Source of the DNA: Rhodohalobacter sp. SW132
GTDB lineage: Bacteria; Bacteroidota; Rhodothermia; Balneolales; Balneolaceae
Assembly: GCF_003390325.1 (NCBI RefSeq)
Contig: NZ_QUOK01000001.1
Coordinates: forward strand, 496,001-560,000
Reading direction: 5' to 3'
DNA: 64,000 nt
The notes under the pieces: generated by a model
The model's input: only the letters and a program-made list of their open reading frames with translations
Database searches by the model: none
What the model was told of the DNA's origin: nothing
Part shown: positions 1-64,000 of the stretch, piece after piece
Numbering within the stretch: the stretch's first letter is position 1
How the letters are laid out: each line of letters starts with the position of its first letter
Program-made: the position numbers and the translations under genes

Positions 1-643
1 CTACCATAATCCCGGTTTTTGTCCGCAACCCCTGGTCCTTACAGCGCTGCAGAAGCTCCAGAGAACGCTCATATTTCGCCTGAGGCCGCACGGATCGGTA
101 AAGGCGGGGAACGGTCTCGAGATTGTGACTCAAAACGTCAGGCGGAGTATCAATCACGATTTGTAGTGCGTCATCCCACGCACCTCTGAAATCGGGAATC
201 AGTGATTCTATGGTTACTCCCTCAATCATTTCGCGAAGCACTTTATGACACTCTGCAAATATCGGTGCACCGCCATCTTTTCTCTCATCGCGGTTTACAG
301 AGGTAAGCACCACATGTTTCAGTTTCATTTTTGATGCGGCATCAGCCACACGCCGCGGCTCATCCCAGTCGAGACCCTGCACCGGACGCCCGGTTTTAAT
401 GGCACAGAAAGCGCACGAACGGGTGCATATATCACCCAGAATCATAAACGTAGCCGTTCCGGCACCCCAGCATTCGCCCATATTCGGGCAGCGGGCCTCA
501 GAACAAACGGTATTCAGATTGTTCTTCCTGATGGTATCGGAAACTTCTTTAAACTTCTCTCCGGATGGAAGTTTTACACGGAGCCAGTCCGGACGTCTCT
601 GCCCGGGTGTGGAATCTTCTAATACGTTTAATTCTTTAATCAT
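1..643 (-). CDS. lipA: Lipoyl synthase, C-terminus cut by window edge
   Basis: Radical-SAM enzyme that inserts two sulfurs into protein-bound octanoyl groups, the last step of lipoate biosynthesis in the cytoplasm. The visible 214 codons start MIKELN at 643. They carry the auxiliary cluster motif C-x4-C-x5-C ([12 protein letters not shown]) and then the radical-SAM CxxxCxxC (CTRSCAFC), which together are diagnostic of LipA. Later segments ([28 protein letters not shown]) also match the family. The family is usually about 290-320 residues, so roughly a quarter to a third lies beyond base 1. It sits downstream of lipB in the same direction, so synthesis and transfer genes are probably co-transcribed. 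Confidence 0.96.
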
Positions 644-753
644 TACGCTTCTTTTAAAATTTGATCAGAATGATATTCTTTCTACCTGAAGATAGTGTGA
701 ATTTTGGAAAGGTGTTACCCAACCGTGCCGACTGATTATCCGAGTTGAACATA

Positions 754-1497
754 TTACCCGCTTACAGCCACCGAACCTGATAGTTTCTGTTTGAGATCGG
801 AGAGTGTCTTTCCGGAAACGGCATGTGCACCAAATTGATTGGCAAAGTGAACTGCAATTCGCTCTTTTACTTCGGTTATATCCAACGACCGACCGGCTAA
901 CTCGGATAACCCGGAAACTTTCTTGTCTGATATGCCGCACGGTACGATGTGATCAAAGTAACTAAGATCCGTGGATACATTCAGAGCGAAACCATGCATG
1001 GTAACCCAGCGCGAGCAACGAATTCCCATTGCACAAATTTTTTGCTGACCTACCCACACTCCGGTCAAACCATCAATTCTTCCCGCTTTAATACCAAAAT
1101 CACTGCAGGTTTTTATGATAACCTCTTCCAGGTAGCGCAGATATTTGTGCACATCCGTAAAATGTCTGTCCAGGTCCAAAATCGGGTAGCCGACAATCTG
1201 TCCCGGTCCGTGATAGGTAATATCTCCGCCCCGGTCGTTTTCTATAAATTCTGCTTCAATCTCATTCAGTTCAGCGGCACTTTTCAATAGGTGGCCCGCA
1301 TCGCCGCTTTTCCCAAGCGTGTACACGTGGGGGTGTTCTACAAACAGAAGGGAATCGGAGACTGGTTTTCCCTCCTCAGGTGCAGCTCTGAACCGTAGTT
1401 TTTGATCGATCAGTTGCTTTTGCAGGCGGCGCTGCAGATCCCAGGCTTCACGATATGGTATTCTGCCGATATCGAATATTTCTACCGATTTACTCAT
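754..1497 (-). CDS. lipB: Lipoyl(octanoyl) transferase
   Basis: Transfers octanoyl from acyl carrier protein to the lipoyl domains of 2-oxoacid dehydrogenases and GcvH, giving LipA its substrate. Family signatures visible are HGPGQIVGYPIL, the lysine in GQQKICAMGIR followed by HGFALN, and the catalytic cysteine in VPCGISDKKVSGL. An open frame extends upstream to 1557, but the extra 20 residues (MSFDGQCAYGHY...) do not resemble LipB. I chose the ATG at 1497 (MSKSVEIFDIG), which gives 247 residues, close to the family's usual length. lipA follows after about 110 bp. Confidence 0.95.
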   Translation of the reverse strand: MSKSVEIFDIGRIPYREAWDLQRRLQKQLIDQKLRFRAAPEEGKPVSDSLLFVEHPHVYTLGKSGDAGHLLKSAAELNEIEAEFIENDRGGDITYHGPGQIVGYPILDLDRHFTDVHKYLRYLEEVIIKTCSDFGIKAGRIDGLTGVWVGQQKICAMGIRCSRWVTMHGFALNVSTDLSYFDHIVPCGISDKKVSGLSELAGRSLDITEVKERIAVHFANQFGAHAVSGKTLSDLKQKLSGSVAVSG

Positions 1498-1608
1498 GCC
1501 TGAAGATAAGGAAAAGGAAGCATAATGCCCATACGCACACTGCCCGTCAAAGCTCAACGGGCAGTGTTAAAGGTGAACGATCTTACCGGGCTGATTGCCA
1601 GGTATTTA

Positions 1609-2304
1609 TCAGCGAAGTGTAAAGGTAATCGGCATGGTATATTGAACCCGAACCGGTCGGCCGCGCTGCATCCCCGGCGTAAATTGCGCATTTCTTATAA
1701 CCCGAAGGGCTTCTTCATCACAACCTCCTCCGATTCCCCGAATGACCTGGGGGTTTTCTACTTCACCCTTCTCGTTGATGATAAACTGCACAATGACCCG
1801 CCCCTGAATGTTCGCACGAGCTGCAAGTTCGGGATAGCGGACTTCCTGCTGCAGTGCGGAAACACCGCCTTTCAGCTGCGGCATATCCTCGACGAAAACG
1901 AAGAAATCCTCTTCCGGTTCATCCGCATCTTCACGTTGTGGGGGCGGTGGTGGTGGTAGATGTCCGTCACTAAAGAGATTCAGCTCTGAATCGATCATGA
2001 TTTCCACATCATCAATAATCACATCGTTGGGCACTGCAACCGGAACCGGCGGCCGCGGTGGGGGTGGTACCCTCTCCTGCTGCCGGGTCTGTATAATCTC
2101 CTCCATCTCAATAATTTCCTGCTCGTGAAAAACAATATCCTGCTGGCCTGATGGCTTGATCGTAATTTTTGTGAGTCCAATCAAAATCGCTAACGAAAGT
2201 ATCAATCCAATTTGTAAAAAAATCGTGTAATACCTCCGGAGATCTACTTCCGGTCTTCTCTGATTAGTGAATCTGATTTCGTTATTTTTTGTTTCTTTTT
2301 TCAT
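1609..2304 (-). CDS. TonB-family energy transducer
   Basis: TonB-like periplasm-spanning protein of 231 residues that would pass proton-motive energy from an ExbBD complex to outer-membrane receptors. In order: a short charged cytoplasmic head, one membrane helix (about residues 25-45, YYTIFLQIGLILSLAILIGL), a proline-rich linker with two runs (VPPPPRPPVPV and LPPPPPP), and a C-terminal TonB domain with the classic YPELAARANIQGRVIVQF and later FTPGMQRGRPV. No exbB or exbD lies nearby. This two-domain form with a Y-P-x-x-A motif is common in Bacteroidota. The specific receptor partner cannot be told. Confidence 0.93.
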   Translation of the reverse strand: MKKETKNNEIRFTNQRRPEVDLRRYYTIFLQIGLILSLAILIGLTKITIKPSGQQDIVFHEQEIIEMEEIIQTRQQERVPPPPRPPVPVAVPNDVIIDDVEIMIDSELNLFSDGHLPPPPPPQREDADEPEEDFFVFVEDMPQLKGGVSALQQEVRYPELAARANIQGRVIVQFIINEKGEVENPQVIRGIGGGCDEEALRVIRNAQFTPGMQRGRPVRVQYTMPITFTLR

Positions 2305-2810
2305 AGTTAACCTCCCGTCACCGTCTCCTTTTATCTCGGTGTTTTCTTTATTAGAAAGCTATAATAAAATTATGAAGGAGATATGTTTTTTGGTGCAGGA
2401 TAGAATTGGAAAAGCGCTTTATCATCAGATAAAAAAAGTGCAGAATAGAATCTTGCAGCCGTTTTTTAATATGGCAATATACATTTTATAATATTAGCCA
2501 GTGCACTACAATCTAAAACGTTGAGTCTGCTAACGAGAATGGATGAAGTGTATTTCTGCCATATATTTATTCGCGCAAAGTTTCTCTGATTGTAGCAGAT
2601 AGTATTCTTTTTATTCAGGACTTATCAGCGAGAATCTGTAAAAAAAGAGGTGGATTGATTTTCCATTGTGAGAGCACAGCTTCTTTATTAAGGGGGATGA
2701 GTGGTTTGATTGCCCTCTCAATTTTATAGAATTTCAATGCAGCCGGACACAAAAAAGGCAGGTTTTCACCCGCCTTTTTTCACAATTCATCCGCTATGTA
2801 AATCGGTTGA
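2305..2810. other. Intergenic region, no gene recognised
   Basis: About 500 bp between the TonB gene and lpdA, both leftward. It is AT-rich. Short open frames cross it (for example one running rightward to 2491) but none resembles a known protein. A strong hairpin terminator lies at 2751-2780. The rest, including the TonB promoter, shows nothing I can name. Confidence 0.6.
2751..2780. terminator. Bidirectional intrinsic terminator after lpdA
   Basis: An A-tract, then GGCAGG, a short TTTTCA loop, CCCGCC and a T-tract (AAAAAAGGC ... GCCTTTTTT). Because both flanks are A/T tracts it can stop transcripts from either strand. It lies about 30 bp past the lpdA stop, so it most likely ends the lpdA message. 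Confidence 0.75.
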
Positions 2811-4232
2811 TTATTTCTTCTTCGGCTTTGAACCAAGATGTACTCCTTCGCCATACGCTTCAGCTACAGCTTCCATTACCGCTTCGCTCATCGTGGGGTG
2901 AGGATGCACTGCGCTAATGATTTCGTGCCCGGTGGTCTCGAGATCCCGCGCAACCACTGCTTCTGCGATCAGTTCTGTAACGTGTGAACCGATCATGTGG
3001 CAGCCAAGCCATTCGCCATACTTCTTATCAAAAACGACTTTCACAAAGCCTTCTTCATGGCCAAGGCCTGCAGCTTTACCGCTGGCTGAAAATGGAAATT
3101 TTCCAACCATAATATCGTATCCCTCGTCTTTTGCCTGTTGTTCAGTATATCCAACAGATGCGACTTGCGGCTCACAATAGGTACAACCAGGAATGTTATC
3201 ATACTTAATCGGGTGCGGGTTTTCACCAGCAAGCTGTTCAACAAGAACAGTCGCTTCATGTGATGCTTTGTGTGCCAGCCACGGCGCACCGATTACATCG
3301 CCAATTGCGTAAATATTATCTGCAGAAGTTTTGTAAGTGGATTTATCAACTTTAATAGCACCTTTCTCGTGCTCAACACCGGCTTCTTCCAGCCCGATAT
3401 CCTCCACATTTCCGGTAACTCCTACGGCTGAGAGAACAACATCCACTTCGATCTCTTCTTTGCCATTTTTAGTCTTAATCGTAACCTTCGCTCCTTTCCC
3501 TTTCTTCTCAACTTTCTCAACAGTGCTTTCGGTAAAGATATTCACACCTTTTTTCTTGTAAATCTTGCCCAGCTCTTTGCCAACATCCTGGTCTTCTACA
3601 GGTACAAGTGTTTTCTGCAGCTCTACAAGCGTTACTTCCGTGCCGATAGAGTTATAGAAATAGGCAAACTCAACTCCGATGGCACCGGCACCGATAACCA
3701 GTAATTTCTTCGGCTGTTTTTCGAGCTGCATCGCTTTTTCTGAATCGATGATCAGCTTACCGTCAATCTCCAGGTTTGGAAGCTGCCGCGGCCGGGCTCC
3801 GGTTGCGATAATAAAATGTTTTGCTTTTATCGTCTCATTCTCTTTTCCTTTATCATCCTGCACCGCAAGTTCTTTGGCTGATTTAAACACGCCGGTTCCT
3901 CTCAGAACTTCGATGTTGTTCGCCTTCATAAGAAACTGAACGCCTTTACTCATCTTGTCGGCAACTTTTCGGCTTCTTTTGATCATTCCATCAAAATTCA
4001 CTGAAAAATCTTTCACATCCACACCGTAGTCGGAGGCGTGGGTGATCGATTCAAAAACCTCAGCGGATCGCAGCAGTGCTTTGGTGGGAATACAGCCAAT
4101 ATTGAGGCAAACGCCGCCCAGTGATCGTTTCTCTACAACAGCGGTTTTAAATCCAAGCTGGGAGGCGCGTATTGCTGCTACATAGCCGCCGGGCCCGGTT
4201 CCAATTACACAAACGTCAAATTCTTTAGCCAT
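2811..4232 (-). CDS. lpdA: Dihydrolipoyl dehydrogenase (E3)
   Basis: FAD enzyme of 473 residues that reoxidises dihydrolipoyl groups of pyruvate/2-oxoglutarate dehydrogenase and the glycine cleavage system with NAD+. Seen in order: N-terminal FAD fold (VIGTGPGGYVAAIRA), redox-active disulfide GGVCLNIGCIPTKAL, NAD fold (VIGAGAIGVEFAYF), second FAD motif (NIYAIGDVIG), and the C-terminal His-Glu active-site motif HPHPTMSEAV. The length is normal. It lies near lipB/lipA, whose product it uses, although the TonB gene and a terminator lie between. The E1/E2 partners are not in the window. Confidence 0.97.
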   Translation of the reverse strand: MAKEFDVCVIGTGPGGYVAAIRASQLGFKTAVVEKRSLGGVCLNIGCIPTKALLRSAEVFESITHASDYGVDVKDFSVNFDGMIKRSRKVADKMSKGVQFLMKANNIEVLRGTGVFKSAKELAVQDDKGKENETIKAKHFIIATGARPRQLPNLEIDGKLIIDSEKAMQLEKQPKKLLVIGAGAIGVEFAYFYNSIGTEVTLVELQKTLVPVEDQDVGKELGKIYKKKGVNIFTESTVEKVEKKGKGAKVTIKTKNGKEEIEVDVVLSAVGVTGNVEDIGLEEAGVEHEKGAIKVDKSTYKTSADNIYAIGDVIGAPWLAHKASHEATVLVEQLAGENPHPIKYDNIPGCTYCEPQVASVGYTEQQAKDEGYDIMVGKFPFSASGKAAGLGHEEGFVKVVFDKKYGEWLGCHMIGSHVTELIAEAVVARDLETTGHEIISAVHPHPTMSEAVMEAVAEAYGEGVHLGSKPKKK

Positions 4233-4371
4233 CGGTTCGGTGATTTATAATAGTTGGTTTACGATTGGCAGACATTCGTTGCTGTTTGTCTGCGTGATTT
4301 TCTGATTTAGTCTTTCAAAATAAGAGATTTACATCAGATAAGTAAATCTGCAGGGTGATTAGAACAACCGT

Positions 4372-5280
4372 TTATTTGGCTCCCTTCTGCGGATGCTCGT
4401 CCCGCTTTTTTGAGTCCACCGGAAGGGCTACGGACGATCGTACATGAAGATCGCGCTGGGGAAATGGAATTTCGATATCCAGTTCATCAAACTTTTTCAC
4501 AATCGCCTGGTGAAGCTCGTTCCTTAAAATATACCGGTCTTTCACATTCGAGATCCAGGCCCGAAGCTGCATATCCCAGGAAGAATCTCCAAATTCAATC
4601 AGATGCACCTGGTGCGCGGGGATTTTCATCACCCGCGGATGTTCCTCAGCTACCTCATTCAGCGCTTTCAAAACAATTTCCAGATCAGACGAATATGATA
4701 CACCCACGTTGATATCGAGCCTGAAAGTAGGCTCGCCGTGGGAGTAGTTGATTACGTTATTCGATACAAACTCCGTATTCGGCACGATAATCGACACATT
4801 ATTGAGCGTGCGGATTTTTGTTGATCGAATGTTGATCTCCGTTACATCACCTTCAATTCCTGCAACATCCACACGATCTCCAACACTGATCGGCCGCTCA
4901 AACATCACAATCAAACCAGAAATAAAGTTTGCCGTGATATTTTGCAGGCCAAAACCGATACCCACAGACAGAAGCCCGAAAATAACGGCGAGGCCGGTCA
5001 GATCAATCCCAACGAACTGGAAAGAGATCAGCACACCAATGGTAACGATCAGGTATTGTGAAACCCTGGCCAGCGTATATTGAAGGCCCGGATCGATCTC
5101 AAACCGATCGAGCACTTTGCCGTGCAGTACTTTTCTGACGAATGCTCCCAGGAACAGAAAAAATATCAGAAATACCAGGAATATCACCATCGACATAATG
5201 GTGACCGGCGTTTCCTGCAGCTCAAATAGGCGCATATTCAGGAAATCCTGCAACGCCGTCAGAAATTCATTCAATTCCAT
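4372..5280 (-). CDS. Small-conductance mechanosensitive channel (MscS family)
   Basis: Membrane channel of 302 residues that would release solutes on hypo-osmotic shock. About three N-terminal membrane helices (near residues 28-48, 65-85 and 90-115) lead into the MscS pore segment and beta domain: GFGLQNITANFISGLIV, FERPISVGDRVDV, then IRTLNNVSIIVPN. The cytoplasmic vestibule region follows and ends in IEIPFPQRDLH, a typical MscS C-terminal motif. It lies just downstream of the glgP terminator, so it may have its own promoter or depend on read-through. Confidence 0.94.
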   Translation of the reverse strand: MELNEFLTALQDFLNMRLFELQETPVTIMSMVIFLVFLIFFLFLGAFVRKVLHGKVLDRFEIDPGLQYTLARVSQYLIVTIGVLISFQFVGIDLTGLAVIFGLLSVGIGFGLQNITANFISGLIVMFERPISVGDRVDVAGIEGDVTEINIRSTKIRTLNNVSIIVPNTEFVSNNVINYSHGEPTFRLDINVGVSYSSDLEIVLKALNEVAEEHPRVMKIPAHQVHLIEFGDSSWDMQLRAWISNVKDRYILRNELHQAIVKKFDELDIEIPFPQRDLHVRSSVALPVDSKKRDEHPQKGAK

Positions 5281-5291
5281 GGTCTGATATT

Positions 5292-5318
5292 AAAAAACTC
5301 CGGCCGTGATGACCGGAG
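5292..5318 (-). terminator. Intrinsic terminator downstream of glgP
   Basis: Read leftward: CTCCGG, a 9-nt loop, CCGGAG, then a run of six T. It is about 50 bp past the glgP stop and directly upstream of the mscS start, so it probably separates the two transcripts. Confidence 0.8.
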
Positions 5319-5366
5319 ATAATTCTGCTATTGTTCAGTGAAAAGTCACCGCACGTTTTGTGCCAA

Positions 5367-7826
5367 TTATCGATCAACTTTCACATCCCAGATCTCTTCA
5401 GCATAATCGCGGATGGTTCTGTCGGATGAAAATTTACCAACACGTGCCGTGTTAAGCAGTGCTTTGCGGTTCCACTCTTTCTGATCTTTAAAGAGTTCAT
5501 CCACTTCCCCCTGCTCCTTAACATACGCTTCGAAATCTGCCAGAACCAGGAAGTAATCCCCTTTTTCGAGCAGAGACTCAATGATCGGCTGGAAAAGTTC
5601 TTTATCGGAATTAAAGAATCCATCGCGAATCTGGTCAATCGCTTTCTTCAGTTCGGAGTTGGAGTTGTAATAATCCCACGGGTTATACCCTTCGCGGCGG
5701 AGAGTGTCTACATCATCCACGGTATTTCCGAAAATAAAGATGTTTTCATCGCCCACCTCTTCTTTAATTTCAACATTGGCGCCATCGAGTGTACCGATTG
5801 TGAGCGCTCCGTTGAGGGCAAATTTCATATTCCCGGTTCCGGATGCTTCCTTCCCGGCCGTTGAAATCTGCTCCGAAAGGTTTGCGGCAGGAATCATTTT
5901 CTCGGCCAGTGTTACGCTGTAGTTCTCCAGAAAGAGAAATTTGAGTTTATCGCCCACATCAGGATCGTTGTTGATCTTCTCTCCAACATCGTTCATAAGC
6001 TTGATAAACAACTTAGCGAGCGTATACCCGGGAGCAGCTTTTCCAGCCACCAAAATGGTCCGCGGAACGAAATCTCCATCGGAATTTTCCTTTATCCGGT
6101 TGTACTGTGTGATCGCATAGAGCGTAAGCATAAGCTGACGTTTGTATTCGTGAATCCGCTTAATCTGGATATCGAACATGGATTCCGTATTGATTTTCAC
6201 ATCCCGCTTATCTTCGATGTAATCGGCCATACGCTGCTTGTTGTTCTGTTTAATCTGAACAAACTTTTTCATGAACGATTTGTCATCTGCAAACTTCTCG
6301 ATTTTTTTAAGCTGATCGAGATCGGTTACCCAACCCTCGCCGATTTCACCAGTAATCAGATCGGCCAGTTCACGGTTACACTGCCGCAACCAGCGCCGGG
6401 GTGTAATTCCGTTCGTCTTGTTTGTAAACCGTTCCGGGTAGATATCGTGAAAATCCCGGAAGAGTGTTTTCTTAATCAGGTCACTGTGTAGGGCGGCCAC
6501 ACCGTTAATTTTGTGTGATCCGACGATTCCAAGTGATGCCATGTGCACCACAGGATCCTCGCCTTCGCCCACGATAGAGAGCCGGCTGATCTTGCCGCGG
6601 TCATCACCAATATCGGCACTTACTTTCTGCAAAAATCTTCGGTTGATCTCATAAATAATTTGAAGGTGACGCGGCAGGAGATTTCTCATCAGTGATACGG
6701 GCCATTTCTCAAGCGCTTCGGGCATGAGCGTGTGATTAGTGTACGCCATGGTTTTTACGGTGATATCCCACGCTTTATCCCAGTCGAGGCCCTCTTCATC
6801 AATCAGAATGCGCATCAATTCCGGGATTGCCAGGTTTGGATGGGTATCGTTACACTGAATGGCAACCTTTTCAGGAAGTTTCGTCCAGTCATCTTCCGTT
6901 TTTTTGAACCGGCGGAGGATATCATTCATAGAAGCGGAAACCAGGAAAAACTCCTGCTTCAGCCGGAGCTCCTGCCCCACAAACATTTTATCGTTCGGGT
7001 AGAGCACCCTCGAAATATTTTCATTCAGCTGTGTATCCCGGACAGCATCGATATACTGACCCTGGTTAAAGCTCTTCAGGTCGATTGATGAGGATGATTC
7101 CGCTTTCCAGAGGCGCAGGTTATTCACCACATTGTTTTTAAAGCCTGGAACGGGCGTATCGTAAGCCACAGCTTTCACGGGGTGCGTATTCTCAAGTTTG
7201 AATCGAACATTCCCGTTTTCGTTCTGATAAGCTACCGAATCGCCATAGAAAGGAACGGTATACTGAATTTTTGGGCGGACAACATCCCACGGATTTCCGT
7301 ATTGCAGCCAAAGGTCAGGCTTTTCAATCTGGAATCCATTCTCGATCGACTGATAAAAAATCCCGTAGTCGTATCGAATTCCGTAGCCGATAGCTGGAAT
7401 GCCGAGCGTTGCCATCGAATCCAGGAAACAGGCCGCCAGCCTTCCCAGGCCGCCATTTCCGAGACCCGCATCCCATTCAGCATTACGGACCTTATCATAA
7501 TCGAGGCCCATCTCTTCCATTGCCTCGGCAGCTTCATCCTGCATACCCAGGTTCACCAGCATGTTATCCAGAAGCCGGCCGATCAGGTACTCCATGGAAA
7601 GGTAATAAACCCTTTTTTTATCCTGTTTGTAGTAGCTCTGCTGAGTTTCAATCCATCGGTCGTGCAGACGGTCCATCACGCTGAGCACCACGCTCCGATA
7701 ATTATCCCATCCTGTCGTTGAAAATTCGTCTTTGGCCAGTGTGTACCTCAGATGCTGCTTGATATCTTCTCTGAAAGAATCCGCATCCATTCCGCTACGT
7801 ATGTTACTCTTCGTTTTTTTTGCCAT
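5367..7826 (-). CDS. glgP: Glycogen/alpha-glucan phosphorylase
   Basis: PLP-dependent glycosyltransferase family 35 enzyme of 819 residues that releases glucose-1-phosphate from glycogen or maltodextrin. Visible family signatures are YYLSMEYLIGRLL near the N-terminus, GLGNGGLGRLAACF, FTNKTNGITPRRWL, KRIHEYKRQL, and the PLP-lysine block EASGTGNMKFALNG in the C-terminal half. The length is typical of the E. coli GlgP/MalP type, and the long N-terminal region also points to that type rather than the short Thermotoga-like form. No glycogen synthase or branching enzyme is adjacent. A sugar transporter gene lies two genes upstream. Confidence 0.97.
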   Translation of the reverse strand: MAKKTKSNIRSGMDADSFREDIKQHLRYTLAKDEFSTTGWDNYRSVVLSVMDRLHDRWIETQQSYYKQDKKRVYYLSMEYLIGRLLDNMLVNLGMQDEAAEAMEEMGLDYDKVRNAEWDAGLGNGGLGRLAACFLDSMATLGIPAIGYGIRYDYGIFYQSIENGFQIEKPDLWLQYGNPWDVVRPKIQYTVPFYGDSVAYQNENGNVRFKLENTHPVKAVAYDTPVPGFKNNVVNNLRLWKAESSSSIDLKSFNQGQYIDAVRDTQLNENISRVLYPNDKMFVGQELRLKQEFFLVSASMNDILRRFKKTEDDWTKLPEKVAIQCNDTHPNLAIPELMRILIDEEGLDWDKAWDITVKTMAYTNHTLMPEALEKWPVSLMRNLLPRHLQIIYEINRRFLQKVSADIGDDRGKISRLSIVGEGEDPVVHMASLGIVGSHKINGVAALHSDLIKKTLFRDFHDIYPERFTNKTNGITPRRWLRQCNRELADLITGEIGEGWVTDLDQLKKIEKFADDKSFMKKFVQIKQNNKQRMADYIEDKRDVKINTESMFDIQIKRIHEYKRQLMLTLYAITQYNRIKENSDGDFVPRTILVAGKAAPGYTLAKLFIKLMNDVGEKINNDPDVGDKLKFLFLENYSVTLAEKMIPAANLSEQISTAGKEASGTGNMKFALNGALTIGTLDGANVEIKEEVGDENIFIFGNTVDDVDTLRREGYNPWDYYNSNSELKKAIDQIRDGFFNSDKELFQPIIESLLEKGDYFLVLADFEAYVKEQGEVDELFKDQKEWNRKALLNTARVGKFSSDRTIRDYAEEIWDVKVDR

Positions 7827-7900
7827 AATTTGAAAATCCTAAAACTATTCGGTTTGTGTGATGTATTCTTTTAAACTTTATCTGCCATCCAATTAATAAA

Positions 7901-7918
7901 CAGGCTTATACCGGCCTG
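7901..7918 (-). terminator. Possible weak terminator after ispE
   Basis: Read leftward: CAGGC, an 8-nt loop, GCCTG, then TTTATTAATT. The stem is only 5 bp and the T-tract is broken. Its position 12 bp past the ispE stop is right for a terminator. Weak evidence. Confidence 0.35.
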
Positions 7919-7929
7919 CAGGTTTTTGG

Positions 7930-8805
7930 CTACTCTTTAACATAAATTCCATAATCGGGCTGAAACTTAGGGCGGGTCAGTTTACTCGCCAAACCCAGTT
8001 CATGAAACGATTCATAGGCATTAATTGCAACAAAATCTTGGTCAAAAATGCCAAAAACTGTAGAACCGCTACCGCTCATGGCTGCATAATCTGCACCAAA
8101 ATCGAGCAGCTGATCTTTGATGTTCCCAACCATTTCGTGCTGCGGTATCACCGCCTGTTCCAGGTCGTTCTGCAGCAAGTACTGCCACTCTTCCAGCGGC
8201 TCTTCCAAAAGAACGCCTTTCAGCGAAAATCCGGGGTCGGGATTGGGAGCACAGTGCCGGTACGCTTCTGCCGTTGAACTTTCAAATCCGGGAAATACCG
8301 TTACGATCCAGGCGTCGGGCTGAATATCCGCAAAATCAATATCCTGACCAATCCCGCTGCCAATACCTGTTTTTCCGTATACAAAAAATGGAATGTCTGC
8401 GCCGAGATCTCTGCAAAGATCTACAATTTCATCATCCGATAATCCGGCATCTTCCATTTTATTGAGCATCCTGAAGGTCAGCGCCGCGTTACTGCTTCCG
8501 CCGCCCAATCCTGCCCCGGCGGGAATCTGCTTCGATACGGTAAAATGGTAGTTTCGCTTCAGTCCAACGTACGTATTAAAAGCGTTATAGGCCCGGGAAA
8601 TCAAGTTGGTACCGTCAGTTGGAATGTCCGATCCGGTTATTGTTAATTCGTATTCATCAGAAATACGAACTTCAAAGCGATCGCTCCATTCAATAAATGC
8701 AAACCCGGTTTCTATCCTGTGATATCCGGTCGGGAGTTTTTCAAGTACATGAAGACCCAGGTTTATTTTTCCGTACGAATCAGCAATCCAGCGTTTATTG
8801 CTCAT
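7930..8805 (-). CDS. ispE: 4-diphosphocytidyl-2-C-methyl-D-erythritol kinase
   Basis: GHMP kinase of 291 residues that phosphorylates CDP-methylerythritol in the MEP route to isoprenoids. Seen are the N-terminal KINLGLHVLEKLPTGYH, the GHMP ATP loop PAGAGLGGGSSNAA, LGADIPFFVYG, and the C-terminal AAMSGSGSTVFGIF. The order and length fit IspE well. It is 14 bp downstream of the SemiSWEET gene, so the two are probably on one message. No other MEP gene is visible. Confidence 0.97.
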   Translation of the reverse strand: MSNKRWIADSYGKINLGLHVLEKLPTGYHRIETGFAFIEWSDRFEVRISDEYELTITGSDIPTDGTNLISRAYNAFNTYVGLKRNYHFTVSKQIPAGAGLGGGSSNAALTFRMLNKMEDAGLSDDEIVDLCRDLGADIPFFVYGKTGIGSGIGQDIDFADIQPDAWIVTVFPGFESSTAEAYRHCAPNPDPGFSLKGVLLEEPLEEWQYLLQNDLEQAVIPQHEMVGNIKDQLLDFGADYAAMSGSGSTVFGIFDQDFVAINAYESFHELGLASKLTRPKFQPDYGIYVKE

Positions 8806-8819
8806 AGTTGCGTTCAGAC

Positions 8820-9077
8820 CTAATCTTTGAATGTCAGTTTAAAAAAGAGAATGCTCAGCGCCAGTACCAGGGTGACTACGTTGGTTAGAATAATCGGTAA
8901 ATCACCAATCATAATTCCATAGGTTAGCCACAACCCAACTCCCGTACAAAAAATCAGGTACATGCCGAGTGAGATATCTTTCGCAGATTTTGTTTTCCAT
9001 GTTTTCATCACCTGCGGAAGAAAGGCAACGGTGGTACAAAACCCAGCCATCAGCCCGATAATTGTAAATGTCTCCAT
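8820..9077 (-). CDS. SemiSWEET sugar transporter
   Basis: Membrane protein of 85 residues with three helices. It is one half of a SWEET/PQ-loop unit and would work as a dimer to move sugars passively across the inner membrane. The PQ-loop signature FLPQVMKTWKTKSAKDIS follows helix 1, helix 2 contains FCTGVGLWLTYG, and helix 3 carries the asparagine in LTNVVTLVLA, expected in the substrate site. The length is exactly that of known SemiSWEETs. It lies between the CCA enzyme gene and ispE; the link to glycogen phosphorylase two genes on is suggestive only. The sugar cannot be told from sequence. Confidence 0.93.
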   Translation of the reverse strand: METFTIIGLMAGFCTTVAFLPQVMKTWKTKSAKDISLGMYLIFCTGVGLWLTYGIMIGDLPIILTNVVTLVLALSILFFKLTFKD

Positions 9078-9118
9078 AAATTTTTCGGTTTTCTTTCAGT
9101 TAATTGTGTTGGATGAAC

Positions 9119-10552
9119 CTACTCTTTTTCCCCGACATCTTCTTTCAGTTTCAGAAGATATTGATATGCTTCATCCCGGTCATTCGGTATTTCACCGTCA
9201 AATATTGCATTTTTGATTTTATCTTTCACTTTTCCAACGATTGGGCCGGGTTTCACATCAAAAACCTCCATAATATCTTCTCCTGAGATTGGATTGGTCC
9301 AGTTCCGGATTTTGTCTTTCTTTTCAACCGTTTTAATCTTCTTTTCCACGCGGTCGAAATTATTACGGTATTTTTGCACCCGCCACTCATTTTTACTGGT
9401 GATGTCGGCCCGACAAAGCGTCATCAGATCTTCAATATCATCGCCCGCTTCATAGATCAGCCTTCGCACGGCGCTGTCTGAAACCTCATCGGAAACGAGA
9501 GCGATAGGTCGCAGGTGGAGGCGCACCAGTTTCTGCACATATTTCATGCGGTCATCGAGCGGCAAACCAAGTCTGCGAAATATTTTTGGCGTCCATTTTG
9601 CACCCAGTGCATCGTGCCCGTGAAAGGTCCATCCCGCCGATTTTGAAAACCGTTTTGTAGGCGGCTTGGCGATATCGTGCATGATTGCAGCCCAGCGAAG
9701 CCAGAGATTATCACTTACCGCTGCAACATTATCGAGTACTTTCAGTGTGTGCCAGAAATTATCTTTATGGCGCTGACCGTTTTTCACATCAACTCCCTGC
9801 AGCTTCACCATCTCAGGGAAAAATTGCTCCAGGAGACCTGATTTTAGCAGAAGTTCGAATCCGTAGGAGGGTTTATGAGTCAGAACTATTTTATTCAGTT
9901 CCTCAATGATTCGCTCTTTGGAAATAATTGAAAGCCTGTGGGCCATTTTCTGGATGGCACTGAACGTTTCATCCTCTATTGTAAATTTTAGTTGAGCAGC
10001 GAATCGCACAGCGCGCATCATTCGGAGCGGGTCGTCCTCGAAGGTCTTCTCCGGGTCGATTGGTGTGCGGATGATCTTATTTTTCAGATCCTGCACTCCG
10101 TGAAAGGGATCCTGCAGCAGCCCGAATGTCTCTTCGTTCAGGCTCCACGACAGGGCGTTTATTGTAAGATCCCGGCGGAGCTGGTCATCTTTCAGCGTGC
10201 CGTTTTCAACAATTGGCTTGCGGGAATCGCGCCTGTAGCTCTCTTTACGGGCGCCCACAAATTCCAGGTCGAGCCCGTTATGCTTTACCTGCGCGGTGCC
10301 GAACTTTTTAAATACGGTAACATCCTTTGAGCCGAGTTTTTTCGCAACCGATTTAGCGAGCTGAATTCCAGATCCGATCGTTACAAAATCGATATCGGTT
10401 GTATCATCTGTATCGAGCCTGCCCAGGTAAACATCCCGAACGTATCCGCCCACAACGTAAGCGGATTGATCGAGCTCATCCGCAGCTTTGCCGATCGTTT
10501 TAAAGAGAGTGGTATGTTGTTGAGGTATATCGATCTGAGTATTTTTATCCAT
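9119..10552 (-). CDS. cca: CCA tRNA nucleotidyltransferase / polyA polymerase family, HD domain
   Basis: Class II nucleotidyltransferase of about 477 residues that would add or repair the 3' CCA of tRNAs. The N-terminal catalytic head shows YVVGGYVRDVYLG and the metal-binding DIDFV, then RRDLTINALSW and the neck motif DPLRMMRAVRFAAQL. The C-terminal half contains an HD phosphohydrolase motif (AAIMHDIAKPPT), found in many bacterial CCA enzymes and associated with 2',3'-cyclic phosphatase activity. A TTG codon precedes the chosen ATG at 10552. Poly(A) polymerase is an alternative role for the same fold, but it normally lacks the HD domain. Confidence 0.92.
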   Translation of the reverse strand: MDKNTQIDIPQQHTTLFKTIGKAADELDQSAYVVGGYVRDVYLGRLDTDDTTDIDFVTIGSGIQLAKSVAKKLGSKDVTVFKKFGTAQVKHNGLDLEFVGARKESYRRDSRKPIVENGTLKDDQLRRDLTINALSWSLNEETFGLLQDPFHGVQDLKNKIIRTPIDPEKTFEDDPLRMMRAVRFAAQLKFTIEDETFSAIQKMAHRLSIISKERIIEELNKIVLTHKPSYGFELLLKSGLLEQFFPEMVKLQGVDVKNGQRHKDNFWHTLKVLDNVAAVSDNLWLRWAAIMHDIAKPPTKRFSKSAGWTFHGHDALGAKWTPKIFRRLGLPLDDRMKYVQKLVRLHLRPIALVSDEVSDSAVRRLIYEAGDDIEDLMTLCRADITSKNEWRVQKYRNNFDRVEKKIKTVEKKDKIRNWTNPISGEDIMEVFDVKPGPIVGKVKDKIKNAIFDGEIPNDRDEAYQYLLKLKEDVGEKE

Positions 10553-10618
10553 CAAAAAATTAATACTGCTGAGAAATTGCCATTCTGCCGGCTGATGTCT
10601 GTAACGGGAAGGAGTTTA

Positions 10619-11074
10619 TCAGAAAATGGATTCCAGCTCCCGGCAGATCTGTTCACATAGTTCTTTGTGTTTGGTAGTGATCGCGTCTTTGGTATGCGAA
10701 TCGATATCGAGCTGGGCAACAAATTCGCCGTCTTTCATAATCGGCACTACAATCTCGGATTTCACATCCATGCTGCATGCCAGGTAATTATCCGCTTGCG
10801 AAACATCCTGCACAACAAACGTTTCGTGCGATTCGGCAACCTGTCCGCAAATCCCTCTGCCGTAGGGGATTTTTGTGTGATCTGTAGACTCGCCCACATA
10901 CGGACCAAGCTCCAGCATGCGATCTTCCTCTTCCGATGCGAGATAAAATCCTGTCCAGTTAAATACATCTACATTACGATCGAGCAGCCCGGCTATGTCG
11001 CGAAGAATTTCATCCCGCTTTTTTCCGGATTGTATTGCAGATTTCGCCTCTTCTAAAATCGCGTTGATTTCCAT
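10619..11074 (-). CDS. msrC: GAF-domain free methionine-(R)-sulfoxide reductase
   Basis: Single GAF domain of 151 residues that would reduce free Met-R-sulfoxide with thioredoxin. The family signatures are NWTGFYL, the substrate-site segment GRGICGQVAES, and LACSMDVKSEIVVPI around the catalytic cysteine. By spacing, the cysteines in GRGIC and LAC, 24 residues apart, correspond to E. coli Cys94 and Cys118. The third (Cys84) position, ten residues before GRGIC, is a histidine here. It is the first gene of a leftward run, divergent from the MarC gene. Confidence 0.9.
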   Translation of the reverse strand: MEINAILEEAKSAIQSGKKRDEILRDIAGLLDRNVDVFNWTGFYLASEEEDRMLELGPYVGESTDHTKIPYGRGICGQVAESHETFVVQDVSQADNYLACSMDVKSEIVVPIMKDGEFVAQLDIDSHTKDAITTKHKELCEQICRELESIF

Positions 11075-11203
11075 GACTTCCGTTTTACATTATTTTTGCG
11101 ATGCCAAGTCCCGGGACACGCAGATTCAAAATTCCTACAGAACAGTTAAAATACAAATTTTCACAAACCGATATTGACCATTTCAAAGTCAACCAAAGCT
11201 CTC

Positions 11204-11211
11204 TATCTTTG
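11204..11211 (+). promoter_or_regulatory. Candidate Bacteroidota -7 element upstream of the MarC gene
   Basis: TATCTTTG matches the Bacteroidota -7 consensus TAnnTTTG and ends 5 nt before the MarC ATG, which would make the transcript nearly leaderless. No convincing -33 TTG lies at the right distance, so this is a weak call. Confidence 0.35.
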
Positions 11212-11216
11212 GGGCT

Positions 11217-11897
11217 ATGTTTGAATTTTTTACAGATCTTAATCCGGAATCCAGCTCCTACTTTATTGGTGCATTTGCCTTGCTGGTTGCGAGCTTCACT
11301 TCATTATTCTCTGTTGTGAATCCGCTTGCCGCAATGCCTGTATTCCTGTCATTAACCAACCGATTTACTCATGAGGAGCGAAAACGCACCGCTTTTAAAT
11401 CGTGTTTATACATGTTTGCACTGTTGGTTGTTTTCCTGCTGATCGGCACATACGTTCTCAGTTTTTTCGGAATCAGCCTGCCGGGTGTGCGAATTGCCGG
11501 CGGACTTATTATTATGAGAGCGGGATATTCAATGCTCAATCCAAAAGATCCGGGTAAAAAATTAACCGAGGAAGGTGAAGCCGCAGCGCTCGAAAAAGAA
11601 GATATCTCCTTCAGCCCTTTGGCGCTGCCTCTTTTATCAGGGCCCGGCAGCATCGCTGTTGTGATTGGGTTTGCATCACAGGCGGCTTCTCCAACAGATT
11701 ACCTGGTAAACGCAATCTCCATTTTCCTGGTGGTGCTTACGACTTTTGGCTTCTTACGACTTGCTCCGATTTCCGCAAAATATATCGGGTACACAGGCCT
11801 GAATGTCATGACCCGCCTTATGGGATTCATCGTACTCGCTATTAGTGTACAGTTTATTCTGAGCGGTATTTCGCAATATTTTAACATCGGGGTCTAA
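11217..11897 (+). CDS. MarC family integral membrane protein
   Basis: Inner-membrane protein of 226 residues with about six helices, in the MarC/UPF0056 family. Its function is unsettled; old claims of multidrug resistance or amino-acid export are not firm. Family marks are SLFSVVNPLAAMPVFLSLT near the N-terminus, AGGLIIMRAGYSMLN, FSPLALPLLSGPGSIAVVIG and the C-terminal GLNVMTRLMGFIVLAISVQF. The start at 11217 directly precedes helix 1. The following DinB-like gene begins 4 bp after the stop, so the pair is very probably co-transcribed. Confidence 0.93.
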   Translation: MFEFFTDLNPESSSYFIGAFALLVASFTSLFSVVNPLAAMPVFLSLTNRFTHEERKRTAFKSCLYMFALLVVFLLIGTYVLSFFGISLPGVRIAGGLIIMRAGYSMLNPKDPGKKLTEEGEAAALEKEDISFSPLALPLLSGPGSIAVVIGFASQAASPTDYLVNAISIFLVVLTTFGFLRLAPISAKYIGYTGLNVMTRLMGFIVLAISVQFILSGISQYFNIGV

Positions 11898-11901
11898 TTC
11901 T

Positions 11902-12366
11902 ATGGATAACCGTCAGTCGATACAGCAGCTTTTTATTTTTGATCTGTGGTGCTCACGAAAACTAACCGACTTTATTCGTGAATCGGGTGAATTCAGAGAG
12001 CAGGCTTCAACAACAGCTTTTCTCTCGCATATCATCAATGCACAGCGCATCTGGTTCAACCGGGTGATTGATATTAAAACTGCAGATACCGATCCCTGGC
12101 ATGAATACCCCATTGACGATATCAAACAGGAGGCAAAATCGGTTCACAAGCTCTGGATTGATCTCATTGGCGATCACGATATGGATATGGATGCCCGGAT
12201 TGTATACCAAAACAGCGCCGGAGTGAATTTCGTAAACTCATTCTCTGAAATTTGCCAGCACCTGATACTTCACGGGCAGCATCACCGGGCGCAGATATCG
12301 CTGCTTCTCAGCCGCTCGGGCATCAAACCACCATCGATTGATTACATCCATTATTTGCGAACCTGA
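11902..12366 (+). CDS. DinB/YfiT-family putative metal-dependent protein
   Basis: Protein of 154 residues predicted to form the four-helix DinB bundle, in which three histidines bind a divalent metal. Candidate ligands are the histidine in AFLSHIINAQRIW, near residue 43, and those in HLILHGQHHRAQISLLL, near residues 124-131. The spacing and the HGxHHRxQ motif match DinB. Some relatives are thiol transferases using bacillithiol or mycothiol and others have no known reaction, so no substrate is assigned. It is coupled to the MarC gene. Confidence 0.87.
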   Translation: MDNRQSIQQLFIFDLWCSRKLTDFIRESGEFREQASTTAFLSHIINAQRIWFNRVIDIKTADTDPWHEYPIDDIKQEAKSVHKLWIDLIGDHDMDMDARIVYQNSAGVNFVNSFSEICQHLILHGQHHRAQISLLLSRSGIKPPSIDYIHYLRT

Positions 12367-12485
12367 TAATTTACAATTGAATCATCGCTGTCTAAAAAAT
12401 TATTCAGGACGAAATACATCATCCATTTCCCAATTACAGAAACAGTTGCATTCGCATTTATACGATCAATCTCAGCTCTTTTTTT

Positions 12486-12570
12486 CGCAGATTTCCGCTG
12501 TGTAGACCGCGGAATATCGCTGATATGCCCTGACTGAATTGATTCCTTTTTGCGAAAATCAGCGGATTAA
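12486..12570 (+). repeat. 85-bp dispersed repeat, copy 1
   Basis: This begins CGCAGATTTCCGCTGTGTAG and ends TGCGAAAATCAGCGGATTAA. A clearly related 86-bp copy in the same orientation lies at 54633-54718. The two ends are conserved (CGCTGTGTAnA, CGCGGA, TCGCTGA, and the identical final 19-20 bases), while about 20 central bases differ. Both ends are partly complementary (CGCAGATTTnCGC against GCGAAAATCAGCG), so the transcript could fold. Confidence 0.7.
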
Positions 12571-12670
12571 GGAAATTTCCTCATCCGCTGACTCCACGTC
12601 ATCGGATGAGCGGACAGGGCTACATGTTATTCTATAAGATTATGAACTGGTTAATATAAAGGTCGGACAA

Positions 12671-12701
12671 TTCACCGGATGAAACGAATTCATCCGGTGA
12701 A
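12671..12701. repeat. Perfect 13-bp stem hairpin
   Basis: TTCACCGGATGAA, loop ACGAA, TTCATCCGGTGAA: a perfect inverted repeat with a 5-nt loop. No T-tract follows, so it is not a standard terminator. It lies about 135 bp upstream of the symporter coding region and could be a protein-binding site or an mRNA structure. Confidence 0.65.
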
Positions 12702-12837
12702 GAGATGCACTAAACATCTCCGTCGACACATTCATGGCACGACAGTAGGTTCCGAAAATAAATCAGCACAGTTTTTATTTGTATTAATCTTGGGGATTCA
12801 ATTTCTTGATCACTTACGTTAACGAAACGGCACAGCT

Positions 12838-14256
12838 CTGGATTTACTCGAACAGATTTTAATTAATTTTGCCAACTATGCCTGGGGAACTCCCCTGCTC
12901 TTTCTGCTGGTTGGCGGCGGTATCTTCTTTCTTCTCTATTCCCGGTTTATGCCGTACCGGCACTTTAAACACGGCCTGGAAGTTCTCACCGGAAGATATG
13001 ACGACCCGAATGCACCCGGTGACATCAACCATTTTCAGGCGCTTTCGAGTGCACTTGCTGCAACCGTGGGGATGGGTAACATCAGTGGTGTTGCGATTGC
13101 GCTCGGCGTGGGCGGTCCCGGCGCAATTTTCTGGATGTGGATTACCGCAATTGTGGGAATGGCCACTAAATTTTTCTCCTGTACACTCTCCATCCTCTAT
13201 CGCGGTAAAGATTCCAGTGGTAAAATTCAGGGCGGACCCATGTACTACATCGTGGAAGGTCTGGGTAAAAAATGGAAGCCGCTTGCTATGTTTTTCAGTT
13301 TTGCCGGCCTCATTGGGTGTACTCCTATGTTCCAATCTAACCAGCTTACACAAATTATTCGCGACACCATTCTTGCCGATCGCGGCTGGCTCGGCTATGA
13401 CACCATTTACCTGGCTGACTCCGCACTCACCGTAACAGGCTTCAGGCTCTCGGATATCATTGTTGGTATTATCCTGGTGATCCTGGTCTCTCTCGTAATC
13501 TTTGGCGGTATTAAACGGATCGGCCTCGTGGCATCACGCCTGGTTCCGCTGATGGTTGTAATCTACGTCCTCACTGTTCTCTATATCATTTTCAACAATC
13601 TTGTTGATGTACCGTATTATTTCTCGCTGATTGTGACGGATGCCTTTTCGGGCGAAGCGGCAGCCGGCGGCGTACTGGGTGTTGTGATTTCAAACGGAAT
13701 TCGCCGAGGAGCTTTTTCAAACGAAGCCGGTATCGGGATGGAAGCGATGGCACACGGTGCGGCAAAAACCAAAGAGCCGGTACGCGAAGGTTTGGTAGCC
13801 ATGCTCGAGCCCGCTATCGATACACTGCTTATCTGTACCATGACCGCCCTCGCGATCCTCATGACCGGAGCCTGGCAGCTCTCCGATGTTGACGGCATCA
13901 CCATGACAGCCGTTGCTTTTGAACAGGGCGTTCCTGTTGTTGGAGCCTATCTGCTGATACTTTGTGTGCTGATTTTCAGTATCACCACCATGTTCACCTA
14001 CAGTTACTACGGCTCCAAATGCCTCAACTTCCTGGCGGGCGCGCATAACAAGCACTACTACAACTACTTCTACATCTTCACCATCTTTTTCGGATCAATC
14101 ACTACGATTGATATGGTCATCAACCTGATTGACGGGTTTTTTGCGCTGATGGCAATCCCAACCATGACCGCATCCATTCTGCTGGCACCGAAAGTGATGG
14201 AAGCCTCCCGCGATTATTTTGCAAGGAAAAATCGCGGTGATTTTGATCACTATTGA
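12838..14256 (+). CDS. Sodium:alanine/glycine symporter (AGCS family)
   Basis: Membrane transporter of about 472 residues importing small neutral amino acids with Na+. Family marks are SSALAATVGMGNISGVAIAL, GGPGAIFWMWITAIVGMATK, GGPMYYI, and SNGIRRGAFSNEAGIGME. The first ATG, at 12949, would delete the conserved amphipathic start and first helix. In the same frame, upstream codons read DLLEQILINFANYAWGTPLL, which fits AGCS N-termini, back to a stop at 12820-12822. No ATG, GTG or TTG lies between, so the CTG at 12838 is the best start. The alternative is a sequence error or a truncated protein from 12949. Confidence 0.9.
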   Translation: MDLLEQILINFANYAWGTPLLFLLVGGGIFFLLYSRFMPYRHFKHGLEVLTGRYDDPNAPGDINHFQALSSALAATVGMGNISGVAIALGVGGPGAIFWMWITAIVGMATKFFSCTLSILYRGKDSSGKIQGGPMYYIVEGLGKKWKPLAMFFSFAGLIGCTPMFQSNQLTQIIRDTILADRGWLGYDTIYLADSALTVTGFRLSDIIVGIILVILVSLVIFGGIKRIGLVASRLVPLMVVIYVLTVLYIIFNNLVDVPYYFSLIVTDAFSGEAAAGGVLGVVISNGIRRGAFSNEAGIGMEAMAHGAAKTKEPVREGLVAMLEPAIDTLLICTMTALAILMTGAWQLSDVDGITMTAVAFEQGVPVVGAYLLILCVLIFSITTMFTYSYYGSKCLNFLAGAHNKHYYNYFYIFTIFFGSITTIDMVINLIDGFFALMAIPTMTASILLAPKVMEASRDYFARKNRGDFDHY

Positions 14257-14615
14257 TGGTGAACCATTTCAAGTAGTATACCAACGCACAGTAAATAAGT
14301 TTTTTAGCACAAAAACTTAAATAATTTTTGCCAAACCCCTTTGCAACCGCGTAATTACTTTAATCACCGGGGAAATGGAAGCGGTTTTACTTAATTATTT
14401 AGGATCCGGTATATTACTTTTTTACTGCGTTTCATCACCCCGAATTACTTTATTCAGAAGGTGAATTCCCTCCTTTTCAGCCGAAACCTTCCGTATCTTT
14501 AAATCGTTATAACAACCGAATTTAGAGGCCGGATAAATACAACAAAAAAATGCCTGAGAAAAACCCGGCATAATTTAATAATCAGGGAAAAATAAGAGTA
14601 AAAACAAATACAGTT
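14257..14615. other. Intergenic region upstream of ankyrin gene
   Basis: AT-rich gap of about 360 bp. An AAGTTTTT/AAAAACTT hairpin followed by TTAAATAATTTTT near 14298-14330 may be a weak terminator of the symporter gene. TATCTTTA at 14494-14501 resembles the Bacteroidota -7 element, and an ATGCC/GGCAT pair near 14549-14570 lies in the putative leader. No gene was recognised. Confidence 0.5.
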
Positions 14616-15104
14616 ATGAAAACGCTAACCGTAACAATAATCTCAGCCCTGTTTGCTATGTTTGCTGTTGTAGATACAGCACAAGCAGAAAACAGTGGAA
14701 CAAACGAAGTTGTTGTTGCAGAAAATATCATCGAAGCAGTAAATAAAATCGACATTATCAGCCTGAATGTACTTCTCGCTGAAGGTGCCGCTATCGACAC
14801 CGTTGACGATGCAGGAAATACACCACTGATGCTTGCAGCTAAGATCGGAAACCCAAGAATGATTGACATTATTCTGGCACACGAACCTGAAGTAAATAAG
14901 CGCAACGAAAGTGGCGTCACCGCACTGATGATTGCATCAGAAACCGGAATTCTCTCTATCGTCCAGGACCTGAAAAACGCAGGTGCTGATCCCGAAATGA
15001 GAAACAGTGCCGGGTACAGCGCAGCACAAATTGCTCAGCGAAACGGACACGGTTCAATAGCCGAATTCCTGAAAGTGAGTAACAGTGTATCATTCAGCAG
15101 ATAA
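14616..15104 (+). CDS. Secreted ankyrin-repeat protein
   Basis: Protein of 162 residues with a clear signal peptide (MKTLTVTIISALFAMFAVV, cleavage likely after AQA near residue 24), so periplasmic or exported. The mature part carries about three ankyrin repeats, seen in DDAGNTPLMLAAKIGNPRMI, NESGVTALMIASETGILSIV and NSAGYSAAQIAQRNGHGSI. Ankyrin proteins bind other proteins; no partner is evident. Some periplasmic ankyrin proteins act with catalase or peptidases, but none is adjacent. The next gene is a secreted metalloprotease, beyond a strong terminator, so it is probably a separate unit. Confidence 0.88.
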   Translation: MKTLTVTIISALFAMFAVVDTAQAENSGTNEVVVAENIIEAVNKIDIISLNVLLAEGAAIDTVDDAGNTPLMLAAKIGNPRMIDIILAHEPEVNKRNESGVTALMIASETGILSIVQDLKNAGADPEMRNSAGYSAAQIAQRNGHGSIAEFLKVSNSVSFSR

Positions 15105-15127
15105 TAACTGACTAAATACACCTTTCT

Positions 15128-15162
15128 AAAGCCTTGCCGCTTCATTGCAGCAAGGCTTTTTT
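15128..15162 (+). terminator. Intrinsic terminator after the ankyrin gene
   Basis: AAAGCCTTGC, a loop of about 12 nt, GCAAGGCTTT and a T-run. A ten-pair stem about 25 bp past the stop codon is a textbook rho-independent terminator. Confidence 0.87.
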
Positions 15163-15275
15163 ATTTCCATCACCCGGATGGAACTCCATCTAAAACATCC
15201 CTTCTAAAATCTCTTTCCTTCTAACCGCACAATTTTGTTTCTTTTGGTCAACTCCTCAACATTACACCAGGCCCT

Positions 15276-17729
15276 ATGAAATTAAAATTACTGCTGCTGC
15301 CCCTCCTGTTCTTACTCACAACTATCTCTTCACTTGCTCAATCGGACATCGATTCATTTACGAATGAAATGGATGCTTACGAAGGGTATTTTAATTTTTG
15401 GTGGGATGATGAAGCCGGAAAAATCTGGCTGGAGATCGATAAGCTTGATGAAGAAGTACTCTACGTAAATTCTCTTGCTGCCGGGATGGGTTCGAACGAT
15501 ATTGGACTGGATCGGAGTCAGCTTGGCGATTCGCGAATCGTTACATTCCAAAAAATTGGCCCTCGCGTGCTGATGGTTCAGCCCAATTACGATTTTCGCG
15601 CCAGTTCAGATAACGAGCTGGAACAAAAATCCGTGGAAGAAGCTTTTGCACAGTCTGTGTTGTGGGGTTTTGATGTTGAACATACAGACGGTGACCGGGT
15701 TTTAGTGGATGCAACGGATTTTCTGCTTCGGGATGCGCATGATGTCACCGGCCGGCTGCAAAGCCAAAATCAGGGTAATTACTCCCTTGACGGAAGCCGC
15801 TCGGCCATCTATCTGCCCGGTACCTTCAATTTTCCAAAAAACAGCGAGTTCGAGACGATCCTCACATTTACCGGAAGCAACCCTGGCGGCCAGGTCCGGT
15901 CCGTTACGCCTACACCGGAAACCATCACGGTACGGCAGCACCATTCATTTGTTGAGTTGCCGGATGATAACTACACCCCGCGAAAATTTGACCCGCGTGC
16001 CGGATTCTTTGGCATTTCGTACCAGGATTACAGCGCACCTATCGGCGATGAATTCACAAAACGCTACATCGCCCGTCACCGGCTTGAAAAGAAAGACCCG
16101 GATGCAGAAATGAGCGAAGCGGTTGAACCAATTGTTTTTTACCTCGATAATGGTACTCCCGAACCGATCCGTACAGCGCTGCTTGATGGAGCCCGCTGGT
16201 GGGCCGAAGCATTTGAAGCGATCGGCTATGAAGATGCCTATCGCGTAGAAATTTTACCTGATGATGCCCATCCGCTCGACATTCGCTACAACGTCATTAA
16301 CTGGGTACACCGCTCAACGCGAGGCTGGTCTTACGGCTCATCTGTGATCGATCCGCGCACCGGAGAAATCATCAAAGGAAATGTGCTGCTGGGATCACTG
16401 CGGGTCAGGCAGGATTACATGATCGCCGAAGGGCTGCTTTCACCGTACGAAAACGGGGAAGAACCTGATCCCGAAATGCTTGATATGGCGCTCGACCGAA
16501 TTCGCCAGCTTTCCGCCCATGAGATTGGCCACACTCTCGGAATTGCACACAACTTTGCCGCAAGTGTTGACGATCTCGCCTCCGTTATGGATTATCCGCA
16601 CCCGATGGCCACCATCCGCGAAGATGGCACCCTCAGCCTGGAAAATGCGTATGATATCGGTATCGGGGAGTGGGATAAACGCGCTGTGGCCTACGGATAC
16701 CAGGATTTCCCCGACGGAAGGGATGAAGAGCAGGAACTGAACAATATTATCGAAGAGACGCTCGATATGGGACTGATGTATATTTCGGATGAAGCGGCAC
16801 GTCCGCAAGGCGGAGCACATCCATATGCTCACCTGTGGGAGTACGGCAGCGATCCTATTGCACAGCTCGATCACATTCTTGAAATCCGGGAAATTGCGCT
16901 CCGAAATTTTGGTGAAAATACAATCCGTGAGGGGCGAATGATGTCTGATCTCGAAAACGTACTGGTACCCATCTATCTCTATCACCGGTATCAAACCGAA
17001 GCGACTGTTAAACTGCTTGGCGGAGTGGATTACAGCTATTCTGTGCGCGGTGATCAGCAACCCGGTCCGGTTACTGTCGATGGAGAGATTCAGACGAATG
17101 CTCTTCAGGTACTATTGAAAACTTTAGATCCAGAGGTCCTGGCACTCCCCGAACATATTTCCGATTTGATTCCGCCGCGACCCGCCCGGATTCCGCAAAC
17201 ACGTGAACATTTCCGGGGTTACACAAATCCTATTCTTGATCCCGTTGCCATGGCGGAGGTTGCAGCAAATCACTCCGCTTCGCTGATTTTCAATGAAAAC
17301 AGAGCCGCGCGGCTGGCTCATCAGCATGCCCGAAACAGTTCCTATCCCGGCCTCAGCGAAATCATCGACACTGTGCTGGACGCCACCCTTTTTGCCGACA
17401 ATCAAACCGGGTATGAAGGATCTATCCAGCGGGCAATTAATGTGGCCGTACTGAGAAATCTTCTTCAGCTTGCCGGAAATACCGATGCCGCACCCGATGT
17501 ACGGGCCATCACATCGCTTTATACCGAAGAACTGGCAACCGATCTGCTTCGAAAACGAGCCGATACTGACACCCGGGCCTGGGAAGCACACTACAAATAC
17601 CTTGCGGATATGGTTGAGTCGTTTGTGTTTGACCCTGATACATTCGAACTGCCAGAAGCACCTTACACTCCGCCGGGAGCGCCAATCGGCAGCGGGGGAT
17701 TCCACCTGCCCGTTTCGTGCACTTTTTGA
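15276..17729 (+). CDS. Large secreted zinc metalloprotease (DUF5117/DUF4953-type)
   Basis: Protein of 817 residues with a signal peptide (MKLKLLLLPLLFLLTTISSL, cleavage near AQ22), so exported. Residues about 415-425 read HEIGHTLGIAH, the extended HExxHxxGxxH zinc site of the metzincin type, followed downstream by SVMDYPHPM, which supplies a Met-turn-like segment. The N-terminal half (YFNFWWDDEAGKIWLEI, LVDATDFLLRD) and the C-terminal helical half match the large Bacteroidota/Proteobacteria zinc-dependent metalloproteases annotated with DUF5117 and DUF4953. The substrate is unknown. It stands alone, with a terminator upstream and about 470 bp of non-coding sequence downstream. Confidence 0.9.
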   Translation: MKLKLLLLPLLFLLTTISSLAQSDIDSFTNEMDAYEGYFNFWWDDEAGKIWLEIDKLDEEVLYVNSLAAGMGSNDIGLDRSQLGDSRIVTFQKIGPRVLMVQPNYDFRASSDNELEQKSVEEAFAQSVLWGFDVEHTDGDRVLVDATDFLLRDAHDVTGRLQSQNQGNYSLDGSRSAIYLPGTFNFPKNSEFETILTFTGSNPGGQVRSVTPTPETITVRQHHSFVELPDDNYTPRKFDPRAGFFGISYQDYSAPIGDEFTKRYIARHRLEKKDPDAEMSEAVEPIVFYLDNGTPEPIRTALLDGARWWAEAFEAIGYEDAYRVEILPDDAHPLDIRYNVINWVHRSTRGWSYGSSVIDPRTGEIIKGNVLLGSLRVRQDYMIAEGLLSPYENGEEPDPEMLDMALDRIRQLSAHEIGHTLGIAHNFAASVDDLASVMDYPHPMATIREDGTLSLENAYDIGIGEWDKRAVAYGYQDFPDGRDEEQELNNIIEETLDMGLMYISDEAARPQGGAHPYAHLWEYGSDPIAQLDHILEIREIALRNFGENTIREGRMMSDLENVLVPIYLYHRYQTEATVKLLGGVDYSYSVRGDQQPGPVTVDGEIQTNALQVLLKTLDPEVLALPEHISDLIPPRPARIPQTREHFRGYTNPILDPVAMAEVAANHSASLIFNENRAARLAHQHARNSSYPGLSEIIDTVLDATLFADNQTGYEGSIQRAINVAVLRNLLQLAGNTDAAPDVRAITSLYTEELATDLLRKRADTDTRAWEAHYKYLADMVESFVFDPDTFELPEAPYTPPGAPIGSGGFHLPVSCTF

Positions 17730-18202
17730 AATGTATAGTACGGCATCGATGGTTCTTTGATTTGATGCGGATACAATTTCTGAGTAATGAAATACACCGA
17801 AACAGAGCCATCGAGAAATCAACTTGAAACCTATTAGTTTTTATCTGTATATGAATTTTTCAACAAGTGTCCCTTTTGAAGGCAATGTCACTAACTTTGA
17901 TAACTATCTTCCAAATGAAACCTAATATACTTTTGCGCGATAGATATTGTGTCGATTGTGTAATTCTTCCGGCCTTTGATTACTGAAGGAGGTGCTTGGT
18001 TTGCGGGGAGTGCATGCGATGTTTGTAAAAACTACCGGCCAAATCGATGATTACTGTCACGAAGTGATATGGACCTTTGTTTTTACGTCGCAAAACGGAC
18101 CGCAAATCCCGACTGAAGGAATCACCAGCCCGGCGGGTTTTGGATACTTTTGTCCGTTCAAAAGTATCAGGAGAATAAACCATTTATGATTAAGCAGCGC
18201 TA
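17730..18202. other. Intergenic region with hairpin, no gene recognised
   Basis: About 470 bp. Overlapping short frames on both strands (about 65 residues each) do not resemble proteins. TAACTTTG (17892-17899) and TACTTTTG (17928-17935) both match the Bacteroidota -7 consensus, but neither has a well-spaced -33. A perfect 10-bp hairpin at 18143-18168 precedes the acyltransferase gene. Confidence 0.5.
18143..18168. repeat. Perfect 10-bp hairpin upstream of the acyltransferase gene
   Basis: GATACTTTTG, loop TCCGTT, CAAAAGTATC. It lies 35 bp upstream of the acyltransferase ATG, with no T-tract. It could be an operator or a 5' leader structure. Confidence 0.6.
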
Positions 18203-19393
18203 ATGGCTTTTACATTTAAGAAAAATGAGCGAAACATATCGGGTATCACGTTTCCGTTTATGCGGAAAACCATTATCCCGGTTTCGCGTTTTCTTTTTTC
18301 ACCTGTTGTTACCAACCCGGAAAACATGCCGCAAACCGGGCCCTGTTTTATTTATGGAAATCACAGCAACTACTTCGACCCTTTTTTCCTGAACCTGGAT
18401 ATGACAGCCGAACCGACCGCCGGTGTCATGACCCGCGATCAGTTTCACAAAACGATCCCAAGAATTTTCATGGACAGCATCGGGATTGTTCCCACAAGTA
18501 AATACGTACCGGAGCCGGGAATTGTGCGGGATGTAATCCGGATGATCGATAATCGTCGCATGATTGTCATTTTCCCGGAAGGCGGCCGGCGGTGGGATGG
18601 AAAACCAAAGCCGGTGATCGAAACCACTCTAAAACTTTTCTGGAAGATGAAAATCCCGGTGCACCCGGTGCAGATTCACGGATCATATCTCTCCTGGCCG
18701 CGCTGGGCGGACTACCTGAGAAAAAGCACCATCGAAATTCGCTGGATGAAACCGATGCTCCCCTCAGATTTTGATGACTACGAAACGTTTGCTGCATCCT
18801 GTAAAGAAAAAATCGCCTTTGATGAATATTCACCGCCTGATACAGTCCGTATTCACTCCGCTTACAAACCTGCATCGGGTATCAGCCGGTTTCTCTATCG
18901 ATGCCCCGAAAGCGGCGTTTCCGGCTCGATTTTTTCACCCGACGGCAGATCAGTTTACAGCCGAACATCAAATCTCTCTTTTACGATGGATACGGAATCA
19001 CGGCTGATCGACCCCCAAGGCATTTCTCATTCGCTTCCCGAAATATTTGCAAAAATTGGCAGGATGCCGATCGGGGCCGCCCGGGATTCTGTGATTCTGC
19101 AGGATTGGGGTTCCAACCTATTTAAAATCGACAAATCACATCAGCTCAAACACATCGGACGCGGATACACAGAACTGAAAGAAAACCATATTTTCATCTC
19201 CACCGGATCAGACCGATTTACCATTCCGCTGGAAGATGTTCAGTATCTATCCGTTGAACAGAATCATAAAATTACCGTTACATCCAGCCGGCATATTTTC
19301 CAGGTGGAGTTCAATGATACAAGCGCTTTACAGTGGAAAAACTATATCCTTCGGCTTAAAGAGGGTGAACAGACCGTGAGGGAGACTTTTTGA
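18203..19393 (+). CDS. PlsC-type 1-acylglycerol-3-phosphate acyltransferase with C-terminal extension
   Basis: Protein of 396 residues. The N-terminal half (about 1-200) is a PlsC/LPLAT domain with the catalytic HxxxxD in GNHSNYFDPFF and the acceptor-site motif FPEGGRRWDG, so it would acylate lysophosphatidate or another lyso-lipid at the membrane. After about residue 225, YRCPESGVSGSIFSPDG resembles a rubredoxin-like zinc ribbon that has kept one cysteine. The last 100 residues look like a PH-like beta domain (RFTIPLEDVQYLSVEQ). The TGA stop overlaps the TTG start of the next gene, implying translational coupling to the GltS-like transporter. The exact substrate is uncertain. Confidence 0.85.
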   Translation: MAFTFKKNERNISGITFPFMRKTIIPVSRFLFSPVVTNPENMPQTGPCFIYGNHSNYFDPFFLNLDMTAEPTAGVMTRDQFHKTIPRIFMDSIGIVPTSKYVPEPGIVRDVIRMIDNRRMIVIFPEGGRRWDGKPKPVIETTLKLFWKMKIPVHPVQIHGSYLSWPRWADYLRKSTIEIRWMKPMLPSDFDDYETFAASCKEKIAFDEYSPPDTVRIHSAYKPASGISRFLYRCPESGVSGSIFSPDGRSVYSRTSNLSFTMDTESRLIDPQGISHSLPEIFAKIGRMPIGAARDSVILQDWGSNLFKIDKSHQLKHIGRGYTELKENHIFISTGSDRFTIPLEDVQYLSVEQNHKITVTSSRHIFQVEFNDTSALQWKNYILRLKEGEQTVRETF

Positions 19394-20766
19394 TATTCTG
19401 GGAAGCTGATATATCCGCCGGCCGCTTTTTCCTCGATTTTGCCTGGCTCGGGCTGCTCCTGGTTGCCGGGTTATTGTTGAGAAACAGAATCTCTCTGTTC
19501 CGCCGATACCTGATTCCCGCCAACCTCATCGGCGGCGCGCTTGGGCTGGTTTTAGCCGGAAACGGACTCGGCTGGATCGATCTCACATCAGAGCGCCTCG
19601 GTATTTACGTTTACCATCTGCTTGCCCTGCTGTTTATCGGCCTCAGTCTTCGGGCACCCAGAAAAAAAATTGGGCTATCATCCGTAAAAACAGGAATTCT
19701 ATTTATCTGCACATACCTTGTGCAGGGCATTATCGGTCTGATCATCGCATTTTTACTCATTTTCACTATTATGCCCGATCTCTTTGCCGGAATTGGTCTT
19801 CTTTCGCCGCTGGCATTTGGCATGAATCCCGGTATCGCTTATACAATTGGCCAGAACTGGCAGGCGTACGGATTTGAATCTGGCGGAATCGTTGGACTCA
19901 CCTTTGCAGCAATTGGGTTTCTTTGTGCATATACCACCGGAGTATGGATGGTAAAAAACGGTATCCGAAAGGATCAGGCAGCCTATATTGACAAAGAATC
20001 ATCTGAAAAACTACAGAAGTCTGATCCGGCAAGCCTGAAAAAAGATTCTGCTGATGCCGGCCGGCTGACGTCACACTCCGGCATTCTTGAATCACTCTCC
20101 CTCCACATAGGATTAATTGGAGGCACATACCTGCTCACTTACGGATGCATGAAAATTTTTGAAGCCGGCCTGGTTTTTCTCGGAGCTGAAAATGAAGCCT
20201 CAACACTCTGGTCATTTCACTTTGTTTTTGCAGCAATTATCGCACTTGCCGTTCGCAGATTCATCGATGTTACCGGACAATCCATACTCGTTGATGATAT
20301 CACAATGACCCGTATCTCCAATTTATTTATGGATCTGATGATCGCCGCCTCCATTGCCGCAATCAGCCTGGCTGTCGTTGGGATGTACTGGTTTCCGCTG
20401 CTGCTGATTTCCATCAGCGTGATTGCTGCTACCTGGTGGATGATCCGGAGATTATGCAATTCACTATTTGCCGATTTTCAGCTGGAACGTACCGTAGCTA
20501 TTTACGGGAATATGACCGGAACATTACAATCGGGGCTTCTGCTGCTGCGTATTTTGGATGAGCGGATGCAGTCTCCCGTCAGCTATAACCTGGTGTATGG
20601 AAGCGGCCTGGCACTTCTGCTCGGTTTTCCGCTTTTGCTGCTGATTAACGCGCCGGTGCACTATTTCAGCGATGTGAGCACAGGGTTTGGAATGGTTCTC
20701 CTGGCGATGGCTGCCTACCTGGTGCTCTTACTGACAGCATTATATTATTTGAATGGAGAGAAGTGA
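19390..20766 (+). CDS. GltS-like sodium/glutamate symporter family protein
   Basis: Membrane protein of 458 residues with about ten to twelve helices. Segments such as RRYLIPANLIGGALGL, SPLAFGMNPGIAYTIGQNW and SGGIVGLTFAAIGFLCAYTTGVW follow the pattern of the ESS/GltS family, whose members import glutamate with Na+. A hydrophilic stretch near residues 198-235 (ESSEKLQKSDPASLKKDSAD) makes a central cytoplasmic loop. The start is TTG, overlapping the previous stop as TTGA; no closer in-frame ATG preserves helix 1. Glutamate is the likely but unproven substrate. Confidence 0.82.
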   Translation: MIFWEADISAGRFFLDFAWLGLLLVAGLLLRNRISLFRRYLIPANLIGGALGLVLAGNGLGWIDLTSERLGIYVYHLLALLFIGLSLRAPRKKIGLSSVKTGILFICTYLVQGIIGLIIAFLLIFTIMPDLFAGIGLLSPLAFGMNPGIAYTIGQNWQAYGFESGGIVGLTFAAIGFLCAYTTGVWMVKNGIRKDQAAYIDKESSEKLQKSDPASLKKDSADAGRLTSHSGILESLSLHIGLIGGTYLLTYGCMKIFEAGLVFLGAENEASTLWSFHFVFAAIIALAVRRFIDVTGQSILVDDITMTRISNLFMDLMIAASIAAISLAVVGMYWFPLLLISISVIAATWWMIRRLCNSLFADFQLERTVAIYGNMTGTLQSGLLLLRILDERMQSPVSYNLVYGSGLALLLGFPLLLLINAPVHYFSDVSTGFGMVLLAMAAYLVLLLTALYYLNGEK

Positions 20767-20782
20767 TGAATGTTGAAGTGCC

Positions 20783-20824
20783 ACATTCGAAATTCAGCGT
20801 TTGTCATTCAATATTCGATATTTC
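20783..20824. repeat. Heptanucleotide-periodic array A
   Basis: Six consecutive 7-mers: ACATTCG, AAATTCA, GCGTTTG, TCATTCA, ATATTCG, ATATTTC, sharing a degenerate nnATTCn pattern. Immediately before it, TGAATGT-TGAAGTG reads as the complement of the same unit, so the array is an inverted pair. It directly follows the stop of the GltS-like gene. Confidence 0.55.
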
Positions 20825-20911
20825 AGTAGTTTTGTAACTCGGACGTATCACAATTAATTTTCCATGTTTTTTAATGGCATCCAATATGGAAAACCATTCT
20901 CCGATGCCAAT

Positions 20912-20945
20912 AAAAAAACCCGGATAGCTACTGCCATCCGGGCTT
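20912..20945 (-). terminator. Intrinsic terminator after the azurin-like gene
   Basis: Read leftward: AAGCCCGGATG, a short loop, then TATCCGGGTT and a run of seven T. It begins about 30 bp beyond the azurin-like stop and ends the oxidase operon. Confidence 0.85.
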
Positions 20946-20976
20946 TAAATTGAATCTCAGTAAAAGTTATTATGGA

Positions 20977-21528
20977 TTAGTTCACAATGAGCGTACCAAC
21001 CATTCCGCCGCTAAAGTGGCCAGGGAATGTACAGATGTAGTCGTACTCACCGGTTTCATCCGGCACGGTAAATGTAATGGTATCTGATTCGCCATCACCA
21101 AGCATTGCGGTTGTTGCAATTACCCAGTCCTCATATTCCGGTGCGATATAATCGTTATCTCTGGCTTGGAGTGATGCCCTGGCAAAAGCTTCTGTATCCG
21201 CATCCAGTGTTAGAACTGCAAGGTTGTGCGACATTGCTGACGCAGGCAGATTACTTACCGTTCGAAGAGTAATTCTGATTTCTTCCCCGGGTGAAGCTTC
21301 GATTGATTCAAGTTGAATGTACTGTCCTGCAGCGCCACCAGTTACCAGGCCATCCTGGGCTTCAGCAACAACAAATCTCATATCATCAGTACCAATAACT
21401 TCAATGGTGCGTACTCCATCATCTGCAGCGGCGGTCTCCTGTGCTTGTTCCGTAGTATCTTCACCGCCGCAAGCGACAAGTAAAAACACCATAGAAAGTA
21501 GTAGTGAACTTAATATTACGTTTTTCAT
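20977..21528 (-). CDS. Azurin/plastocyanin-like cupredoxin lipoprotein
   Basis: Lipoprotein of 183 residues (lipobox LLVAC, Cys20) with an acidic linker and a blue-copper domain. Type-1 copper ligands can be placed as His101 (SHNLAVL), Cys166, His171 and Met176 in CTFPGHFSGGM, which matches azurin's CTFPGH block. It would carry electrons at the outer face of the inner membrane or on the outer membrane. Its place at the end of the ba3 oxidase operon makes it a good candidate electron donor to that oxidase. Its ATG lies about 160 bp past the sco stop, so it may also have its own promoter. Confidence 0.92.
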   Translation of the reverse strand: MKNVILSSLLLSMVFLLVACGGEDTTEQAQETAAADDGVRTIEVIGTDDMRFVVAEAQDGLVTGGAAGQYIQLESIEASPGEEIRITLRTVSNLPASAMSHNLAVLTLDADTEAFARASLQARDNDYIAPEYEDWVIATTAMLGDGESDTITFTVPDETGEYDYICTFPGHFSGGMVGTLIVN

Positions 21529-21686
21529 TGGTATGGTTGAATTTTTGAATTTGAGTTATTAGCTATTCCTGTGAAACTATTTAAAAACAGTGTTTTAATT
21601 TACAGAAAGGTAGTAAAAAGTTACCTTGTTTGTTCCCATCTTTCTGCTAAAACACGTTCTAATTTATCATCATTCACGCTAAACTA

Positions 21687-22313
21687 TCAATTTTCCATTA
21701 ACAGCGTGTGAATATCGTCAACAATTTCTTCGGTGTTCATTTCACTCCCCGGGTATGTATTCCGAATATTCCCGCTCCTGTCGATTAATGTCACTTTATC
21801 GGTGTGATCAATAAAATATTGCGGGCGTCCGTCATCGGTGAATCGTGTTGGAGTTTTCAGCGTTCTGATTTCGAGATCATTCAATGCCTGGTCGATCACT
21901 TTTCGGTCTCCCGTTAGAAGTCGCCAGTTGGATTGATCGAGCCTGTAATTATTTGCGTAATCGTACAGAATTTCAGGTGAATCACGTTCCGGATCAAACG
22001 AAATGCTCACCATCATCAGCTCTTCCCGGCCTTTAAATTCATCCTGAATATCACGCATATTATACGTGATCAAAGGACAAATATCCGGGCAGTGCGTATA
22101 CACATAACCCACGAGCATTACTTTGCCCTGATATGAATCGGGAAAGCTGATCTTCTCGCCATATTGATCAAACATAGTATACTCAGAACCGGCCATCGAC
22201 TTTTGAACCGATAGCCGGTCACAGGCTGAAATCAGTACAACCGGCACGAGAAATAGTGCCAGCTGTACCCGTTTTTTTAATTTTCGATCTGCATCAAAAC
22301 TCATATCCTGCAT
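21687..22313 (-). CDS. Sco1/SenC copper chaperone for cytochrome oxidase
   Basis: Thioredoxin-fold protein of about 208 residues that delivers copper to the CuA site of subunit II. A basic N-terminal stretch and one hydrophobic helix end in LISAC, a probable lipobox. The copper motif is CPDIC (in YTHCPDICPLI), with the partner histidine in FIDHTDKVTLID. It starts 3 bp after the coxI stop; a TTG at 22316 and an ATG at 22301 are alternative starts. The placement directly behind coxI and coxII fits its role. Confidence 0.93.
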   Translation of the reverse strand: MQDMSFDADRKLKKRVQLALFLVPVVLISACDRLSVQKSMAGSEYTMFDQYGEKISFPDSYQGKVMLVGYVYTHCPDICPLITYNMRDIQDEFKGREELMMVSISFDPERDSPEILYDYANNYRLDQSNWRLLTGDRKVIDQALNDLEIRTLKTPTRFTDDGRPQYFIDHTDKVTLIDRSGNIRNTYPGSEMNTEEIVDDIHTLLMEN

Positions 22314-22316
22314 CAA

Positions 22317-24026
22317 TTATCTGAGTGGAACCGGACTATCTGGTGAATATGGAAGTGAACCGCCATAAGTTGCCTGCAGCACATCATAAATTACCGGCGC
22401 GTAAGACAGTACAATCAAAATAATTGCAATGATGATGTATGGCTTAAAGTTTCTGAGCCATTTTGCCTCTTCATCATGCAGCGACTCTGATATCGGGAAA
22501 GTCACTTCCACACTGCCATCTTCTGAAACCGTGCCGGGTTCACTCTTCGAAAACACCGTTGTGAAGAAGGATGCGATGAACATCACAATTCCGATGAACA
22601 TAATCACTCCGCCGATAACGGTCAGATCGATGTACAACATCCAATCGGGCTGATACAGCAAACTATCAGGATTTGCATAGGAAGCGCCGGTGTTTGTTCG
22701 TCGCGGCATGCCCTTCAATCCGCCAACTTTCAAACCGTACGACATAATGAACAGACCAATTGTATAAATGTACGGCATGATCATCGCCGTGCCTTTCAGC
22801 CGGATTTTCTTATTCATGAACTGACCGATCAGGTATAAACTTCCCCCGAGAAATGCCAGCAGCACCGGTCCGGCAACCGTTAAGTGGAAATGACCCGGTA
22901 CCCACGCCGTATTGTGAATTACGGTATTCATCTGGTAAGAAGCGTTGATAATCCCGCCGATACCACCAAATACAAAAATGAAAAGACCCGTAATCAGGTA
23001 GGCGAACAGCCATTTGTTTTTATCGAAATAGGGTAGTTTACCCATCCAGTTGAAGAGTCCTGTCGCTCCTTTTCGGCGCCCGGCATGTTCAAGTGAGGCT
23101 GCGATTGTAAATGCTGTGATCAAACTTGGAAGGGCCACTGCAAATGTAAAGATACCGTGCAGAAGTTTCCATTGAGAGCCGATAGCCGGATCCATGTACT
23201 GGTGATGCGTACCCACCGGAATGGAAAACAAAATGAACATCATAAAAACCAGACGGCCTGCCATATCAGAATAGAGTTTACCCCCGGCAATTTTCGGCAT
23301 AAACACGTAGTACATCACATAAGCCGGTAACAGCCAGAAATATACCAGTGGATGGCCGAAAAACCAGAACAGCGTCCGGGCCAGCATCACGTTTATTTCA
23401 TCTACGAGTCCGAGTGACCACGGCAGAAGCATAAACAGAATTTCAACGGCAACGGCGAGTGAAGCAATGAACCAGATAATAAACGTGGTAAACATTCCAA
23501 CAACCGCCAGCGGCGTTTTCTTACCTTTGTTTTCGCGGCGCCATTCAAGATACATCGGCACCCAGTTATAGGCGGCAACCCACGAACCAACCACAAGCAG
23601 CGTCAGCCCCACATAAAACATCGGGTGAGCTTTCAGTGGCGGATAAAAGGTGTAAAGTACCGTTGCCTCACCCATCAAAATAAAGACAGCGGCAAGAACC
23701 GATCCAACGAGCATTAAAATACCCGATAACCAGGCTATTTTACTATTTAATGGTTTTCTGAGTGAATACGGCACGAGAGCATTTCCCAGTGCTACGGCAA
23801 AAAATGTAGTAAATACAATTGCGTTAAGTACCCCGTGGAATGTGAGCCCTTTGTAGTAATCTCCGCCCACGAACGGATCGCTCTGAACAATACCTGCGCG
23901 AAACAGGGTTTGCATTAAGCCGCCATAAACCCCGATAAACAGCAGAACCATCGGAATGATGAGCAAGACTGCATTCAGATATTTTGATGACTTTGTAAAC
24001 CGAAAAGAGTAGTCGTTTGTAATCAT
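22317..24026 (-). CDS. ba3-type (B-family) cytochrome c oxidase subunit I
   Basis: Catalytic subunit of 569 residues with about 13 helices, reducing O2 at a heme/CuB centre. Low-spin heme ligands are His64 (LTFHGVLNA) and His381; the high-spin heme ligand is His379 (PGHFHLTVAGP); CuB ligands are His225, His274 and His275 (VGTHHQYMDP), with Tyr229 (GHPLVYFW) positioned for the His-Tyr crosslink. The spacing matches the Thermus ba3 enzyme closely and not the A-family. B-family enzymes usually have high oxygen affinity and lower pumping stoichiometry. It is preceded by subunits IIa and II and followed by sco. Confidence 0.95.
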   Translation of the reverse strand: MITNDYSFRFTKSSKYLNAVLLIIPMVLLFIGVYGGLMQTLFRAGIVQSDPFVGGDYYKGLTFHGVLNAIVFTTFFAVALGNALVPYSLRKPLNSKIAWLSGILMLVGSVLAAVFILMGEATVLYTFYPPLKAHPMFYVGLTLLVVGSWVAAYNWVPMYLEWRRENKGKKTPLAVVGMFTTFIIWFIASLAVAVEILFMLLPWSLGLVDEINVMLARTLFWFFGHPLVYFWLLPAYVMYYVFMPKIAGGKLYSDMAGRLVFMMFILFSIPVGTHHQYMDPAIGSQWKLLHGIFTFAVALPSLITAFTIAASLEHAGRRKGATGLFNWMGKLPYFDKNKWLFAYLITGLFIFVFGGIGGIINASYQMNTVIHNTAWVPGHFHLTVAGPVLLAFLGGSLYLIGQFMNKKIRLKGTAMIMPYIYTIGLFIMSYGLKVGGLKGMPRRTNTGASYANPDSLLYQPDWMLYIDLTVIGGVIMFIGIVMFIASFFTTVFSKSEPGTVSEDGSVEVTFPISESLHDEEAKWLRNFKPYIIIAIILIVLSYAPVIYDVLQATYGGSLPYSPDSPVPLR

Positions 24027-24035
24027 TTATTTCCC

Positions 24036-24503
24036 CTAATCCTCAGTTTCAGGTTCGTCAATTCCTTCTTCGATAATAAATCTGCCGGCCATAGTGTGAT
24101 GAGCAGCGCCGCAGAATTCGTGACAGGCAAACAGATATTCGCCCGCTTCATCGAAGGTTACCCGCATATAATTGATTGCACCCGGAACCGCCATAAGGTT
24201 CAGGTTTTTGCGTTCCACCTTAAATCCATGGATGATATCCTGTGAGGTTACGTATAAGTCGACAGTGGAACCCTTCGGAAGGCGAATTGTGGAAGGCGCA
24301 AATGCCCACATCCGGGCAACCATCTGTAATTCGTATGTATCAGGCCCGGTTTGAAACAGCGTATCGCGCAGAAACGGATCAAAATCGGTGATACAGGTTG
24401 GCACGTCGATATCTTTTGCTGTAGATGCATAGATGATTGACGCAAAAAACACTCCCAGCAGGAGAGCACTCAGGGTCAGGGCAAGCTTTTCTGATTTATC
24501 CAT
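24036..24503 (-). CDS. ba3-type cytochrome c oxidase subunit II (CuA)
   Basis: Protein of 155 residues with one N-terminal membrane helix (about 8-27) and a periplasmic cupredoxin domain. All CuA ligands are visible: His92 (IIHGFKVE), Cys127, Glu129, Cys131, His135 and Met138 in CHEFCGAAHHTM. The single helix is characteristic of B-family subunit II. It lies 2 bp downstream of the subunit IIa gene and 9 bp upstream of subunit I. Confidence 0.95.
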   Translation of the reverse strand: MDKSEKLALTLSALLLGVFFASIIYASTAKDIDVPTCITDFDPFLRDTLFQTGPDTYELQMVARMWAFAPSTIRLPKGSTVDLYVTSQDIIHGFKVERKNLNLMAVPGAINYMRVTFDEAGEYLFACHEFCGAAHHTMAGRFIIEEGIDEPETED

Positions 24504-24505
24504 CC

Positions 24506-24637
24506 CTACCCCCTGCTTAACATTTCAAAATACATGGCGAAGTAGATCACCAAAAAAAGTATCATCAGCACGATGAAAAATGCTGTAGCTCCCTTCGGTT
24601 TAAACTCCTCCTCCGTAGTTTCATCCTCATTTACCAT
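24506..24637 (-). CDS. Cytochrome c oxidase subunit IIa (small)
   Basis: A 43-codon gene, MVNEDETTEEEFKPKGATAF then one long helix (FFIVLMILFLVIYFAMYF) and a short basic end, MLSRG. This is the form of the ba3 oxidase subunit IIa, a single helix that replaces the missing second helix of subunit II. It begins the operon; its TAG stop ends 2 bp before the subunit II ATG. An FKPKGxxAFF segment before the helix is typical of these small subunits. Easily missed by gene callers. Confidence 0.88.
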   Translation of the reverse strand: MVNEDETTEEEFKPKGATAFFIVLMILFLVIYFAMYFEMLSRG

Positions 24638-24735
24638 ATTAAATCCCCCGTTAAATTGAAGTTACGGTTTATAATGAAGCGAAATTATATGGAAAAAGAA
24701 AGCCGGAAACTGTAATCATAAAACCTCAGGCCCGT

Positions 24736-24752
24736 GTAGGGGAATGCCCTAC
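24736..24752. promoter_or_regulatory. Palindromic candidate operator upstream of oxidase operon
   Basis: GTAGGG-GAATG-CCCTAC, a perfect 6-bp dyad about 100 bp upstream of the subunit IIa ATG and 170 bp upstream of yajQ. It resembles dyads bound by NarL/FixJ-type regulators in general shape, but no specific regulator is assigned. Confidence 0.4.
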
Positions 24753-24924
24753 AGCTCAAAAAAAATTATATCAGCCAACTGTTTTGTAGTTGTGATCAAA
24801 TTCTATGTTACCAGCCCGGAGTAGAACATTTTCAAATGTTTACTCAAATTTCCGGAAGGTTTTTTCTCATTGAAGTTCTATATTTAACTTTCCTTTATAT
24901 CAACACCTCAACCACACGTTCTTT

Positions 24925-25413
24925 ATGCCTTCATTTGATATTGTAAACGAAATCAACGCACAGGAAATTGATAATGCAGTCAACAACACATTAAAAGAGG
25001 TATCTACTCGATATGATTTCAGGGGGCTGCATACGGAAGTGGAATTTGCACGAAAAGAGAACCGGATTGATATAGTGGCTGCTGAATCTATGAAACTTCA
25101 GGCCGTAAGAGATATGCTGATTAAGCATTTCATCAAACGAAACCTGGAGCCAAAAGTACTCGAATTTGGAGATACACAGGGAAGCAGCTCTGGTGCGGTT
25201 AAAGTGAGTGCTCAGATTAAAGAGGGGATCGACAGGGAGACTGCAAAGAAGATTGTGAAGGAGATTAAAGCAACTAAACTTAAAGTTCAGCCGGCCATAC
25301 AGGAAGACCAGGTCCGTGTTACCGGTAAAAAAATTGATGACCTGCAGGAAGTTATCCAGGTTCTGAAATCAAAGAAATTTTCGGTCCCGCTGCAGTTTGT
25401 CAATATGAAATAA
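24925..25413 (+). CDS. yajQ: YajQ family nucleotide-binding protein
   Basis: Cytoplasmic protein of 162 residues with the YajQ double ferredoxin-like fold, beginning MPSFDIVNEINAQEIDNAVN and containing STRYDFRG and the later IKATKLKVQPAIQEDQVRVTGKK split across the second fold. Family members bind nucleotides, reported as cyclic di-GMP in some species, and influence transcription or translation. The length and both ends match the family exactly. It is divergent from the oxidase operon and convergent with the EnvC-like gene. Confidence 0.95.
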   Translation: MPSFDIVNEINAQEIDNAVNNTLKEVSTRYDFRGLHTEVEFARKENRIDIVAAESMKLQAVRDMLIKHFIKRNLEPKVLEFGDTQGSSSGAVKVSAQIKEGIDRETAKKIVKEIKATKLKVQPAIQEDQVRVTGKKIDDLQEVIQVLKSKKFSVPLQFVNMK

Positions 25414-25473
25414 AGGTCGTTTCACCCGGAAATCAAACACTGCAGTTTTTTTATGAACATATCCCGTTGCAAG

Positions 25474-26796
25474 CTACTGCAGTGCTTCCTGCAACCAGTT
25501 TTCTGGGTTTACAAATTCGTTGCCTTCCCGAACCATAAACAACAGCACTTCTCCCCGGATGTTATCTTCATCACCTGAAAGGCCGATTACATCGTTCTGG
25601 TTAACCACCTGGTTTCTGCGGACATAAATGTTGCTTAAATTTCCATAAGCGGTGTAATAAGAGCCGTGTTTTATGAGTACCACATCGCCGAAATCCGAAA
25701 CCGGTACGATTTCAAACACGAAACCATCACTAACGGCTCTGACATTAGAACGTGGAGATGCGGCAATATCCACACCCGGTACGTTCGTACGGGTTCCAAA
25801 CACAGGATGAATCCGTTCACCGAACCGCTCAGTAATCAATCCGTTATCCACAGGCCAGGGCATACGGCCTCTTAAATTTTCAAATTCCGACTCAAAAACA
25901 GCCAATTCATCGCCGGTAACCGGACTCACCCTGCCGATAGGTGCAGAATAGCGCGCTTCGGCGGCACGGCGCTCGTCATCATCTTCAATTCGGGACGCTG
26001 CCTCCAGCCTTCGCAGCCTTTCCGCTTCAGCTTCCTCAAGACGCTGCTCCTCGGCGATCAGTGAATTCAGAGTTTCTGTCAGTTCATCGAGCTGGTTCTG
26101 GCGAATCTGTACCTGGGATTCCAGGTTATCCCTGTCGCGCTGGAGCAATTCCACATTTCGTTTCTGCTGCTCCTCCTGTTCAAACAGTTCCTCCGTTTCC
26201 CGTTCGATGGAAACGAGCGACTCCCTGTTTCGCTCCCTGGCATTTTCTAAATCGTTGTAGGCCTGCTCCATTTCCCGCTGTGCATCTTCGATCTCTTCAG
26301 CCTGCTCCTGCCTGTGCTGATCAAACCTGCGTAAATAGTACGATCGCACCATCAGCTGGTTAATGGATGAAGATGTTAAAAGAAGAGCCAGTTCAGTAGT
26401 GCGGCCATGTTTATAGATATACGTTAGCGTTGATTTGTATTCATCAATCAGCGCAGTTAGCTCGGCCTCAAGTTCATTCAGTTCATTCTGGACCAGGTTA
26501 ATCTCCTCCTGGATTTGTGACTGCTCACGCCTCATTTGCCGGAGTTTTTCCTCCTGCAGCGCAATCACACGGGTCAGCTCTTCGTATTGGCGATACATCT
26601 GATCGTATCGCTGGGAGGCATAACCCAGTCTCTCGCTGTAGTTTTCAATCTGCTGTTGCAGATCCTCAATCTGGCTGCGGGTTGTCTGCTGCTGCGTGTT
26701 TATGGTGGATCGCCGTTCTTCATAGTTCGACTGTGCCTCGCTCTCCAGGCAGAAAATCAGAATCAAAAAAAATGTTAGAAAAGTAGCTCTGAACAT
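25474..26796 (-). CDS. EnvC-like murein hydrolase activator (coiled coil + degenerate LytM/M23)
   Basis: Exported protein of 440 residues: signal peptide (FLTFFLILIFCLESEAQ), a long coiled coil (about 25-270) rich in Glu/Gln/Arg, then a LytM/M23 domain (about 310-440). Active M23 enzymes have HxxxxD and HxH zinc ligands. Here the first histidine site reads TNVPGVDIA and the last reads YGNLSNI, so two ligands are replaced. This is the pattern of EnvC and NlpD, which activate amidases without cutting peptidoglycan themselves. Its ATG overlaps the preceding stop by one base, coupling it to the DUF4292-like gene. Confidence 0.9.
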   Translation of the reverse strand: MFRATFLTFFLILIFCLESEAQSNYEERRSTINTQQQTTRSQIEDLQQQIENYSERLGYASQRYDQMYRQYEELTRVIALQEEKLRQMRREQSQIQEEINLVQNELNELEAELTALIDEYKSTLTYIYKHGRTTELALLLTSSSINQLMVRSYYLRRFDQHRQEQAEEIEDAQREMEQAYNDLENARERNRESLVSIERETEELFEQEEQQKRNVELLQRDRDNLESQVQIRQNQLDELTETLNSLIAEEQRLEEAEAERLRRLEAASRIEDDDERRAAEARYSAPIGRVSPVTGDELAVFESEFENLRGRMPWPVDNGLITERFGERIHPVFGTRTNVPGVDIAASPRSNVRAVSDGFVFEIVPVSDFGDVVLIKHGSYYTAYGNLSNIYVRRNQVVNQNDVIGLSGDEDNIRGEVLLFMVREGNEFVNPENWLQEALQ

Positions 26797-27557
26797 TATG
26801 GTCTCTGTATTGGAATTCCTTCGGGTAAATCGATTACAAGTGGTGGAAGTTTACCATTTACATGGAGCTGCTGGACCAGAAAGGTAGCCCTGGAACGGCC
26901 ATCTGCACTATAAATGGTGATTTTTCTTGGCAATTGAAAGCCATTAATCTCGGCATATCCTTCGTATTCGATCGTGCGATACGGCACCGGGGGATCCGAC
27001 CTGGAACGATCCACGCGGCGAATCAACCCGGTTGATTTTTCAAGTTCAATTGCTGCCTGGTTATCCAGCAGAACAATCAACGTGCTGCCGCTGTCAAATA
27101 TTTGATTAATTTCGCTTTCCGTGATACGAAAATTAAACAAGTCGAGCATATTCAGCGAAGCGATGGAACCCACACTGCTGAGTGTACTTTGCTCAGGTGA
27201 AACTTTTTGGGCAATATTATCCACTTTGTTATAGATCAAGAGTGAATCGGAATCGATGAGAATTTGTCCACCCTCAATTCCAATACTGGTTCGTATCGTG
27301 AGCAGGCTTCGATCCCGGTCTGATTGGAAATCTACCGAAACCCGTTCGCTGTTTCCCGGTTCACTTACCAGGGCCCGCCCGTGACCGGTCATGGTATGGA
27401 GCTCCTCACTGTAATCCGGAATCAGCCGGATTAATGAATCCGGCGTGATTGCTGCCGGTTCCATTCCTTCAAAATCTGCCACTGTTTGCTGGGTTCCGCA
27501 GCTGATAATCATTATGGCGGAGAGTATTAGTAAAACAAGCGGCTTCAAAAATTTCAC
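26796..27557 (-). CDS. DUF4292-like lipoprotein
   Basis: Lipoprotein of 253 residues (signal and lipobox IISC, Cys20). The mature part is beta-rich and contains segments expected of LolA/LolB-like sheets (GHGRALVSEPGNSERVSVDF, SLLIYNKVDNIAQKVSP), consistent with the DUF4292 family of Bacteroidota. A role in lipoprotein or outer-membrane handling is plausible but unproven. It overlaps the upstream TPR gene by 4 bp and the downstream EnvC-like gene by 1 bp, so the three are almost certainly made together. Confidence 0.8.
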   Translation of the reverse strand: MKFLKPLVLLILSAIMIISCGTQQTVADFEGMEPAAITPDSLIRLIPDYSEELHTMTGHGRALVSEPGNSERVSVDFQSDRDRSLLTIRTSIGIEGGQILIDSDSLLIYNKVDNIAQKVSPEQSTLSSVGSIASLNMLDLFNFRITESEINQIFDSGSTLIVLLDNQAAIELEKSTGLIRRVDRSRSDPPVPYRTIEYEGYAEINGFQLPRKITIYSADGRSRATFLVQQLHVNGKLPPLVIDLPEGIPIQRP

Positions 27558-29260
27558 GACTGCGCAGATTGAATTCGTTCATTCAGATACTCTCTATCGG
27601 AGTCTTGATCCAGCGCTTTGTTCCAGTATTTAATCGCATTTTCGTTTTCGTTCAGCGCTTTATAGACATCGCCCATATGTTCATACACTTCCGCACTGGC
27701 GTCGCCCGTTTCAAGTGATCGTCTGATATACTCTTTGGCCTGCTCATACTCACCAAGTTTATAATAAATCCATCCCACGGTATCGAGGTATGCGGCATTT
27801 TCCGGTTCGTAGGAGATTGCTTTTTCAGCAAGTTCTTTTGCGTAATCGAGCCGTTCCTCCCGCACCGACATAAAATATGCGTAGTTGTTCATGGCATTGT
27901 GGTTGTTCGAATCCAGTCTCAGCGCCTGCTCATACGCGTCCCGGGCATCCTCCCAGCGGTCCAGATCCTGGAGTACATCCCCGAGCGTGCCGTTTATAAC
28001 CGATCTGAAATTCCGGTTTGATGGCGCATAGCTCGCCTGTTCGAGCCATATTTCAGCCTCTTCCGGACGGTTATTCAGCATATAGGAAGCACCGGTAAAA
28101 AACTGAATGAACGCATCATCCGGGGCATGATGGTCTGCAGAATCGGCCAGTTCAATCACATCATCATACCTTTCCATTGAAAAAAGAACCTGTATTCTCT
28201 GGCGCCATGCTTCCGGCTGTTCGGGCATCACACGGTTTGCCTGCTCCAGCTTTTCAAGAGCGGCCTCAAGATTGTTCTGCTCAAGGAAAAATTCTGCTGC
28301 GATAATCTGCGCCGGCCCATAATCCGGTTCATTCTCGCTAAATGCCATCAGCACATCGGCCGTCTGTTCCGCGAGAGAGGATTCAGCCGGGTTTCGCTGA
28401 TGCTGAATATAAATAAACCGAACCAGTTCCTGTTTTTGTGAAGGATAGATCAGCGGGTCTTCGAGCATGGTTACAAACACCTTACCAAGTTCCTCCCACT
28501 CGGATTGATTGACATATATTTCAGCCAACAGCAGCAGAGTTTGAGGATCGCGGGAATTTCTCTGTCTGGCATCATCCAGAACCTCCACAGCCATTTCTGT
28601 TTCGCCAAGTTCCATATAATACTGACTGATTGTACGGAGTGTGGTCAGATTTCCTGGATCAATTTCACGCATCTGTTCCAGCTCTACCAATGCTGAATCG
28701 CGCATCTGCAGTGCGTTGAAATTTCTGAATTTTCGAAGATGCAGGTTGAAATCAGAACCGCGCCGTTCCATAATCCGGTTGTAAATACGGTTTGCCTTCA
28801 GAAGTTCGCCATAATCCACATACACTTCAGCCAGCTGAAACAGCAGATCCGCATCATCGGGATGGTACTCCAGGGCATTGGTAAAGGCGTTAATTGTCGC
28901 CTCATTTCTTCCGGCACGATTGTAAATCTCGGCAAGTTTCAGGTGGTACCATTTATTTTCGGGATCCAGATCTACAGCATTTTTCCCGTAATACGCTGCG
29001 TTTGTAAGATCGCCGGTAACCAGGTAAACATCCGCAAGAGCAAAATTAACGCCCGGTTCTTCGGGCATTTTCATGTGCGCGTAGGTGAGCATATCGAGTG
29101 CCTGCTCGTACTCCTCCTCCTCAAAATGGGTTATCCCATCAATAAACGCCCGAGTGGCCGAAGCCTGATCTTCCGTCATATCTGATCTCTCTTGCGCAAG
29201 CAGAGTGTTGACCGGGAAAAGCATCAGGCAGAGCAGTATAAGCTTTAAAAAACATTTCAT
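27554..29260 (-). CDS. Exported TPR-repeat protein
   Basis: Protein of 568 residues with a signal peptide (LKLILLCLMLFPVNTLLAQ), followed by tandem tetratricopeptide repeats through to the C-terminus. Examples are AYYGKNAVDLDPENKWYHLK, RDAYEQALRLDSNNHNAMNN and AIKYWNKALDQDSDREYLNE. TPR arrays are protein-binding scaffolds. Its overlap with the DUF4292-like and EnvC-like genes points to a periplasmic or outer-membrane assembly role, but the client is unknown. It heads this three-gene unit. Confidence 0.9.
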   Translation of the reverse strand: MKCFLKLILLCLMLFPVNTLLAQERSDMTEDQASATRAFIDGITHFEEEEYEQALDMLTYAHMKMPEEPGVNFALADVYLVTGDLTNAAYYGKNAVDLDPENKWYHLKLAEIYNRAGRNEATINAFTNALEYHPDDADLLFQLAEVYVDYGELLKANRIYNRIMERRGSDFNLHLRKFRNFNALQMRDSALVELEQMREIDPGNLTTLRTISQYYMELGETEMAVEVLDDARQRNSRDPQTLLLLAEIYVNQSEWEELGKVFVTMLEDPLIYPSQKQELVRFIYIQHQRNPAESSLAEQTADVLMAFSENEPDYGPAQIIAAEFFLEQNNLEAALEKLEQANRVMPEQPEAWRQRIQVLFSMERYDDVIELADSADHHAPDDAFIQFFTGASYMLNNRPEEAEIWLEQASYAPSNRNFRSVINGTLGDVLQDLDRWEDARDAYEQALRLDSNNHNAMNNYAYFMSVREERLDYAKELAEKAISYEPENAAYLDTVGWIYYKLGEYEQAKEYIRRSLETGDASAEVYEHMGDVYKALNENENAIKYWNKALDQDSDREYLNERIQSAQS

Positions 29261-29336
29261 GCTGAAGAATTTTTATCTGTAATAACGTAATATACGATCT
29301 TTATGATACGATAGAGAGTTATTATCTGATCCAATT

Positions 29337-30077
29337 TTAAGATATCGCTTTTCTGAAAGCGTTTAACTTGCGAAATGAAGGAAGCATCCTGGAGCCGTAC
29401 CAGCTAAACCATTCGCCATCCACCAAAAGCACACGGGCTCCCGGGTACACCTTTTCTATCTCTTTCTGATGTTTTTCTTTAAACGGATACGGCTCGCTGC
29501 TGAGCAGAATCCAATCCGGGTTTTTCTCCGACAGCTCATTCAAAGATGTTTTCGGATAGCGTGAATCCATTCCGTAGACATTTTCAAGATTCCAGAGATT
29601 CAGAACCGAATGAATGTAGGTATCATGGCCGATTGTCATCCACGGGTCACGCCAAATGAAATACGCTACACGCTGAACGGGTTCATCAGGGATCTGCTCC
29701 ATCTCATCGCGAATTTTTTCAATTAAAAGAGCTGCTTTCTCTTCTCTGTCTGTGCATTTTCCGATTTCATACATCACAAGCAGGGCGTCTTCCACAGAAC
29801 CGATATCTGTAAGCAAAATATCGCAACTCTCTTCCAGTATCTCGATATCTTCTTTCCGGTTTTCTTCACGGCTCGCAATGATAAGATCCGGTGCAATCTC
29901 CAGAATTTTTTCCAGGTTAGGATTTTTAGTCCCGCCAACTATTGGAACTTTGGAAACTTTTTGTTCAGGATGAATGCAAAAGCGTGTTCTGCCGCGTATC
30001 TGATCATCCAGATCCAGATCAAACAGAAGCTCTGTAAGTGACGGCACAAGACTTACAATCGTCAAAGAGTCAGACAT
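29337..30077 (-). CDS. BtuF-like cobalamin/metal substrate-binding protein without signal peptide
   Basis: Protein of 246 residues with the helical-backbone periplasmic-binding fold: IVSLVPSLTELLFDLDLDD at the start, RTRFCIHPE, VPIVGGTKNPNLEKI, then APDLIIASREENR. These resemble BtuF and related vitamin B12-binding proteins. It starts MSDSLTIVSLVPS, with no signal peptide or lipobox and no room upstream for one, so as annotated it would be cytoplasmic. No permease or ATPase is adjacent. It could be a cytoplasmic cobalamin-binding homologue; ligand identity is an inference. Confidence 0.83.
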   Translation of the reverse strand: MSDSLTIVSLVPSLTELLFDLDLDDQIRGRTRFCIHPEQKVSKVPIVGGTKNPNLEKILEIAPDLIIASREENRKEDIEILEESCDILLTDIGSVEDALLVMYEIGKCTDREEKAALLIEKIRDEMEQIPDEPVQRVAYFIWRDPWMTIGHDTYIHSVLNLWNLENVYGMDSRYPKTSLNELSEKNPDWILLSSEPYPFKEKHQKEIEKVYPGARVLLVDGEWFSWYGSRMLPSFRKLNAFRKAIS

Positions 30078-30095
30078 CGTTTTGTCCTTTCATAA

Positions 30096-30653
30096 TCAAT
30101 ATTTATACCCTTTTTTTTCTTCCCCGGTAAACTCAACATCCAGTGCAAGTACCATCCGGTTGACGAAATTAAAGTATGCAATCACCTGCACGGCATCTAA
30201 AACGGCCCGGTCATCAAAATGGTGCTGCTTCAACTCTGCCACATTCTTTGTAAAGCCTGAACCCGGTTTTACTGTTAATTTTTCAGCCAATTTACACAGC
30301 AGCAGATCTTTTTCAGATAATTCAGCCTCCCGAAAATCATTTTTCAGGGCTGATATTCGCTTTTCATCTTTCCAGTACGCCATTAGCGCCTGCTCATGAT
30401 GTTCAATACAATATTGACACTCGTTAGCCAGAGATACCACAACAGCCATCATTTCCCGCTGATACCGTTTCAGCGGAGATTTACCAAACATCACGGTAAG
30501 ATAGAACTCCATGTGAGTCAACAGAGCATCCGGGTTGAGGCTTTGAATTTTATGGACTTCAGCCAGTTTCCCCCGATCACTCACAACCTGGTCGTACACT
30601 TCCCGCAGGCGCCCTTCCGATTTTTCGTACGAAATCGTTTCAATATTTGGCAT
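30096..30653 (-). CDS. AhpD-like peroxidase-related protein (carboxymuconolactone decarboxylase family)
   Basis: All-alpha protein of 185 residues in the CMD/AhpD family. The signature CxxC with a nearby histidine is present in ECQYCIEHHEQAL (residues about 86-98), the proton-relay and disulfide motif of alkylhydroperoxidases. The N-terminal MPNIETISYEKSEG and the length match the uncharacterised peroxidase-related subfamily. It may help detoxify peroxides using thiols. It lies 18 bp upstream of the BtuF-like gene, so the pair is probably one unit. Confidence 0.87.
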   Translation of the reverse strand: MPNIETISYEKSEGRLREVYDQVVSDRGKLAEVHKIQSLNPDALLTHMEFYLTVMFGKSPLKRYQREMMAVVVSLANECQYCIEHHEQALMAYWKDEKRISALKNDFREAELSEKDLLLCKLAEKLTVKPGSGFTKNVAELKQHHFDDRAVLDAVQVIAYFNFVNRMVLALDVEFTGEEKKGYKY

Positions 30654-30716
30654 CCGTTTTATTTTTTAAGACCTGAATTCTATTTAAAACTATAATCTTA
30701 TTAATCGAAATCAGGT

Positions 30717-30954
30717 TTAACCCGGATTATTCACCAAGAAATTATGTCGAGAGCAAGGCGTAGGGGAAAAAGCGACGGAAGAGTACTTGACGTACTCTGA
30801 GTACGCTTTATTTCCATACAACGAAGTTCTCGGTAGAATTTCGCCGCAAAACCTGTAGCTCAAATTTAGGCTCCTATCCATTTTATATATATGCAATATT
30901 TTTTTTAGTGCTTTACATTGATTCACACTTATCTGTGTGAATAATTCGGGTTAA
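30717..30954. mobile_element. MITE-like element with 18-bp terminal inverted repeats
   Basis: A 238-bp segment bounded by TTAACCCGGATTATTCAC (30717-30734) and GTGAATAATTCGGGTTAA (30937-30954), which are inverted copies with one mismatch in 18. It is non-coding in practice: the one frame across it (69 codons, leftward) ends exactly in the terminal repeat and has no recognisable product. Inside are the palindromic GAGTACTTGACGTACTC and a further GAGTAC. Terminal TA or TTAA is duplicated at both edges, as expected for a non-autonomous DNA transposon of the Tc1/IS630 kind; that assignment is inference. No transposase lies in the window. Confidence 0.75.
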
Positions 30955-30972
30955 GGGTTTATCGGCATAAGC

Positions 30973-31833
30973 TCAGAATTTTTTCAGGAAACGGCGGCAA
31001 TCTAATGTGTAATGTCCGTCAAACAGGTTCACATGAACAAGCAGCGGGTAGAGATTATACACCTGGATTCTGTCTTTAAAATCAGCCTCAATCTCAGTTA
31101 TGGAACCATATCCATCATAAAAAGCGGGATCAAAACCGCCGAACATTTTTGTAAATGCAAGATCCATTTCCGGGTGTCCGTAATAGACCGCCGGATCAAT
31201 CAAAACTACCCTTCCATCCTCATCGAACAGGTAATTTCCACCCCAGAGATCGCCATGCAGAAGGGACGGTTCTGTTGGCGGGATGATCGCATCCAGTCTT
31301 TTAAGCAGCCCAAACCAGTTTTTCTGGATGGAAGGCTCCATTTTCCCGGAATCAACGGCCCGCTTGAGCTGTGGGCCAATTCTCTCATCTGCAAAAAAAG
31401 TAAGCCACTTCGCATGGTGCTTGTTAGACTGTGGCAGGCTCCCGATGTAGTTATCCGAATTCAGCCCAAAACGTTCTGCTTTGGTTTGATGCAGCCTTGC
31501 AAGTTGTTCTCCAAATTGAAAAGCATCCCCGGTACTGCCGGGATTGATCCACTCCATCAACAAAAAGCCCGGGCGGTCGCCGTGTGGAGCTGCTGATTGG
31601 ATAACTTCCGGAACACGAAGTTCGGTTGATCCCGCTTTCAATAACTCCAGCCCTTCCGCCTCTTTCAGGAAAAAGTCATCCGGCGCGTTTGCATTCCACT
31701 TCAAAAATAATGTGCTGCTGCCACAATGCAGTTTCAGCGCATGATTTATACTTCCGCCAGAAACAGATTCCGCACTGTCCACGCTGATGTCACAGGATTC
31801 AATAATTCTGGTACGAATTGTTTCGGGGAGCAT
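30973..31833 (-). CDS. Fructosamine/ketosamine-3-kinase family protein
   Basis: Kinase of 286 residues with the protein-kinase-like fold, phosphorylating ketoamine adducts on glycated proteins so that they fall off. Marks are the N-lobe SVSGGSINHALKL, FLKWNA (ATP lysine), the catalytic loop LLHGDLWGGNYLF with HGD and Asn, and the metal site VVLIDPAVYYGHPEMDLAFT. The length is that of bacterial FN3K homologues, many of which prefer ribulosamines and erythrulosamines. The low-Mr phosphatase gene lies 80 bp upstream on the same strand, a functional pairing discussed separately. Confidence 0.93.
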   Translation of the reverse strand: MLPETIRTRIIESCDISVDSAESVSGGSINHALKLHCGSSTLFLKWNANAPDDFFLKEAEGLELLKAGSTELRVPEVIQSAAPHGDRPGFLLMEWINPGSTGDAFQFGEQLARLHQTKAERFGLNSDNYIGSLPQSNKHHAKWLTFFADERIGPQLKRAVDSGKMEPSIQKNWFGLLKRLDAIIPPTEPSLLHGDLWGGNYLFDEDGRVVLIDPAVYYGHPEMDLAFTKMFGGFDPAFYDGYGSITEIEADFKDRIQVYNLYPLLVHVNLFDGHYTLDCRRFLKKF

Positions 31834-31913
31834 CGTATAAATATCAGGTTTTGTGAAGTATATTTTAAACAGCGTTTCTCAACTAATATAGATTGATAAG
31901 ACTTAGAATTTCA

Positions 31914-32420
31914 TCACTTAATCTGATTTTCCAATTCATCGAGCAAAGCCTCACAACTTCTGTAGACAATATCAAACACATTTCTGAAACCATCCATGCC
32001 GCCATAATACGGATCAGGTACATCGCCGTTTTCAGGCTGAGGATCATAATCACGCATTTTTATGATTTTATCACTGTAGCTTCCGTTATCATCGAGACTT
32101 ACAATATTTTGATAATTTTCGCTGTCCATTGCCACCACGATGTCAAACTCATCCAGATCTTCCGCTTCAAATCTCCGGGCCCGGGATTTAAGCTCTACTC
32201 CGTTTTTTTCAGCGATCTGGCGGCTTTTACTGTTTGCTCTTTCTCCGATGTGGAAAGCTGACGTCCCAGCAGAATCGACATAAAAATACGGTTGCAGGCC
32301 CTTTTCGTTCACAAGGTGCTGAAATATTCCTTCAGCGGTAGGGCTTCTGCAGATATTGCCAAGACAGACAAAACAGATTTTGAATGGATTCTCTTTTGAA
32401 ATGGTGTTTTTCGGGTTCAT
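31914..32420 (-). CDS. Low-molecular-weight protein-tyrosine-phosphatase family protein
   Basis: Protein of 168 residues with the P-loop CLGNICRS (Cys19, Arg25: CX5R) near the N-terminus and the general-acid motif DPYYGG near residue 137. Together these define active LMW-PTPs. It begins with about 12 residues before the fold. Members remove phosphate from tyrosine, and some act on sugar-amine phosphates on proteins. Its position next to a fructosamine kinase suggests the second role here. Polysaccharide export control is the usual alternative, but no Wzc-like kinase is nearby. Confidence 0.94.
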   Translation of the reverse strand: MNPKNTISKENPFKICFVCLGNICRSPTAEGIFQHLVNEKGLQPYFYVDSAGTSAFHIGERANSKSRQIAEKNGVELKSRARRFEAEDLDEFDIVVAMDSENYQNIVSLDDNGSYSDKIIKMRDYDPQPENGDVPDPYYGGMDGFRNVFDIVYRSCEALLDELENQIK

Positions 32421-32748
32421 TTAGCTGCTGATTTAAGACAAATTTTCCGATATTATGATCGGCTAAAGATTCATTGAAATAAACGGATTTTCAAGAGAGT
32501 GTCGGTGATTATCCAAGAAACTCCCTTCTTTTATGAAACATAGACAATCCATCGGCAGTTACAGTTCGTATATCTAATTGTCCCCCAATTATTATGGGGA
32601 TTACACGTAATAATAATTGAATACAGGATCCGTAAAAAAGCACTCAATGATTTAATATATCTGAATGTACAGCCGATAATACAGGTTACCGAATGTAGCG
32701 CCGCCAATAATAAATATTTTTTAATATTAATATTTTTTAATATTATTG
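32421..32748. other. Divergent intergenic region
   Basis: About 330 bp of AT-rich sequence between the divergent phosphatase and response-regulator genes, expected to hold both promoters. It contains CCCCAATTATTATGGGG near 32583 and a very AT-rich TTAATATTAATATTTTTTAA run just before the regulator. No gene seen. Confidence 0.5.
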
Positions 32749-33195
32749 ATGACAAACAAATCAACAGAAGACATGAACAGCGACAAAAAAGGGAACATAT
32801 TCATAGTAGAGGACGACATGCTGCTTTCACTCGTGGAAGAACGTCTGCTCATCAAGCTTGGATATAACGTTATTGGCAAGGCAGTTTCGGGAGAAGAAGC
32901 CGTAAACAAGATTAAATCTGCTAAACCCGATGTGGTTTTGATGGATATTTCGCTCAACGGCAGTATGGATGGTATTGAGACTATGACAGAAGTACGGAAT
33001 TTTTCATCCGTACCCGTTATCTACTTATCGGGGAATTCTGACCAGCTGAATCTCGAGCGAGCGAAAAAAACCAGTTATGTGGATTATCTTGTGAAGCCGG
33101 TCACTGAACAGGATCTTGTAGATCCGCTGAAACAGGCAATGAACTCTATTAAAGGCGGGCGACGCCCCAGCCGGTCGATCAATCACGCAGGATAA
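32749..33195 (+). CDS. Single-domain response regulator (receiver only)
   Basis: CheY-like receiver of 148 residues with a short polar N-terminal tail. Acidic pocket IVEDDM, phospho-acceptor Asp in DVVLMDISL, the Ser in IYLSGNSD (Thr/Ser switch) and the conserved lysine in YLVKPV are all in place, so it should be phosphorylatable. No output domain follows; the basic tail (GGRRPSRSINHAG) is short. The cognate kinase is not adjacent. An in-frame TTG at 32746 is a less likely start. Its last 17 bp overlap the 3' end of the convergent oxidoreductase gene. Confidence 0.92.
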   Translation: MTNKSTEDMNSDKKGNIFIVEDDMLLSLVEERLLIKLGYNVIGKAVSGEEAVNKIKSAKPDVVLMDISLNGSMDGIETMTEVRNFSSVPVIYLSGNSDQLNLERAKKTSYVDYLVKPVTEQDLVDPLKQAMNSIKGGRRPSRSINHAG

Positions 33196-34192
33196 GAACG
33201 ACCCTGCCGGACTGATTTCCATTTAGAATCTTTTCGATTTCTGCAGGCAGCTCCTCTATCCTGCAAATTTTGCTAAGATTATGCAGCAGAGCTTTATCCG
33301 GTTTCCAGCTGCCGGAAAGTCTGTCCCAGATCCGTACCCGGTCTTTCATCAGGCAAATTCCCGAATCCACCCCCATCAACGCCACACCGCGCAGAATAAA
33401 CGGGTAGATACTCGTATTCAGCTCTCCGCCCAGAATATTTCCGCAGCAGGCAACGGTTCCATTATGTGCCGTCTGGCGAATAATCGCATCGAGCATCTCT
33501 CCGCCTACGGTATCTATCGCGCCGGCCCAACGGGCAGAAAGCATCGGAGAATTGCCAACACCGGTAATCTCTTCACGCCCTAAAACCCTATCAGCGCCGA
33601 GCATTTTCAGAAATGGATGCTTCTCTTTTTTACCGGTCACCGCAATGACACTGTACCCGAGATGTGATAAAATTGCTACGGCCAGTGAGCCCACTCCGCC
33701 AGTCGCGCCGGTTACTAAAATTTTACCGCTGTCCGGCTGGAGATTCTGATCTGCCAATTTCTCTACTCCATAGGCAGCTGTAAAGCCGGCGGTACCAAGA
33801 ATCATACTCTCCTTGAGTGTCAAACCTTCAGATAGAGGCACAATCCAATCTCCCGGAACAGAAATGTACTCCCCAAATCCACCCGGTGTATTTTGTCCGA
33901 GATCGTAACTCGTTACAATCACTTTATCTCCCTCAGAAAAGCGGGAGTCCTTGCTCCACTTCACCACTCCTGCCGCATCAATGCCGGGAGTGTGCGGGTA
34001 CGCTTTTGTAACACCAGGGTTTCCGCTTGCAGAGAGTGCGTCTTTGTAATTCAGCGATGAGTAGTGAACATTTACAAGAACATCATGAGCCGGCAGATTT
34101 TGTGTATTCAGCTCTTGTACAGATAGTTTCATTTCACCGTTCTCCGGCTTATCTGCGACAAGCGCCCTGTATGCTATATCCGGCCTCTTCAT
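33179..34192 (-). CDS. YhdH/AcuI-family acryloyl-CoA reductase / quinone oxidoreductase
   Basis: Medium-chain dehydrogenase of about 337 residues. The N-terminal GroES-like domain shows SSLNYKDALSASGNPG and HTPGIDAAGVV; the nucleotide fold shows VTGATGGVGSLAVAIL. The absence of zinc-binding cysteines and the pattern point to the YhdH/AcuI type, which reduces acryloyl-CoA with NADPH. It starts 4 bp after the aldehyde dehydrogenase stop, so they are co-transcribed. The true substrate in this host may be a different enoyl compound. An in-frame TTG one codon upstream is an alternative start. Confidence 0.88.
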   Translation of the reverse strand: MKRPDIAYRALVADKPENGEMKLSVQELNTQNLPAHDVLVNVHYSSLNYKDALSASGNPGVTKAYPHTPGIDAAGVVKWSKDSRFSEGDKVIVTSYDLGQNTPGGFGEYISVPGDWIVPLSEGLTLKESMILGTAGFTAAYGVEKLADQNLQPDSGKILVTGATGGVGSLAVAILSHLGYSVIAVTGKKEKHPFLKMLGADRVLGREEITGVGNSPMLSARWAGAIDTVGGEMLDAIIRQTAHNGTVACCGNILGGELNTSIYPFILRGVALMGVDSGICLMKDRVRIWDRLSGSWKPDKALLHNLSKICRIEELPAEIEKILNGNQSGRVVLILRD

Positions 34193-34196
34193 CAAC

Positions 34197-35567
34197 CTAC
34201 CTCAACAGAAGTTTTCTCAGCAGAAAAAGTTTTTTGCCGTATGGCGGATACCGAAACGAGGGATCCGGCCACACATTTCTTCTCATTACAGCCTGTGGCC
34301 GGGTGAAGCACTCAAAGCTGTACTCTCCATGATACTGCCCCATTCCGCTGCTTCCCGCACCCCCAAAGGGAAGATTGGGATTGGCGATATGCATCACAAC
34401 ATCATTGACACACGCCCCGCCATGAGGCACGCTGGCAATCACACGCTCCACAAACTCATCGTCTTCAGAAAAAATGTAGAGAGCGAGCGGTGTCGGCATC
34501 TGGCGAAGCTGAACTCCGGGTGTTTTCTGATCGCCATATCCAATAATGGGCAGTACCGGACCAAAAATCTCTTCTTTCATTATCGGGTGGCCCCAGTCCA
34601 CATCTCCAACAATTGTGGGTGCAATAAACCGTTCGGCTGCATTGAATTCCCCTCCATGCAAAACGGTCGTATCCGTCATCAGATTGGTGATCCGCTCAAA
34701 ATTCTGCTGATTGATAATCCGTCCGTAATCGTCTGATTTTTCAGGGTTTTTACCGTAATATTTTTTGACCGCTTTTTTAAGCTGATCGATCAGTTCAAGT
34801 TTCGCTTCGTAATGGACGAGTACAAAATCGGGAGCGATGCAGGTTTGGCCCGCATTCATAAATTTGCCCCATGCAATTCGCCGGGCTGCCGTTTTGATAT
34901 CGGCATCTTTATGCACCACAGCCGGACTTTTACCACCCAATTCCAGCGTAACCGGAGTTAGTTTTTGCGCCGCCTTTTCCATCACAATTTTTCCAACGCG
35001 TGTGCTTCCGGTAAAAAATATTTTATCAAACGGCTGATCGAGCAGCTCCTGGTTCACATTCACCCCGCCTTCAACTACGGTGATGTAATTCGGATCAAAC
35101 GTTTTGCTGATCAGTTTCCGAAGCAACGCTGACGTTGCCGGTGCAAGCTCCGACGGCTTCAGCACAGCGCAATTTCCGCCGGATATCGCTCCGACAAGAG
35201 GCGTAAGCAGCAGGCCAATCGGGTAATTCCATGCGCCGATGATCAGTGTAACGCCATACGGCACCCGTTTCACCTCATTTTTTGACGGCATCGAAAGAAG
35301 ATTTGCCCGTACCTTTTTCGATTTCGTCCAGCCATACACCTTCTTCAGATGAAAATCGATCTCCTCGATCACCATTAAAATTTCCGCACTCACCACTTCC
35401 ATAGCAGGCTTGTGCAGATCTTTTTGAACGGCGGAACATAGCTCTTTTTCATTCTCCAGAAGCATATCCCGTAATTTCTGCAGATTCTCCTTCCGTGCGG
35501 TTACACTAAGGTGAGATCCCTTTTCAAAAAATGCGCGCTGTACCTGAACCAGTCTGTCGGTTTGCAT
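34197..35567 (-). CDS. NAD(P)-dependent aldehyde dehydrogenase (ALDH3-like)
   Basis: Protein of 456 residues, the short ALDH3-type length. Seen are IIGAWNYPIGLLLTPLVGAI, GSTRVGKIVMEKAA, LELGGKSPAVV (general-base glutamate) and NAGQTCIAPDFVLV with the catalytic cysteine, then KEEIFGPVLPII. A hydrophobic C-terminal tail (RYPPYGKKLFLLRKLLLR) suggests membrane association, as in fatty-aldehyde dehydrogenases. It lies immediately upstream of the AcuI-like gene, so both may act on reactive aldehydes or lipid-derived carbonyls. Confidence 0.95.
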   Translation of the reverse strand: MQTDRLVQVQRAFFEKGSHLSVTARKENLQKLRDMLLENEKELCSAVQKDLHKPAMEVVSAEILMVIEEIDFHLKKVYGWTKSKKVRANLLSMPSKNEVKRVPYGVTLIIGAWNYPIGLLLTPLVGAISGGNCAVLKPSELAPATSALLRKLISKTFDPNYITVVEGGVNVNQELLDQPFDKIFFTGSTRVGKIVMEKAAQKLTPVTLELGGKSPAVVHKDADIKTAARRIAWGKFMNAGQTCIAPDFVLVHYEAKLELIDQLKKAVKKYYGKNPEKSDDYGRIINQQNFERITNLMTDTTVLHGGEFNAAERFIAPTIVGDVDWGHPIMKEEIFGPVLPIIGYGDQKTPGVQLRQMPTPLALYIFSEDDEFVERVIASVPHGGACVNDVVMHIANPNLPFGGAGSSGMGQYHGEYSFECFTRPQAVMRRNVWPDPSFRYPPYGKKLFLLRKLLLR

Positions 35568-35669
35568 AATCTTTCTCAGTCTGACGGTTATTGGATTAAT
35601 TACATCTTATACAACGAATAGCAAAATCTGCCTCCGTCCGGGTTCCATTTTTTATGATTTAAATAATAA

Positions 35670-36491
35670 TCACCCACCCTGCCGGCGGCCGGAAAAGGAA
35701 TCCATCGAACGATAGACTCCCAGCACATTTCCTGCTACCCAGTCGAATGCACCGGCGGGAAGCAGAGCTTTAATCAGCGGCACAAAACGGACCATAAATG
35801 GTGCCTGGATTTTATTTTTCCGCTTCGATATACCCTTTATCATCCGCTCTACCATCTGGTCTGTCTCCAGCAAAGGAACCATCAGTGGCGGCTTCACACC
35901 ATCAAACATACCTGTTTTGATGTAGCTCGGAATTACCGTTGTAACCTCAATTCCTGTCTTGAGTTTCTTCATTTCAAGCCTCAGAGATTCCGACCACCCG
36001 ATCACCGCCCATTTACTTGCAGCATAGACGCTCATTCGCGGATTTCCGATATAACCCGACGCCGATGCCAGGTTCACCACGTGGCCCGTTCCCCGGGTGA
36101 TCATCTTCTCCAAAAAAAGCTGAACCACCCACATGCTTCCCAGTGCGTTAATTTGCATAGTGTTTTGTGTATCCTCCAGGGTGTGTTCATGAAACATCTT
36201 GCCAACCACAATGCCGGCACAGTTTACAATCACATCCGGCACGACTTGCAGTTCGTCCAGCTCCCGGGCAGCGGCCTCCACATCTGACCGGTCCGATACA
36301 TCCACACCGCGGGAAATAATCCGCACATCATCCGGCAGGCTGGCCCTGTTTTCGATAAGGGTATCCGGATTCCGGTCCCACAAAATCAGGGTCAGGTTTT
36401 TCGATCCGGAAATCATCTCAGCAAAACGTTTTCCGATCCCGCTTGCCGCGCCGGTTATCAGAACAGATTTCCCGTTAAAATAGTCGCTCAT
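35670..36491 (-). CDS. Short-chain dehydrogenase/reductase
   Basis: Classical SDR of 273 residues. Cofactor motif ITGAASGIGKRFAEM at the N-terminus, NCAGIVVG, catalytic serine region NLASASGYIG, and YAASKWA with the Tyr-Lys pair. A hydrophobic C-terminal part (FVPLIKALLPAGAFDWVAG) resembles membrane-associated SDRs acting on lipids or sterol-like compounds. It lies about 100 bp upstream of the aldehyde dehydrogenase gene in the same direction, possibly one lipid-aldehyde unit. The substrate is unknown. Confidence 0.92.
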   Translation of the reverse strand: MSDYFNGKSVLITGAASGIGKRFAEMISGSKNLTLILWDRNPDTLIENRASLPDDVRIISRGVDVSDRSDVEAAARELDELQVVPDVIVNCAGIVVGKMFHEHTLEDTQNTMQINALGSMWVVQLFLEKMITRGTGHVVNLASASGYIGNPRMSVYAASKWAVIGWSESLRLEMKKLKTGIEVTTVIPSYIKTGMFDGVKPPLMVPLLETDQMVERMIKGISKRKNKIQAPFMVRFVPLIKALLPAGAFDWVAGNVLGVYRSMDSFSGRRQGG

Positions 36492-36619
36492 TACGTGTAG
36501 TTTGATTCAATCCGGCAACCTGAATTGACTGAAGATGACCGGCAGACATTTTCATTCATTTCCCGTATTATAACCGTTTTGCCACAAATATCAGAACCGA
36601 ACATCAACCCTCTATAATT

Positions 36620-38302
36620 ATGTTTAAGCGAATCAATTTCCTGCCGGTCGTAATAGTATTGATTTCCCTGCTTTTTTCTGCTTGCGATGATTCCTCAACC
36701 GAATCGTTCGACCGTGCGGAAGAGTCGATTACCGGTGAATCACTGCTGAACCACATCGAAATTCTATCCTCGGATGAATTTGGAGGTCGCGCGCCTGCCA
36801 CGAGGGGTGATACGCTCACTGTCAACTACCTCGCAGACCAGCTTGAAGAGATTGGAATTGCCCCGGGGATGCCCGACGGCTCCTACACCCAGGAATTTCC
36901 GCTGCTTGGTCAGCGGGTTGATGGATCCTCCGCACAATTTAATATCCGCACAAATGGAAACATTGCGGATGAACTCCGTTACGGCACCGATTTCATGGCG
37001 TGGCCCAGCAATGAAGAAGAGCGCGTTCAGATTCAAAATGCCGAGTTACTTTACGTGGGATATGGAATCCAGGCTCCGGAATTTGGCTGGGACGACTACA
37101 AAGATGCCGACGTGGAGGGGAAAATCCTGGTCTACAAAAATAGTGATCCATCACACGATCCTGATATTTTCGATGGTGATTCACGACTTTATTACGGGCG
37201 ATGGAGCTACAAATTTGAGAAAGCTGAAGAGATGGGAGCACTTGGCGCCATCATCATTCACACCACGCCAACTGCCGGTTACGGGTGGTCCGTTATTGAA
37301 ACGAGCTGGGGCGGCGAGCGGTTTTCCCTGGAGGGCGGAGATTCAGAAAACGGTGATCGGCCAGAATTTAACAGCTGGCTGACCGAAGAGAGCAGTGAAA
37401 ATCTGTTTGAACAGGCCGGGCTGGATCTGCACGAGATGCTGGATGCTGCCGCTGACCGTGATTTTGAACCCGTACCGCTGACTGGTGTAACCGTTGATGT
37501 GGATCTCACAGCAAGCTACAGCGATATGGCATCGCGAAATGTACTCGGCAAACTTGAAGGAAATGATCCCGAATTAAGAGATGAATACGTGATTTTTTCA
37601 GCACACCACGATCATCTTGGCATTGCCCCGGAGCCTGTGGACGGCGATTCTGTCTACAACGGCGCGTGGGATAACGCCTCCGGTACGGCTGCCGTACTCG
37701 AGATTGCCAATGCGATGAAACAGGTGGAAGATGATCTTCGGCGTTCGGTGCTGTTCATTTTTGTTGGTGCTGAAGAGATGGGGCTGCTCGGCTCACAATA
37801 TTGGTCACAAAACCCAACCGTTCATCCCGGTAACGTATCCGCAAATTTCAACCTCGACAGCATGCAGATTTTCGGTGAAACGCGCGACATGACGCTCGTT
37901 GGTTACGATCGAAACACGCTCACCGATCTTTTCAGAGAACATGCTGAAGAGAGGGGACGCGAAATCACGCCTGATCCGCAGCCGGAACAGGGCTTTTTCT
38001 ACCGCTCTGATCATTTCTCATTCGCAAGAGTGGGCATTCCGGCGATCTACCCGAATCCCGGCCGGGACTATATCGATAAACCGGAAAATTTCACGGAAAC
38101 CGCTGACAGCGTAAGAGCAGCAAACTACCATCAGCTCACTGATGAAATCAATGAATATTGGGATATGAGTGGAATGACATCAGATACGCGCTTTATTTTC
38201 CGTACATCACTTGAAGCGATTAACCGCGATGAAATGATGGAATGGTATTCCGGAGATGAATTCGAAGCCGTTCGCGACCTGATGCTCCGTGAGGCAGAGT
38301 AA
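36620..38302 (+). CDS. M28-family zinc aminopeptidase lipoprotein
   Basis: Lipoprotein of 560 residues (lipobox LFSAC) carrying a PA-like insert (about 130-230, with VGYGIQAPEFGWDDYKDADV) and a co-catalytic M28 domain. Zinc-site residues are visible in order: HHDHLG (near 328), WDNASGTAA (350), GAEEMGLLGS with the catalytic Glu (384), NLDSM (413) and SDHFSF (466). It would remove N-terminal residues from peptides at the cell surface or in the periplasm. It stands alone and is followed 91 bp later by hemB in the same direction. Confidence 0.94.
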   Translation: MFKRINFLPVVIVLISLLFSACDDSSTESFDRAEESITGESLLNHIEILSSDEFGGRAPATRGDTLTVNYLADQLEEIGIAPGMPDGSYTQEFPLLGQRVDGSSAQFNIRTNGNIADELRYGTDFMAWPSNEEERVQIQNAELLYVGYGIQAPEFGWDDYKDADVEGKILVYKNSDPSHDPDIFDGDSRLYYGRWSYKFEKAEEMGALGAIIIHTTPTAGYGWSVIETSWGGERFSLEGGDSENGDRPEFNSWLTEESSENLFEQAGLDLHEMLDAAADRDFEPVPLTGVTVDVDLTASYSDMASRNVLGKLEGNDPELRDEYVIFSAHHDHLGIAPEPVDGDSVYNGAWDNASGTAAVLEIANAMKQVEDDLRRSVLFIFVGAEEMGLLGSQYWSQNPTVHPGNVSANFNLDSMQIFGETRDMTLVGYDRNTLTDLFREHAEERGREITPDPQPEQGFFYRSDHFSFARVGIPAIYPNPGRDYIDKPENFTETADSVRAANYHQLTDEINEYWDMSGMTSDTRFIFRTSLEAINRDEMMEWYSGDEFEAVRDLMLREAE

Positions 38303-38393
38303 TCTTTACCATCCGTTCATATTAAAAATGTAGCTTGGTCTCTGTCAAAAAATTGAATTATACATCACTCCAAACCCGATAAACACATTCTAA

Positions 38394-39383
<990 letters not shown>

Positions 39384-39411
39384 CATAAAAAAAATCCACA
39401 CCTCAATCTGA

Positions 39412-39432
39412 TATCAGTGCTCTGCACTGATA
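39412..39432. repeat. Perfect 9-bp hairpin between hemB and htpX
   Basis: TATCAGTGC, loop TCT, GCACTGATA, without a T-tract. It lies about 30 bp after the hemB stop and 65 bp before htpX. A transcript-stabilising or regulatory hairpin is possible. Confidence 0.5.
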
Positions 39433-39496
39433 CCGAGCAATTCGGAGCTCCGCTCCAGAAAATACATTGATACACAACACATAACGAATTACACAA

Positions 39497-40387
39497 ATGA
39501 AAAGAATACTTCTGTTTTTAGCCACTAACTTCGCAATACTCATTGTTGCAAGTATTACGATGTCCCTCCTTGGAGTTGGATCCTTTCTTGACGAAAGCGG
39601 TACAAATCTGAACCTTCAGGCTCTGCTTGTTTTCTGCCTTGTTTTTGGTATGGGTATCTCTCTTGTATCACTCCTTCTATCCAAAAAAATTGCAAAATGG
39701 ACGACCAAGGTTCAGATTATCAAGGAGCCCAGATCAGACCGGGAGCAGTGGCTGATGCGCACGGTTGAAGAACAAGCTCGCGCAGCTGGAATCGGGATGC
39801 CGGAAGTTGGAATTTTCCCTGCTCAGCAGGCAAACGCTTTTGCCACTGGTGCAAACCGGAATAAAGCACTTGTAGCGGTTAGTGAAGGGATGATGCAGCG
39901 GTTTGACCGCGAAGAGATCCGTGCGGTAATGGGACACGAAATTGGTCACGTTGCCAACGGCGATATGATTACACTGGCTCTCATCCAGGGCGTTGTGAAC
40001 GCATTTGTGATGTTCCTGGCTCGGATTGTTGGATTTGCCGTTGACCGCATGATCCTTAAAAATGAGCAGGGGCTTGGAATTGGTTACTTCATCACAACAA
40101 TTGTTGCAGAGATTGTACTTGCCTTCCTCGCCTCCATGATCGTATTCTGGTTTTCACGCCGCCGTGAATTTGTGGCCGATGAAGCCGGTGCCAGACTTGG
40201 CAGCCGCAACGGCATGATTGCCGCACTGCAGAGACTGCAAAAAGAGTCGCAGGTACCCAACCAGCTGCCCGATTCCATGCAGGCATTTGGAATTACCAGT
40301 GGAAAGAAAAAAGGCATTAAAGCACTTTTCACCACACATCCGCCTCTGGAAGATCGTATCGCAGCACTGAATAACATGACAGATTAA
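39497..40387 (+). CDS. htpX: HtpX-type membrane zinc metalloprotease (M48B)
   Basis: Inner-membrane protease of 296 residues that degrades damaged membrane proteins. Two N-terminal helices (about 5-25 and 38-60), then the zinc site MGHEIGHVANGDM, two further helices, and the third ligand region FVADEAGARLGSR. RRREFVADEAGA and THPPLEDRIAAL near the end are typical of HtpX. It is placed between hemB and hemL, an unusual companion that may reflect convenience rather than function. Confidence 0.96.
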   Translation: MKRILLFLATNFAILIVASITMSLLGVGSFLDESGTNLNLQALLVFCLVFGMGISLVSLLLSKKIAKWTTKVQIIKEPRSDREQWLMRTVEEQARAAGIGMPEVGIFPAQQANAFATGANRNKALVAVSEGMMQRFDREEIRAVMGHEIGHVANGDMITLALIQGVVNAFVMFLARIVGFAVDRMILKNEQGLGIGYFITTIVAEIVLAFLASMIVFWFSRRREFVADEAGARLGSRNGMIAALQRLQKESQVPNQLPDSMQAFGITSGKKKGIKALFTTHPPLEDRIAALNNMTD

Positions 40388-40395
40388 AAAAGATA

Positions 40396-40470
40396 ACAAG
40401 TAGCAGGTAGTGAGTATTAAGTACCTACTACCTGTTACCCAATACCTGATACCTAATATTCACTATCCAA
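40396..40470. repeat. Heptanucleotide-periodic array B, inverted pair
   Basis: Four 7-mers ending in GTA (ACAAGTA, GCAGGTA, GTGAGTA, TTAAGTA) run straight into seven 7-mers starting with TA (TACCTAC, TACCTGT, TACCCAA, TACCTGA, TACCTAA, TATTCAC, TATCCAA). The first set is the reverse-complement form of the second, so the whole can fold, with CAGGTAGT pairing to ACTACCTG. It fills the gap between htpX and hemL. Confidence 0.7.
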
Positions 40471-40481
40471 AATCATTAAAG

Positions 40482-41777
40482 ATGCTTCTAAAAAGCGAAT
40501 ACCTGTACGAGAGAGCCAAAAAATTCATTCCCGGTGGTGTTAACTCTCCGGCCCGGGCATTTAAATCTGTAGGCGGAGTTCCGGTTTTTTTTAAGAAAGC
40601 GAAAGGTTCGATCATCACCGACGAGGATGGAAATGAATATATCGATTACGTAGGCTCGTGGGGACCGATGATCCTCGGCCACGCCTACTCTCCCGTTGTG
40701 AAAGCCGTACAGGATGCCGCTTTTAATTCAACATCATTCGGCGCTCCAACCATCACTGAAATTGAGATGGCCGAACTGGTGCAGCAAATGGTTCCTAATG
40801 TGGATAAAGTCCGCATGGTAAACTCCGGCACCGAAGCGTGCATGAGCGCCATCCGGATCGCACGAGGTTATACGGGCAGAGATAAAATTATTAAGTTCGA
40901 GGGAAACTATCATGGACATGCTGATTCGTTTCTAATCAAAGCGGGTAGTGGTGCACTTACCCTGGGTGAGCCGAGCAGCCCCGGCGTGACGGAAGGAACC
41001 GCTAAGGATACTCTTAACGCGGATTACAATGACCTTGAGAGTGTAGAGAAACTTCTCAAAGAGAATAAAGACAATGTTGCAGCAATCATTCTCGAGCCGG
41101 TTGCCGGTAACATGGGTTGCATCCAACCCGCGCCCGGTTTTCTTGAAGGGCTGCGAAAATTGTGCGATGAGCACGGTAGTGTATTGATTTTTGATGAAGT
41201 GATGACCGGATTCCGGCTTTCTCGCGGTGGCGCCCAGGAGCGATACGACGTCTGGGCCGACCTGATCACATACGGTAAAATCATCGGTGCCGGACTCCCC
41301 GTTGGCGCATATGGCGGTAAGCGTGAAATTATGGATATGGTTTCACCTGACGGCCCCGTTTACCAGGCGGGTACGCTGTCCGGAAATCCTCTCGCGATGA
41401 GTGCCGGAAAAACATTGCTGTCCACACTCGACAGGCATCCGGAATATTACATAGAGCTCGAAGAGAAAACCGGGTATCTCAAAAAAGGATTACGTGAAGT
41501 TCTGCTGAAACACAAAATTACACACACCATCAACCAGGTGGGATCGATGATAAGTATTTTCTTTACCGATCAGATGGTTACGAACTTCAAGACCGCCAAT
41601 ACAACCGATAAAGAATTCTTTGGCAAATTTTATCACCAGATGCTGGAGCGCGGAATCTACTTGCCGCCCTCACCATTTGAGAGCTGGTTCCTGTCTACTT
41701 CTTTATCCTATTCGATGTTAGACAAAACTATTGCGGCGGCGGATAAGTCGTTAGATGCAATAGCAGGGCATTCATAA
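40482..41777 (+). CDS. hemL: Glutamate-1-semialdehyde 2,1-aminomutase
   Basis: PLP enzyme of 431 residues that converts glutamate-1-semialdehyde to aminolevulinate, feeding HemB. Family marks are [18 protein letters not shown] at the N-terminus, [28 protein letters not shown], and the PLP lysine in [17 protein letters not shown]. An upstream in-frame ATG at 40410 would add 24 residues encoded by the heptad array; those residues are not HemL-like, so I chose 40482 (MLLKSEYL). The enzyme shows that this organism uses the C5 pathway from glutamyl-tRNA. Confidence 0.97.
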
Positions 41778-41814
41778 CACGCTTTTACGCTTTAGCAACA
41801 CATACCTGCTGACG

Positions 41815-41930
41815 TCATTGCGGGCCATGACCCGCAATCTCCCATTTTGGCAATGAGAAATGCCTTGCCATTGGTAATGTTCTCAGATTGAGCATAAATG
41901 GGAGATGCCGCATCGGTGTGCGGCATGACT
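41815..41930. repeat. REP-like pair, inverted
   Basis: The left unit 41815-41849 begins GTCATTGCGGG and ends AATCTCCCATTT with an internal GCGGG/CCCGC hairpin. The right unit 41897-41930 is the inverted version (AAATGGGAGAT ... CATGAC) with an internal GCCGCA/TGCGGC hairpin. Read on opposite strands both give GTCAT - hairpin - ATCTCCCATTT, the layout of a BIME (paired REP elements). Confidence 0.7.
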
Positions 41931-41962
41931 TCGACATCAACAAGTTCACATATCAAGCAGCG

Positions 41963-41992
41963 CCATTGCGGGAAATGATCCGCAATCTCCCA
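41963..41992 (+). repeat. REP-like unit, third copy
   Basis: GCCATTGCGGGAAATGATCC then GCAATCTCCC, closely matching the left unit at 41815 (GTCATTGCGGGCCATGACCC then GCAATCTCCC) in the same orientation. Confidence 0.7.
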
Positions 41993-42060
41993 GCAGCCTT
42001 ATGAATGTGTAATTGGGTTAAAGAGCAGAACTCCGGAACCAGATGTAAACCAGATGCATC

Positions 42061-42077
42061 GCGGGTCAGCGACCCGC
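42061..42077. repeat. GC-rich 7-bp hairpin
   Basis: GCGGGTC-AGC-GACCCGC, ten bases beyond the nucleotidyltransferase stop on its downstream side. It has the same architecture as the hairpin at 53728-53744. There is no T-tract, so terminator activity is uncertain. Confidence 0.6.
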
Positions 42078-42087
42078 GGTACGTTTC

Positions 42088-43083
42088 CTACTGCTTCAGA
42101 ATGGAGTGATCGCCGATATGGATCTCCCCTTTGGCGCCGCTCGCATCTGCGTGGTTCCCAATCGTTGAGCGATTGAGATCGCAACCATCAAGGTTTGCAT
42201 TGCTCTGAATAATTGAGTTTTTAAGCGTGCTGTTTTTGATCGTTGTTCCGGCTTCAACCGTCACGTTCGGACCAATTTCACTTCCGCTGATTTCCACGCC
42301 TTCTCCAAAATATACCGGCGGATGGATTGTGGTATTTTCATATTCCTTGTAGGAATGATCCTCTTTTTTCATGATCTCACCCGTAGTATCCAGCCAAGCC
42401 GGCAGGGTTCCGCAATCGAGCCATTCATCAACAGTTGCTTTCTTGAACACATTCCCATTTTTCAGGAGACGGTCGAGCGCATCGGTAAGCTGAAATTCAC
42501 CGCCGTGTCCGCGCACATCGTTATCAATCAGGTACTGAATCTCTTTCATCAGTTTCTGTCCTTCGCTGAAATAATACACACCGATAATGGCAAGGTTGGA
42601 AATCGGTTCGCTCGGTTTTTCCACAAAATCAGTGATTTTATCACCTTCATGAACGGCCACACCAAACCTGGATGGATCTTCAACTTCTTTCAGCCAGATT
42701 ACGCTGTCTGCTCCTTCAACGGATACGGTTTCTTTTGTATCGAAAATGGTATCTGCAAAAACGATGATAATCTCCCCGTTCAGGTGATCACCGGCACAGG
42801 AAACGGCGTGTGCGGTACCTTCAGCTTTTTCCTGAACACCAAATGACGCTTTTGCATCGTGCCGTTTACTCATTTCTGTAAGGCGATCTTTGATATCCTG
42901 GCTAAAATCCGGACCGAGAATGTATACAATCTCATCGATTTTTTTGTCAAGCGTGCGTGCAAATGTCTCTACAATCCGCTCAACAATCATTGTGCCGACT
43001 ACCGGAAGAAGCGGCTTGGGAGTTGTATGAGAATGTGGACGCACTCTCGTGCCTCGTCCTGCCATGGGGATAATTAATTTCAT
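42088..43083 (-). CDS. Sugar-1-phosphate nucleotidyltransferase
   Basis: Protein of 331 residues. The N-terminal half is a nucleotidyltransferase with KLIIPMAGRGTRVRPHSHTTP and PKPLLPVVG, the signature of glucose-1-phosphate thymidylyl/uridylyl-transferase-like enzymes; DCGTLPAWLDT and GHGGEFQLTDAL follow. The C-terminal 90 residues (EGVEISGSEIGPNVTVEAG) form hexapeptide-repeat left-handed beta-helix turns. It makes an activated sugar for polysaccharide or glycan synthesis. The base and sugar used cannot be told; no glycosyltransferases are adjacent. Confidence 0.9.
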   Translation of the reverse strand: MKLIIPMAGRGTRVRPHSHTTPKPLLPVVGTMIVERIVETFARTLDKKIDEIVYILGPDFSQDIKDRLTEMSKRHDAKASFGVQEKAEGTAHAVSCAGDHLNGEIIIVFADTIFDTKETVSVEGADSVIWLKEVEDPSRFGVAVHEGDKITDFVEKPSEPISNLAIIGVYYFSEGQKLMKEIQYLIDNDVRGHGGEFQLTDALDRLLKNGNVFKKATVDEWLDCGTLPAWLDTTGEIMKKEDHSYKEYENTTIHPPVYFGEGVEISGSEIGPNVTVEAGTTIKNSTLKNSIIQSNANLDGCDLNRSTIGNHADASGAKGEIHIGDHSILKQ

Positions 43084-43190
43084 ATCTTGAATGCTATTTT
43101 GATTTTAAGAATGTTTGGAACCAATATAACAGATCGTTGGTAATGTTTCGAGAAGAACAGACAATTAGACCATTAAACCCCTTTAATTAA

Positions 43191-44882
43191 TTGGATTTAT
43201 ACACTTTTTCCCTAAACAGCGCGATCGTGTTAATGTGCGTAATCTTTTTACGCCATTCATTCATTCGTTCACGTTACTTATTACAAATGTTTCAGCAGCA
43301 TGGGTACAAAACTCATGAGTTCAGAAGCTGGGTTGCGACTCATTTTTCTTCAAAAATTATTACTGCTGAGCACTTGTTGTACAATACGGTTATCCTGGCA
43401 ATCATCACCTTTTTTGCCGAACAGTTAACATTTTTGAGCGGCATCATCATCATGACTGTTCTTACCCTATTCTGGTTTGGTCCGGCCGGCAAGTTCAGAT
43501 CAGACCGTGAAAAAAAACCGCTTGTTTTCACACCCAGAGTGAAACGTCTTACCGCAACACTTGCTGTCCTCATACTTCCGCTGTATTACTTTTTTGGCGG
43601 GTTCATTTTTTCAAGTGAACTATTTATTCTATCCCAAAATATCCAGGATCCTGCCGGTAATTTTTTCACCGCTGACCCTTATTTCCTCGGTTTTTTACTC
43701 TGTTTTGTTGATATACTCATCCCTTTTCTCATTTTTCCTGCAGCATGGATCATGAAACCTGTAGAAAACTCCATTCAAAACGGATTTAAAAAACAGGCGC
43801 GTGAAAAAATTGCGTCCATGCCTCACCTGAAAGTGATTGCCATAACCGGAAGCTATGGCAAAACAAGCACCAAGTTTGTGATTGATTCATTTTTAAAGGA
43901 GCGGCTGAACGTGTGCGTAACTCCCGGCAGCTACAATACCCCGATGGGAATCTGCAAGGTGATCAATAACGACCTTGAGTCGCATCACCAGGTTTTAATT
44001 CTTGAGATGGGTGCCCGGTATGAAGGAAACATCCGCGAGCTTTGTGCCATTGCAAAGCCCGATATTTCTGTGATCACCAATGTGGGGATTTCACATCTTG
44101 AAACGTTCGGAAGCCGGGAGGCTGTGGCGCGGGAAAAATCAACACTTGCAAGAGCGCTTGATCCCGGCGGAACCCTGATTCTCAACGGCGAAGATGAGAT
44201 TGTGAAAGAGATGGGAGCCGAACGTTCTGAATTAAAACGTATTCTCATCGGTGAGAACCATCAGCAAGTCTGGGCAACAAACCGATCAGTTGACGCAGAT
44301 GGAACCCAGTTTACGATGAACTGGCAAAATGGCAAACTCCAATCTGCAGATATAAAAACACGAATACTTGGAGATCATCACATCCAGAATGTACTGCTTG
44401 CAGCAGCTGTAGCCCGTGAGTTTGACATACGGATTGAGACTGTGGCAATTGCCGCATCAAATATGGAACCGGTGGAACACAGGCTTGAACTGAAAAAACA
44501 GGGTGACCTGACAATCATCGATGATGCCTTTAACTCAAATCCTGTCGGGGCACGAAACGCCGTGGATATTCTGGCATCGTTTGATACGGGCCGGAAAATT
44601 ATCATCACGCCGGGTATGATTGAGCTTGGTGATCTTGAGGAAGAGGAAAACAGGGCGTTTGGAGAATATATCGGAGCATCTGGTATAGATCTGGCAATTC
44701 TTGTGGGTGAAGAGCAGACCCAGCCTATCCGGGAGGGGATCGAATCCAATCAAACCGAGTCAAAACCGGAAGTCAGAACTGTGCCTACACTCTTTAAAGC
44801 AAATGATCTGTTGAGTGAATACGCCCGCCCCGGCGATGTGGTTTTGTATGAAAATGACTTGCCAGACAGCTATAACGAATAA
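43191..44882 (+). CDS. MurF-like Mur ligase with N-terminal membrane domain
   Basis: Protein of 563 residues. About residues 1-200 contain four to six membrane helices (for example VLMCVIFLRHSFI, LAVLILPLYYFFGGFIF, FLLCFVDILIPFLIFPAAWI). The remainder is a three-domain Mur ligase: ATP loop AITGSYGKTSTKF (about 217-229), LEMGARYEGNIRELC, NVGISHLETFG, and a MurF-like C-terminal domain with DDAFNSNPVGARNAVDIL and ITPGMIELGDLEEE. MurF adds D-Ala-D-Ala to UDP-MurNAc-tripeptide. The start is TTG at 43191; ATG 43233 would cut helix 1. Whether this replaces or supplements the soluble MurF is unknown. Confidence 0.85.
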   Translation: MDLYTFSLNSAIVLMCVIFLRHSFIRSRYLLQMFQQHGYKTHEFRSWVATHFSSKIITAEHLLYNTVILAIITFFAEQLTFLSGIIIMTVLTLFWFGPAGKFRSDREKKPLVFTPRVKRLTATLAVLILPLYYFFGGFIFSSELFILSQNIQDPAGNFFTADPYFLGFLLCFVDILIPFLIFPAAWIMKPVENSIQNGFKKQAREKIASMPHLKVIAITGSYGKTSTKFVIDSFLKERLNVCVTPGSYNTPMGICKVINNDLESHHQVLILEMGARYEGNIRELCAIAKPDISVITNVGISHLETFGSREAVAREKSTLARALDPGGTLILNGEDEIVKEMGAERSELKRILIGENHQQVWATNRSVDADGTQFTMNWQNGKLQSADIKTRILGDHHIQNVLLAAAVAREFDIRIETVAIAASNMEPVEHRLELKKQGDLTIIDDAFNSNPVGARNAVDILASFDTGRKIIITPGMIELGDLEEEENRAFGEYIGASGIDLAILVGEEQTQPIREGIESNQTESKPEVRTVPTLFKANDLLSEYARPGDVVLYENDLPDSYNE

Positions 44883-44888
44883 ATCCGG

Positions 44889-46211
44889 TTACACCTGCAC
44901 CATCTTCTGATTATTGCTGAACACGCTTTCAAGGCCTTTTTCAAGCTGGTCGAGCATATGCTCAAACTGGACCATATCCTGCTCAAGCAGTGTGAGCCGC
45001 AGACCTGCAACCGGAGTGTTGAAACCGCTTAAAGGCACTGTGCACACGCCTGTGCCGGCAAGCAGATAATAGGTGAGAAAAAGATCGGGATTGGCCTCTA
45101 AATTATCTGTCCACTTAAGATAAAGAGATCTCTCCACATCACCGAGTAATTCCGGTTTCATATCTGATTTGTGCAGTTCAGAATTAAAATGAATGGCCGC
45201 ATAAAAAGCTCCTTGCCCGCCTTTGCACTCCACATTCTCCAATACATTGATGCGCTCTTTCAGCATGGACATTTTTTTTGCCAGGCTGGAAATCCTGCTA
45301 TCAAGAAATGCGCTGTAGGCAGGGTTTGACATAATCCCCGGAATTACTTTTTGCGGAAGTGTTGTACTGCAAACTTCCGTCATTTTGCACTGATCAATCC
45401 TGTCGCAAAACTCACTGAATTCGTGATCGCTTTTCCGGTTATAGTATTCGAGCCAGCCGCAACGGCTTCCGGGCCAGGGAATCTCTTTGGATATTCCTTT
45501 CATCGCAATACCGGGCACATCACCAATCACTTCAGAGAGCCGGACCATTTTGCCATCGTAAACCAAATTTTCATAAATTTCGTCAGCAATGATGAACAGC
45601 TCGTATTCCCGTGCAATCTGCACCAGTTCCAGTAGAACATTTTTCGAATACACTACTCCCGTGGGGTTATCGGGATTCACAATCAGAATTGCAGAGACAT
45701 CCGGGTTCTCTTCCACAGTTTTTCTGATTTCATCCGGTTGCGGTAACCACCCGCTTGAGGGATCCAGTGTGTAGGTTAGTGGCTGCTTGCGTATCCGGAG
45801 TTTTTCGGCCCCGGTATGGGCCGGATAAGCCGGTGACGGGAGCAGAACCCGTGCGTCATCTGATAAGAGGCTATATAACCTGGCAATTGCATCACCCAAA
45901 CCGTTGAAAAAAGTGATATCATCAGCCGAAATCTGGCATCCGCCGAAATCATTCGTTCGCTGAGCCAGGTATTCGCGTGTATCGGGGAGCCCTTTGGAAT
46001 CGCAATATCCAAATGTTGAATTATCCTGAATTACCTCGGTGATAATGTCTTTCATCCAGTCCGGCAGTCGCATACCTTTCTGAACAGGATCACCAATATT
46101 TTCCCAAATCACAGGATAACCAAGTTTCTCTCTTTCAAAACCCTTCCCTACAATTTGGCGGATTCCGTAGTTGATTTCCGGCAGTCCGGATGGCAAAAGT
46201 GAATTTCTCAT
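44889..46211 (-). CDS. PLP-dependent aminotransferase, class I/II
   Basis: Fold-type I aminotransferase of 440 residues. The substrate/cofactor segments are NGLGDAIARLYSLL, NPDNPTGVVYSKNVLL, FIIADEIYENLVYDG (cofactor Asp and Tyr) and the PLP-lysine region GISKEIPWPGSRCGWLEY; GLRLTLLEQD near the end carries the carboxylate-binding arginine. It belongs with the aspartate/aromatic-type or alanine aminotransferases, but the amino acid is not evident. It is convergent with the MurF-like gene, with only 6 bp between stops. Confidence 0.92.
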   Translation of the reverse strand: MRNSLLPSGLPEINYGIRQIVGKGFEREKLGYPVIWENIGDPVQKGMRLPDWMKDIITEVIQDNSTFGYCDSKGLPDTREYLAQRTNDFGGCQISADDITFFNGLGDAIARLYSLLSDDARVLLPSPAYPAHTGAEKLRIRKQPLTYTLDPSSGWLPQPDEIRKTVEENPDVSAILIVNPDNPTGVVYSKNVLLELVQIAREYELFIIADEIYENLVYDGKMVRLSEVIGDVPGIAMKGISKEIPWPGSRCGWLEYYNRKSDHEFSEFCDRIDQCKMTEVCSTTLPQKVIPGIMSNPAYSAFLDSRISSLAKKMSMLKERINVLENVECKGGQGAFYAAIHFNSELHKSDMKPELLGDVERSLYLKWTDNLEANPDLFLTYYLLAGTGVCTVPLSGFNTPVAGLRLTLLEQDMVQFEHMLDQLEKGLESVFSNNQKMVQV

Positions 46212-46425
46212 AACGGGTCGTAGAATTACATTATTTATTTATGGCTACGGAAACCTCTTAATTATTTCATCAAAAATGAAATTAATAATTAGTAATTAAT
46301 GAAAATAAATGAATTTGTATTAATTATATTCATTTCAAAACTTTTCTTCCTTAATAAATTTAGAAGAAAGGCTTCCTTCCATACATATTAATAGTATCGG
46401 CGATGGCAGAAGTTTCATAACCATA

Positions 46426-46453
46426 AAAAAATAGCCCGCAAAAGCGAGCTATC
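46426..46453 (-). terminator. Intrinsic terminator after the barrel/SPOR gene
   Basis: Read leftward: ATAGCTCGC, loop TTTT, GCGGGCTAT with one mismatch, then seven T. It is about 40 bp beyond the stop of the outer-membrane protein gene. Confidence 0.82.
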
Positions 46454-46494
46454 TATAAAATATAAACCATTTGCTGAGATCAAAAACAGATTAA

Positions 46495-47724
46495 TTACTC
46501 ATCATGTACAATTACAGTTCCTTCATACTGCTCAGCAAGGTGAACCGGGCGTGGAAAGGTAATAATGAAAGCGTCCCCCATCACAGCAGATGCAGTTGGC
46601 AGAATGTTTTGAGCGTTTGAGAATTCATTAAATACACCGATCAGCACTTCATAAAATTGTCTGCGCTGAATAATAAAGACTTCATCAGCCGCATCGTTCA
46701 AATCATCACCAAGTTGTTCACGGAATGAATTGCGAACCTCAATGGCATCGTTAAGGCTCATTGCTGCATAAACTTGTATATAATGACCCGCTGCAACCGT
46801 TCGTCTGATTTCACTTTCGGGGTAACTTACCTCTTCTTCAACATCTTCAACTCGTTCACATAAGCAGTTTGTTTTTGCTTCAAGCGAATCCACACGATCC
46901 TCAAGAGCTGCGAGACGTTCATTCATTTCTGCAAACCTGTCGCTATTATCGCTGTCCAACTGGTTGATTTGATTTTCGAGCGAATCCACACGATCGGAAA
47001 GGTTATCCACATCACGAGCACGGGCAAAAATATCCTCATATTCAGTATCACTGATAGTTCGGGTAGCCGGTCTCAGGTTTACTGGCCTGCGGTCACTGCG
47101 TCCAAAATGAAATCGAATACCACCCGAGGCCATCCCGATTTGGTCATACGGATAACCCTGATTCTGCAGATCGAGATGATTGGAGGAAAGTTTGATTTCG
47201 TGCTGGCCAAAAATCTCAATTCTGTCATTTAACCTGAAAGCGACTCCTAATCCACCAATCAAACTTGCTTCACTTCTGCTAAATTCATCAGCTGGTCCTT
47301 CAGCAGTAAACCAATCCTGTTCGACGCCAAGAATAACATAAGGGTTAACATATTCAGACAATGAACTTCTTCTGTAAAATCGGTTCAGGTTGAATGTATT
47401 TTTAATGGATGCTGTATGAATGGTGGTCTCAAACCCAACACCCTCAAGTGTTGTATAACGATAACCCGTTTCAAGGGACCAGAATGAATTTAGAGCGTAT
47501 CTAATATCTCCACCGGCTGCCCAGCTTGGCTCAGACACCACATTGAAGCGACTTACAAAAATTTGAAGACCGCGGTCATTCTCTCCAAAAACATATCCGC
47601 CATACAGAGATGCACTCCAGCGGTTATACTCTTCAGTATCCGGAGTGGTGGGAACAGTTTGAGCAAATGAGATTAATACTGAAAATTGAAATATCGAAAG
47701 CAACAGTAGTATAATTTTCTTCAT
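46495..47724 (-). CDS. Outer-membrane barrel protein with coiled coil and SPOR-like domain
   Basis: Exported protein of 409 residues (signal MKKIILLLLSIFQFSVLISF, cleavage near AQ). Residues about 30-215 alternate as an eight-stranded-type barrel (YGGYVFGEN, SLETGYRYTTLEG, ending GGIRFHFGR). Residues about 240-300 are a heptad coiled coil (NLSDRVDSLENQINQL, AALEDRVDSLEA). The last 90 residues (AGHYIQVYAAMSLNDAIEVR ... FYEVLIGVFNEFSNA) have the pattern of a SPOR peptidoglycan-binding domain. The order suggests a trimeric protein that anchors the outer membrane to the cell wall, like OmpA but with SPOR in place of the OmpA domain. Confidence 0.8.
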   Translation of the reverse strand: MKKIILLLLSIFQFSVLISFAQTVPTTPDTEEYNRWSASLYGGYVFGENDRGLQIFVSRFNVVSEPSWAAGGDIRYALNSFWSLETGYRYTTLEGVGFETTIHTASIKNTFNLNRFYRRSSLSEYVNPYVILGVEQDWFTAEGPADEFSRSEASLIGGLGVAFRLNDRIEIFGQHEIKLSSNHLDLQNQGYPYDQIGMASGGIRFHFGRSDRRPVNLRPATRTISDTEYEDIFARARDVDNLSDRVDSLENQINQLDSDNSDRFAEMNERLAALEDRVDSLEAKTNCLCERVEDVEEEVSYPESEIRRTVAAGHYIQVYAAMSLNDAIEVRNSFREQLGDDLNDAADEVFIIQRRQFYEVLIGVFNEFSNAQNILPTASAVMGDAFIITFPRPVHLAEQYEGTVIVHDE

Positions 47725-48203
47725 AGTAAATGATCATGTACATTTTTTGAGTTTCTTTTCAAAAAGAAACTTTCTTTATTTATTAGTAAAAGTACCGTCT
47801 ATGTTTTATTTAAAATGTAGAAAAAAATAGAATTACTTCTTAGAAGATACTATTTAGATGTTCTAATTTTCACTGCATTGAAATCGTATTTTTTAAAATT
47901 TCTAATCTGATAAATTCTAATTAAAATATATCACTAACTGTTATTAAATCAGGATTTCAAAGTTCATTTATTAGAGTAACACTTTGCCAAAAATTCACCC
48001 GGCGACTTGTAACCACCCAAACATTAAGATTAATTAATTTTAAAACACCTGTTGATGCTCATACTAACGGCCTAACATCTCCATTGATCTCATATTTCTA
48101 AACTCTGCAGCGCATAGAGCTATCATTCACCTTTTTGAGATCGCCCTCCGTATTGCGATATTCCATTTTACATTTTGCAGAACAATGATCTACAATTAAT
48201 TAA
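47725..48203. other. Divergent intergenic region
   Basis: About 480 bp of AT-rich sequence between the barrel/SPOR gene and hutH. It holds a 10-bp hairpin at 47750-47771 and presumably the promoters of both genes. No gene or RNA recognised. Confidence 0.55.
47750..47771. promoter_or_regulatory. Tight 10-bp inverted repeat in the leader of the barrel/SPOR gene
   Basis: AGTTTCTTTT-CA-AAAAGAAACT, a perfect 10-bp dyad whose near edge is 26 bp upstream of the ATG at 47724. In the message it would form a hairpin just before the start codon, or it may be an operator on DNA. Confidence 0.45.
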
Positions 48204-49706
48204 ATGTACCGTATTTCAATAGCTCAACTTTACAAGGATATTGATACAAGCCTGAAATTTCTCAGGGAGAATTCTGCCACTGTAGCATCCTCCAGAAAAC
48301 GCGTTGAGACTGCCATGGCCGACGGTAGCACCTATTATGGCATAAATACGGGATTCGGCGCTCTTGCCAACCAGCGAATCAGCAATGAAGACCTGAAGCA
48401 GCTTCAAAGAAACCTGATTCTTTCCCATGCAGTGGGTACCGGTGAGCTGATTCCCAAAGAGATCTGCCGGCTGATGCTGCAACTAAAGGTTCACGCACTC
48501 GGCATCGGAAATTCCGGTATCTCTCCGGATACCTTCAAACAACTGCTTCTTTTTCTTGAAAAAGATCTGATCCCGGCCGTTCCGGAAAAAGGAAGCCTGG
48601 GCGCATCGGGTGATCTCGCACCTCTTGCCCATATGTCGCTTCCACTGCTGGGATACGGCGAATTCTGGAATGATGAAGGAACCGGAACCCTGCCTGCAAG
48701 CCGCGTCCTTCAGGAGCACAACCTTGAGCCGATCGACCTTCAGGCTAAAGACGGCCTCTCACTGATTAATGGAACTCAAATGATGAGTGCCTACGGCGCC
48801 TATATTCTTGAAAAATCACTCCGTTTGCAGAAAATGGCAGACCTGATCGGTGCCATGAGCCTCGAAGCGCTTCAGGGGAGCATCACCCCGTTTGACAAAA
48901 GAATTCATGAATTGCGTCCGCATACCGGACAAAAAATAGTCGCCGAAAATGTAAGAAACTTACTCGAAGATAGTGAGATCCTTGAATCCCACCGTCATTG
49001 CGGCAAAGTACAGGATCCCTACTGCCTTCGCTGCATTCCACAAGTTCACGGAGCAAGCCGCAACGCGATCGATCACGCAATCAGCACGGTGGAGACTGAA
49101 ATCAACTCCGTAACCGATAATCCGCTCGTTTTGGAAAATGGCGATATCCTCAGCGGAGGAAATTTCCACGGTCAGCCTCTCGCACTGGTTCTCGATTATT
49201 CTAAAATAGCACTGGCAGAACTGGCCAGTATTTCTGAACGCCGCACCTATCTCCTGCTGGAAGGGCACGACGGATTGCCCAAACTCCTGATGGAAAAGAC
49301 GGGAATTAACTCCGGTTTTATGATTCCACAGTACACATCCGCAGCACTTGTTTCTGAAAATAAAGTATTGGCCCACCCTTCATCGGTCGATTCAATCCCC
49401 ACCAGTCTGGGTCAGGAAGATCACGTGAGTATGGGGAGCATCAGCGCGCTGCACCTCTACAAAATTTTAGAAAATGTGGAGCAGGTGTTAGCGATTGAAT
49501 TATTTACAGCTGCCCAGGCACTTGATTTCAGAAAACCGCTGCGGCCGGGCAAAGGAGTTGAAACTGCGCACGCTTACATCCGCTCTGCGATCCCGCACGC
49601 TACAGAAGATCACTTTTTTAAAGATGAGATCACTGTTGCTGCCGATATCGTATCCGGGGGCGACTTGTTGACAGAAATCGAAAATCAGTCCATTTCCCTG
49701 CGTTAA
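48204..49706 (+). CDS. hutH: Histidine ammonia-lyase
   Basis: First enzyme of histidine breakdown: removes ammonia to give urocanate. The protein is 500 residues, the usual length. The self-formed MIO cofactor triad is Ala134-Ser135-Gly136 in GSLGASGDLAPLAHM. Other marks are YYGINTGFGALANQ with the catalytic tyrosine, NGTQMMSAY, QDPYCLRCIPQVHGA and TDNPLVLENGDILSGGNFHG. It begins the rightward hut cluster. No hutC or hutP regulator gene is visible. Confidence 0.98.
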   Translation: MYRISIAQLYKDIDTSLKFLRENSATVASSRKRVETAMADGSTYYGINTGFGALANQRISNEDLKQLQRNLILSHAVGTGELIPKEICRLMLQLKVHALGIGNSGISPDTFKQLLLFLEKDLIPAVPEKGSLGASGDLAPLAHMSLPLLGYGEFWNDEGTGTLPASRVLQEHNLEPIDLQAKDGLSLINGTQMMSAYGAYILEKSLRLQKMADLIGAMSLEALQGSITPFDKRIHELRPHTGQKIVAENVRNLLEDSEILESHRHCGKVQDPYCLRCIPQVHGASRNAIDHAISTVETEINSVTDNPLVLENGDILSGGNFHGQPLALVLDYSKIALAELASISERRTYLLLEGHDGLPKLLMEKTGINSGFMIPQYTSAALVSENKVLAHPSSVDSIPTSLGQEDHVSMGSISALHLYKILENVEQVLAIELFTAAQALDFRKPLRPGKGVETAHAYIRSAIPHATEDHFFKDEITVAADIVSGGDLLTEIENQSISLR

Positions 49707-49778
49707 TCCACGGAGATTTAGGTTTTTTTCATTATTCTGCCTTCAGCTGATAATATGTCTGATTGAGATCAAACCAAC

Positions 49779-51962
49779 ATGACCCGATTCCTTCTATTTC
49801 TCCTGCTGTCTCTTCTTTTTTCGGGCTGTTACTCTGCCGCTGACACAGAACAACAGAACCATGACCGGATGGTCGCTGTACTCGACAGCATTAACACCGA
49901 TGCCAAAAACGATCCCCTGAAATATTTCTATGCCAACGAGTATCGAATCGCCTTCCTTGATTCCATTGTTCAGGCCAACCCGGGGGATGTCCGCCTGATG
50001 TATCATTTTGCTCTTGAGCATCAAAACTCCGCGAATGTTGAAAACTCCATCCCGATATTGAAAGAGCTTGAGGAGCTGGTTCCCGATCAGAATTCTCAGC
50101 AGATAATCTGGGAGGCACTGGCAATCAGCTATTTAAGGCAGGCTGAAGTTCAAAACTGCCTGGAAAATTACACACCTGCAAACTGTATCCTCCCGTTTGA
50201 TGAAGATGCCATTCATGCAGAAAAAATGTATATCGAATCATCGCGGGAGTATCTCGAGAAGCTGCTTGATGCCGATCCGGAAAATTACAGCTATCACTGG
50301 ATGTATAATATCGCACATATTGCCGGAGGCAGTTATCCGGACCAGGTGAATCGTGATTTTTTAATTCCGGGATTGCAGGATTCCGAAACTCTGCCGGATG
50401 GTTTAAATGCCCCGCAATTCAGAGATATTGGCATGATGAGCGGTTCGGGAGATAACCGGATTTCAGGCAGTTCATGTGTGGATGATTTCAACGGAAACGG
50501 CCACCTCGATATTTTTGCAACATCGTACGGATTTGGTGAAAATGTAACCCTGTATATTTCTGATGAAAACGGAAATTTTTCTGATCAAACTGCCTCTGCC
50601 GGCCTCAATGGCATAACAGGCGGACTTAACGTGGAGTGCGCCGACGTCAACAACAGCGGATTCACTGATATTTTAATCCTCCGTGGAGCCTGGCTCGGTG
50701 AGAATGGAACACATCCTAATTCGCTTCTTCGAAATAACGGTGACGGCACATTTACCGACATCACCTATTCATCCGGGCTTTTTGAAACATTACCCACCCA
50801 GGTCGCTGCGTTTGCAGATATCAACCGAAACGGGCACCTCGATCTATTCATTGGAAATGAATCAGCCTCGGGATGGCAAAATATTTTTTCGGGCGGAAGC
50901 GGACAATCTCCACCCTATCCTTCCGCAATTTTCCTGAATAACGGAAATGAAACCTTCACTCGTCACGATTCACTTTCCGGTTTTCACGTTGATGCATTCG
51001 TCAAAGGGGCTTCCTGGGGTGATATCAACGGTGACGGCTACCCGGATCTTTTTATTTCCGTGATGGGTGGCAAAAACCTGCTCTTTGTTCATCGCGGCTT
51101 AGATGAAAACCAGCTTCCGGTTTTTGAAGAAATTGGTGAAAAAGCCGGTGTTCAGAATCCTCAATTCAGCTTTCCAGCGTGGTTTTTTGATTTCAATAAT
51201 AACGGCCTGGATGATCTTTTCATCGCCACGTATGATGTGAGGGCTATCAACCGGGTGGCAGATGAAGTCGCCCGTGAGAAACTTGGACTGGAAACATCCA
51301 CGGAGTATTCCCGGCTCTACAAAAATTTAGGAGACGAAACCTTCCTGGATATCACCGAACATACCGGGCTAAACACAGTGATGTTCGGGATGGGCGCCAA
51401 CTTCGCAGACCTGAACAACAACGGCTATCCTGATATCTACATCGGGACCGGCGCTCCGGATCTATCATCTATCATTCCAAACCGCCTTTTTCTGAATCAC
51501 AACGGGGAATCATTTCATGAATCAACCGCATTGAGCAGAGTTGGGCATCTGCAAAAAGGTCACGGCGTTTCGATGGCGGATTTTAAAAACAATGGCCGGA
51601 TCGATATATACACCGTTCTCGGCGGTGCGGTGGAAGGAGATTTTTATCACAACGCACTGTTTGAAAACAGAAGTGATCACGGCAACTGGCTGGCAATTGA
51701 GCTGGAAGGCACTTCATCAAACCGCCAGGCGATCGGAACAAAAGTTGAAGCGGTCATTTCTGATGGAAATGAACTTCGTAGTCTGCACCGTACCGTTTCT
51801 ACCGGAGGCTCATTTGGAGCAAACCATACTCGCGTACATTTTGGGCTTGATCAATCGACTCAAGTCAATGAAATCATCATCCGGTGGGCTGGGTCGGATG
51901 ATGTTCAGACAATCGACCGCCCTGAAATCAACACGCTTCATCATATTCGCCAATCGCATTAA
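49779..51962 (+). CDS. FG-GAP/VCBS-repeat ASPIC/UnbV lipoprotein (CRTAC1-like) in the hut cluster
   Basis: Lipoprotein of 727 residues (lipobox LFSGC). The N-terminal 170 residues are helical and TPR-like. Then come at least seven calcium-type FG-GAP repeats such as DDFNGNGHLDIFATS, GDINGDGYPDLFISV and ADLNNNGYPDIYIG, which form a beta-propeller. The last 100 residues match the ASPIC/UnbV domain (GNWLAIELEGTSSNRQAIGT, VHFGLDQSTQVNEIIIRW). It is probably on the outer membrane. It starts 72 bp after hutH and ends 93 bp before hutU, so it is likely co-transcribed; its part in histidine use is unknown. Confidence 0.92.
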   Translation: MTRFLLFLLLSLLFSGCYSAADTEQQNHDRMVAVLDSINTDAKNDPLKYFYANEYRIAFLDSIVQANPGDVRLMYHFALEHQNSANVENSIPILKELEELVPDQNSQQIIWEALAISYLRQAEVQNCLENYTPANCILPFDEDAIHAEKMYIESSREYLEKLLDADPENYSYHWMYNIAHIAGGSYPDQVNRDFLIPGLQDSETLPDGLNAPQFRDIGMMSGSGDNRISGSSCVDDFNGNGHLDIFATSYGFGENVTLYISDENGNFSDQTASAGLNGITGGLNVECADVNNSGFTDILILRGAWLGENGTHPNSLLRNNGDGTFTDITYSSGLFETLPTQVAAFADINRNGHLDLFIGNESASGWQNIFSGGSGQSPPYPSAIFLNNGNETFTRHDSLSGFHVDAFVKGASWGDINGDGYPDLFISVMGGKNLLFVHRGLDENQLPVFEEIGEKAGVQNPQFSFPAWFFDFNNNGLDDLFIATYDVRAINRVADEVAREKLGLETSTEYSRLYKNLGDETFLDITEHTGLNTVMFGMGANFADLNNNGYPDIYIGTGAPDLSSIIPNRLFLNHNGESFHESTALSRVGHLQKGHGVSMADFKNNGRIDIYTVLGGAVEGDFYHNALFENRSDHGNWLAIELEGTSSNRQAIGTKVEAVISDGNELRSLHRTVSTGGSFGANHTRVHFGLDQSTQVNEIIIRWAGSDDVQTIDRPEINTLHHIRQSH

Positions 51963-52055
51963 TCGTTTAATTTTAGGTGCAATGAGTAAGGTGTTTTGTG
52001 ATTGACATCCCCTCTCAATCTGATGTACATTACTGATGGTATCTAAATTAAATCT

Positions 52056-53726
52056 ATGGGAGCCATGAAAAAACCGGTCAAAAACATACGCGCACCACAC
52101 GGAACTGATCTGAATTGCAAAGGGTGGCACCAGGAGGCCGCCATGCGGATGCTGATGAATAATCTTGATCCGGATGTGGCCGAACGTCCCGACGAACTGA
52201 TTGTTTATGGCGGGGGCGGAAAAGCGGCACGAAACTGGGAGAGTTATCGCAAAATCATCGAAACCCTGAAGAGGCTTGAAAATGATGAAACGCTGCTCAT
52301 CCAGAGCGGAAAGCCTGTAGGTGTGTTCCGGACGCATGAGGAAGCTCCGCGGGTGCTTTTGGCAAATTCACATCTCGTGCCGCGGTGGGCCAACTGGGAT
52401 GAGTTTCGAAAGCTTGACAAAATGGGGCTGACCATGTACGGCCAGATGACCGCCGGTTCCTGGATCTACATCGGCTCGCAGGGAATTGTGCAGGGCACAT
52501 ACGAAACGTTTGCAGAATGCGCACGACAGCATTTTGATGGATCAATGAAAGGAAAACTCGTAGTCACGGCCGGACTTGGCGGTATGGGCGGAGCACAGCC
52601 GCTGGCAGCGACAATGAACGGCGCAGCATTTTTAGGAATCGAAGTGGATGAAAGCCGGATCGACATGCGGATCAAAACCGGTTATTGCGACCTGAAATGT
52701 ACCGATCTGGATGAAGCTCTCGAAAAAGTACTGGAAGCGAAAGAGAAAGGTGAAGCCCTTTCAGTTGGCCTGTTGGGCAATGTGGCTGAAATTCTGCCAA
52801 AACTCCTCGAACGGGATGTCAATCCTGATGTGCTTACCGATCAAACCTCTGCTCACGATCTCCAGCTCGGCTACATTCCCGCCGGGTATTCACTGGATGA
52901 AGCCGCCAAAAAACGGGAATCGAATCCGGATGAGTATCAAAAAGATGTACTCGATTCAATGGTCACGCATGTGGGAACCATGCTGAAAATGCAGGAACGC
53001 GGAGCTGTCACGTTTGATTACGGGAACAATATCCGCGGCCAGGTTGCTGATCACCGTGGAATGAAGGAGGCATTCGACTTTCCTGGTTTTGTACCCGCCT
53101 ATATCCGCCCGCTTTTCTGCAAAGGTTCAGGTCCGTTTCGTTGGGCGGCACTCTCGGGTGATCCGAACGATATCGCCGTGACCGACAAAGCCCTGCTCGA
53201 AACCTTTCCTGAAAAAGAAGCGCTGCATCGGTGGATTCATCATGCACAGGAAAAAATTCATTTCCAGGGATTGCCGGCGCGAATCTGCTGGCTGGAATAT
53301 GGCGAACGTGCCGAAATGGGGCTCAAATTCAACTGGCTGGTCAAAAAAGGGAAAGTGAAGGCTCCGATTGTGATCGGCCGTGATCACCTCGATACCGGAT
53401 CAGTAGCCTCTCCCAACCGCGAAACCGAATCGATGAAAGACGGCTCTGATGCCATTGCCGACTGGCCGCTGCTCAACGCCATGCTCAATACCGCAAGCGG
53501 AGCGAGCTGGGTGAGCCTGCATCACGGAGGCGGAGTTGGAATCGGTTATTCCATCCACGCCGGAATGGTATGTGTAGCGGATGGCACCAAAATGGCCGAT
53601 CGAAGATTGGAACGCGTACTGACGAACGATCCCGGCAGCGGAGTCATGCGTCACGCCGATGCGGGTTATGAACTGGCAGAGCAGATCGCAAGAGAACGGG
53701 GTATAGATTTGCCGATGATTACGTAA
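52056..53726 (+). CDS. hutU: Urocanate hydratase
   Basis: Second histidine-degradation enzyme: hydrates urocanate to imidazolone propionate using tightly bound NAD+. The 556 residues match the family throughout: [13 protein letters not shown] near the N-terminus, [15 protein letters not shown] (NAD loop), [18 protein letters not shown], and the conserved cysteine near residue 411 in [15 protein letters not shown]. An ATG nine bases downstream (MKKPVKN) is an alternative start. A GC-rich hairpin follows the stop. Confidence 0.98.
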
Positions 53727-53727
53727 C

Positions 53728-53744
53728 GCGGATCGCCGATCCGC
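53728..53744. repeat. GC-rich 7-bp hairpin after hutU
   Basis: GCGGATC-GCC-GATCCGC directly after the hutU stop. It shares the GCGGRTC-N3-GAYCCGC form with the hairpin at 42061-42077. No T-tract follows. Confidence 0.6.
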
Positions 53745-53838
53745 TAAAATAGAAAAGAAGCACCCTCTCTTTTTAGTTGTTTAGAAAAAACTTCATAACA
53801 AGTTGTGATCAAATTTGTAGATGATACTGTCACTTCTA

Positions 53839-54387
53839 TTAATCAGAGTTCACATCAAAAACAGGGAGTTCAATTTCAACGATTTCGCCTGAAACCCGTT
53901 GAACCTTTGCCCCCAAACCGATCAGCCACTTTACCAGCTTGCGCCGTTCGGTGTGCAGGTAAATTTTAAATGAACGGATTCCGCGGTCATATGCCAGCCG
54001 GTGAAGCTCATTCATCAGGATGGTTCCGATTCCCTGCCTTTGATATTCATCGAGTACCGTGATGGCCATTTCAGCCATCGATGGATTTTGCTTCAGGCGA
54101 ATATATCGCGCCACTCCTATTCCCGGTTTTTCATTGTTATCAAGATCAATCGCCCCGATCGCAACATGGTTTTCCTGATCAACTTCCGTAAAATAACCCA
54201 GGTCGTGTTCACTCAGCTCATACAATGGACTGTGAAACCGGTAGTAAGTCGATTGCTGAGATAATCGTTTGATTCCGCTTCTAAAGTGATATTTATCATC
54301 AGGTGTAATGCCCCGAACGAGCAGACGCCTGCCATTATGAAGCGTAAAATAGCGGGGTGATATTTCTATGTTTGTATCATGAGCCAT
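53839..54387 (-). CDS. GNAT-family N-acetyltransferase
   Basis: Acetyltransferase of 182 residues. The N-terminal part (LLVRGITPDDKYHFRSGIKR and STYYRFHSP) resembles the GNAT domains appended to protein-lysine acetyltransferases of the Pat/AcuA type. The acetyl-CoA site reads VLDEYQRQGIGTILMNELHR (Q/RxxGxG/A). The C-terminal strand is LVKWLIGLGAKVQRV. It is transcribed against the hut genes and splits the cluster. A stand-alone protein or small-molecule acetyltransferase; substrate unknown. Confidence 0.9.
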   Translation of the reverse strand: MAHDTNIEISPRYFTLHNGRRLLVRGITPDDKYHFRSGIKRLSQQSTYYRFHSPLYELSEHDLGYFTEVDQENHVAIGAIDLDNNEKPGIGVARYIRLKQNPSMAEMAITVLDEYQRQGIGTILMNELHRLAYDRGIRSFKIYLHTERRKLVKWLIGLGAKVQRVSGEIVEIELPVFDVNSD

Positions 54388-54632
54388 CCGGTTGTTATGA
54401 TAGATAAAATTTTTAAAAATTGAAGTCTCAACCTGAATTTACTCTATCCAAAATGCAGGTAAGGTTTAAATCTTAACTTTATGTTCAAGTTTTGTATAAT
54501 TTGAATTCAATTGAAGAGTAAAAATTGGTTAGAAGCTCTCCATATTCAATATTTTCAGCATTGAAAATGATAGTAGTATAAGATGATAGGCGTGCATTTA
54601 CATTGTCGAAATTAATCCCGGATCTGTTTTAT

Positions 54633-54718
54633 CGCTGATTTACGCTGTGTATATCGCGGAGTGTCGCTGAAATATTCTTAACCAAAAAAAGTATTAACTG
54701 CGAAAATCAGCGGATTAA
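54633..54718 (+). repeat. 86-bp dispersed repeat, copy 2
   Basis: This begins CGCTGATTTACGCTGTGTAT and ends TGCGAAAATCAGCGGATTAA. It has the same orientation and length as the copy at 12486-12570, with conserved flanks and a divergent centre. Confidence 0.7.
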
Positions 54719-54843
54719 TCAGCGCTACTCTGCGTGAATAAAATAAAAGCCGTAAATACAATTAACCTTTAACCTTATTGGAACCAACGTTTTCGGCCGT
54801 TGTGATAAATTCATGATAAACAGTTGTACATTAAAGTATTGAA

Positions 54844-54863
54844 ATCGAGGTAGCCGGCTCGAT
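54844..54863. promoter_or_regulatory. Dyad upstream of hutI
   Basis: ATCGAG-N8-CTCGAT, centred about 33 bp upstream of the hutI ATG. Size and place suit a repressor or activator site, but no consensus is recognised. Confidence 0.3.
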
Positions 54864-54886
54864 CAAATATAATTTCATAAGCGCTC

Positions 54887-56110
54887 ATGCCCATACTCAA
54901 AAATATATCCACTTTATATACCTGCCGGGATGAGGGCGGGCAAGCTGAAGTCCATCCGATTCACAACGCAGCCATTGCATGGGAAGATGATGTGCTTTCA
55001 TGGGTGGGAAAAGCGAGTGATCTTCCGGAAAAATTTAGCGGCCAGGAATTTCAGGATGCCGGCGGAAAGATCGTCGTACCTGGCCTTGTGGATTGTCATA
55101 CTCACCTCTGTTTCGGTGGGTGGCGATCCGAAGAGTTTGAGATGCGGATCCTGGGAAAAAGTTATCTCGAGATTGCAAAAGCAGGGGGCGGAATTTTGTC
55201 CACCGTAAAACATACGCGGGAAAGATCGGAGGCGGACCTGTACAAGAAAGCTGCCGGATTACTGGATGAGATTATCTCAACCGGTGTAACTTCCATTGAG
55301 TGCAAAAGCGGCTATGGCCTTACGGTTGAGGATGAACTGAAACAGCTTCGGGTGTATAAACGTCTGGCTCAAAATTATCCGATCCACCTGAAAGCCTCCT
55401 TTCTTGGCGCTCACACCATCCCGCCGGAGTATAAGGATGATCGCGACGGATATATTGATCTCGTAATCAACGAGATGATTCCGGCTGTTGCCGAAGAGAA
55501 TCTCGCTCAATTTTGCGATATTTTTGTTGAAGACTCAGCTTTTACCACCGAAGAGGCCCGGACTATTTTTGAAGCCGGCAATAAACATGGCCTCACCCCA
55601 AAACTGCATGCTGATCAGCTTTCATCCGGCGGCGGTGCGGAACTGGCGGCGGAGGTTGGTGCAATCAGCGCCGATCACCTGGAGCAGATTTCGGAAACCG
55701 GCATTGAAAAAATGGCTGAAGCAGGAGTGATTGGCGTCACGTTGCCAATCGCCTCACTCTACACACAACAGCCGTACCTGAACTGCCGGAAACTTGTGGA
55801 TGGTGGTGTTCAGGTGGCCGTGGCTACAGACTTCAACCCGGGATCCGCTCCAAGTTATGATCTCCGCCTGGCACTGATGCTCACCTGCAACCACGGACGC
55901 CTCACCCCGGCCGAAGTTCTGAAAGGAGCAACCATATACGCCGCCAAAGCAATGGGTGTTGAAAATCAAACCGGATCAATCGAGCCGGGAAAATCCGCCG
56001 ATTTTTTACTGCTTGATGAACCTTCCGTCAATTTCTGGCTTTATCATCACCGGCCCAACTTGCCTGACACCGTTTTTCTGAAAGGCAAACAACAATCATC
56101 AAACCAATAA
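54887..56110 (+). CDS. hutI: Imidazolonepropionase
   Basis: Third histidine-degradation enzyme: opens the imidazolone ring to N-formimino-glutamate. An amidohydrolase of 407 residues with metal ligands in VDCHTHLCFGG (HxH), the substrate loop AGGGILSTVKHTR, SGYGLTVEDELK, LHADQLSSGGGAELA (metal histidine), ADHLEQIS and the catalytic aspartate in ATDFNPGSAPS. hutG begins 11 bp after its stop. Confidence 0.98.
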   Translation: MPILKNISTLYTCRDEGGQAEVHPIHNAAIAWEDDVLSWVGKASDLPEKFSGQEFQDAGGKIVVPGLVDCHTHLCFGGWRSEEFEMRILGKSYLEIAKAGGGILSTVKHTRERSEADLYKKAAGLLDEIISTGVTSIECKSGYGLTVEDELKQLRVYKRLAQNYPIHLKASFLGAHTIPPEYKDDRDGYIDLVINEMIPAVAEENLAQFCDIFVEDSAFTTEEARTIFEAGNKHGLTPKLHADQLSSGGGAELAAEVGAISADHLEQISETGIEKMAEAGVIGVTLPIASLYTQQPYLNCRKLVDGGVQVAVATDFNPGSAPSYDLRLALMLTCNHGRLTPAEVLKGATIYAAKAMGVENQTGSIEPGKSADFLLLDEPSVNFWLYHHRPNLPDTVFLKGKQQSSNQ

Positions 56111-56121
56111 TAAAATTTTTT

Positions 56122-57003
56122 ATGTCTGATAAAAGACTGCGAGAGTTTATCAAACCGGGAGATATTCAAACCGGATCGGTTTACCTGGTTCGGTTTCCGT
56201 CTGATGAGGGAGTGAGCCGAAACAGCGGGAGGCCCGGAGCATCGGAAGCGCCGGAACAGATTTTGCAGCAGCTCTTAAATCTCACACCGCATCCCGCCTA
56301 TTTTGACAGGCATACAGCGTTCCTGAAAAATGTAAAGATTACCGATTCGGTGCCGTGCAGCGGCGATGTGGAAGCGGACCAGCAGGCACTCGGCCGAATC
56401 GTAAAAGAAATTTTCAGCAATCAATCCGTACCGGTTATACTTGGAGGCGGGCACGAAACATCATTCGGACATTTTCTTGGGTATGCTGGAGCAAAACTCC
56501 CGGTTTCGATTCTCAACATCGATGCGCATGCTGATGTTCGTCCGCTGAAAGATGGGCTGGCACATTCGGGCTCCCCTTTTCGTCATGCGCTAGAACATCC
56601 CTCCAATTACTGTGAGAGCTATTCTGTTTTTGGCCTCAATCCATCTTCCGTATCGGCTGAACATTTTCGTTATGTGAACCGGCACGGCAAAGCACTATTT
56701 GACAGGGATCTGAAACTGAAAGCCGTCAAAACCTACCTGGATCAGTATCAGCAGAACATGATTATGGCTACAATGGATATGGATGTTGTTCGCCAGGCAG
56801 ATGCACCCGGGGTAAGCGCTCCAAATCCATCAGGCATCAGCAAAAAAAAATGGCTGGATATTGCCTTTGAACTCGGTAAATCTTCATCTGTTCGTTCGTT
56901 TGATCTGTGTGAAGTGAACCCCCGTTTCGACCGTGACCAACAAACCGTGAAGCTGGCAGCTCTCACCGTTTGGTACTTTCTGCTTGGTTTATCGTTTCGG
57001 TGA
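56122..57003 (+). CDS. hutG: Formimidoylglutamase (arginase/ureohydrolase family)
   Basis: Last histidine-degradation step: hydrolyses formimino-glutamate to glutamate and formamide, or a related ureohydrolase step. The 293 residues show the binuclear Mn2+ ligands of the arginase fold: GGGHETSFG, NIDAHADVRP (DxHxD) and ATMDMDVVRQ (DxD-type), then GVSAPNPSGIS. The position 11 bp after hutI supports formiminoglutamate as substrate. The alternative would be a deiminase/HutF route, but no such gene is present here. Confidence 0.94.
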   Translation: MSDKRLREFIKPGDIQTGSVYLVRFPSDEGVSRNSGRPGASEAPEQILQQLLNLTPHPAYFDRHTAFLKNVKITDSVPCSGDVEADQQALGRIVKEIFSNQSVPVILGGGHETSFGHFLGYAGAKLPVSILNIDAHADVRPLKDGLAHSGSPFRHALEHPSNYCESYSVFGLNPSSVSAEHFRYVNRHGKALFDRDLKLKAVKTYLDQYQQNMIMATMDMDVVRQADAPGVSAPNPSGISKKKWLDIAFELGKSSSVRSFDLCEVNPRFDRDQQTVKLAALTVWYFLLGLSFR

Positions 57004-57178
57004 TGAAACAATCTAATGTCTGTTTTTGACTCAGATTCATGGTGGTTGGCCAGGCTTAGAATTGTTTTTTCAAAATATAACACCAAACAATACTAATAGA
57101 GATTTTGGTAAGGATCATAGCTATATTTTTCATTCCGTTTTCAATATTCCCGAACCTTAACGCATAATCTTAGTCTGA

Positions 57179-58243
57179 GTGGCGCTTACCATCTTCTGGT
57201 TTATAGCCGGACTCACATTACTCATTTTTGGTGCTGAATTGCTTGTGCGGTCTTCATCAAGACTGGCCGCATCTGTTGGAATATCTAAACTTGTAATCGG
57301 GCTTACCGTAGTTGCTTTCGGGACAAGCGCCCCTGAACTGGCGGTTGGTATCGAAGCCGGGTTAAACGATCAGTCGGATATTTTACTGGGAAACGTTATC
57401 GGCAGCAATCTTACCAATACGCTTCTTATTCTTGGCTTATCAGCCCTGATCATCCCGCTAAAAGTTCACAAAAACCTGATTCGCTTCGACCTGCCGGTCA
57501 TGATCGGCTCAACGATTTTGTTAATTTTTCTGGCGTACAACAATGTTCTCTCTACCTTTGAATGCCTGGTACTCATCTTTTTCCTGTTCGCTTACCTTGT
57601 TGCACTCGTTCGGTTTAGCGGAAAAACCGATTTTACCAAAAAGGAAACACTTCAAGCCGGTTCTCCGTGGCTGAATCTTCTGTTTACTGTAATTGGTCTT
57701 GTTATGCTCATCGCCGGGGCACGCTGGCTGGTGGAATCCGCAACCATTTTTGCTGAAATGGCCGGAGTAAGTGAACTGGTGATAGGCTTAACGGTTGTTG
57801 CTATCGGAACATCTTTGCCAGAGATTGTAACATCGGTCTTTGCAGCCTTGAAGGGAGAAAAAGACCTGGCTGTAGGGAGTATCGTAGGAAGTAATATATT
57901 GAATATTTTATCCGTAATTGGCATCTCCGGATTGTTCATCCCTGAAATCCCCGTACAGGAAGCATTAATCCGGGTAGATCTGATGGTGCTGCTTGGCATT
58001 TCAGTTCTCTGTTTGCCGTTTTTCTACAGCGGGAAAATCATTAACAGAACTGAGGGAGCCATTTTATTTACCTCTTATTTACTCTATCTCGCTTACCTCT
58101 ACCTCGATTCAGTTCAAAGCAACCTCTTGGAAATATTCACTGACTTGATTTTTTATGCAGTGATTCCAGCAGTAACCATTTACGCTTTAGGTGCGGTTGT
58201 ATTGGAGGTGTGGAGGAGGGGAAAGGTGAGAAGTGAAAAGTGA
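57179..58243 (+). CDS. CaCA-family calcium/sodium antiporter (YrbG-like)
   Basis: Membrane exchanger of 354 residues with about ten helices and the duplicated alpha repeats of the family: VVAFGTSAPELAVGIEAGLN ... NVIGSNLTNTLLILG in the first half and VVAIGTSLPEIVTSVFAALK ... SIVGSNILNILSVIG in the second. It exports Ca2+ in exchange for Na+ or K+. The start is GTG at 57179, the only start codon that keeps helix 1 whole. Its last codons overlap a short heptad repeat. Confidence 0.95.
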   Translation: MALTIFWFIAGLTLLIFGAELLVRSSSRLAASVGISKLVIGLTVVAFGTSAPELAVGIEAGLNDQSDILLGNVIGSNLTNTLLILGLSALIIPLKVHKNLIRFDLPVMIGSTILLIFLAYNNVLSTFECLVLIFFLFAYLVALVRFSGKTDFTKKETLQAGSPWLNLLFTVIGLVMLIAGARWLVESATIFAEMAGVSELVIGLTVVAIGTSLPEIVTSVFAALKGEKDLAVGSIVGSNILNILSVIGISGLFIPEIPVQEALIRVDLMVLLGISVLCLPFFYSGKIINRTEGAILFTSYLLYLAYLYLDSVQSNLLEIFTDLIFYAVIPAVTIYALGAVVLEVWRRGKVRSEK

Positions 58244-58270
58244 AAAAACAGCTGCAGTAATTTCACTTTT
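58224..58270. repeat. Heptanucleotide-periodic array C, short
   Basis: AGGTGAG, AAGTGAA, AAGTGAA, then after a short gap TTTCACTTTT, which is complementary to the first part. It overlaps the end of the exchanger gene. This is the weakest of the three arrays. Confidence 0.4.
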
Positions 58271-58277
58271 GTGATGT

Positions 58278-58369
58278 GTCATCGGATGAGTTTTTTCGAA
58301 AAATCGAGTCGCTCTGAATCAATATTTGATTCCTTCATGACTCAATTCATTCATGACTCATCCGATGAC
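58278..58369. repeat. Perfect 14-bp inverted repeat between convergent genes
   Basis: GTCATCGGATGAGT (58278-58291) and ACTCATCCGATGAC (58356-58369) enclose 64 bp that contain TTTTTTCGAAAAA and two directly repeated TTCATGACTCA-like units. The TCATCGGATGAG core also occurs at 12599-12610. It sits between the exchanger and secA stops and may form a long hairpin in either transcript. Confidence 0.65.
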
Positions 58370-58411
58370 TGTTCATGGATATTAACTTTTGACACAGTGC
58401 CAGTCTAAATC

Positions 58412-61400
58412 CTACTTTTCGATGAGGATCCAGCCATCTTCGTTTACCATTTTTTTGGCGTATTTCCACTTCACTTCTTTGGTTTCGCCGCTGCCCATAT
58501 TCTGAACTTTCACGTAATCGTTACGGCCCGGTTCATCTTCTACAGTAACCGGCTGGCGTTTTTCACCGGGGGCACGTTTCTGTTGCTGATCGCCGTTGCT
58601 ATCCTGTCCGGCTCCGCGGAAGCCCATGTTTGTGGCGTCTGCCTGCTGGGCCCTGGCCCGTTCGAGGTCAATCCGGCTCTTGGATTTCTCTGCCTGCTGC
58701 ATCTGCTCGGCACGATCTTGCTGCATTTCGGGAATGGCCTTCCAGATCACAGAAATTGTATCCCTGTTGATTTCTGAAATGAGGTTTTTAAACATCTCAA
58801 ACGCTTCTTTCTTGTACTCCATGAGCGGATCTTTCTGCCCGTATGAACGCAGCCCGATACCCTCTTTTACGGTATCCAGTTCACGAAGGTGTTCCATCCA
58901 TTTGTTATCAATAGTGCTGAGGATGGCGGTTCGTTCGAGGGAACGCGCAACTTCACGCCCTTCATTATTCGACGCTTTTTCCACGTCAACAATTACACGC
59001 ATACGCCGAATACCATCAGAAAAAATCACCTGGATTTTGGTCGGTTTTTTCTCTGAATCAGATTCCTGAATCTGTTTCACAATCCGGTAAAGCGGTTCGG
59101 ATACAAGTTTCTCTTTCTTTCGGTACACTTCATACGCCCGCTCCAGGATTAAATCGATCATACCGTCATCGCCAAGTATTCCCCATTTATCTCTGTCAAG
59201 CTCAAGGTCTACCGCAAGCTGACGAAGCACATCATCACGAATCTGTTCATAATTGCCCTGAAAATAGTGTTCTTCAACAATTTCCACGATCAGGTCTTCG
59301 ATCATATCAAAAATATCGCTCTGCAGCTGATCCCCAATCAGGGCGTGTCGTCTTCTTGAGTAGACTACATTTCGCTGATTGCTGAGCACATCATCATATT
59401 CAAGCTGCTTTTTCCGGATACTGAAGTTGTTCTGCTCTACTTTTTTCTGAGCCCGCTCAAGAGACTTTGAAATCCAGGGATGCTGGATCACTTCACCTTC
59501 GTCAAAATTGAGCTTATCCATAATATTGGCGATCCGGTCTGATCCGCCAAACAGGTCCATCAACTCATCTTCGAGAGAGACGTAAAACTGAGTTTCACCG
59601 GGATCACCCTGGCGGCCTGCACGACCGCGAAGCTGGAGGTCAATTCGCCGGGATTCGTGACGCTCGGTACCCAGAATTGCAAGTCCGCCGGCTTCTTTAA
59701 CTTCCGGTTTCAATTTAATATCTGTACCACGGCCCGCCATGTTGGTAGCCACCGTTACGGCACCGGGGCGCCCCGCTTCTGCCACAATTTCACTTTCACG
59801 CGCATGCTGCTTTGCGTTCAATACGTTGTGCGGAATTTTCTGACGCTTGAGCATCCGGCTGATCTTCTCCGATTCATCCACGCTTACCGTACCCACCAGA
59901 ACCGGCTGGCCGTTTTCGTGGTACTCTTTAATCTTGTTGATGGTAGCGTTGAACTTCTCGCGTTTGGTCTTAAAAATCAGGTCGTCCTTATCATCCCGGA
60001 TGATGGGGCGGTTGGTCGGAATTACGACGACATCCAGGTTATAGATTTCATTAAACTCACCCTCTTCCGTAGCCGCCGTACCGGTCATACCCGAAAGTTT
60101 ATGATACATTCTGAAAAAATTCTGAAGGGTAATCGTAGCGTAAGTTTGTGTAGCGGCTTCCACCTTCACATTTTCCTTCGCTTCAATCGCCTGGTGGAGT
60201 CCGTCGGAGTAACGCCGGCCGGAAAGCACACGGCCGGTATGCTCATCCACAATCTGCACTTTACCATCCTGTACGATATACTCATCTTCACGCTCGAAAA
60301 GAGTATACGCTTTCAGAAGCTGGTTAATCGTGTGGATTCGTTCACTGCGTTCGGCAAACACGCGGTGGAGTTCGTTGAATTTTTTCTCACGCTCCTGCTG
60401 AACTTCCTGCTTCGCTTCCTCAATTTTCTTCTCTTTATACTCTTCGCTGAAATCGTCTTTCGCCTTTATTTCTTCAATACGCTCTTTTTCGAGTTCTTTA
60501 ATCTCCTCTTCAAGCTCCGAAGTTTCCAGGCCAAGATCAGGGATAATAAAAAATTCTGTGTCTTCATCACCTTTTGTGAGAAATTCACGACCTTTTTCCG
60601 TCATTTCGATCGACTTCATCTTCATGTCAACCGCATAAAAAAGGTATTCATCCACAAACGGCATGTTTTTGGCGTTATCTGCCAGGTAGATTTTTTCCGT
60701 TTTTTGGAGGAGCTTCTGCATTTGCGGCTCCTGCATCATTTTTTTGAACTTCGCGTTCTTTGGGAATCCACGATACGCCCTGAAAAATGCCAGGCCGGCG
60801 TCATCGTAATTATCCTCTTTCAGATGTGCTTCCGCTTCATTTACCAATTGTGCCACGAGAGATTTCTGTGCATTCACCAGTGATTCTACACGTGGTTTCA
60901 TCTCTTCAAACTTCTGTTGATCTCCGCCCTGCGGAATCGGACCTGAGATAATCAGCGGAGTTCTTGCCTCGTCAATAAGAATAGAATCAACCTCATCAAT
61001 AATGGCAAAGTGATAGCCGCGCTGAACAAGCTGCTCTTCCTCGGCCACCATGTTATCACGCAGATAATCGAAACCGAATTCGTTGTTCGTACCGTATGTA
61101 ATGTCTGCGCGGTACGCTTTTCTGCGTGGCTCTGAGTTGGGATCGTAATGATCCACGCAATCCACGGTGAGTCCATGGAAATTAAAAATCGGCTCATTCC
61201 ATTCAGCATCCCGTTTAGCGAGGTAGGTGTTTACTGTAACCACATGTACTCCGCGACCTGCGAGTGCATTCAGATAGGCTGGAAAAATAGCGGCAAGGGT
61301 TTTACCTTCACCCGTTTTCATTTCGGCAATGGCACCCTGGTGCATAGCAATAGCGCCAACAAGCTGAACATCGTAGGGAACCATATCCCACTCAATTTCG

Positions 61401-61810
61401 GTGCCTGCGACATCCCATTTTTTCCCGACAAAACGACGGCAGGTGTCTTTCAGAACGGCGAATGCTTCCGGCATAATCTCTTCGAACACCTCTTCGAGGA
61501 TCTCAAGCCACTCCTCTTTCAATTCTTTTAGCCTGTCAGCCAGCTCCCTTCGCTCTTCGAAGGTGATCGATTCGTCATTTGAATCCATTTTTCGTTTCAC
61601 TTCGGCAATCTGCTCATCCACCTCCGCGGTCTCATCTGCTATTTTCTGGCGAAAGGATTCCGTTTTTTGCTTGAGTTCATCATCACTCAAGGCTTTAATA
61701 TCATCTTCGAAACTCTTGATTTCATCTACAATCGGCCAGATCTTTTTCAGATCGCGTTCGCTTTTGGTTCCAAATATAGATGTAAGAAACTTGGATATTT
61801 GATCTAACAT
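58412..61810 (-). CDS. secA: Preprotein translocase ATPase SecA
   Basis: Motor of the Sec pathway, 1,132 residues against 840-900 in model bacteria. Motifs: Walker A MKTGEGKTLA, AIIDEVDSILIDEARTPLII (DEAD-like box), HRMYHKLSGMTGTA-like segment FRMYHKLSGMTGTA, NMAGRGTDI and LRGRAGRQGDPG. Extra length comes from an insert of about 90 residues after IISGPIPQGG and a charged coiled coil (LEEEIKELEKERIEEIKA), both in the preprotein-binding region, as in other Bacteroidota SecA proteins. The C-terminus (KKMVNEDGWILIEK) has no CxCx8CH zinc motif. Transcribed away from rpmH. Confidence 0.98.
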   Translation of the reverse strand: MLDQISKFLTSIFGTKSERDLKKIWPIVDEIKSFEDDIKALSDDELKQKTESFRQKIADETAEVDEQIAEVKRKMDSNDESITFEERRELADRLKELKEEWLEILEEVFEEIMPEAFAVLKDTCRRFVGKKWDVAGTEIEWDMVPYDVQLVGAIAMHQGAIAEMKTGEGKTLAAIFPAYLNALAGRGVHVVTVNTYLAKRDAEWNEPIFNFHGLTVDCVDHYDPNSEPRRKAYRADITYGTNNEFGFDYLRDNMVAEEEQLVQRGYHFAIIDEVDSILIDEARTPLIISGPIPQGGDQQKFEEMKPRVESLVNAQKSLVAQLVNEAEAHLKEDNYDDAGLAFFRAYRGFPKNAKFKKMMQEPQMQKLLQKTEKIYLADNAKNMPFVDEYLFYAVDMKMKSIEMTEKGREFLTKGDEDTEFFIIPDLGLETSELEEEIKELEKERIEEIKAKDDFSEEYKEKKIEEAKQEVQQEREKKFNELHRVFAERSERIHTINQLLKAYTLFEREDEYIVQDGKVQIVDEHTGRVLSGRRYSDGLHQAIEAKENVKVEAATQTYATITLQNFFRMYHKLSGMTGTAATEEGEFNEIYNLDVVVIPTNRPIIRDDKDDLIFKTKREKFNATINKIKEYHENGQPVLVGTVSVDESEKISRMLKRQKIPHNVLNAKQHARESEIVAEAGRPGAVTVATNMAGRGTDIKLKPEVKEAGGLAILGTERHESRRIDLQLRGRAGRQGDPGETQFYVSLEDELMDLFGGSDRIANIMDKLNFDEGEVIQHPWISKSLERAQKKVEQNNFSIRKKQLEYDDVLSNQRNVVYSRRRHALIGDQLQSDIFDMIEDLIVEIVEEHYFQGNYEQIRDDVLRQLAVDLELDRDKWGILGDDGMIDLILERAYEVYRKKEKLVSEPLYRIVKQIQESDSEKKPTKIQVIFSDGIRRMRVIVDVEKASNNEGREVARSLERTAILSTIDNKWMEHLRELDTVKEGIGLRSYGQKDPLMEYKKEAFEMFKNLISEINRDTISVIWKAIPEMQQDRAEQMQQAEKSKSRIDLERARAQQADATNMGFRGAGQDSNGDQQQKRAPGEKRQPVTVEDEPGRNDYVKVQNMGSGETKEVKWKYAKKMVNEDGWILIEK

Positions 61811-62069
61811 GAAGGGAATTACTGCATTAAAAGTTTAGTCTAACAATGTAAGGCTTCAGCGGTGCCTGTTCAACAGTCCGGGTCATTCTTTTGTGCAATT
61901 ATCATACCACGGTTATAAACCCTGACAATCTAACGATACAAACCGGGATTCATTGAATGCAGGCGCAGGATATTTTACCAAATAAATTCATTAGATTTTT
62001 ACGGAAATCTTCGTATTTTTCGGGTCTATCAAAAAACTGATTTTATATTTTTGAATACAACACCAGGTT
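61811..62069. promoter_or_regulatory. Divergent promoter region of secA and rpmH
   Basis: About 260 bp that must carry both promoters. TATTTTTC at 62014-62021 resembles the Bacteroidota -7 element and lies about 50 bp before rpmH. No TTATnCACA boxes or AT-rich repeats typical of a replication origin were found. Confidence 0.4.
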
Positions 62070-62228
62070 ATGAAACGCACATATCAACCCAGTAAACGGA
62101 AGAGATCAAATAAACATGGATTTCGCAAGAGAATGAAATCCAAAAACGGACGTGATGTTCTGAAACGCCGGCGTGCCAAAGGCCGACATAAGCTTACAGT
62201 TAGTGACGCAGGAAAAGGCGCGAAATAG
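62070..62228 (+). CDS. rpmH: Ribosomal protein bL34
   Basis: Small, very basic protein of 52 residues: [20 protein letters not shown], then [20 protein letters not shown] and a short tail ending GAK. This is the full bL34 signature with a slightly extended C-terminus. It starts about 260 bp from the divergent secA gene and overlaps the likely start of rnpA. The usual neighbour dnaA is not present, and I see no DnaA-box cluster upstream. Confidence 0.97.
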
Positions 62229-62667
62229 AGTAAGGATCCATCAGAATCCTGACCGTACCCTGCCCCGCTCAAAAATTTTGCGGGGCAAGCTAAATTTCCA
62301 GCGTCTTTTTGAGCGCTCCTCTGTCATAAAACAGTCTCCCCTTTTGTGCCGGTATCGCATCGACTCCAATATAGACTCAAGGTCGATGTTCGGATTTATC
62401 GCTCCTAAAAAAGTTTTCAGGCGGGCCGTAGATCGTAACCGCACGAAGCGACTTTTACGAGAGGCTTTCCGCTTAAACCAGCACCTGCTGCCTGAATCTG
62501 TCAGGAATAATAAAATCGGCTTTCATGCAGTATTTATCGCAACCGGCAATAATCTCTCCTTTTCTGATACCGAGAAACGGATGATCTCCATTTTAAATGA
62601 AATTTCACGAAGGTTAACGTCCGGCAGCACCTCTGAATCAGACAATAACCCACAAAAAACAGATTAG
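62203..62667 (+). CDS. rnpA: Ribonuclease P protein component
   Basis: Protein subunit of RNase P, which trims tRNA 5' ends. The core is [35 protein letters not shown] and the RNR signature [13 protein letters not shown]. The core begins about 25-35 residues in, and no ATG lies just before it. Possible starts are GTG 62203 (chosen, 154 residues) or GTG 62173 (164 residues); both overlap rpmH, by 26 or 56 bp, in another frame. yidC follows 2 bp after the stop; the yidD gene often found between is absent. Confidence 0.92.
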
Positions 62668-62669
62668 AT

Positions 62670-64000
62670 TTGGACAGAAACACCATAACCGGGCTCTTAC
62701 TGATTTTCTTGATTACCATTGCCTGGGCTTTTTACACGATGCCAAGCGAAGAAGACCTCGAGCGGCAGCGTGCAGAGCAAGCCCGGCAGGATAGTATTGC
62801 CGCAGCACAAGCCCAGGAACGCGGAGTTGACGAACTCCCCCCTCCCGACGAACCGCGCGAAACCGACCCTTTTACCGATCAGGTGGAGGATGAGGAAGAG
62901 GAACCTGCCGAGCTTGGCGCTTTTGAGAGTGCCGGGATAGCCGATACAGTGCGAACCATCGTTCGAACGCCTCTCTATGAAATTGAACTGACTAATCTTG
63001 GTGCAGGCCCATCCAAGCACACGCTGCTTGGACACAAAACCTGGGATCAGCACCAGATGCAGATGATTCGGGATACCACCCGGTCTACATATTCTCTCGG
63101 GTTTTTGTCATTCCAGAATTACAACATTGAAACGCAGGATCTCCTTTTTGAGCCGCTCTTTGATCATTCAGAGATTGAGCTCGATCTTGAAGAATCGGAA
63201 CAGCTGAGTTACCAGCTGCAGCTCGATGAGAATTCGAGAATTGTTTTTACCTATACATTTTATGCGGATCGTTACCAGTATGACCTGGATATCCGCTTTG
63301 ATGACATGATGGACTACATCAGCGACAGTAATGTCGATTTTATGTGGACATCGCCTCTAAATCTCTCTGAACGAGACATTGCCCAGGATGCCCAGAACTC
63401 AGCTGCATATGTTTATGCAGGTGGCGAACTTGAAAAATTTCAGCTTACGGAGACCGGCACCCGCGAACAATTTATAAACGGCACGATCGACTGGGTCACC
63501 ACTCGTACACGTTTTTTCGGGCAGTATATCAAACCCACAGCCAATTCCAACGCAGCCATTTTACGTGGTGAAATTATCGGGACACCGGGTCAGCCCGACG
63601 CCATCCATCACTATCAAGCCGGTGTTACCTCAAACATTGCGACGGACAACACGCTTACCTACGAATTTTATTCCGGGCCGCTGCGCTATTACGACCTGCG
63701 TGAATTTGATTCAAGCGCATACGATGTGATTGAAATCGGGTACGCGCTGATTCGCTGGTTTGCCGATCCGATTGTGCGCTTCCTGGTTATTCCATTCTTC
63801 GGCTTTGGAAGTCTGTTTATTGCCAATTACGGCGTATTGATTATTCTTTTTGGTGTGATTGTAAAGCTCGTTCTCTTTCCCCTCACCCAGAAAAGTTTTA
63901 AAAGTATGGCGGCGATGAAAGAACTTCAGCCGCAAATGCAGGAGATAAAAGAGAAATACAAAGATGATCCCCAAAAGCAGCAGAAGGAGACGATTGCGCT
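62670..64000 (+). CDS. yidC: Membrane protein insertase YidC, cut by window end
   Basis: Inserts and folds inner-membrane proteins, alone or with SecYEG. The visible 443 codons start with TTG at 62670 (MDRNTITGLLLIFLITIAWA), giving the first helix. An acidic linker (VEDEEEEPAE) and a large periplasmic beta domain (about 85-340) follow, as in Gram-negative YidC. The conserved core begins at about 375 with IRWFADPIVRF and the segment KLVLFPLTQKSFKSMAAMKE. The remaining core helices lie beyond base 64000. No ATG near the front would keep helix 1. Confidence 0.96.
   Translation, partial: MDRNTITGLLLIFLITIAWAFYTMPSEEDLERQRAEQARQDSIAAAQAQERGVDELPPPDEPRETDPFTDQVEDEEEEPAELGAFESAGIADTVRTIVRTPLYEIELTNLGAGPSKHTLLGHKTWDQHQMQMIRDTTRSTYSLGFLSFQNYNIETQDLLFEPLFDHSEIELDLEESEQLSYQLQLDENSRIVFTYTFYADRYQYDLDIRFDDMMDYISDSNVDFMWTSPLNLSERDIAQDAQNSAAYVYAGGELEKFQLTETGTREQFINGTIDWVTTRTRFFGQYIKPTANSNAAILRGEIIGTPGQPDAIHHYQAGVTSNIATDNTLTYEFYSGPLRYYDLREFDSSAYDVIEIGYALIRWFADPIVRFLVIPFFGFGSLFIANYGVLIILFGVIVKLVLFPLTQKSFKSMAAMKELQPQMQEIKEKYKDDPQKQQKETIA

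Follow-up and report, generated by a model that had tools for sequence, protein, structure and literature searches.

A 230-bp MITE with IS1380-type ends and a covarying hairpin in Rhodohalobacter sp. SW132

The window, a 64,000-bp stretch of the Rhodohalobacter sp. SW132 genome, contained a spacer between two minus-strand genes. The initial annotation had placed a 238-bp MITE-like element here, next to a gene which it rightly named fructosamine kinase. Its pair of inverted ends was present as claimed: TTAACCCGGATTATTCAC from 30717 and GTGAATAATTCGGGTTAA up to 30954 matched at 17/18 bases, were the sole inverted repeat called within 30500–31200, and are far beyond chance. The extent had to be corrected, as comparison of copies set the true mobile unit at 30721–30950 (230 bp), with TTAA lying outside on each side. 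The 14-bp ends of this unit (CCCGGATTATTCAC / CCCGAATTATTCAC) matched at 13/14 bases. The features of the locus were as follows.

30096–30653, minus strand: flanking gene, peroxidase-related / carboxymuconolactone decarboxylase family (PF02627, TIGR01926)
30717–30720, no strand: TTAA target duplication, left copy; a 4-bp duplication family-wide
30721–30950, plus strand: MITE (non-autonomous transposable element), 230 bp, with copies in the genome and in relatives
30721–30734, plus strand: left terminal inverted repeat CCCGGATTATTCAC, exact in 71/89 oriented full copies and closely matched by IS1380 ends
30738–30842, plus strand: structured core, a covarying long hairpin (covariation, fold energy, GU/AC counts)
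30755–30760, plus strand: AAGGCG, 5′ side of the lower internal loop, conserved in the alignment of copies
30777–30779, plus strand: GGA, 5′ side of the upper (tandem G-A) internal loop, from the alignment of copies
30780–30798, plus strand: apical stem-loop AGAGTAC TTGAC GTACTCT
30799–30800, plus strand: GA, 3′ side of the upper internal loop, from the alignment of copies
30820–30823, plus strand: AACG, 3′ side of the lower internal loop, mostly AACGC in copies and AACGA here
30843–30936, plus strand: right half, A+T-rich and poorly conserved on comparison of copies
30937–30950, minus strand: right terminal inverted repeat, CCCGAATTATTCAC read inward, the same in 67/89 copies
30951–30954, no strand: TTAA target duplication, right copy, read from the letters of the stretch
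30973–31833, minus strand: flanking gene, fructosamine kinase family (PF03881)

A 69-aa GTG open frame crossing the MITE was dismissed as mechanical.

The copies that the initial annotation had proposed looking for were found, mainly in relatives. The own genome (5.08 Mb, 45 contigs) contained one full copy, a 157-bp internal-deletion derivative (C13:37.26–37.42 kb) and a few solo ends. Among 97 related genomes, 23 contained matches to the MITE, with up to ~160 ends per genome (161 in G021, 146 in G066 and 142 in G082); the reversed pattern, used as a control for these counts, gave no matches. Scanning of public genomes yielded at least 120 matching stretches. Among the matches listed, Balneolales records accounted for 118, with Fodinibius roseus and F. 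salsisoli among the sources, and the other two came from metagenome-assembled genomes (MAGs) under non-Balneolales labels. The contigs with these two copies (L244 and L255) bore the labels Candidatus Harrisonbacteria and Chitinophagaceae; the MAGs may have been misbinned or mislabelled. Across relatives, the first 130 bp were the best conserved part of the element. A plasmid collection searched with the MITE of the stretch and with elements of G279 and G329 (below) gave no match.

The 42–43-bp palindromes of G039 (L078:304–345, L079:2938–2980 and L081:2890–2931) were made up of two MITE-like ends joined back to back, with YTAR-like bases on either side. In G021, one copy (L026:1510–1745) stopped ~20 bp short of the gene for a bacterial RNase P RNA (1765–2117).

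Full-length copies were flanked by identical 4-bp sequences in 69/92 cases, compared with a mean of 34.9 and a maximum of 46 in 10000 shuffles; with TTAA/TTAA pairs left out, flanks were identical in 23/46 copies against a mean of 4.9. Identity over five flank bases dropped to 5 copies, indicating that the duplication was 4 bp long. The usual targets (TTAA, TTAG and CTAA) took the form YTAR, and the duplicated flanks included the non-palindromic TTAG, CTAA, GTAA and TTAT. Thus the TA/TTAA edges pointed out earlier were indeed a target duplication, of the 4-bp TTAA and not of the 2-bp TA type.

None of the 68 testable copies was inside a long open frame (42% of random positions were), and 28 of 60 lay between convergent genes, as compared to 15% of other adjacent pairs, a count resting on a simple ORF-based gene caller. 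At the locus itself, the kinase-peroxidase spacer was 319 bp, versus 66, 67 and 13 bp in G049, G053 and G003, all of which retained the gene pair; subtraction of 230 bp and one TTAA left 85 bp. The spacers could not be aligned base by base, nor the exact empty site, because these relatives are only ~60% identical in protein. Terminal inverted repeats, a target duplication, lack of a transposase and occurrence at unrelated sites, the last by one full copy in the own genome and dozens in relatives, together with the longer spacer, bore out the designation of this element as a MITE.

Ends matching those of the MITE (CCYGNATTATTCAY) and YTAR targets were found on IS1380-family transposons, both intact and decayed, of the same order and phylum. 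Their transposases were assigned to IS1380 by PF13701 and NF033539 (E = 2.7e-104 and 6e-86). Elements L112 and L113 were bounded by TTAA followed by CCCGGATTATTCAT, to which the MITE end matched at 13/14 bases, and the transposase of L113 was 91% identical. Element L111 of G017, with an intact gene of 498 aa, had the ends CCTGCATTTCTCAC between two CTAG copies; more distant elements (L131–L138) had the ends CCTGAATTATTCAY with CTAG or CTAA duplications. Flanking duplications were CTAG/CTAG for L111 and L114 and CTAA/CTAA for L138, so that target and duplication length (YTAR, 4 bp) agreed between the insertion sequences and the MITE. The ends of the MITE also varied as IS1380 ends do (variants CCTGCATTATTCAC and CCCGCATTTCTCAC).

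An insertion sequence with the same ends, as looked for after the initial annotation, was thus found to within one base. No IS1380 element with the exact 14-bp end (CCCGG start, C at position 14) was detected in the examined genomes. The MITE-rich G066 (one contig) and G082 contained IS1380 copies with other ends, full-length ones in G066. Unpaired ends in G039, G015, G031 and G021 belonged to MITEs that were short or had decayed, or were solo ends, and none was part of a full insertion sequence, and no IS1380 transposase was seen in the G021 stretches examined. The own genome contained no transposase with matching ends; its IS1380 copy at C4:298423 had different ones (CCCAAAATTGTCATTAG), in keeping with the earlier suggestion that the mover must lie elsewhere.

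The matching ends and YTAR targets point to an IS1380 transposase as the mover of the MITE. An IS1380-family (piggyBac-like) transposase, acting in trans, would recognise the 14-bp CCCGGATTATTCAC ends and insert the element at YTAR with a 4-bp target duplication, in this case of TTAA. PiggyBac duplicates TTAA, rarely TTAG, CTAA or GTAA, and has ends CCCTT/CCCTC, and IS1380 transposases form the outgroup to eukaryotic piggyBac (PMC10813416). The ends of the MITE likewise begin CC(C/T) with a 4-bp TTAA/YTAR duplication, and their sequence matches IS1380 elements of the same order; unlike these, the MITE carries no transposase gene and has only the terminal ~14 bp in common with them.

Another DDE family with a 4-bp target might have moved the element. 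IS701 also uses YTAR targets, as the MITE does, but IS701-type (PF13546) transposons in the order had unrelated ends (e.g. CTCAACTTTCGCACTT); IS701 was rejected as the partner, no matching ends being found in the 97 genomes, and such an origin is very improbable. A Tc1/IS630-type MITE with a TA duplication, as first proposed from the TA contained in TTAA at both edges, is scarcely tenable, since flank identity covered exactly four bases, including in non-palindromic targets, and ends like those of the MITE were found on IS1380 elements. The element is a new member among IS1380-type MITE families. No earlier description of it was found in the literature searched, most subscription journals being outside its reach. 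The MITE itself is ordinary; through it, a large burst of MITEs in Balneolales is tied to an IS1380 lineage that uses TTAA/YTAR.

The GAGTAC palindrome noticed earlier was present, as the apical stem of a far longer hairpin (30738–30842, 105 nt); this covarying hairpin and its wider occurrence were absent from the initial annotation. On the plus strand, the hairpin had a minimum free energy of −41.6 kcal/mol (z = −5.5), and 0/200 shuffles were as stable. In 23 diverged Balneolales copies, 25 of 39 pairs were compensated and 94% of cells were paired; slid controls gave at most 16 pairs, and shuffles averaged 17.1 and never reached 25. Paired columns contained 63 G-U against 8 A-C, an excess indicating that folding was probably on the plus strand, although this was also the strand on which the structure had been predicted. 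The bases of the internal loops (AAGGCG/AACGC and GGA/GA) were conserved. The core had no match above the gathering score in Rfam.

A covariance model (R1) built on the Balneolales hairpin gave weak matches outside Balneolales. The repeats behind them, which began with TGCTGCRTCAAG after CTAG in G279 and with TGTCACGACACG after CTAG in G329, with others in G283 and G187, had other ends and belonged to the same class and phylum. When these repeats were added to the model (R2, ERIC left out), 7 copies were found in G279, 8 in G283, 13 in G187 and six further ones in the own genome (C6:215016–215136, L386; C4:37859, L380; C5:72959, L375; C2:558310, L392; C1:810442; and C1:289550). The own-genome copies inspected were of a different repeat, ~140 bp long with the ends GAGGGCTTTGCAAAACC and, in some copies, 5-bp duplications (e.g. 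AATTA and ACTTA). As these repeats contained the core, two families with different ends shared the same core in one genome. At one locus of G283 (L379, C1:477447–477806), three core hairpins were arranged in tandem with a period of ~121 bp.

Alignment of all families (27 distinct rows) revealed double changes in 38/39 pairs with 88.5% of cells paired, compared with 35–41% pairing in slid controls. This alignment had been fitted to the model, so that pair counts were biased towards it and the fixed loop bases were the stronger point: CAAGGCG, AACGC and GGA/GA were nearly fixed across families while the stems varied.

The plan of the hairpin, with an AAGGCG/CAACGCA loop and a GA/GA loop under the apical stem, was also that of ERIC (IRU), an intergenic MITE of similar kind in Enterobacteriaceae. 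ERIC has been in use for strain typing for decades; its origin and role are still debated. Three copies, from Kosakonia, Rahnella and Enterobacter plasmids, scored 27.2, 22.4 and 18.5 bits with R1, and the background in 50 kb of E. coli K-12 did not exceed 15.7. With R2, from which they had been held out, they scored 30.3, 28.5 and 22.3 bits, with a background of up to 12.5 in a further 50 kb; 200 kb of K-12 had been examined without finding an ERIC copy. Every ERIC match fell on a single strand, with AAGGCG and CAACGC in register. These matches indicate that both elements share the core hairpin and its conserved loops. The MITE, with CCCGGATTATTCAC ends, YTAR targets and 230 bp, has neither the terminal repeats nor the TA flanks of ERIC, nor its length of ~127 bp. 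Unlike the MITE, ERIC has TA-flanked TATACCC... ends, occurs in another phylum and consists entirely of its hairpin, and its overall sequence could not be aligned to that of the MITE.

The hairpin might be an incidental fold-back of a MITE, and its likeness to ERIC and to other repeats a convergence or an artefact of hairpin scoring. MITEs commonly contain stems, long hairpins may score on their own reverse strand (42 bits for the minus strand of L012), and the ERIC sample comprised three scored copies only. This reading appears rather unlikely, as the unpaired loop bases were the most conserved and the stems variable, ERIC read on its other strand, where the hairpin is just as long, scored nothing, held-out ERIC copies scored above every match in the 50-kb K-12 samples, and the model recovered coherent multi-copy families, each with its own ends.

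The hairpin could instead be a DNA device, formed on single-stranded DNA at replication forks and helping or steering transposition; selection on one DNA strand would also yield covarying stems with strand asymmetry, and G-T wobble occurs in DNA. Against this, hairpin-less derivatives of 83–84 bp with near-identical sequence were found in G021 at several distinct TTAA sites (e.g. L239:1675–1758, L265:6370–6453 and L275:4779–4861) and had multiplied independently, indicating that the hairpin was dispensable for transposition. The core was, moreover, common to elements that differ in their ends and in target size, and a DNA device is accordingly a distinctly poor candidate. G021, which has families with and without the hairpin, allows their copy numbers and effects on genes to be compared in a natural setting.

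A hairpin acting as RNA near gene 3′ ends is the probable alternative. As MITE cargo, it would work as a folded plus-strand RNA in processing, stability or 3′-end protection, as ERIC is reported to do, and the folded RNA could make insertions near gene ends tolerable or useful. ERIC alters the stability of co-transcribed mRNA in Yersinia (evidence summarised in PMC2229807 and PMC10969869). Like Correia/NEMIS and other hairpin MITEs, which can alter transcripts (PMC2229807, PMC10969869), the element is structured, non-autonomous and intergenic; its ends differ from those of Correia/NEMIS. At the present locus, both neighbours are on the minus strand, so that a shared transcript, if any, would have the complement of the hairpin. 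Overall, we hold with good confidence that the element is a trans-mobilised IS1380 MITE whose 105-nt hairpin cargo is dispensable for transposition and probably acts as RNA.

The likeness of the core across families may reflect shared descent, repeated capture or convergence, as far as can be judged from sequence. The proposal that one structured module, with loops fixed and stems free, is carried across phyla by MITEs with unrelated ends, that ERIC is its enterobacterial version, and that this module (an RNA in 3′ regions) and not the ends is the conserved functional part, seems to us evenly balanced. No description of a cross-phylum ERIC core was found in Rfam or in the literature searched, which took in few subscription journals. 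With the ERIC core and its fixed loops in MITEs on the Bacteroidota side, the purpose of ERIC becomes a comparative question, and the fixed loop bases are named residues for mutation.

Two of the ERIC copies (L355 and L356) gave sub-threshold matches to three sRNA entries of Rfam, V_AS5 (46.9 bits, cut-off 96), Ysr49 and CssrA, which suggests that ERIC-like repeats are contained in these entries.
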